A stretch of DNA of 23,898 bases from a virus, in IMG/VR virus record IMGVR_UViG_3300032069_000054, positions 1 through 23,898 of that record. One strand, 5' to 3'. Shown here one piece after another: positions 1 through 23,898 of this stretch. Made by a program: the position numbers and the translations under genes. The stretch's first letter is position 1. Every line of letters starts with the position of its first letter. A model generated the notes under the pieces. It did not search any database. It saw nothing but the letters and a program-made list of their open reading frames with translations, and had not been told where the DNA came from.

Positions 1-10
1 AAAATTCTAA

Positions 11-112
11 ATGAAGGTTCAGGAAAAAGAAGAGTTGTTACGAATCGACCTTCCTATTTCAGGAATGTCCTGTGCCAGTTGTTATAAGGGGGTGGGAGGT
101 TCTGGATATTGA
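11..112 (+). pseudogene. Truncated HMA-domain N-terminus, probable host copper P-type ATPase
   Basis: A 33-codon reading frame starts at ATG 11, right after a TAA (8-10) that may end an upstream gene in a coupled operon. Residues 11-24 read RIDLPISGMSCASC, which matches the first strand and metal-binding loop (GMxCxxC) of heavy-metal-associated domains, as at the N-terminus of CopA-type Cu(I)-exporting P-type ATPases or in CopZ chaperones. After the second Cys only nine codons (YKGVGGSGY) remain before TGA, whereas the domain needs about 45 more residues. The break is best explained by insertion of the prophage. The rest of the gene should lie beyond the right end, outside this window. No ribosome binding site is visible in the ten bases available. 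The HMA assignment is good; ATPase versus chaperone cannot be decided from here. Confidence 0.6.
80..94. other. Probable prophage left end (candidate attL junction)
   Basis: The HMA coding match stops at Cys (codon 80-82). Mu-family prophages begin with 5'-TG and are flanked by a 5-bp target duplication. TG occurs at 80 (TGTTATAAGG, preceded by CCAGT at 75-79) and at 93 (TGGGAGG). Position 80 is preferred because TGT is the commoner end in the family, but Tyr-Lys-Gly-Val could still belong to the HMA domain, which would favour 93. The exact junction is an inference. Confidence 0.35.
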
Positions 113-171
113 GAATAGGGGATTGAATGATATAAATATGAAATAATTATAATAGGTTAAGGAGGTTTTTA

Positions 172-261
172 ATGGCGTCCAATCGCGTTGTGCATAACCT
201 GTGGAAATCTCAGGAAGCGTTTCACTTGGTTTTGGATTTTTTCACGCGGCGAAATTTTTAA
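172..261 (+). CDS. Possible 29-residue peptide in the left-end region
   Basis: A short frame begins MASNRVVHNLWK and ends at TAA 259-261. Its only strong point is a very good ribosome binding site (AAGGAGG, 159-165) seven bases before ATG 172. The peptide is not recognised and has no clear signal peptide or motif. It lies inside what should be the transposase-binding left end, so it may be a small phage leader peptide, or the start of another host gene if the true phage end lies further right. The same DNA holds two TTCAC words exactly 20 bp apart (221 and 241). Low confidence as a gene. Confidence 0.25.
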   Translation: MASNRVVHNLWKSQEAFHLVLDFFTRRNF

Positions 262-362
262 AAAACCATTAGAGTATCGAGGGGTTAAATTGAAAAATTT
301 AAAAATCGCCGCGCTGCCGCTCTTCCCCCAATCGGAAAATGACCCCCAATTGTGCTCCTAAA

Positions 363-506
363 CCTGGCACTCACCTGGCACTCACCATGCACTCACCCAT
401 TCAACATATTAAAAATACAAGAAAAATTAAAATACACTCACCTGGCACTCACCTGGCACTCACCTGGCACTCACCTGGCACTCACCTGGCACTCACCTAA
501 ATACAG
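363..506. repeat. 11-bp tandem repeats (CCTGGCACTCA) in two blocks
   Basis: The unit CCTGGCACTCA occurs perfectly at 363-373 and 374-384, with a two-base variant at 385-395 and a degenerate copy at 396-406. After a 34-bp AT-rich spacer come five perfect units at 441-495, flanked by degenerate copies (about 430-440 and 496-506). The period is close to one DNA helical turn, so each unit presents the same face. The block lies in noncoding DNA between the probable phage end and the lysogeny operon, suiting a multi-site protein-binding array. The binding protein is unknown. Confidence 0.85.
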
Positions 507-527
507 ACTTTGTGAAATTTTTTAAAA

Positions 528-875
528 TCACCGCTTTTTTGAGGTCATCTTGTTAATATAGCTCTGGGCCAAATCACGAATAATGGGATCGACTTTTTTG
601 GCTGGCATTGGATGGACCAAATTAATGTTTGGTTTTGGAGTAAAGTCATAGCCACAGAAACGGCAAATTTGGGCTTCATCTTTAACCTCTTCAGCGCATT
701 TTGGGCATTTTTTTAAATTCTCTTTTGGCGGACCAGCAATAAGAAGAATTAAAAAGCCAATAAAGGGGCTTATTATTAATGATATAAAAAACCAGGCCAC
801 CTCACCTCTCTTAACTTTTCTCGCATAAGCCCCAACTAAAAGACAGAAAACAAAATAGAGGGCGTATAACCACAT
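528..875 (-). CDS. Two-helix membrane protein with C-terminal zinc ribbon
   Basis: The 115-residue protein has two hydrophobic helices (about 1-18 and 28-48), then a four-Cys zinc-ribbon-like segment (C57, C60, C71, C74) and a basic tail. It probably sits in the inner membrane with the ribbon in the cytoplasm. Its ATG lies two bases beyond the repressor stop, and its ribosome binding site (GGGAGGTGAT) overlaps the last repressor codons, so the two are co-transcribed and probably translationally coupled. Expression with the repressor marks it as a lysogen-expressed gene; superinfection exclusion or lysogenic conversion are plausible roles. That is inference from position only; no specific family is recognised. 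Confidence 0.8.
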   Translation of the reverse strand: MWLYALYFVFCLLVGAYARKVKRGEVAWFFISLIISPFIGFLILLIAGPPKENLKKCPKCAEEVKDEAQICRFCGYDFTPKPNINLVHPMPAKKVDPIIRDLAQSYINKMTSKKR

Positions 876-877
876 TA

Positions 878-1339
878 TTAATCACCTCCCGTTTTGTTCC
901 GGTTCTCCCCTTTTGATATTCGAATAGCCTCCAGGAATGCCTTGATATTGGCTTTCAAGGCGTCGATCATCACTTTATTATCACTTTCTAAAATTTCCTT
1001 AACATTGTCAAGGAGTTTTTTTATAATTGTCGGGAGAATCTGGTAACGAACTTCTTTCTCTCCAAATAACATCATCTTTTTTTCGAGTTCGGCATATTCT
1101 ATAGGACCATTCGGAAATTTAATTTCTACCTGATCTTCAGGGCTGCCATAAAGAATATAATCAGTGGAAATCCCAGTGGTCTTTTTGAGTTTAACTAAAA
1201 AATTGGTTGATGGCATAACCTTTCCGCATTCAATATCGGAAATGTAAGCCGAAGATATTCCCATAATTTTGGCGAGATCTTTTTGTTTTTTAATACCTAT
1301 TTTTTTCCTTGATTCTTTAAGTCTTTCGCCAGGTTGCAT
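878..1339 (-). CDS. XRE-family HTH repressor of lysogeny
   Basis: A 153-residue protein with a classical lambda-repressor-like HTH at residues about 5-62 (QKDLAKIMGISSAYISDIE recognition unit). A helical, charged region of about 70 residues follows and probably mediates oligomerisation. There is no S24/LexA-type autopeptidase domain, so induction by RecA cleavage is not expected. It is divergent from the Ner-like gene at 1405 and separated by 65 bp holding two copies of AATCGGTAATTT, the likely operators. No Shine-Dalgarno is visible before ATG 1339, so it may be translated from a short or leaderless transcript. By position and family it is the functional counterpart of Mu repressor c, though unrelated in detail. 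Confidence 0.85.
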   Translation of the reverse strand: MQPGERLKESRKKIGIKKQKDLAKIMGISSAYISDIECGKVMPSTNFLVKLKKTTGISTDYILYGSPEDQVEIKFPNGPIEYAELEKKMMLFGEKEVRYQILPTIIKKLLDNVKEILESDNKVMIDALKANIKAFLEAIRISKGENRNKTGGD

Positions 1340-1341
1340 AA

Positions 1342-1388
1342 AATCGGTAATTTATTAAAAAAAAGACTTGACAAATAATCGGTAATTT
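1342..1388. promoter_or_regulatory. Paired operator-like direct repeats AATCGGTAATTT
   Basis: The 12-mer AATCGGTAATTT occurs at 1342-1353 and 1377-1388, 35 bp apart. The first copy abuts the repressor start codon; the second lies within the spacer of the rightward promoter. Each has AAT/ATT arms around CGGTA. Direct repeats placed in the divergent intergenic region between an XRE repressor and a Ner/Cro-like gene are the expected binding sites for one or both. Confidence 0.7.
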
Positions 1389-1396
1389 GCTAATTA
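1368..1396 (+). promoter_or_regulatory. Early rightward promoter (sigma70-type)
   Basis: A perfect -35 TTGACA (1368-1373), a 17-bp spacer and -10 TAATTA (1391-1396) lie just before the Ner-like ATG at 1405. Transcription would begin around 1402-1404, giving a leaderless or nearly leaderless mRNA. The second operator copy (1377-1388) lies within the spacer, so its occupation would directly block polymerase. Confidence 0.7.
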
Positions 1397-1404
1397 TTAT
1401 TTTC

Positions 1405-1644
1405 ATGGAAGCAATTGAAATAAGTATTCTCATAAAAAGGGCCAGGAAGACCCAAAATCAAATTGCCAAAGAACTTGGAGTCACCCAGGGTTTCGTGGGC
1501 CAGGTGATACTTGGCCTGCGTCATACAAAGCGGATCCAAGATGGGATTGCAAGAGCCGTTGGAAAGCCCGTCGAAAAACTCTGGCCCCCTGAACCACGTA
1601 GGGTTCGGGGTTTCGGCCAAAATAATAAAAGAAAGGCGGCGTGA
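1405..1644 (+). CDS. ner: Ner/Cro-like HTH early regulator
   Basis: A 79-residue protein with a single HTH (residues about 9-50; QNQIAKELGVTQGFVGQVI) followed by AVGKPVEKLWPPE, which resembles the closing segment of Mu Ner and related Nlp proteins (basic tail after a Trp-Pro). It is the first gene rightward from the repressor/operator region, as in Mu, where Ner dampens early and repressor transcription. ATG 1405 is chosen over an in-frame TTG at 1387 because the TTG lies upstream of the probable transcription start. No Shine-Dalgarno is present, fitting leaderless initiation. Family membership is good; the exact regulatory wiring is inferred. Confidence 0.75.
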   Translation: MEAIEISILIKRARKTQNQIAKELGVTQGFVGQVILGLRHTKRIQDGIARAVGKPVEKLWPPEPRRVRGFGQNNKRKAA

Positions 1645-1677
1645 TGGTTGCCCCCATTGCGAGAAAGGAGAAAATCT

Positions 1678-1917
1678 ATGTGCCCAAAATGTGGACATCA
1701 AATTGAAACTCATTACAATTTCTGCTCCTGGTGCCGCGCGGATTTGCGGCTCCTCATGACCAAATGCGGCAAATGCGGCGGTACCTACCATACCTGGTTT
1801 CTGCCTAAAAAAATTAATGGATGCCCTTTTTGCGGCGTCGACGCGACTGAACTTCAGTTTCCTCCGGTTGAGATTTTAAAGGCTTCAAACATTCCGTGCA
1901 ATATAGCTGAGGTTTGA
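1678..1917 (+). CDS. Small double zinc-ribbon protein
   Basis: A 79-residue protein with eight cysteines in four CxxC pairs (C2/C5, C16/C19, C30/C33, C49/C52), which would form two zinc ribbons. ATG 1678 is preferred over upstream TTG codons because AAAGGAG stands eight bases before it. It follows the Ner-like gene by 33 bp and belongs to the early rightward transcript. Its last 104 bp overlap, tail to tail, the minus-strand zinc-ribbon gene 1814-2059; the final Cys pair lies inside the overlap. Function unknown; small ribbon proteins of this sort may bind nucleic acid or RNA polymerase. Confidence 0.65.
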   Translation: MCPKCGHQIETHYNFCSWCRADLRLLMTKCGKCGGTYHTWFLPKKINGCPFCGVDATELQFPPVEILKASNIPCNIAEV

Positions 1918-2059
1918 AATAAAAATGACTTTTGCAATGGGGGCATTCATACAAAAGCTTATTTCCACAGACAGGACACCCTTTAATCATCGAGGGTTCG
2001 GCCTGGGTGCTAAATTTACACGATGGATTTGAACAAATGACATATCGATTGAATTGCAT
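1814..2059 (-). CDS. Small double zinc-ribbon protein on the opposite strand
   Basis: An 81-residue protein with eight cysteines (C9, C14, C28, C31, C39, C42, C54, C57) forming two probable zinc ribbons and ending in a basic RRRRKK tail. A strong ribosome binding site (AAGGAGG) stands six bases before ATG 2059, supporting it as a real gene and not a shadow of 1678-1917, which it overlaps by 104 bp. It runs leftward against the early operon, so its expression should be antagonised by early transcription; it may be expressed in the lysogen. Its promoter was not identified. Function unknown. Confidence 0.6.
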   Translation of the reverse strand: MQFNRYVICSNPSCKFSTQAEPSMIKGCPVCGNKLLYECPHCKSHFYFKPQLYCTECLKPLKSQPEETEVQSRRRRKKGIH

Positions 2060-2113
2060 GGCATCCTCCTTCTATAAGATTTTTAAAATAAATGGGGACT
2101 CGTTCCCCTGGGG

Positions 2114-2175
2114 AGGCCGTATGATCCGCACTTCAGGCAAAGAGGGGAGGATCTGCGGCCTTCTGTTTTTTTTTA
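2114..2175 (+). terminator. Probable rho-independent terminator
   Basis: Imperfect inverted arms AGGCCGTATGATCC (2114-2127) and GGATCTGCGGCCT (2149-2161) are followed by a T-run (2166-2174). A shorter GGGGA/TCCCC hairpin precedes it (about 2095-2109). It lies between the ribbon genes and the transposition module and could end or attenuate the early transcript. Confidence 0.5.
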
Positions 2176-2210
2176 ACACGAATCAACGAATGATAACGAA
2201 TTACACGAAT
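2175..2210. repeat. ACGAAT-type dispersed repeat, copy 1
   Basis: Successive CACGAAT/AACGAAT words form a repeat resembling, in opposite orientation, the ATTCGTGTCATTC segment at 21742-21780. It is AT-rich, noncoding and lies just before the transposition operon. Confidence 0.5.
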
Positions 2211-2248
2211 ATAGTATAAATTTTTTTCGGCTTTTTCAAGAGCAAAAA

Positions 2249-2701
2249 TTGAAAAAGAATTGCCATCCAAACCAACTTTCTTTCTTTGATCTTCTCAAAG
2301 ATCTCCGGCCCAAAAACACCGAATTCTCATCATTTAACATAGATATCCTTCTTCGAGAGACCATTGCCCTGGCCATTAAGGAATCGCCGCTTTCGCGGTT
2401 TCAAATTGCCGCCAAGATGAGTGAGGCCTTGGGCGTCGAAGTCTCGAAGACCATGATTGACTCCTGGACGGCTGAGAGTCGCGAGGGGATCAATCGTTTC
2501 CCCGCCTGTTATCTGCCTGCCTTCTGCCATGTGGTCGAATCGATTGAGCCGCTAAGGGTCTTAGCGGATCTCGTTGGATCGGTCGTGGTCCAAGGTGAGG
2601 ACGCATTGCACATGGAACTTTCGAAAGTCGAGGCCGAAAAACAAAGGCTTTCTGAAAAAGGGAAAGCCATCAGGATAATTCTTCAGGGAATGAGGAAATA
2701 G
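2249..2701 (+). CDS. Conserved small protein preceding the transposase
   Basis: A 150-residue protein, probably starting at TTG 2249 because the next in-frame ATG lies more than 50 codons on and would remove the conserved part. Residues about 35-85 (RFQIAAKMSEALGVEVS) look like a helical DNA-binding segment, followed by a cysteine-containing hydrophobic stretch and a C-terminal coiled coil (about 118-150). I recall similar proteins directly upstream of MuA-type transposases in other transposable phages, without a firm function. Its stop (TAG 2699-2701) directly abuts the transposase ATG, so the two are coupled. A regulatory or transposition-accessory role is inferred. Confidence 0.65.
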   Translation: MKKNCHPNQLSFFDLLKDLRPKNTEFSSFNIDILLRETIALAIKESPLSRFQIAAKMSEALGVEVSKTMIDSWTAESREGINRFPACYLPAFCHVVESIEPLRVLADLVGSVVVQGEDALHMELSKVEAEKQRLSEKGKAIRIILQGMRK

Positions 2702-5014
2702 ATGGAAGCCGAGTGGAGAACGCCACGGGAACAATGGCAAGACGAAGGCATCGGTAGGCGAACCTTTTTTAGAAAAATCAAGATTGGCATTTATGAAACA
2801 AAATACGTTTCCTCTCCGAAAGGCGGAGGCAAGGGAGGCCAGCAACTCCTTGTGCGCTTGAAAGCGCAGAGCGAAAAAACTGAGATCCTGAGTCAAGCTC
2901 AGGATGACAAAAAGAAAGCTCAGAATGACAAAAAGAAAATTCAGGATAACAAAAAATACAAGATCCATCGCGGCGAGCCCGGGCGCCATATAATCACGCC
3001 GATTGTGAATGGAATGCCAGCGCCTTTTGAAATTTTATCGTCAACCATAGGGGGGGATCCGGTCGGAGATGACGCGGTCCGGCAATTGCCGGTCGGAATA
3101 ATTTCCGAGTCTCCTCCGCTACAAAATCTTCCGGCGATCCTGGATTCCGGCCTTCGCCCGAATGATCATCCTAAACTCCTCCGGATTAGAAATCTCCGTT
3201 TCGCTCTAATCTCCGCCTTCCAGGAAGAGGCTGCTAAAAATCACCAACCCAGGAGCGAGATCATCCAGAAATTTCTTGAGCGCTTCGATGCAGGATTAAT
3301 TCTTTCCGACTTCAAAAAACAGATCAAGAAAATCAAACGCTCCACATTATATAACTGGCTTAAACTTTATGATCAGGGCGGCATCGACGCGCTGGTTCCT
3401 CAATATCGCGGCGCCCAGGCATCGCCCATCGCAGAGGCGGAAAAAAAGTTTCTTCTCACGAAGCTTCTCGATCAGAACAAGCCCACCATCGGCGACTCCA
3501 TCAACAAATGCAAATTCCTCCTGGGAGAGGCCTCTCCATCGAGTCCATCAAAGCTTCGGCGTTTCGTCAACGAATTCAGAAAAAATAATCACGATATCTG
3601 GGTTCTTGAGCGCGAAGGCGAAAAGGCCCTCAATGACAAATGCGCCCCTTATGCTGAACGTGAGTGGCGCGATCTTGCAGTTGGCGAGGCCGTGGTGGCC
3701 GATGGCCATAAACTTAATTTTCAGGTCATCAACCCCTTCACCGGCAAGTCCTGCCGTGCCATCATGGTTCTTTTTTGGGATTGGAAAAGCACTTATCCTC
3801 TCGGATGGGAAATCATGCTCACCGAATCCATCCAGTGCGTGCTTGCTGCGCTTCGAAACTCCATCATCACGCTTGGGAAGTTTCCTAAAAATGCTCTACT
3901 CGATAATGGCAAAGCGTTTCGAGCCAATATCTTTCGGCAAAAATTTCGGTTTCAGGAGACCGAAATTCCCGGAATATTTGACAAACTCAGTATCATCCCT
4001 CACTTTGCCATGCCTTACAATGCCCAGAGCAAGCCCATCGAGCGGTTTTTCCGGATATTCAACGATTGGTTCGAGCGTGAGCTTCCGTCTTATAGCGGCG
4101 CCTCCATCCCGGATAAGCCCGCCCACATGAACCGCAACGAAAAGCGGGCCAAAGACCTCCATAACGGATGGGTTCCTACCATTCCGGAGGCGATGGAGCT
4201 GATTTTTCGATGGCGCGAATACTATATCGATCAGCCATCGAGGGCGCGCGATGGACAAAGACCGCGAGATATCTTCGAGGCCGAAAAAGGCCCTGGCGTG
4301 GATCCCTTTGCCCTTCATTTTTTGATGATGACGTGCAAGGCCCGAATGGTCCACCGAAACGGCATTACCTTCAATGGCTGGCACTGGTTTCATGAGAACC
4401 TCTACGGCATCAAAGATTATGTCCTCATGTTTTATTCCTATTATGATCTCAGCCAGGTTTATATTTTTACAATGCAAAAAAACGGCGCTCCAGGGGAATT
4501 CCTCTGTGTCGCCAAGCCTATCGAAAAAGTAAAACCCTTCGCATCGGAAAGCGAATTTCCAGAAGATATGGCCGCGGTACAACAAAATAACGCTGCCAAG
4601 CGAAAATGCGTCCAGACAACCAAAAAGCTGGCCGACCTGCTCCAGTCGCAAAAAAATCTCTATATCGATTGGGACAAGAAATTCCGAGATCGGCCCGAAG
4701 TGGCCGAGGCGATCAAACAGATCGAGGATAAGAAACCTGCAGTAGAAAAAATGTCCCCGTTTGCGGATGAACCGGAGGCGATAGATGCGAAGACATCGGG
4801 AGGTGATGATGGGGAGAAGGGGATGGGGAGGCCCAAATTCGATCACGATTTTGAAAAATATGACTGGTTAATGGAGCAGAATGTGCTGACGCCAGATGAC
4901 CGCATATATATTAATGATTATAGGAGCCGGTCATCACTGTACAAACATACAACATTCAATGATAGCGAGGACCTCGACCGAAAAGTAATCCAGCAGGAGG
5001 AAATTAATGGCTAA
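2702..5014 (+). CDS. A: MuA-like DDE transposase
   Basis: A 770-residue transposase that cuts the phage ends and joins them to target DNA. Residues 1-55 resemble the N-terminal winged DNA-binding domain of MuA (WRTPREQW...KGGQQLLVRL). Residues about 160-235 form the end-binding HTH domain (RSTLYNWLKLYDQGGIDAL). The RNase H-like core carries D334 (VVADGH), D401 (LLDNGKAF) and E447 (SKPIERFF); the D-D distance of 67 equals that of MuA D269-D336. A Mu-type C-terminal beta-barrel follows at about 545-605, then a charged tail that would contact MuB. It is longer than MuA (663 residues), mainly through a low-complexity linker at 58-155, part of which (64-85) is encoded by a palindromic repeat and a 21-bp triplication. 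Confidence 0.95.
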   Translation: MEAEWRTPREQWQDEGIGRRTFFRKIKIGIYETKYVSSPKGGGKGGQQLLVRLKAQSEKTEILSQAQDDKKKAQNDKKKIQDNKKYKIHRGEPGRHIITPIVNGMPAPFEILSSTIGGDPVGDDAVRQLPVGIISESPPLQNLPAILDSGLRPNDHPKLLRIRNLRFALISAFQEEAAKNHQPRSEIIQKFLERFDAGLILSDFKKQIKKIKRSTLYNWLKLYDQGGIDALVPQYRGAQASPIAEAEKKFLLTKLLDQNKPTIGDSINKCKFLLGEASPSSPSKLRRFVNEFRKNNHDIWVLEREGEKALNDKCAPYAEREWRDLAVGEAVVADGHKLNFQVINPFTGKSCRAIMVLFWDWKSTYPLGWEIMLTESIQCVLAALRNSIITLGKFPKNALLDNGKAFRANIFRQKFRFQETEIPGIFDKLSIIPHFAMPYNAQSKPIERFFRIFNDWFERELPSYSGASIPDKPAHMNRNEKRAKDLHNGWVPTIPEAMELIFRWREYYIDQPSRARDGQRPRDIFEAEKGPGVDPFALHFLMMTCKARMVHRNGITFNGWHWFHENLYGIKDYVLMFYSYYDLSQVYIFTMQKNGAPGEFLCVAKPIEKVKPFASESEFPEDMAAVQQNNAAKRKCVQTTKKLADLLQSQKNLYIDWDKKFRDRPEVAEAIKQIEDKKPAVEKMSPFADEPEAIDAKTSGGDDGEKGMGRPKFDHDFEKYDWLMEQNVLTPDDRIYINDYRSRSSLYKHTTFNDSEDLDRKVIQQEEING
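2885..2958. repeat. Palindromic repeat plus 21-bp triplication inside the transposase gene
   Basis: ATCCTGAG (2885-2892) and CTCAGGAT (2898-2905) form a hairpin of the REP-like kind seen again at 8182, 10674 and 19127. The right arm and following AAAAAGAA are repeated three times with 21-bp period (2896-2916, 2917-2937, 2938-2958), encoding the heptads AQDDKKK, AQNDKKK and IQDNKK. The period keeps frame, so the insertion survives as a linker. Confidence 0.85.
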
Positions 5015-5285
5015 AAAAGATGAGAAAGTTGTGAATTTACAGAAAAAGAGAAAAGAAAAACAGCCTTCGGCTGAGGAATTAAAAAAAAGAGATCGCTTCC
5101 TCAACACACTTCAGCCGGAAAGATGCTTCGATTGCAGATTTCTGGTCTACATAGGCCCGTTAGAGATCCCGGATAAGAATGAAGGGCATTTTAAAGGATG
5201 GTGTCTCCTGTACCATGAATATAGAAACTGGCAATTAGAGGGCTGCCCCTCTGGAGTCAAAAAAAATACGCGCGGCCTTATTTAG
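5007..5285 (+). CDS. Small Cys-containing early protein
   Basis: A 92-residue protein: a lysine-rich N-terminus (1-30), then four cysteines (C40, C43, C66 and C80; RCFDC, WCLL, GCPSG) that could bind one zinc ion. It starts eight bases inside the transposase gene behind a strong AGGAGG, and ends 14 bp before the MuB-like gene, so it is part of the transposition operon. Mu has no gene between A and B. No family recognised; a role in the transpososome or as a small regulator is possible, on position alone. Confidence 0.7.
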   Translation: MAKKDEKVVNLQKKRKEKQPSAEELKKRDRFLNTLQPERCFDCRFLVYIGPLEIPDKNEGHFKGWCLLYHEYRNWQLEGCPSGVKKNTRGLI

Positions 5286-5299
5286 ATAGGAGATGAAAA

Positions 5300-5974
5300 A
5301 TGAGAGACCATTTTGTAGTGACCAAGTCGATTAAAAAGTTTCAGGACGGGATCGATCATATCAATCACAAGCTCAAGGGCGTCGAGCGGATGCTTCTTGC
5401 CACGGGCGAGCCTGGCCTCGGAAAGACCGAGGCCGCCATCCGATATTGTGCCCTGAATGGCGCAGTCCTGATCCGCACGCTTGAGATGATGACTGGTTCC
5501 TGGACGCTCAGGGCCATCGTCTCCGAGCTGGGAGGTTCTCCTTATTACCGGTCCGATAAAAATTTTGAACTCATCAAGCAGCTCCTTGCGAGTAAGCCCC
5601 GGACTATTATTTTTGACGAGGTTGATCGCTTCACACGGAAACCCGAGATTCTTGAAACTCTTCGAGACATTCATGACGTTTGCCATTGCCCGATGGTATT
5701 CATCGGCGAGGAGATGGCAGATAAAAAACTCATGAATAACCGCCGCCTTTACCGGCGCTTCGTTGAGATCGTACGGTTTGAGAAATTAGATGCCGATGGG
5801 GTCAAAAAATTCCTCGCCGAGATGAGCGAAATCAAATATCAGGACGATGCCATTGACCAGATTGCCAAAGAAAGCAATGGAAAAATCTCCGATATCATCA
5901 CCCTGATTCACCACGCTGAAAACTGGGCGCGTCGAAACAACGAAAAATCAATTGGAGCCAAGGATTTGAAATGA
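5300..5974 (+). CDS. B: MuB-like AAA+ ATPase, target-DNA activator
   Basis: A 224-residue ATPase with Walker A GEPGLGKT (36-43), Walker B TIIFDE (102-107) and an arginine-rich NNRRLYRRF segment (146-154) where sensor/finger residues are expected. In Mu, MuB forms filaments on target DNA, stimulates MuA and gives target immunity. Here the protein lacks the N-terminal HTH domain of Mu MuB (312 residues) and is closer in size to the B proteins of other transposable phages or to IS21-type helper ATPases. ATG 5300 follows TAGGAGATG. It overlaps the next gene by ATGA, so the pair is coupled. Confidence in the family is high. Confidence 0.9.
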   Translation: MRDHFVVTKSIKKFQDGIDHINHKLKGVERMLLATGEPGLGKTEAAIRYCALNGAVLIRTLEMMTGSWTLRAIVSELGGSPYYRSDKNFELIKQLLASKPRTIIFDEVDRFTRKPEILETLRDIHDVCHCPMVFIGEEMADKKLMNNRRLYRRFVEIVRFEKLDADGVKKFLAEMSEIKYQDDAIDQIAKESNGKISDIITLIHHAENWARRNNEKSIGAKDLK

Positions 5975-6471
5975 ACAACCTAAGGATTATTGGGAAAATC
6001 ATTCTTGAGAAGCATCCCGGATTCTTTTATCTCGAGCAGATTATGAAAGAGACGAAGATCGAGCGCAAACTCGCACGTGACACGCTCTGGACGCTTTGCG
6101 AAGAGGGCCTGATCAGGCTGATTTCGAAGCGGAAAAAGGCCGAAAAGGAATATGGCAAGCCGCCCTCGTATGTATTCAATTTCAGGATTCTGAATAAATG
6201 TGCCCTGGCCGAGCGGATTGCGCCGAAGCGATTTGAAAATACAGCCCAGGACAGGGTCTGGTCCGTCATCCGGAATAAAAATATTTTTACCGCCCGCGAT
6301 CTCACGGTTCTCTCGGGCGTTCAGCGGGGCACGGTGCGCTGGTATATGAAAGCGCTTCGAAAGACCGGAGTCATTCAGGCCATCGACAAGGGAGGCCCGG
6401 GTTGCAGGTGGAGGCTTCCAAATGACCCGGGGCCGAGGAGGCCGTATGTCGGGGATCAGGTTAAGCGATAG
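5971..6471 (+). CDS. Double winged-helix DNA-binding protein
   Basis: A 166-residue protein with two apparent winged-helix segments: residues about 3-55 (FYLEQIMKETKIERKLARDT, then EEGLIRLIS as wing) and about 88-145 (IFTARDLTVLSGVQRGTVRW, then KTGVIQAID). The C-terminus is basic. It begins within the last codon of the B gene (ATGA overlap). Such a protein right after MuB-like ATPases could regulate early transcription or assist replication; a specific function is not recognised. It ends just before a palindromic repeat at 6474-6500. Confidence 0.65.
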   Translation: MNNLRIIGKIILEKHPGFFYLEQIMKETKIERKLARDTLWTLCEEGLIRLISKRKKAEKEYGKPPSYVFNFRILNKCALAERIAPKRFENTAQDRVWSVIRNKNIFTARDLTVLSGVQRGTVRWYMKALRKTGVIQAIDKGGPGCRWRLPNDPGPRRPYVGDQVKR

Positions 6472-6473
6472 AC

Positions 6474-6500
6474 CCCATTAGAGATAAATCTTTAACGGGG
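6474..6500. repeat. Palindromic repeat family A, copy 1
   Basis: CCCATTAGAGAT / ATCTTTAACGGG arms around a two-base loop. A nearly identical copy lies at 18567-18593. In both cases GGGGCAAG and an AGGAGG ribosome binding site follow directly, so the element forms the leader of the next gene. Confidence 0.85.
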
Positions 6501-6514
6501 CAAGGAGGATAGCC

Positions 6515-6712
6515 ATGCAAATCAGAAATACATCACATATTAAGTCCGCACCGGAGGAAATTGTTCGGGAATTTCGGATCGCAGATCGTGGCGTAAAGAT
6601 CGAATATGTCAAGGAGCCGGTCTCGAAGCTCGAGCGGGCGATTAAGATTTTTCTTCTCATCACGATCGGCTGGATGATCGGGTATCTTCATCATTTTCTT
6701 TCGCAATTATAG
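6515..6712 (+). CDS. Small C-terminally anchored membrane protein
   Basis: A 65-residue protein with a charged soluble part (1-42) and one hydrophobic helix near the C-terminus (about 43-62, IKIFLLITIGWMIGYLH). ATG 6515 follows a strong AAGGAGG. The repeat at 6474-6500 forms its leader. It would sit in the inner membrane facing the cytoplasm. No family recognised; it is one of several one-helix early proteins in this phage. Confidence 0.65.
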   Translation: MQIRNTSHIKSAPEEIVREFRIADRGVKIEYVKEPVSKLERAIKIFLLITIGWMIGYLHHFLSQL

Positions 6713-6721
6713 GAAATTTCG

Positions 6722-7009
6722 ATGAAACCGATGCCTCGCATCATAAAAGCAGGGGGCGATTTAAGACCGCCCCTACACAGGGTTCATAATTGCTCTTTAT
6801 GCGAAGACTTTACGGTGGAAAACCGCGGGCTCTGTTTTGGCTGCCTGATGGGCCTGGAACGAAAGGCCACCGGCCCCGTGGAGTACAGGGCCTCAACTCC
6901 ACAGGGGCCCCGTGGAGTACAGGGCCTCAACTCCACAGGGGAAAACGAACATGGAAATGAAAGGAGCGCTTACGATGAATCCGCAAAGCGCAGAGCGCAT
7001 AGCGCATAG
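6722..7009 (+). CDS. Small Cys-pair protein with repeat-encoded ends
   Basis: A 95-residue frame from ATG 6722 (AGGAAA upstream). Its core, residues about 22-45, has two Cys pairs (CSLC, CFGC) suiting a zinc site. The flanks derive from dispersed repeats: residues 11-21 (GGDLRPPLHRV) come from the palindrome at 6752-6774, and residues 50-75 from a perfect 34-bp tandem duplication at 6872-6939, read in two frames because 34 is not divisible by three. The tail is therefore probably unstructured, and the gene may originally have ended differently. Overlaps the start of the next gene. Function unknown. Confidence 0.45.
   Translation: MKPMPRIIKAGGDLRPPLHRVHNCSLCEDFTVENRGLCFGCLMGLERKATGPVEYRASTPQGPRGVQGLNSTGENEHGNERSAYDESAKRRAHSA
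6752..6774. repeat. Palindromic repeat family B, copy 1
   Basis: GGGGGCG...CGCCCC arms around TTTAA, within a coding frame. Related copies with different arm sequence but the same design (GGnnnGGTTTtAAACC) lie at 7228, 7428 and 17425. Confidence 0.75.
6872..6939. repeat. Perfect 34-bp tandem duplication (family C)
   Basis: The unit starting GGCCCCGTGGAGTACAGGGC is present twice without a mismatch (6872-6905, 6906-6939). A third copy with one change is at 15248-15281 in the large terminase gene. Each unit contains GTGGAG and CTCCAC arms able to form a hairpin. Confidence 0.9.
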
Positions 7010-7208
7010 CGATGAAGATTTTCGATATTATTTTCAATGTCCGCTCCGGAAGAATCACGCGCGGATCCCGGTGACGGTCTGCCATAAACAGAAATGCCTT
7101 TGGCTGACTTCAGAAAACGAAAAATTCCGCTGCGGCTATGGGGATCCAAGCGCATCCGTTAGCCATCGGCCAAAGGTGAAAAAGATCTCGAGGGATGGAG
7201 TCGTATGA
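6975..7208 (+). CDS. Small zinc-finger-like early protein
   Basis: A 77-residue protein. ATG 6975 is chosen because AAGGAG stands at 6961-6966; an upstream in-frame ATG (6951) and GTG lack such a site and fall in repeat DNA. Four cysteines (CPLRK, VCHKQKC, RCGYG; residues about 22-55) with nearby histidines suggest one zinc site. The N-terminal SAERIAHS derives from the GCGCATA-type low-complexity run at 6986-7010. Stop overlaps the next start (ATGA). Function unknown. Confidence 0.6.
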   Translation: MNPQSAERIAHSDEDFRYYFQCPLRKNHARIPVTVCHKQKCLWLTSENEKFRCGYGDPSASVSHRPKVKKISRDGVV

Positions 7209-7495
7209 AAATCAAAGTTGAAGACGGTAGGGAGCGGTTTAAAACCGCTCCTTCGGGCGTGCGCGAAACCATCGCTTGGGTTCTTTTTTGTCTGATTCTC
7301 GCGGCCGGCGCCTTTGGCTGGGGATATATTTATAAGGATCATCGGGTTGATGAGGTGCGAGAAAAAATCTATCAATTCGATATTAAACAACGAGATATGA
7401 ACGGAAGACTAATCGCCATTGAAAGCGTAGGGGGCGGTTTTAAACCGCCCCGTGGAGCGCCGGCTTTGCCTACTCCACAGAGGAGGATAAAATGA
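7205..7495 (+). CDS. One-helix membrane protein with repeat-encoded termini
   Basis: A 96-residue protein with one transmembrane helix (about 23-43, TIAWVLFCLILAAGAFGWGY) and a charged alpha-helical stretch after it (44-74). Residues 8-17 (GRERFKTAPS) are coded by a family B palindrome (7228-7254) and residues 75-93 (VGGGFKPPRG, then ALPTPQ) by fused family B and C repeats (7428-7483). The core alone, helix plus coiled coil, is probably the ancestral protein. The repeat at the end also supplies DNA up to the ribosome binding site of the next gene. Function unknown. Confidence 0.55.
   Translation: MKIKVEDGRERFKTAPSGVRETIAWVLFCLILAAGAFGWGYIYKDHRVDEVREKIYQFDIKQRDMNGRLIAIESVGGGFKPPRGAPALPTPQRRIK
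7228..7254. repeat. Palindromic repeat family B, copy 2
   Basis: GGAGCGGTTT / AAACCGCTCC perfect 10-bp arms around one base, within the coding frame of the membrane protein at 7205. Confidence 0.85.
7428..7483. repeat. Fused family B (copy 3) and family C-like repeat
   Basis: GGGGCGGTTT / AAACCGCCCC (7431-7451) is followed immediately by GTGGAG ... CTCCAC (7452-7478) enclosing GGCTTTGCCT. The same GGCTTTGCCTACTCCA core recurs at 10137-10171. The element ends beside AGGAGG, the ribosome binding site of the gene at 7492. Confidence 0.85.
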
Positions 7496-7686
7496 TTCGG
7501 GTTTGTTGCTCTGATCATCATGTTGGCGACCGCATCTTCGGCGAGAAAGAGCCTTTTGAAAACAAAGACGAAACCCACGGCTTTTGCGATGAATGTTTTA
7601 AGTTGGAGAGAGCAGAAATTCAGATTGCGCTTCAGAAATTAAGAGATGCCGGGTGGGATAAGGAAGCCAGGAATTCAGGAAAATGA
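7492..7686 (+). CDS. Small Cys/His early protein
   Basis: A 64-residue protein with VCCSDHH near the start and GFCDECF at residues 30-36, a plausible zinc site, then a helical tail. AGGAGG stands seven bases before ATG 7492, which overlaps the previous stop (ATGA). Overall shape recalls short DksA/TraR-like or other single-zinc phage proteins, but the match is too weak to assign. Function unknown. Confidence 0.6.
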   Translation: MIRVCCSDHHVGDRIFGEKEPFENKDETHGFCDECFKLERAEIQIALQKLRDAGWDKEARNSGK

Positions 7687-7710
7687 AAAAGGAGTGGGAT
7701 TTTATAGGGT

Positions 7711-8100
7711 ATGGAACTAAACAATCTTGAATCGACCATTTTGCGAATCCTTGAGGCTCACCAGGGCAAGGAGTTCGCATGTTCTCGGGAGAGACTTATT
7801 GAGAAAATCAATGGCGATTGCCCGCCCTTTCCTTATAATGAACGCAGGATTCGCGCCACAATCAAACATCTTGTCACCCAGCATGGATTCGCCATTGGAA
7901 GCTGCCACAATGGATATTTCATGGCGATCACGGCGCAAGAAATTGAAAAAGTCTGTAAATATTATGATGGTTATGGCCTGAGCTCGCTTTTTGTTTCTGC
8001 CAGACTCAGAAAAATCGAGATGAGGGATTATTTAGGCCAACTGTCATTGAGATTCGCCCTGGTGGAATACAAAGCCGATTCCACGGGGCAAGGAGTCTAA
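7711..8100 (+). CDS. Winged-helix DNA-binding protein
   Basis: A 129-residue protein. Residues 5-75 look like a winged helix (ESTILRILEAHQGKEFACSR ... RRIRATIKHLVTQHGFAIGS, wing HNGYFMAIT), followed by a helical segment (ITAQEIEKVCKYYDGYGLSS, SARLRKIEM). I know this arrangement from unnamed phage early proteins. AAGGAG lies rather far upstream (7689-7694), so the start is less certain than the frame. It ends one base before a 28-codon membrane peptide. Probable transcription or replication regulator; no precise role assigned. Confidence 0.65.
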   Translation: MELNNLESTILRILEAHQGKEFACSRERLIEKINGDCPPFPYNERRIRATIKHLVTQHGFAIGSCHNGYFMAITAQEIEKVCKYYDGYGLSSLFVSARLRKIEMRDYLGQLSLRFALVEYKADSTGQGV

Positions 8101-8101
8101 G

Positions 8102-8188
8102 ATGGATCCCTGGAGTATAATTATTGGAATCTTTATCGGAGCGAATCTGGGGCTTCTAATTTTTTCAATATTAAAAATGTCATCCTAA
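8102..8188 (+). CDS. 28-residue single-helix membrane peptide
   Basis: A short frame starting MDPWSIIIGIFIGANLGLLI, almost entirely one transmembrane helix. It starts one base after the previous stop behind a good AAGGAG (8089-8094), and ends inside a palindrome at 8182-8202. The ribosome binding site and spacing make it credible. Function unknown. Confidence 0.5.
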   Translation: MDPWSIIIGIFIGANLGLLIFSILKMSS

Positions 8189-8202
8189 GCTTATCTCAGG
8201 AT
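8182..8202. repeat. Palindromic repeat family D, degenerate copy
   Basis: ATCCTAAG / CTCAGGAT arms (one mismatch) covering the stop codon of the 28-codon membrane peptide and the leader of the Gam gene. Confidence 0.65.
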
Positions 8203-8220
8203 CAAAATTAGGAGGCAAAT

Positions 8221-8727
8221 ATGGCAAACAAAAATATCAAAAAAGCACCAATGATTTTTCTGGCATCCTGGGAAGAGGTCGATCAGAAGCTTCGACGCAT
8301 GGGCGAGATTCAGATCGCCCTTGAAAAAATCGAGGGCGACATGACGCTCCGGATCAATGAGATCAAAGAAAACTATGAGCCGGAGACTGAGGCCCTGAAA
8401 GCCGAGCGGCAAAACCTCGAAGAGGCGATCTCCTCATTCTCGGATTTGCATAAAGACGAATTTGCGAAGACCCGCTCAAAGGATTTGACTTTCGGATATG
8501 TAGCCTATCGGGTGGTGAGAAAAATCGTGATCCGCTCAAATGACGCCTGCGTTGCGGCTTTGCGGGCGCTCAAACTCGATCAATATATCCGTGTGATCTA
8601 TGAGCCGAACAAAGAGGCAATGGCGGATCTCGATGACAATCAATTAGCCAAAGTGGGAGCGAAACGCAAGGTCGAAGATAAATTCCGAGTCGAGCCGAAC
8701 ATCGAAAGAATCAAAGAGGCCGCATGA
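8221..8727 (+). CDS. gam: Mu Gam-like host-nuclease inhibitor
   Basis: A 168-residue protein matching the Gam family, which binds double-strand DNA ends and shields them from RecBCD-type exonucleases. It has the long antiparallel coiled-coil (residues about 18-75, WEEVDQKLRRMGEIQIALEK) and the basic DNA-binding segment (LTFGYVAYRVVRKIVI, about 90-105), and its length is close to Mu Gam (174). ATG 8221 follows AGGAGG. The position in the early region downstream of A and B is as in Mu. It overlaps the next small gene by ATGA. Confidence 0.88.
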   Translation: MANKNIKKAPMIFLASWEEVDQKLRRMGEIQIALEKIEGDMTLRINEIKENYEPETEALKAERQNLEEAISSFSDLHKDEFAKTRSKDLTFGYVAYRVVRKIVIRSNDACVAALRALKLDQYIRVIYEPNKEAMADLDDNQLAKVGAKRKVEDKFRVEPNIERIKEAA

Positions 8728-8900
8728 AGCGGTGTAAATTTGTGGAAGAAACTCCCAAGGTGAATGGGAAATATGAAGTCCAGACCTGCAAAATCATGAG
8801 ATGGACTGAAAACGAAAGACCCGTTATGTGCAATGGATGGAAATCTGCCTGCCTGGGTCTTTGTGATAAAATTTATGATGTAAGAGATAGGAGATTTTAA
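8724..8900 (+). CDS. 58-residue Cys-rich early protein
   Basis: A short frame beginning MKRCKFVEETPK with cysteines at 4, 22, 36, 43 and 47 (MCNGWKSACLGLC). It overlaps the Gam stop by ATGA and ends three bases before the next ATG, so spacing supports it as part of the operon. A single metal site is possible. Not recognised. Confidence 0.55.
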   Translation: MKRCKFVEETPKVNGKYEVQTCKIMRWTENERPVMCNGWKSACLGLCDKIYDVRDRRF

Positions 8901-8903
8901 GAC

Positions 8904-9101
8904 ATGGAACCTTTCGCACGATTAGGCAAACGACCAAAACTTCATGGTGGAAACGGTTTAAAATTGTTCCATTCGGGCCGATCCAAACGCCAGGCGACTC
9001 CGAAAGATAGGATGATGATGTTTCAGATCATTCAGGCCATCTCAAATATTGGGATGTCAATAAACCGAATTCCATTCTACCGAAATCGAGGCCAGCGATA
9101 A
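8904..9101 (+). CDS. Small basic protein
   Basis: A 65-residue, strongly basic protein (GKRPKLHGGNGLKLFHSGRS) with a short amphipathic C-terminal helix. GGAG stands 11 bases before ATG 8904. Its stop shares a base with the ATG of the gemA-like gene (TAATG), supporting it as an operon member. No family recognised; nucleic-acid binding is possible given the charge. Confidence 0.45.
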   Translation: MEPFARLGKRPKLHGGNGLKLFHSGRSKRQATPKDRMMMFQIIQAISNIGMSINRIPFYRNRGQR

Positions 9102-9550
9102 TGCCTCAACAAAAACTCTTAGCCAAAATTCACATCGCCAAAAAAGAGCTCGGGGTTGAGGACTCAATCTATCGCGATATTCTCTACCGAAAATTCAGGG
9201 TCGGGTCCTCAAAATCTCTTTCGAATTCCCAGGCATTGGCGTTGATTCATCATTTCAAAGGCCTCGGGTGGATCCCGAAGACCAAACCCAAAAAATATGA
9301 TGATCAAAAAGGCGATATCTATTCCGCCACGCCCGCGCAAAAAAGAATGATCGAGGCTCTGTGGCATGATATTTATAGAGGCAATTCCGAGACCAAACAT
9401 TTGAGGCAATTTCTCTGGAATCATTTCAAAGTGAGCGATATCCGATTCCTCGACAAAGACAAGGCGCATCAGGCGATTGAAGGGCTCAAAAAAATGCAGC
9501 ATCGCCAACCTCCGACATCTCGGCAGGCAGGCAAGGTATCGAATGAATAA
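9101..9550 (+). CDS. gemA: GemA / Mu gp16 family protein
   Basis: A 149-residue protein of the Mu gp16/GemA family (DUF1018), recognisable from LLAKIHIAKKELGVEDSIYR and ATPAQKRMIEALWHDIYRGN. In Mu, GemA alters expression of host replication genes, including gyrase, and lies just before mor. Start at ATG 9101 in a TAATG overlap with the previous gene. The short C-terminal tail (PPTSRQAGK) looks repeat-derived (CGGCAGGCAGGCAAGG). Family confidence high; role in this phage inferred. Confidence 0.88.
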   Translation: MPQQKLLAKIHIAKKELGVEDSIYRDILYRKFRVGSSKSLSNSQALALIHHFKGLGWIPKTKPKKYDDQKGDIYSATPAQKRMIEALWHDIYRGNSETKHLRQFLWNHFKVSDIRFLDKDKAHQAIEGLKKMQHRQPPTSRQAGKVSNE

Positions 9551-10127
9551 GAAGAAATATTTTCCGACTGAGGAAGAACTCAAAATTATCAGGGATAATT
9601 ATGATGGCACGACCATTAAAACAAATAAGATCGTGCGCCTCCTCGGCCCAAAATATCCCCGCTGGTATGTAAAACGAAAAGCCCAGGAAATGGGGCTGGC
9701 CCGATGTTTTAAGATGCCGAACTGGTCCGAGAAAGAAGTTGAATATCTTCATGAAAATTTTCCGAAGAAAGGATTCGTAGCGATTCAAAATGGACTCAAG
9801 CAGATCAATGGAGGTTCAATTCGCAGCGTGACAGCCATCATCCTTAAAAAGAGAAGGCTCGGGATCAACAAACGGAGCGATGGCTTCACTATGCGGATGG
9901 TCGAAGATCTCCTTGGGGCTGACCATCACAAAATTGAGAAATGGATTCGCTTCGGATGGCTTCAGGACGGCCGTAAAGGAACCGAGCGGATAAAAGTCCA
10001 GGGCGGAGATATGCATCATTTTGAATCTAAAAATCTCAGGGATTTCGTGATCAATCATCCATTTGAAATCGATGTTAGGCGTGTGGAACCCTTTTATTTT
10101 ATTCAACTTTTATCCGGACAATTGTAA
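9543..10127 (+). CDS. SANT/Myb-like HTH protein in the mor position
   Basis: A 194-residue protein. ATG 9543 is the first ATG with a partial Shine-Dalgarno (AAGG) and gives an 8-bp overlap with the gemA-like gene; extending upstream would run through that gene in another frame. Residues 5-55 (YFPTEEELKIIRDNYDG...) and 60-110 (PNWSEKEVEYLHENF...SVTAIILKKRRLGI) are two repeated SANT/Myb-like HTH units; a third HTH-like segment (FTMRMVEDLLGADHHKIEKW) follows. Mu has the Mor middle-gene activator here; this is not of the Mor/C family but may serve the same purpose. That is inference from position and DNA-binding appearance. Confidence 0.65.
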   Translation: MNKKKYFPTEEELKIIRDNYDGTTIKTNKIVRLLGPKYPRWYVKRKAQEMGLARCFKMPNWSEKEVEYLHENFPKKGFVAIQNGLKQINGGSIRSVTAIILKKRRLGINKRSDGFTMRMVEDLLGADHHKIEKWIRFGWLQDGRKGTERIKVQGGDMHHFESKNLRDFVINHPFEIDVRRVEPFYFIQLLSGQL

Positions 10128-10136
10128 GGAACGGTT

Positions 10137-10171
10137 CCCCGTGGAGTGGCGGCTTTGCCTACTCCATAGGG
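10137..10171. repeat. Family C-like palindromic repeat
   Basis: CCCCGTGGAGT ... ACTCCATAGGG with GGCTTTGCCT in the loop, as at 7452-7478. It fills most of the gap between the SANT-like gene and the gene at 10187. Confidence 0.8.
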
Positions 10172-10186
10172 CATGGAGAAAGGATT

Positions 10187-10435
10187 ATGAGTAGAACATT
10201 CGGGATCGGTCAGTGTAAGATCTGCAAAAAGCCTTTTCAAAAGAAGGCAGCCAATCAGATTTATTGCAGGGAACATAGTTTCTGGAATAGGTATCATGGC
10301 GGTAGGGTTTTAATGAAACTTTATAAGGTTGAAAAATCCCTGAAACAGGCCGCCGATGAGAGCGGCAACCCGAAAATCTGGCGCGCCGAAGATTATAGTC
10401 AAGATTTTTTGAGGTCTTTGATATCCGGGAAATGA
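10187..10435 (+). CDS. Small zinc-finger protein
   Basis: An 82-residue protein with C10-x2-C13 and C27-x2-H30, a single short zinc finger resembling those of phage HNH-like or transcription-related small proteins, followed by helices. GAAAGGA stands a few bases before ATG 10187. It overlaps the Com-like gene by ATGA, so the two are translated together. It has no HNH catalytic motif. Function unknown; partner role with Com is a guess from the overlap. Confidence 0.6.
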   Translation: MSRTFGIGQCKICKKPFQKKAANQIYCREHSFWNRYHGGRVLMKLYKVEKSLKQAADESGNPKIWRAEDYSQDFLRSLISGK

Positions 10436-10614
10436 TTTTGGATCCTATCTATTGCAAAAAATGCAGGCGAAAGCTTCTTGTCGGCCAGATCATCAAAATC
10501 GAGATCAAATGCCCTAAATGTGGATATATCAATAATTTTAATATTGACAAAAAAACTAATCGTTTGTATAGTAAAGAAAATCAAGGGATAGAGCGGTTCG
10601 ACCGCCAGCCGTAA
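10432..10614 (+). CDS. com: Com-family zinc-finger protein
   Basis: A 60-residue protein whose residues 7-36 (YCKKCRRKLL ... IEIKCPKCGYINNF) match the Com family of Mu-like phages: two CxxC pairs and the IEIKCPxCxxINNF signature. In Mu, Com binds the mom mRNA and allows translation of the Mom DNA-modification enzyme. Mom should follow com, but here the next features are a terminator and the lysis gene, so its RNA target is unknown. The last residues (ERFDRQP) fall in GAGCGGTTCGACCGCC, a repeat-like run. ATGA overlap with the previous gene. Confidence 0.8.
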   Translation: MILDPIYCKKCRRKLLVGQIIKIEIKCPKCGYINNFNIDKKTNRLYSKENQGIERFDRQP

Positions 10615-10654
10615 TCCTTCGGATATCGGCCATCCAAATTCATAGAGGGCTTCG

Positions 10655-10720
10655 AGCCCCTGGGTTTTCTGAGATCCTGAAACGAGTTCAGGATGACAGA
10701 TAACTTCAGGGGCTTTTTTT
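10655..10720 (+). terminator. Terminator with nested palindrome, end of the early region
   Basis: AGCCCCTG (10655-10662) pairs with CAGGGGCT (10707-10714), followed by a T-run (10714-10720). Between the arms lies ATCCTGAA/TTCAGGAT (10674-10694), a family D repeat. An alternative hairpin GGGCT-TCG-AGCCC (10648-10660) would use the left arm and exclude the terminator. Placed between com and the lysis genes, it probably separates early/middle from late transcription. Confidence 0.75.
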
Positions 10721-10732
10721 ATTTAGGGATTT

Positions 10733-11140
10733 ATGGATTTTCGGGATGAACTTTATTTCTTATTTTTGACGGTAGAGCAAGAGGCTGGATGGGAACCCTA
10801 CGAAGGCCAACTCGCAGTGGCTTACGTGATTATGAATCGGGCGAATTTTTCAAAGGCCTCGGTCATCGATACGGTCATGAGACAAATGCAGTTCTCCTGC
10901 TGGAATGCTGAAAGTCCAACGAGGATGAACATTGATACTATGCCTTTCGAAGTAATGAGATCGTCTTATAAGGCAGCAGCAGCCGCTTATTTCCGGCTTG
11001 TTGATGATCCAACAAATGGAGCCTCTCATTATCTAAATGAAGAAATGGCGAGAAAATTAAGAGGAGGAGACCTTCCGGCTTGGTTCGACGAAAAGAAAAT
11101 CACAGCGAGGATAGGAAGGCACACGTTTTTAAAACTATAA
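10733..11140 (+). CDS. SleB-type cell-wall hydrolase (endolysin)
   Basis: A 135-residue lysozyme-like hydrolase of the SleB/CwlJ family, which cleaves the glycan strands of peptidoglycan. The catalytic Glu is probably E17 in EQEAGW; the family blocks YEGQLAVAYVIMNR, QFSCWN, GASHYLN and IGRHTF are all visible in order. There is no signal peptide or membrane anchor, so release through the holin-like membrane protein downstream is expected. The Shine-Dalgarno is weak (AGGGAT), and the gene follows the terminator at 10655-10720, so a late promoter should lie near; none with clear boxes was found. First gene of the late region. Confidence 0.88.
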   Translation: MDFRDELYFLFLTVEQEAGWEPYEGQLAVAYVIMNRANFSKASVIDTVMRQMQFSCWNAESPTRMNIDTMPFEVMRSSYKAAAAAYFRLVDDPTNGASHYLNEEMARKLRGGDLPAWFDEKKITARIGRHTFLKL

Positions 11141-11168
11141 AAGGAGGTAATTAAAAGGAGAGATCTTT

Positions 11169-11339
11169 ATGAAATTTGAAACCATTTTTGGCAATGACAA
11201 AAACTGGGTCATCATGGCCGTCTTCGGATTGGGCATGTATGCACTTTTTATCCTCGGCATCAATGCCAAGGAAATCGTCACCAATGCGATCTCCGGCCTG
11301 ATGGGAATCGCGGTCGGTCAGTCAATAACAAAGGCATAA
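11169..11339 (+). CDS. Small two-helix membrane protein (holin candidate)
   Basis: A 56-residue protein with two hydrophobic stretches (residues about 13-31, WVIMAVFGLGMYALFILG, and 36-52, IVTNAISGLMGIAVG). ATG 11169 follows AAAGGAG. It lies 28 bp after the endolysin and two bases before the metallophosphoesterase gene. Size, two helices and position fit a class II-type holin, but no sequence family was recognised. Confidence 0.55.
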   Translation: MKFETIFGNDKNWVIMAVFGLGMYALFILGINAKEIVTNAISGLMGIAVGQSITKA

Positions 11340-11341
11340 AA

Positions 11342-12055
11342 ATGAGCATTGAATCCAAACTCGATCAGATTCTCGTTAATTCGCCAGTTATCGAGATTGA
11401 TGAGACATTCAAAGGCCTTTTTGTTTCTGACCTTCATCTCGGAATAGGAGATGAGGCCGACGATTTTCAGGCCAATAACTTATTGTTTTTGGCGATAATG
11501 GCAGATTATCTTTCAAAAGGATTCCGGATCTTTTGTCTTGGCGACATTTATGACCTCTGGGAAAATCCGGACTTCGAAGATATCCAAAAAACCTATCCAG
11601 AAACTTGCGATCTCCTCGTCACCAAAACTGACCGTCTTAAGGGAAACCATGATGGGCGGCTTATTCTTCCCCAATCCTATGTATTACAGAAATCGACAGA
11701 TGAGAAAATCCTGCTTGTCCACGGCCATCAGGGAGATTTTTTCTGCGATGAAGGTTATCCTTTTGGGGAATTTATTTCCCGGTATATCTGGCGCAACCTT
11801 CAGATGGTGGGCTTCAAGGATCCCACCACGGCGCAGAAAGACAAGAACCCAAAGAAACATGAGTTTACCAGGGTCGCTTTCCATGATTGGGCCTGGTCCA
11901 GAAAGCAGATAATCATATTTGGGCACATTCATTCCGCTGAGTCCGATCCGCCATATTATTGGAATTGTGGAAGCTGGGTCGGCGATGGTGGACAAGGAGT
12001 CAATATCATTGGAGATCGGATATCGCTCGTAAAATTTGGGGCGAAAGGAGTATGA
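11342..12055 (+). CDS. Calcineurin-like metallophosphoesterase (LpxH-like fold)
   Basis: A 237-residue metal-dependent phosphoesterase with the full family signature: D30-x-H32 (SDLHLG), G67-D68 (LGDIYDLW), G101-N-H-D (KGNHDG), H127/H129 (VHGHQGD) and G194-H195-x-H197 (FGHIHS). The SDLHLG...GD.YDLWE pattern resembles LpxH and related UDP-diacylglucosamine pyrophosphatase-like proteins, although a role on lipid A precursors is not shown. It is embedded in the lysis region, between the holin candidate and a lipoprotein, which is unusual; it might act on envelope precursors, nucleotides or DNA/RNA ends. Start ATG 11342 is two bases after the previous stop, with AAAGG upstream. Confidence 0.85.
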   Translation: MSIESKLDQILVNSPVIEIDETFKGLFVSDLHLGIGDEADDFQANNLLFLAIMADYLSKGFRIFCLGDIYDLWENPDFEDIQKTYPETCDLLVTKTDRLKGNHDGRLILPQSYVLQKSTDEKILLVHGHQGDFFCDEGYPFGEFISRYIWRNLQMVGFKDPTTAQKDKNPKKHEFTRVAFHDWAWSRKQIIIFGHIHSAESDPPYYWNCGSWVGDGGQGVNIIGDRISLVKFGAKGV

Positions 12056-12057
12056 AA

Positions 12058-12519
12058 ATGAAAAGAAGAATAGGATTTTTAATGATTGGATATTTTTTGA
12101 TGATTTCTTTTTTACTGAGCGGATGCGCGATGTTTCAAACGACCGTTAAAGATATGGTCAAAAACGACGCCGCTGCGGCAGCCCAGACACGAATCGCCGC
12201 GAAGCAAATCTGCTCAACATGGGCCCTAAACTCGGGGGCGCTCAAAGTGGTGCTGGCGAAATTCAAGACCCTTTTCCCCTGCGATTGCGAGGCCGATATT
12301 CAAGCAATCGATGCGATAGCGGCGAAATGCGTAAAGATGGATGCCAATGGATTGAAGACATGCGAAGAGCTTACCGATGAGGATATGGGGCAGGTCGTTA
12401 TTCTTTGGGCCTATACTTGGGGGACTATCGTTAGATCTGGAATGCAAACGATTATGCAAACATTTGCGCCCGGTATCCTTACGAAAATTTTGCCCTATGT
12501 AACTGCTATCGGATTGTGA
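12058..12519 (+). CDS. Phage-encoded lipoprotein
   Basis: A 153-residue protein with a lipoprotein signal peptide: basic MKRR, a hydrophobic run, and the lipobox LLSGC with lipidated C23. ATG 12058 is chosen over ATG 12052 because AAAGGAG (12044-12050) is correctly spaced only for the second. The mature part is Cys-containing and alpha-helical (about 40-153). Together with the membrane/coiled-coil protein downstream it could form a spanin-like outer/inner membrane pair, but it is larger than typical o-spanins. A superinfection or envelope role is also possible. Confidence 0.65.
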   Translation: MKRRIGFLMIGYFLMISFLLSGCAMFQTTVKDMVKNDAAAAAQTRIAAKQICSTWALNSGALKVVLAKFKTLFPCDCEADIQAIDAIAAKCVKMDANGLKTCEELTDEDMGQVVILWAYTWGTIVRSGMQTIMQTFAPGILTKILPYVTAIGL

Positions 12520-12529
12520 AGAAAAATAG

Positions 12530-12859
12530 ATGGAATCCGCGCTTCGGAATTTATTTCTTGACGCATGCCCTAATGCAATAAAGTGGGGGCCGGGGCTTCT
12601 GATCGCCTTGATTATGCTCTACGGCCTATACAAGCTGCTTCTTCGGCTTGGAGAAAAAGTGGGAATCAAAATTCTCGGCGCCCTGGAGAAACCCTCGGCA
12701 GCGCTGAATCAGCAGGCGCAGTCAATGGATCGGCTTACTATGTCGATCAAAGATTATGTGGGCCGCGATCAGAGCGAGCACCGCGAGATCATTATTTTGC
12801 AAAAAGTCATTCTTGAAGAAGTGAGGAATCTGAGGGGAGGAAAAGATGGCGGAGACTAA
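12530..12859 (+). CDS. Membrane-anchored coiled-coil protein (possible inner-membrane lysis partner)
   Basis: A 109-residue protein with one transmembrane helix (about 20-41, GPGLLIALIMLYGLYKLLL) and a long helical, charged tail (about 50-105) typical of a coiled coil. The position after the lipoprotein suits an i-spanin-like or regulatory membrane role. Shine-Dalgarno weak (GAAGAAAAA). Its last codons overlap the following gene by 14 bp. No family assigned with certainty. Confidence 0.6.
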   Translation: MESALRNLFLDACPNAIKWGPGLLIALIMLYGLYKLLLRLGEKVGIKILGALEKPSAALNQQAQSMDRLTMSIKDYVGRDQSEHREIIILQKVILEEVRNLRGGKDGGD

Positions 12860-13148
12860 AAAAGAGCGATACCGGCGGATTCGCGGCGCAATTCTCAAAC
12901 TTCTTGCCCATCAGCACCCGGGGCCCCTGGACATCAAGGAAATCCATTTTCTCCTTGATGATCTCGATTTCACGATCCGGGAAGAGGAGCTTCGAAGCCA
13001 TCTTTGCTACCTCAAGGAAAAAGGATTTGTGAAGATCGAGGAAAGAAAATCCGGCGGCATTGAGGTTGAGATGATTAAGATCACCGCCGACGGATTAAAT
13101 ATTCTCGATAAATTTACAAAAGATGTTGGCATCAATGTGGAGTTTTAA
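12846..13148 (+). CDS. Winged-helix protein before the terminase
   Basis: A 100-residue protein with a winged-helix fold (YRRIRGAILKLLAHQHPGPL; EELRSHLCYLKEKGFVKIEE; wing GGIEVEMIKITADG). GGGAGG stands well placed before ATG 12846. I recall proteins of this type just before terminase genes of transposable phages of the B3/D3112 type. Its stop overlaps the next start in TAATG. It may regulate late genes or take part in DNA packaging; no direct evidence. Confidence 0.7.
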   Translation: MAETKKERYRRIRGAILKLLAHQHPGPLDIKEIHFLLDDLDFTIREEELRSHLCYLKEKGFVKIEERKSGGIEVEMIKITADGLNILDKFTKDVGINVEF

Positions 13149-13633
13149 TGGCGCCCGGGCGAGAAAAAAAAGAGTACAGCATGGAGGTGGTAGAGACTGC
13201 CGAGAATCTCTACATCTACAAACAAAAAACTTATGAGGAGATTTCCAAAATCACCGGCGTGCCAGTGGTGACGATCCAGAGATGGAGCGCTCAATATGAG
13301 TGGCGGGCGAAAAAACTCGATTATATCAAAAGGAAAATCGGCAGAAGAAAAGAGCTTTACATTATAAAAGATCAACTCATTCAGGCGGCTCAGGATAATA
13401 CAGATCCTCAGGCTGTTTATAAACTGACTGCTCTGCAAAAGACAATCGATTCGGAAGAGCGAGGCGATCCTCAAGAAACGGACCAACAAAAAATTGACCG
13501 GCCTCAGATATTTTTGGATTTTATGCGAGATCTCATTTCGTTTCTTAAAGATCGCGATGCAGATTCGGTTGCGGCGCTTGAGAAAAATTTTGATGAGTTT
13601 GTTCAGTTCGCAAAGACAAAATACGCGAACTAA
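13148..13633 (+). CDS. Small terminase subunit-like (DUF1804-type)
   Basis: A 161-residue protein with an HTH at residues about 24-52 (KTYEEISKITGVPVVTIQRW, then EYEWR-like end) and a helical C-terminus. This layout is that of the small terminase of D3112/Mu gp27-type phages, which recognises the packaging site and regulates the large subunit. It starts in a TAATG overlap and lies directly before the large terminase. Support is from fold plus position; the specific sequence match is moderate. Confidence 0.75.
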   Translation: MAPGREKKEYSMEVVETAENLYIYKQKTYEEISKITGVPVVTIQRWSAQYEWRAKKLDYIKRKIGRRKELYIIKDQLIQAAQDNTDPQAVYKLTALQKTIDSEERGDPQETDQQKIDRPQIFLDFMRDLISFLKDRDADSVAALEKNFDEFVQFAKTKYAN

Positions 13634-13702
13634 CACCCTCCGGGCCGTAGGCGAATTACACGGGGGGAAAATAGCTCAGGGCTTAAGCCCTGAATTACGG
13701 GA
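13634..13702. repeat. Short palindromic element between terminase genes
   Basis: The perfect 18-bp palindrome TCAGGGCTTAAGCCCTGA (13676-13693) lies with flanking AATTACACGG/AATTACGGG words. There is no strong ribosome binding site before ATG 13703, so the large terminase relies on ACGGGA or on readthrough translation. Confidence 0.7.
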
Positions 13703-15310
13703 ATGAGAAAAACAGCGCTTACTGAAAAGAAGTTTGATCTTGAAATCGAGGACCTCCGGGACCTTATCCGGGAATCGGTCTCCCCATTCGAGGGCGATAC
13801 GCCCGCAAAAAAGAAGGCGCGAATCGAGCGAGCCCGTAAAGATAAAGATTTCTTTTTTCATGCCTATCTTCCGCACTATTTTGATAAACCCTCGGCGCCT
13901 TTTCATGCAGAGCTCCATGAGCTTGCCGAGCAGCCCCTTGCGGCGATCGCAGCTCCCAGAGGCCACGCCAAATCAACGCATATGTCCTTTGGAGAGCCAA
14001 TCCACGACATCTGTTACGGCCGCGAGAGATTTATCATCATCGCCTCGGATTCAACGACCCAGGCCGAGGATTTTACCACTGCGATTAAATTGGAACTCGA
14101 AGAGAATCCAAGAATCAAGCACGATTTCGGAGACTTTATCTCCAAGAAAAACGCCGGATATCATTATGACGATTTTATTACGGCCAACAATATTCGAATC
14201 GTCGCAAAGGGGACAGGCTCACGAATTCGGGGATTAAAACATCGGCAATTTCGCCCCACTAAATTTGTGGGCGATGACATCGAAAATGACGAAAACGTCC
14301 AGAGCCTGGAGCAGAGAAAAAAGACGATGAATTGGCTTCTCCGAGCGGTGCGAGGAGGCCTTGAGCCCGAGGGATCGAAAATGTTCGTTATCGGGACAAT
14401 CCTTCATTATGACAGCGCTCTTTCACAACTCACAGATCCCAAGAAAAATCTTAAATGGGCCAAAAAAATCTATCAGGCATCTCCAGAGCGCCCTCTTTGG
14501 CCTGAACGATGGCCAAAGGAAAAACTTGAGGCCGAGAAAGAGATCATGGGCACGGTGGCATTTAATCAGGAATTCCGCAATAGGCCTATCGATCCCGAAA
14601 CACAGATATTTCGGGAAGAGTGGATCAAATATTATGATCCTTTGGCGATCGATATCTCAGAGATGGATATTTATTCCGCCACTGATCCGAGCGTCGGAAA
14701 GTCTGAGCAATCAGATTATCAGGCCATCCTCACCGTGGGGATCCCCAGGGCGGGCGAGAAAAAAGGGACGATCTATATTCTTGACGCCGATATCGGAAGG
14801 ACATCCGCTAAAAAACTTGCCATGAAAATGTTTGCCAAATATGAACGCTATCGGTGCATTCTTCACGGTTTTGAGGATGTGGCCTTTCAGGAAGTGATGA
14901 AACAATGGATTGACGACCTTTCAAAGGAAAATCGAATCTATCTTCCGACCGTGGGCATCAGTCAGAAGAAAGATAAAGTCCAACGAATCACAAGGCTTTC
15001 GCCTCTAATTGAAAATGGGACGATTCTTTTTCGCCGGGATCAAATCGAATTGATCGAGCAGCTCATTCATTTTCCGAAAGGGGATCACGACGATGGCCCA
15101 GACGCCTTGGAGATGGCTGTGGGGCTGGCCAGAGGATCAGGGCCGGCTGTCGCAGTAGGAAGCGAGACCACGAAAGAGGATTATCACGCCGAAAGGCGCA
15201 GCGGAATATTTTCAAGACTCTGGCCATCAAGGGAAATAAGGGCCTCCGGCCCTGTGGAGTACAGGGCCTCAACTCCACAGGGGCCTACGGCCTGGAGAAC
15301 GATAATATGA
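13703..15310 (+). CDS. Terminase large subunit
   Basis: A 535-residue packaging motor. ATPase part: Walker A-like APRGHAKST (84-92), Walker B KFVGDDIE (187-194) with D191/D192 and a coupling glutamate nearby; motif III-like IGTILHYDS (230-238). Nuclease part: ATDPS (D328), DADIG (D361) and DDGPDALE (D464, D468). The C-terminal ~20 residues (RASGPVEYRASTPQG) are encoded by the 34-bp repeat (15248-15281), so the ending is repeat-derived. It overlaps the portal gene by ATGA. Translation probably starts at ATG 13703; the upstream region is noncoding and palindromic. Confidence 0.9.
   Translation: MRKTALTEKKFDLEIEDLRDLIRESVSPFEGDTPAKKKARIERARKDKDFFFHAYLPHYFDKPSAPFHAELHELAEQPLAAIAAPRGHAKSTHMSFGEPIHDICYGRERFIIIASDSTTQAEDFTTAIKLELEENPRIKHDFGDFISKKNAGYHYDDFITANNIRIVAKGTGSRIRGLKHRQFRPTKFVGDDIENDENVQSLEQRKKTMNWLLRAVRGGLEPEGSKMFVIGTILHYDSALSQLTDPKKNLKWAKKIYQASPERPLWPERWPKEKLEAEKEIMGTVAFNQEFRNRPIDPETQIFREEWIKYYDPLAIDISEMDIYSATDPSVGKSEQSDYQAILTVGIPRAGEKKGTIYILDADIGRTSAKKLAMKMFAKYERYRCILHGFEDVAFQEVMKQWIDDLSKENRIYLPTVGISQKKDKVQRITRLSPLIENGTILFRRDQIELIEQLIHFPKGDHDDGPDALEMAVGLARGSGPAVAVGSETTKEDYHAERRSGIFSRLWPSREIRASGPVEYRASTPQGPTAWRTII
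15248..15281. repeat. Family C 34-bp repeat inside the terminase gene
   Basis: One substitution from the unit at 6872-6905. It codes for SGPVEYRASTPQG at the terminase C-terminus and lies 25 bp from the portal start. Flanking GGCCTCCGGCC and GGCCTACGGCC words suggest a larger hairpin. Confidence 0.85.
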
Positions 15311-16743
15311 AATTCAAAGACCGATTAATTGATGCTTTTCTCGGCGGAGTGATCGAGGTCAAGGTCAAAGAGCGCCTTAAGGCGACCTCCGTTACCGATG
15401 AGGATGAAACCGGTTGGCGGAAACTTACCGGCGATGTAAACCGCAATCTCTCTTCTCTCAAACAAGAACGGATGATTGAGATCGGTTTTTACCTCTGGGA
15501 AAATACCCCGATGGGTCGATGGTTGGTCGAAACGATCAAAGATTTTCTTCTCGCCGAAGGCCTTCCTTACGAGACGAAGAATGAGGAAGTCAAAAAAATC
15601 CTCGATGATTTCTGGTTCGATCCGCTCAACAGAATGGACCTCTGCCTCGAGAAGCATGTGCGGGAGATTTTCATCACCGGGGAGCTCTGCCTTCCTGTTT
15701 TTGTAGCGGCCCAGACCGGGAAAGTCAGACTCGGCTATGTTGATCCTGCCCAAATCAAAGAGGTTGTGACTGATCCGGAAAACGTAAAGATTGTTATCGG
15801 CATCATTCTCAAAGGTTCGACAGGCGAAGAAGGAAGAAAGCTTCTGCTTATTTTGCCCAAAGAAGCTGAGTTGATCCTGAGCCCAAAGGCAAAGGATCTG
15901 AGATCAAAATATACCGATGGCCAATGCTTCTTTTTTGCAGTCAATAACCTCACCAATTCTCCAAGAGGAAGAAGCGAATTTCTTGCGGTGGCCGATTGGA
16001 TCGATGGTTATGAACAATTTCTTTTTGATCTGTTAGATAAATGGAAGCTGATGAATGCCTTTCTCTGGGATCTATCGGTTCAGGGAGGCGATGCCAAAAC
16101 CATAAAAGAGCAGATCGATGCCGTGACCAAAAAATCAGGCTCCATCTATGGGCATAACGAAAAGGTCACGCTCGAAGCCAAGAATCCCGACCTCAAAGCC
16201 GTGGATACTTCTGAAGGAGCGCGACTCTTTCGGAACCATATTCTCGGAGGGCTCAATTTCCCGGAGCACTGGTATGGCGGAGGAGGCGACGTAAACCGTG
16301 CGACCGCGGTTGAAATGTCTTCGCCTACATTTAAAACATTATCATCCAAACAGCGTTATTTCAAATACATCCTCGAGACAATCTTCGAGTTTGTGATTGA
16401 TCAGGCAATCGAGAAAAAATATTTAAAAGTCCCGGAAGAAGAAGCTTACAATTATTCGATCATCACCCCGGAGCTCGCAACAAAGGATCTTGGCAAATAC
16501 GGGTCCCTGATTTCGCAGGTGGTGACTTCTCTCGGCCAGGCCCAATTAAATGGGTGGACAGATAAAGAGACGGCTCAGAAAATCTTCGTCACAATGATCG
16601 GTTACCTCGGCATCGATATCGATCTTAAACTCATGCAGGAGATGATTAAAAAAGAAAAGTTTGAAGAGGACAATCAGGATTATTTGAAAGATGAAAAGAA
16701 AGTTTCGAGTTCCGGGTTACGGATTGCGAGCTTAAAAAAATAA
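15307..16743 (+). CDS. Portal protein
   Basis: A 478-residue protein with portal-like architecture: an N-terminal clip/wing part (1-130, RDSGELC-like GELCLPVFVA at 125-134), a middle domain (RLGYVDPAQIKEVV, 141-155), the stem region around ANNLTNSPRGRSEFLAVAD-like residues 210-230 (WIDGYEQFLFDLLD), then the MG/crown part with PEHWYGGGGDVNRATA (319-333). Position between large terminase and MuF-like head gene supports this. In Mu the portal is gp29 (DUF935); this one is more divergent and I do not assign a subfamily. Start is the ATGA overlap at 15307. Confidence 0.8.
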   Translation: MKFKDRLIDAFLGGVIEVKVKERLKATSVTDEDETGWRKLTGDVNRNLSSLKQERMIEIGFYLWENTPMGRWLVETIKDFLLAEGLPYETKNEEVKKILDDFWFDPLNRMDLCLEKHVREIFITGELCLPVFVAAQTGKVRLGYVDPAQIKEVVTDPENVKIVIGIILKGSTGEEGRKLLLILPKEAELILSPKAKDLRSKYTDGQCFFFAVNNLTNSPRGRSEFLAVADWIDGYEQFLFDLLDKWKLMNAFLWDLSVQGGDAKTIKEQIDAVTKKSGSIYGHNEKVTLEAKNPDLKAVDTSEGARLFRNHILGGLNFPEHWYGGGGDVNRATAVEMSSPTFKTLSSKQRYFKYILETIFEFVIDQAIEKKYLKVPEEEAYNYSIITPELATKDLGKYGSLISQVVTSLGQAQLNGWTDKETAQKIFVTMIGYLGIDIDLKLMQEMIKKEKFEEDNQDYLKDEKKVSSSGLRIASLKK

Positions 16744-16759
16744 AGACAGCAGGGGATAA

Positions 16760-17005
16760 ATGGCATCGATTAGGGATCTCTTAAAAAAGGAACAATTAGC
16801 CAAGAAGCTTGGCATCGGCGAGGACACGATTGAAGAATGGATGAAAAATGGGATGCCTTACATAAAGAAGGGGAGATTTGTATTCATCCCTCAAAACGAT
16901 TTCGTGAAGTGGATGAGATTAGATCTAAAGAATGAGGTGAAAAATGAAAAAGGAGAAGCAGATCGATCTAAGCAAGCCTCCCTTTCACTGGTGTCCAAGA
17001 TTTGA
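16760..17005 (+). CDS. Excisionase-like MerR/HTH_17 protein
   Basis: An 81-residue protein with a short HTH_17-like fold: EQLAKKLGIGEDTIEEWMKN, GMPYIKKGRFVFIP, FVKWM, as in phage excisionases and small MerR-type DNA-binding proteins. It follows the portal gene by 16 bp. The C-terminal third overlaps the next gene by 62 bp. A DNA-binding regulator amid head genes is odd; it may be a moron. Confidence 0.7.
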   Translation: MASIRDLLKKEQLAKKLGIGEDTIEEWMKNGMPYIKKGRFVFIPQNDFVKWMRLDLKNEVKNEKGEADRSKQASLSLVSKI

Positions 17006-17300
17006 GGGATGTTCCGCGAATCGGTGTCCTTTTGATCCTGAGATTGAGGGCAAAAAGACGCTCCGAGGCGAGGAGCGGTGCAAATTAGCCAAATCGAGAA
17101 GAATGAGGCTATGGGAATCCTTACCTGAAGAAAAAAAGAGCCTCCTGCCTTATCGTGGGATGTTTAAGAGGGAATTTTCGGGCTGGAAGCGATGGCAGGA
17201 CATGCCCGAAGAAGAGCGAGAATCGAAGAAGATGATTCTGAGGGCCAGAATCGAAAAAGCTCGATTTGCATTAGGGAATCAGAGCGAGGCCCAAAAATGA
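16944..17300 (+). CDS. Cys-rich conserved phage protein
   Basis: A 118-residue protein starting at ATG 16944 behind GAGGTGAAAA. The N-terminal half has four or five cysteines in a row of the form WCPRFEGCSANRCPFDPE and GEERC (residues 17-46), a probable metal-binding module; the remainder is basic helical. I have seen the CPRFxxCSxNxCPxDP pattern in unnamed phage proteins. It overlaps the HTH gene by 62 bp. Function unknown. Confidence 0.7.
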   Translation: MKKEKQIDLSKPPFHWCPRFEGCSANRCPFDPEIEGKKTLRGEERCKLAKSRRMRLWESLPEEKKSLLPYRGMFKREFSGWKRWQDMPEEERESKKMILRARIEKARFALGNQSEAQK

Positions 17301-17465
17301 ATGGTAAGGTAGCCACCGCCCCTATGGGAAGCAAAACAATGCCGATTTGAGGGGGATTTAAGCCGATATGAGGGGGGTTTAGGCCGCTTAGTTCAAAATC
17401 ACTGACCGATTAAGGCCGTTTTTTGTAGGGATTGGTTTTAAACCAATCCCTATGGGATCGATTCG
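17301..17465. other. Intergenic stretch with terminator-like hairpin and palindrome
   Basis: 165 bp without a gene. It contains duplicated GAGGGGG(A/G)TTTA(A/G)GCCG words (about 17347-17383), an imperfect GGCCGCTTA/TAAGGCC hairpin before TTTTTT (about 17382-17424), and the palindrome at 17425-17453. A partial termination point between portal and MuF genes is possible. Confidence 0.5.
17425..17453. repeat. Palindromic repeat family B, copy 4
   Basis: TAGGGATTGGTTT (17426-17438) and AAACCAATCCCTA (17440-17452) are perfect 13-bp arms around one base. It lies just before the MuF-like gene. Confidence 0.9.
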
Positions 17466-18269
17466 ATGGCAACCATCAACTCTCAAATAGCGCGCATTAT
17501 AAAGGATAAGAACCGGGCTATCAAAACAGGCGCCCGGGCCATGCTCGATATCCTGGAAGAGCTCCGCGCGCAGACAATCAAGGAAATCGGGGGCGCCGCC
17601 GTCACCGAATGGGATGCCTATCATTTAAAACAAATGCTCAGCTCGATTGAGAGCCAGATCTCGAATTTTCAGGCCAAGGCAAAGGCAGAAGCCGAAGGAT
17701 TTCTTGAGGAATCCTGGGGCATGGGAAGAAACTTAGTTGATGTTCCGTTAGCAGAGGCGGGGATTTACATGGGATTTTCTCTTTCGACATCCATTCTCGA
17801 TACGCTTAAGGATTTCGCATTTCATAAGATTGAAGGCTTGAGCGATTCGGCCTGGGATAAAATCCAAAGCGAGCTTACTCTTGGAGTCATGGGAGGAAAG
17901 ACCCCGCAGGAGGTCGCCTCTGCCATTGGAAAGAATTTGACGGATCCTTCGATTTTTACTTCCATCGGAGCCCGGGCCGAAGTGATCACAAAAACTGAGA
18001 TGGGAAGAGTCTTCTCCACGGCGGCAGAGATGAGAATGGAAGAGGCGGCGGATCATGTCGATGGTCTCGAAAAGATGTGGCGCCATGCAGGCCATCCGAA
18101 AGTTCCGAGAGCAAGCCATCTTGCGGCCGATGGCGATCATGTGCCGGTTGATGAGCCTTTTAATATTGGCGGCGTCGAAATGATGTACCCGAGAGATCCG
18201 AAAGCGCCGATTGAGGAGACGATTAACTGCGGCTGCGACCATGTTCCATATCATTCCCGTTGGGAATGA
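17466..18269 (+). CDS. F: MuF / SPP1 gp7-type minor head protein
   Basis: A 267-residue protein of the phage head morphogenesis family. The C-terminal domain has ITKTEMGRVFSTA (174-186), W205, a conserved KVPRASH (212-218) and the ending DPKAPIEETINCGCDHV (244-260), with Cys255/Cys257. The family joins portal to head or to ejected proteins. N-terminal 1-90 are helical. ATG 17466 has only a poor Shine-Dalgarno, and the palindrome 17425-17453 lies immediately upstream. Family call is firm. Confidence 0.88.
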   Translation: MATINSQIARIIKDKNRAIKTGARAMLDILEELRAQTIKEIGGAAVTEWDAYHLKQMLSSIESQISNFQAKAKAEAEGFLEESWGMGRNLVDVPLAEAGIYMGFSLSTSILDTLKDFAFHKIEGLSDSAWDKIQSELTLGVMGGKTPQEVASAIGKNLTDPSIFTSIGARAEVITKTEMGRVFSTAAEMRMEEAADHVDGLEKMWRHAGHPKVPRASHLAADGDHVPVDEPFNIGGVEMMYPRDPKAPIEETINCGCDHVPYHSRWE

Positions 18270-18327
18270 CGCAAAGGGCGCTAAGATTTTGCGGATTTAG
18301 CGATTTTAAAAAAAAGGAGGAAAAAAC
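18270..18327. repeat. Low-complexity leader with GCTAAGATTT/GCGGATTTAGCG words
   Basis: The gap carries a short host-type repeat (CGCAAAGGGCGCTAAG / TTGCGGATTTAGCG) followed by AAAAGGAGG at 18311-18320, the ribosome binding site of the next gene. Confidence 0.5.
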
Positions 18328-18564
18328 ATGAACATCGATCCGAAATTATTGAAGGGAGTGAAATATCACGATTCCGAAAAAAAACTGGCGGTTAAAGACG
18401 GGCAGAAGGTTTATCAGTATACGCCTCGGGAAAGAGACCTGAAACCGGAAGATCTGCTTTCTAAAAAGGAATATTCTGACTCGATCGTCATCGTCACCGC
18501 AGACGGCCAGAAAATTAGAATTCCGAAGGATGAGGGACGAGAGAAGAAGAATAGTAAAGGATAG
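18328..18564 (+). CDS. Small hypothetical protein before the capsid gene
   Basis: A 78-residue charged protein. ATG 18328 follows AAAAGGAGGAAAAAAC, a strong site. Residues about 50-70 (SDSIVIVTADGQKIRIPKD) form a beta-hairpin-like stretch and the ends are lysine-rich. It lies between the MuF gene and the protease-capsid gene and is probably a head-related accessory protein. Not recognised. Confidence 0.65.
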   Translation: MNIDPKLLKGVKYHDSEKKLAVKDGQKVYQYTPRERDLKPEDLLSKKEYSDSIVIVTADGQKIRIPKDEGREKKNSKG

Positions 18565-18566
18565 AA

Positions 18567-18593
18567 CTCATTAGAGATAAATCTTTAATGGGG
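18567..18593. repeat. Palindromic repeat family A, copy 2
   Basis: CATTAGAGAT / ATCTTTAATG arms, followed by GGGGCAAGCAAGGAGG, the ribosome binding site of the capsid gene at 18612. Nearly the same as 6474-6500. Confidence 0.85.
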
Positions 18594-18611
18594 CAAGCAA
18601 GGAGGAATCTA

Positions 18612-21098
18612 ATGCCATATCCAAATGAACATTCAGCAAGATTGAAAGATCCAGGTCAATTTGATTCTTTTGCCCGGAAAAATAACGAGACCGGCGAAGG
18701 AATCGATTTTATTTTTGGGATCAAAAATGGAAAGTCTGAGATACAGGCCATTCGATTCAACAAAAAGAAATTCACCGTGAAAGAAGCGAAGGCCTGGCTT
18801 AAAGATAAAGACATTAAATATATCGATTTTGAAAAAGCCGAGGATAATGCCAAAGCCGCCTTATCTTTGGATCAGATTCGGGAAAGAATATATTCAAAAG
18901 TTATTCCGACGCCCGAGCCGGTGGAATTGCCCAATGTTTATTTGATTGATGTCTATATTGATTATGCGATCATCTCTCGAGATGGAAAATATTTTAAATT
19001 GCCCTTCACCATTGATCCTTCGGCAACCTCAGGAGATGAACTGAAATTCGGCGATGAGATCGAGGTCGAAAAAGATTATGTCCCGGTCGAGAAAGCCGAA
19101 GCGGCGCGAAAGGCCCACGAAGAAAGATCCTTCGCTTCGCTCAGGATGACATTTCCCATTCATTTGAGGGCGGCGGCTGGCGATCGCGCATCTGAAGATT
19201 ATGGCTACAAGTGGGATGTCCGAATCGTGGAATATGGCCCCGATAAACAGGACGCCATTTATTGGGATCCGCAAGTCCTTAGGGCGGCCAAGCCTCTTTA
19301 TGAGGGATCAAAAGTATTTGCGCTCACCGAGGCCCAGCATCAGGCCCAGGCTCATCCATTTGGAAAATCGATCAGAGATTTGGTCGGTTGGATCAATAAC
19401 GTTACGGATGATGATAAAGGATTAGGCGGAGATTTTAATATTCTCAAATCGGCGAAATGGCTGCGTGATATGGCGGTCGATGCCTTTGAGCGGGGCAAGC
19501 CCGATCTCATCGGCCTATCAAATGATATCGGCGGGAAAGTGGCCACAAAAATGGTCAATGGCAAAAGGATGCGGACTCCAGTGGAGATCTCTAACGTGAC
19601 TATAGATATCGTCTATGAGCCCGCAGCAGGTGGAAAATTCTTACGCATGGCCGCAGCCGTTGAGGCAGGCCGAAAGGAGGCAGAGATGTTGAAGAAGTTA
19701 TTGGCGGCAATGAGGGCGTTGAGGCCTGACCTCTGCGCAACTGTCAACGAGGAGACCGTTACCGAAGATCAGGTAATCGAGATCTTGAAGGCGGCGGTCA
19801 CAAAAATCCAGGACCCGAAAGAAAAGATCGAGTTTCAAACTCTTCTCGATGGGGCAAAAATGGCAGCCTGCTCCATCACTTTGAAAGATGAGCTCAAGGA
19901 TTGCGGACTTCCCGATCTCTCTCAGGCGAAAATCAGGAAGCAATTTGAAGGGAAAGTTTTTGAAGCGGATGTTCTTCGCGCGGCGATCAAAGAAGAGAAA
20001 GAGTATATTGACAAGCTCACCGGATCTGGAGGCATTACAGGGGCTGGGCAGATTCAGGTAACAAAGGATGAATGGGACAAATCGAAACAGATGCTCGATG
20101 ATATTTTTGAGAAAAAATTTCACAGCATCAAAGCGGCCTATGTCCGCATCACGGGCGATGAGCAGCTCAGCGGTCGGATCGATCAGGCCCCGAGGCTTCG
20201 GGCTTCTTTGACGCAGGCAACCTGGGCGGAGGTCTTTGGCGATTCCATCACCAGGCGGATGCTCAAAGAATATGCGGAAGCAGGGCTTGAGGATTGGAGA
20301 AAAATTGCAGATGTTGTCCCGGTCTCGGATGTCAGGACTCAGAGAAGGGTTCGGATCGGAGGCTATGGAAATCTTCCCACCGTTGCAGAAGGCGGCGCCT
20401 ACACGGCTCTTACTTCTCCTACCGATGAGGAAGCAACCTACGCCGTGCCCAAGAGAGGGGGCACGGAGGATCTGACTCTCGAAATGATCATCAATGATGA
20501 TGTGGGGGGAGTGCGGAAAATCCCTCAGAGGCTCGGGAGGGGTGCGGCGAGAACGCTTTATGAATTTGTCTTTGATTTCATCAAGGACAATCCGACGATC
20601 TACGATGCCGTCGCTCTTTTTCATGCGACTCACGCCAATCTCGGAACGAATGCCCTTGATGCCACAAACCTGCTCGCTTCCAGAAACAGGATGATCAAGC
20701 AAACGGAGCTGACTTCCGGGAAGAGATTGGGCATCCTTCCGAAATATGGGTTAGTGCCACCGGAGCTTGCAAAAACGATGTGGGATCTGATCAGCACGCC
20801 AGATACGGGGCAATACACGCCCACAGCGCCCGATTTCGTCAAGAAGTGGAAGATCGAGATGATCGAGGTCATCTACTGGACCGATGCGAATAATTGGTTC
20901 CTGAGCGCAAGCCCGGCAGATTGTCCGACCATTGAAATCGGATTCCTGAACGGCAACGAAAACCCGGAGCTCTTTGTCCAGGATCAGCCGACCGTCGGGA
21001 GCATGTTTTCCAATGATAAACTCACTTACAAGATCCGGCACCGTTACGGCGGAGCAGTCGTAGATTACAGAGGTCTGGACGGATCGATTGTAGCGTAG
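18612..21098 (+). CDS. Prohead protease - scaffold - major capsid fusion
   Basis: An 828-residue fusion. ATG 18612 is chosen because AAGGAGG precedes it; the in-frame ATG 18588 lies in the repeat. Residues 1-70 (YPNEHSARLKDPGQFDSF) are an N-terminal domain I know from Mu-like protease proteins. 195-340 is a serine protease-like domain (WDVRIVEYGP, YEGSKVF, H248 in AHPFGKS, S303 in LIGLSNDIGG). 345-520 is helical and scaffold-like. 525-828 is a major-capsid-like domain (RVRIGGYGNLPTVAEGG, ALFHATHANLG, PELFVQDQP, RHRYGGAVVDYRG), similar to gpT of Mu-like phages. In Mu these are separate genes (I, Z, T). A palindromic repeat codes for RSFASLRMT at 172-180. An internal ribosome binding site gives a shorter product from codon 359. 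Confidence 0.85.
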   Translation: MPYPNEHSARLKDPGQFDSFARKNNETGEGIDFIFGIKNGKSEIQAIRFNKKKFTVKEAKAWLKDKDIKYIDFEKAEDNAKAALSLDQIRERIYSKVIPTPEPVELPNVYLIDVYIDYAIISRDGKYFKLPFTIDPSATSGDELKFGDEIEVEKDYVPVEKAEAARKAHEERSFASLRMTFPIHLRAAAGDRASEDYGYKWDVRIVEYGPDKQDAIYWDPQVLRAAKPLYEGSKVFALTEAQHQAQAHPFGKSIRDLVGWINNVTDDDKGLGGDFNILKSAKWLRDMAVDAFERGKPDLIGLSNDIGGKVATKMVNGKRMRTPVEISNVTIDIVYEPAAGGKFLRMAAAVEAGRKEAEMLKKLLAAMRALRPDLCATVNEETVTEDQVIEILKAAVTKIQDPKEKIEFQTLLDGAKMAACSITLKDELKDCGLPDLSQAKIRKQFEGKVFEADVLRAAIKEEKEYIDKLTGSGGITGAGQIQVTKDEWDKSKQMLDDIFEKKFHSIKAAYVRITGDEQLSGRIDQAPRLRASLTQATWAEVFGDSITRRMLKEYAEAGLEDWRKIADVVPVSDVRTQRRVRIGGYGNLPTVAEGGAYTALTSPTDEEATYAVPKRGGTEDLTLEMIINDDVGGVRKIPQRLGRGAARTLYEFVFDFIKDNPTIYDAVALFHATHANLGTNALDATNLLASRNRMIKQTELTSGKRLGILPKYGLVPPELAKTMWDLISTPDTGQYTPTAPDFVKKWKIEMIEVIYWTDANNWFLSASPADCPTIEIGFLNGNENPELFVQDQPTVGSMFSNDKLTYKIRHRYGGAVVDYRGLDGSIVA
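19127..19150. repeat. Host-type family D repeat inside the capsid-protease gene
   Basis: ATCCTTCGCTTCGCTCAGGAT, extended by GACA, translates as SFASLRMT, a phrase typical of a dispersed palindromic repeat found in many bacterial genomes. It lies between the N-terminal domain and the protease domain and keeps the frame. Confidence 0.85.
19673..19688 (+). promoter_or_regulatory. Strong internal ribosome binding site in the fusion gene
   Basis: AAAGGAGG (19673-19680), a five-base gap and ATG at 19686, in frame with the long gene (codon 359). Translation from here would give a 470-residue scaffold-capsid protein (19686-21098) lacking the protease. This is the arrangement of nested scaffold genes such as lambda C/Nu3 and Mu I/Z. 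Confidence 0.75.
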
Positions 21099-21182
21099 TA
21101 AAAATTTAGGGAGATAGGGAGATAGGGAGAAAAAACCCCATCTCCCCAATTCCCCATTTGATTTAAAAAAAGGAGGAAAACC
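21099..21182. repeat. GGGAGATAGGGAG repeat, copy 1
   Basis: GGGAGATAGGGAG ... CATCTCCCC and then TCCCCATTTGATTTAAAAAAAGGAGG. The A/G-rich and C-rich parts can pair. Followed directly by the ribosome binding site of the gene at 21183. A similar unit is at 21648-21713. Confidence 0.7.
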
Positions 21183-21647
21183 ATGAATAAAATTATATCT
21201 ATTTTGATGGCAGGAGTTCTGTTTTTGACCTTGCTCTTGACGCCATGCGCTATGCGTTATGCGGGAAATGCCGAGGCGGCAACGACCAACTATTCTGAGG
21301 TGATTACGGGGATTCAAGTCGTCCCGCTTTTTGTCGCTGGACAAAGAACCGCAACGGTTACGCCAATAAAATTTCAATTGCCTTTCAAGGCGCAAGTTCT
21401 TGGCGTATCCGCAACGGCCAGAGCCTCCAGTGGAACAACTCCGACTCTTACGGTTGATGTTCAGGAGGGTGGAGCATCGATTTTAAGCTCGGCCATATCG
21501 GTCACTGCAGGGACGGTTAGCGAAGGAACAATTTCAGATACGTCTCTGGCGGATGAATCCACGATTACCGTTGTTTTAACAATCGGTGGGGGCACTCCGA
21601 CATGGGACGATATCATGGTGCTGTTAACGATCAGACGCACCAACTAA
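21183..21647 (+). CDS. Signal-peptide protein after the capsid gene
   Basis: A 154-residue protein with a predicted signal peptide (MNKIISILMAGVLFLTLLL..., cleavage near AEAA, residues 30-33), then a beta-rich, Thr/Ser/Gly/Ala-rich mature part (VVPLFVAGQRTATVTPIKFQ; TPTLTVDVQEGGASI) looking like a decoration or spike domain. Part of the signal region (CAMRYAGNAEA) is encoded by a GCGCTATGCGTTATGCG low-complexity run. ATG 21183 follows AAGGAGG. Phage decoration proteins rarely carry signal peptides, so either it is secreted or the leader has been acquired. Not recognised in detail. Confidence 0.65.
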   Translation: MNKIISILMAGVLFLTLLLTPCAMRYAGNAEAATTNYSEVITGIQVVPLFVAGQRTATVTPIKFQLPFKAQVLGVSATARASSGTTPTLTVDVQEGGASILSSAISVTAGTVSEGTISDTSLADESTITVVLTIGGGTPTWDDIMVLLTIRRTN

Positions 21648-21796
21648 AAGATAGGGGGATAGGGAGATGGGAAGATTTTTTCCCTGGCTCCCCATCTGAT
21701 TTAAAAAAAGATGGGCCGGAGGCGAATAGTACGAATAAAAGATTCGTGTCATTCATGCCTCTCATTCGTGTCATTCGTATATAAAAGGAGGTTTCT
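21648..21796. repeat. GGGATAGGGAGATGGG repeat (copy 2) and ATTCGTGTCATTC repeat
   Basis: The first half (21653-21713) repeats the unit at 21109-21175, including CCCCATCTGATTTAAAAAAAG. The second half (21742-21780) has ATTCGTGTCATTC twice with slight variation, related in reverse to 2175-2210. AAAGGAGG (21785-21792) starts the next gene. Confidence 0.7.
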
Positions 21797-22123
21797 ATGA
21801 AGCGAATCATTCTCATTATTTTGGCTATGGTGTTTATGGCAAGTCCTGTATTGGCTGCTCCATTTCTCGTTTGCGATCCACAAGCAGGAGTAACTGATTA
21901 TAAACTAACAGGCCCTGCGTGGGTTCCTGTGAGCGTAACTGCTCAACCTGATGGAAGCATTAAGATGGATGTGGCAAGCTCAACAGTTGGGTTAAATTCT
22001 TTGACTGTAGCGGCTTGTAAGAATGATCCGTTGTGGGGGGAGTTATGCTCAGATTATGTCCCTTTCGACTTTACTCGACCATCGGCGGCTGCACTCCCAG
22101 GAAATTTGAGATTAAGTAAATAA
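21797..22123 (+). CDS. Small exported phage protein
   Basis: A 108-residue protein with a clear signal peptide: MKRIILIILAMVFMASPVLA, cleaved after VLA, leaving an APFLVCDPQAG start. The mature part has Cys25 and two more Cys, and beta-strand-like segments (SVTAQPDGSIKMDVASST). AAGGAGG precedes ATG 21797. Second exported protein in this block; base and codon use here turns AT-rich and less Glu/Ile-ATC-biased than upstream genes. Not recognised. Confidence 0.65.
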   Translation: MKRIILIILAMVFMASPVLAAPFLVCDPQAGVTDYKLTGPAWVPVSVTAQPDGSIKMDVASSTVGLNSLTVAACKNDPLWGELCSDYVPFDFTRPSAAALPGNLRLSK

Positions 22124-22137
22124 TAAGGAGATAGATT

Positions 22138-22581
22138 ATGGCAACAACTTTTAAATGGGTAGCTGGTGAGGGAGCGACAACAGCTCTTACGACAGAACTT
22201 AATGCTTTGGCAAGCGCCGCCTTTTCTGCTGCCAGTGCTGCGATAGATAACACGGTTGGTCTGTATCGTTGGATGGATGTAGAATTGAATCTTGCAAGTT
22301 TTACTCCTGGTGCTGGCTCACCTTATTGTGCTATGTGGATCAATTTATCTTTGGATGGCACTAACTATGAAAAAGTGCCAGATGGAAGTAGCGGAGATAA
22401 ACCTCCAGAAGCCATTTTTCCATTAGAGGCGAGCGTGGCACAGGTAAGTAGAATTGTTATAGCCAACATTCCAATTCCACCCTTGAAATTTAAATTATGT
22501 TTGCAGAATGTTTCTGGAGCAGCTTTAGCAGCTACGGGGAATACTCTATCTTACAACAGGCACTATGAACAGAGTGTATAA
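22138..22581 (+). CDS. Phage structural protein, unclassified
   Basis: A 147-residue protein starting MATTFKWVAGEGATTALTTE, a form seen in phage structural proteins, with a beta-rich core (YRWMDVELNLASFTPG; PIPPLKFKLCLQNVSG) like a virion decoration or fibre-associated protein. AAGGAGA precedes ATG 22138. It abuts the LamG-like gene in TAATG. I cannot assign a family. Confidence 0.6.
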   Translation: MATTFKWVAGEGATTALTTELNALASAAFSAASAAIDNTVGLYRWMDVELNLASFTPGAGSPYCAMWINLSLDGTNYEKVPDGSSGDKPPEAIFPLEASVAQVSRIVIANIPIPPLKFKLCLQNVSGAALAATGNTLSYNRHYEQSV

Positions 22582-23480
22582 TGAGTGATATTATTCGATT
22601 ACATAATCGTATCTTTAAACCTCGATGGGAGTGGAGGCCGAAACTTAATCCGAATCATCCATTGAGTATTGGCCTGGTTGGCTTATGGCTATTCAACGAA
22701 ACTGGGGGGCTAAAGGCTTATGATCTTTCTGGTAAGAATAATCATGGAACTTTGACCAATGGGCCAACTTGGAAGCCTGGAAGGTTTGGTCAATCCCTCT
22801 TCTTCGACGGGGTGGATGATTATGTGGATCCAGGTAATGGCATTTCTCTAAATGTTTCATCTGGTCAGGGTTTTACTATTACTGCTTGGGTCAAAACCAG
22901 TGATAGTTACGGACTAATTGTTGCATTGCGCAATTCAACAGATGTCGGTAATGTTGTTTTTGACCTGCCAATTGGTTATAATGGTGACACTACATTGGCT
23001 GGAAATTTTCTTCCTTTGATGAGATATGATGATAAGACTGGACTTGCTCAAATAACATCTTCTCAGAATATTGCCGATAATAAGTGGCATTTTGTAGCCA
23101 CTGTGCTTGATCAAAATGGCAACACTTTTAAAGCCTATGTTGATACTAATGTATATTCTACAGGTCAAACAGTTGATGGTTCCATAACGACGCAAGAGCG
23201 GGCGATTGGTTCGGAAAGAGAGTGGGTGCGAACTGGTTATGGCACCGCTGACCAACAGTATTTTAATGGCCTCATTGACGGAGTCCGCATTTACAACCGT
23301 GCACTGTCGGCTAAGGCAATAAGATGGCTTTATCAAGAACCCTTTGCTGGAATTGATGTCCCGATATTTAAGGATTATTGGCCTGAAGTGGTGGCATGGG
23401 GTCTTTCAATCCCAGTGGCAATGCAAAACATGCGAGGTGGATTTAAGCCTATTGGCATGAGAGGAGGATTCGTTAATTAA
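22581..23480 (+). CDS. LamG-like (concanavalin fold) structural protein
   Basis: A 299-residue protein with a laminin G-like jelly roll at residues about 30-250: SIGLVGLWLFNETGG start, KNNHGTLTNGPTW, GQSLFFDGVDDYVD, FTITAWVKT, NKWHFVATVLDQNGN, FNGLIDGVRIYNRALSA, SAKAIRWLYQEP. These are the canonical LamG repeats. LamG modules on virions usually bind sugars. The end (RGGFKPIGMRGGF) is low complexity. No signal peptide. Likely a virion surface or fibre component. Confidence 0.85.
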   Translation: MSDIIRLHNRIFKPRWEWRPKLNPNHPLSIGLVGLWLFNETGGLKAYDLSGKNNHGTLTNGPTWKPGRFGQSLFFDGVDDYVDPGNGISLNVSSGQGFTITAWVKTSDSYGLIVALRNSTDVGNVVFDLPIGYNGDTTLAGNFLPLMRYDDKTGLAQITSSQNIADNKWHFVATVLDQNGNTFKAYVDTNVYSTGQTVDGSITTQERAIGSEREWVRTGYGTADQQYFNGLIDGVRIYNRALSAKAIRWLYQEPFAGIDVPIFKDYWPEVVAWGLSIPVAMQNMRGGFKPIGMRGGFVN

Positions 23481-23898
23481 ATGGCACTTCTTATTAAACA
23501 TAGCAACACAAGCAATCTTATAAGGTTTACGCTCAAAAATAGTTCAACTGGAGCAGGTTTAACTGGTCTAAGTAGTGCAAGCGCTGGATTGATTATTTCT
23601 ACAATAGCTGATAATGAAGCTACGGCGACAACTTACACGGTGACTGGGGCTACTATTGAAACGATTGTTACTCTTGGAACTTATGCAGCTCCCACAGCTA
23701 CTAAGTGTCGATTTAGAGAAGTTGATGCTACAAATCATAAAGGACTTTATGAATTTCAATTTGCTGATGCTCGATTTGCAGTTGCAAGTGCCAGAAAATT
23801 AGTTATCTCCGTTACAGGAGCTGCGAGTCTTCTTGACGCTGATTATGAAATTCAATTGGTTAGTTTTGATCCTCATAATGCTACCAGTTTAGGACTTA
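23481..23898 (+). CDS. Phage structural protein, partial (cut by window)
   Basis: From ATG 23481, right after the LamG-like stop, the frame stays open to the window end (139 codons visible). It reads MALLIKHSNTSNLIRFTLKN, then TGLSSASAGL, CRFREVDATNHKGLYEFQFA and YEIQLVSFDPHNATSLGL. The GLxSASAGL...FxExDxxNxxGLYxF pattern is one I know from phage virion proteins next to LamG-like genes; specific function unknown. The 3' end is missing. Confidence 0.7.
   Translation, partial: MALLIKHSNTSNLIRFTLKNSSTGAGLTGLSSASAGLIISTIADNEATATTYTVTGATIETIVTLGTYAAPTATKCRFREVDATNHKGLYEFQFADARFAVASARKLVISVTGAASLLDADYEIQLVSFDPHNATSLGL

Follow-up and report, generated by a model that had tools for sequence, protein, structure and literature searches.

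The window, by which we mean the whole 23,898-nucleotide stretch of viral DNA analysed here, contains a gene in which a protease, a scaffold-like region and a major capsid domain follow one another in a single reading frame, and an internal start at the junction between protease and scaffold is conserved in this gene family at the nucleotide level. Based on these sequence comparisons, we consider it very likely that one gene gives rise to two co-terminal proteins, an 828-aa protease-scaffold-capsid chain and, from the internal start, a 470-aa scaffold-capsid chain, of which the long form would be a minority that delivers the protease to the prohead.

The fusion gene and its domains

The gene is an 828-codon open frame in the ORF list of the window, running on the plus strand, like all of the features described in this and the next section, from the ATG at 18612 to the TAG at 21096-21098. 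Its product belongs to phrog_29592, a family of fused head proteins that carries the annotation unknown function (E 2e-154, with residues 113-828 of 828 matched to profile positions 120-891 of 893). Single-sequence scans of viral and genome contigs found no relatives of the window protein, and a two-sequence profile made from it and the protein of Microcystis phage Mae-JY22 found 182 in IMG/VR, of which the best 80 were kept. In all 80 of the relatives kept the match lies within one unbroken frame and none is split, so we regard the fusion as characteristic of the family and not as an artefact of sequencing; a stop codon lost by artefact in one contig is ruled out in the same way.

The full-length start is preceded by an SD, AAGGAGG, at 18599-18605, 6 nt before the ATG, and an upstream in-frame ATG at 18588 has no SD comparable to it. 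The first ~80 residues (18612-18851) form an extension of low to medium pLDDT that is absent from close relatives, which begin near residue 82-84 with an SD of their own, and in 3 of 43 relatives the protease part has a ChaB domain in place of these residues. Given both observations, the N-terminus of the fusion protein seems to accept swapped modules. A Pfam match of residues 38-65 to BRX, a plant family, was below its cut-off and was disregarded.

The protease domain spans about residues 190-349 (19179-19658). Searching solved structures by sequence gave no relatives of it, which made a fold search necessary. The structure model of the N-terminal part covers residues 1-358 and is confident for about 190-349, and the best structural match of the modelled domain is the capsid assembly protease of T4, gp21 (Z 10.0, rmsd 3.2, 130 residues aligned), with the herpesvirus assemblins ranking below it. 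By structural comparison the domain thus has the gp21/assemblin fold, and the evidence from Foldseek alone is weaker (E 0.009, probability 1.00). In 43 diverse sequences, all of which match phrog_29592, His243 and Ser303 never vary, and this would fit a Ser-His protease. Residues 184-491 match phrog_15531, a separate family annotated as head maturation protease, and this match bears both on the protease and on the region that follows it.

The model's low-confidence linker starts at residue 350, and the internal ATG at codon 359 therefore lies just past the protease domain; the linker itself (residues 350-358, 19659-19685) holds the internal SD. It is followed by a region of predicted helices at about residues 359-525 (19686-20187), which, from these helices and from its position where a scaffold is expected, would act as the scaffold. 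Residues 535-821 (20214-21074) are an HK97-fold major capsid domain belonging to PF25209, Phage_capsid_4 (E 1.5e-43, 150.4 bits against a gathering cut-off of 27), and the fold search with the capsid part was dominated by HK97-fold phage capsids and encapsulins. The score against the Mu gpT family, PF10124, was 18.6 bits and lies below the gathering cut-off of 20.1. Proteolytic capsid maturation is normal in the HK97-type fold group.

Conservation of the internal start

The original prediction described an 828-codon frame with AAAGGAGG at 19673-19680 and an in-frame ATG at 19686, codon 359, and in all of this it was exact to the base. The GG of this SD is 5 nt from the ATG (19686-19688), the proposed start of the 470-aa product. 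Among the internal Met codons of the window gene, Met359 has the strongest anti-SD energy, -11.6 kcal/mol, and the best of the 13 others reaches -5.8. The first start at 18612 has an SD as strong as the internal one, so the dominant product is not predictable from sequence alone.

To describe conservation we used 55 representatives with less than 70% identity. In their alignment the internal start falls in a gap-rich variable linker, and Met is present there in 53 of the 55. The median anti-SD energy is -8.0 kcal/mol at this position and -2.0 at 663 other internal Mets; -6 kcal/mol is reached by 85% of the junction Mets compared with 6% of the others, and the junction Met is the strongest internal Met in 43/53 genes, where 4.2 would be expected. 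Across 707 codon columns, mean anti-SD energy is strongest at column 359. No other Met-rich column shows a signal of this kind, and the remaining strong columns (e.g. 345, 587, 620) are almost without Met. The original prediction had proposed asking whether the internal ribosome binding site and ATG are kept while the surrounding codons vary, and this is the pattern we see in the nearest relatives (L004, L005, L006, L008, L064) and family-wide. In L012, L031 and L039 the SD sits in differing codon registers, and the two representatives without Met, L044 and L056, have AAGGAG or AAGGAGGT ahead of a GTG. There are exceptions: no clear SD is present at the junction in the L016 subgroup, which has AAGGAG instead before a GTG about 30 codons downstream, the junction sites of L010, L027, L060 and L068 are weaker, and Microcystis phage Mae-JY22 has kept the Met with fewer than 5 SD bases in a row before it.

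One way to account for all of this is selection on the protein, under which the linker would be maintained as a charged, K/E-rich peptide with Met at its end, and its AAG-GAG codons would mimic an SD. We therefore compared the genes with a synonymous null in which the same peptides were recoded with each gene's own synonymous codons. The null is already fairly SD-like, with means of -6.2 to -6.4 kcal/mol, so peptide composition contributes to the SD signal. The observed SD is nevertheless stronger than in the recodings (z -6.0 and -6.9 in two runs) and the local mRNA structure is weaker (z +5.6), where the z-scores should not be read as independent-event probabilities given that the representatives share kinship. 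GAG is also favoured over GAA at the site (p 0.002). An SD arising by chance or driven by the peptide is ruled out by the recoding, and we give the linker explanation almost no credence. The mRNA structure at the internal start is -8.3 kcal/mol compared with -14.1 at other internal Mets. The signal does not depend on close relatives, as it persists in subsets of 37, 14 and 9 distant representatives (<60%, <50% and <45% identity), with SD z-scores of -5.0, -3.8 and -3.2 and mRNA-structure z-scores of +4.4, +2.3 and +3.5, respectively.

An SD-like sequence at a domain boundary, which is where this site is located, could instead slow ribosomes and aid folding of the protease without any initiation. 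Such a pause would work without a start codon at SD distance and without open mRNA structure, both of which are conserved, and we consider it very improbable. The SD and ATG could also be left over from a once separate scaffold-capsid gene that was joined to the protease gene when a stop codon was lost, given that the capsid is a separate gene in other phages such as Mu and lambda, and that phrog_15531 suggests that protease-scaffold genes exist separately. A remnant of this kind would decay, whereas the site remains constrained at the nucleotide level, and the 80 relatives kept are all fused, many of them at less than 45% identity, so that a fossil start seems to us extremely improbable.

The explanation to which we give the most weight among the alternatives, and which we still think unlikely, is a polyprotein in which all subunits are made at full length, the protease excises itself and removes the scaffold in the prohead, and the internal SD is not used. 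The protease domain appears intact, a strong SD precedes the first start, release of the capsid protein is possible through proteolysis alone, and maturation by proteolysis is usual in the fold group of this capsid (PMC8508860). What a polyprotein leaves unexplained is that one position in the linker keeps a start codon, an SD and weak mRNA structure beyond what synonymous recoding predicts, and that GTG replaces ATG in L044 and L056. An internal start giving scaffold and capsid without the protease, as the original prediction proposed, thus has strong comparative support from the conserved SD and Met and from the recoding tests. The name "capsid-only" that it used for this product is loose, as the product would be a scaffold-capsid protein. 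In having the short form outnumber the long one, and in suggesting that long products could serve as protease-bearing "seed" subunits of the same lattice, the original prediction reaches further than this comparative support.

Two probable products from one gene and nested starts elsewhere

We infer that both products are made, and their ratio, co-assembly and cleavage may be pictured as follows. Ribosomes would initiate at 18612 to make the 828-aa protease-scaffold-capsid chain (about 92 kDa), and separately at the strong internal SD and the ATG at 19686 to make the 470-aa scaffold-capsid chain (about 52 kDa), which would supply the majority of shell subunits. The minority long chains would use the scaffold and capsid domains common to both forms to co-assemble with it, thereby carrying the protease into the prohead. 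There the protease would trim itself and the scaffold off prior to DNA packaging, leaving a capsid protein of ~300 residues. A single protease-capsid chain would place a protease on every shell subunit, which would be a poor fit inside the prohead and a waste of protein, and a nested start removes this problem. It also makes the protease dose open to direct test via one SD.

The window has a Mu-type transposase gene at 2702-5014, and upstream of the fusion gene there are matches to terminase, portal and head morphogenesis/Mu F-like families, which makes comparison with Mu-like phages sensible. In Mu, the sequence record annotates Z as starting inside I, so that in Mu as in the window a protease gene has an in-frame internal scaffold start at the protease-scaffold boundary. 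The SD and Met fall in a variable linker in both, and the peptides, QENKPM in Mu and QEDPM or KEPDPM in the window's family, look alike. In a positive control with 17 Mu-type sequences, the Z start had anti-SD energies of -5.9 to -7.4 kcal/mol and was the strongest internal Met in 16 of them. Mu differs in that the capsid gene, T, is separate and the nested product is scaffold only. Comparing the protease with a single Mu gpI sequence by hhalign gave no meaningful match, which is not evidence against homology.

Lambda C/Nu3 and KS10 genes 28/29 are likewise pairs in which the 3' part of a protease gene contains the scaffold gene in the same frame, an arrangement that has been called common (PMC2628397). 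Both differ from the window gene in having a separate capsid gene. In herpesviruses, an assemblin-fold protease is fused to a scaffold in UL26, and a shorter in-frame scaffold product is made from UL26.5; the likeness to the window protease in this case is the assemblin fold seen in the structural comparison. The differences are that the UL26.5 short form comes from its own transcript and not from an internal ribosome start, and that the capsid protein gene is separate.

Fusion of protease and capsid is itself known. In Pseudomonas phage MD8, gp5 combines protease, scaffold and HK97-fold capsid in a single gene, and the passages of PMC8508860 consulted make no mention of an internal start in it. 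Protease-capsid fusions have been described in Paracoccus prophages (PMC6536676), and two NCBIfam models, NF045540 (ClpP-like) and NF045541, cover prohead protease/capsid fusions. A laboratory phage of E. coli K-12, mEp043, also shares the layout of the window gene. The single protease-scaffold-capsid gene of the original prediction is therefore borne out in its domains and their order, and is not new as a fusion. Nested scaffold starts are likewise already known from Mu, lambda and KS10, and in the open-access literature we found no description of one that yields scaffold-capsid. A paper on an Stx2 phage was set aside as a precedent because its capsid is of a different type.

The capsid parts of MD8 gp5 and NF045540 are related to that of the window protein, and the protease there is ClpP-type; against the full-length NF045540 model the window protein scored 151 bits against a cut-off of 475, from the capsid part only. 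NF045541 proteins, such as gp8 of Stenotrophomonas phage S1, have an identical domain order, and the capsid part matches (E 9e-52); here too the match is confined to the capsid part, with 176 bits against a full-length cut-off of 525. In a set of 17 NF045540-type and mixed representatives, a strong SD coincides with a Met-rich column at one place only, the protease-scaffold junction (z -2.9), and the ClpP-type NF045540 genes have an unchanging SD-like GAGGA ahead of the junction Met. Of 36 NF045541-type representatives, 31 carry a Met close by, in most cases with an SD, and the median anti-SD energy of junction Mets is -6.5 compared with -1.7 (z -3.3). The evidence for a junction start in these two families is weaker than in the window's own family. 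A second product is annotated in none of the named fusion records that we examined.

With moderate confidence we lean towards the view that phages whose protease and capsid genes are fused generally use nested starts to uncouple the protease from scaffold-capsid, a rule that would hold in at least three fusion families differing in their protease (gp21/assemblin-like, NF045541 and ClpP-like NF045540). Such genes would have one annotated product where two exist, their proheads would be built from two forms of the capsid chain, and the dose of protease would be given by the ratio of two ribosome starts. If this is true, a second product, probably the main precursor of the shell, has gone unannotated in a common class of phage head gene, which is relevant to proteomics, to structural work and to expressing these capsids in other hosts, and the nesting of scaffold in protease genes seen in Mu and lambda would be extended to the capsid chain itself.

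We also noted two variants among the NF045541-type sequences. In L245, L253, L259 and L268 the junction Met has no SD and a very A-rich upstream region, as in hosts that initiate without an SD. In L255, L258, L260, L262, L270 and L271, the NF045541-type capsids are in frames of ~700 aa whose N-terminal part has no match to the family protease, which suggests protease-domain swaps.

Repeats in the window

A REP-like repeat, GATCCTTCGCTTCGCTCAGGATGACA, lies in frame inside the fusion gene at 19122-19151, where it is read as ERSFASLRMT and forms a low-confidence loop ahead of the protease domain. Its core was not found in any other locus fetched for comparison, and diverged relatives of it are found at 2880, 8177 and 10669 of the window. 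A 43-base repeat containing a palindrome occurs at 6462-6504 and 18555-18597 (88% identical), the latter copy being directly upstream of the fusion gene and the former of another region. Another repeat, CCGTGGAGTACAGGGCCTCAACTCCACAGGGG, occurs at 6856-6943 and 15232-15285 and is also translated in frame, towards the end of the terminase gene, as PVEYRASTPQGP. Near the start of the contig, at 351-508, there is a short tandem array of 11-base units, CTGGCACTCAC.
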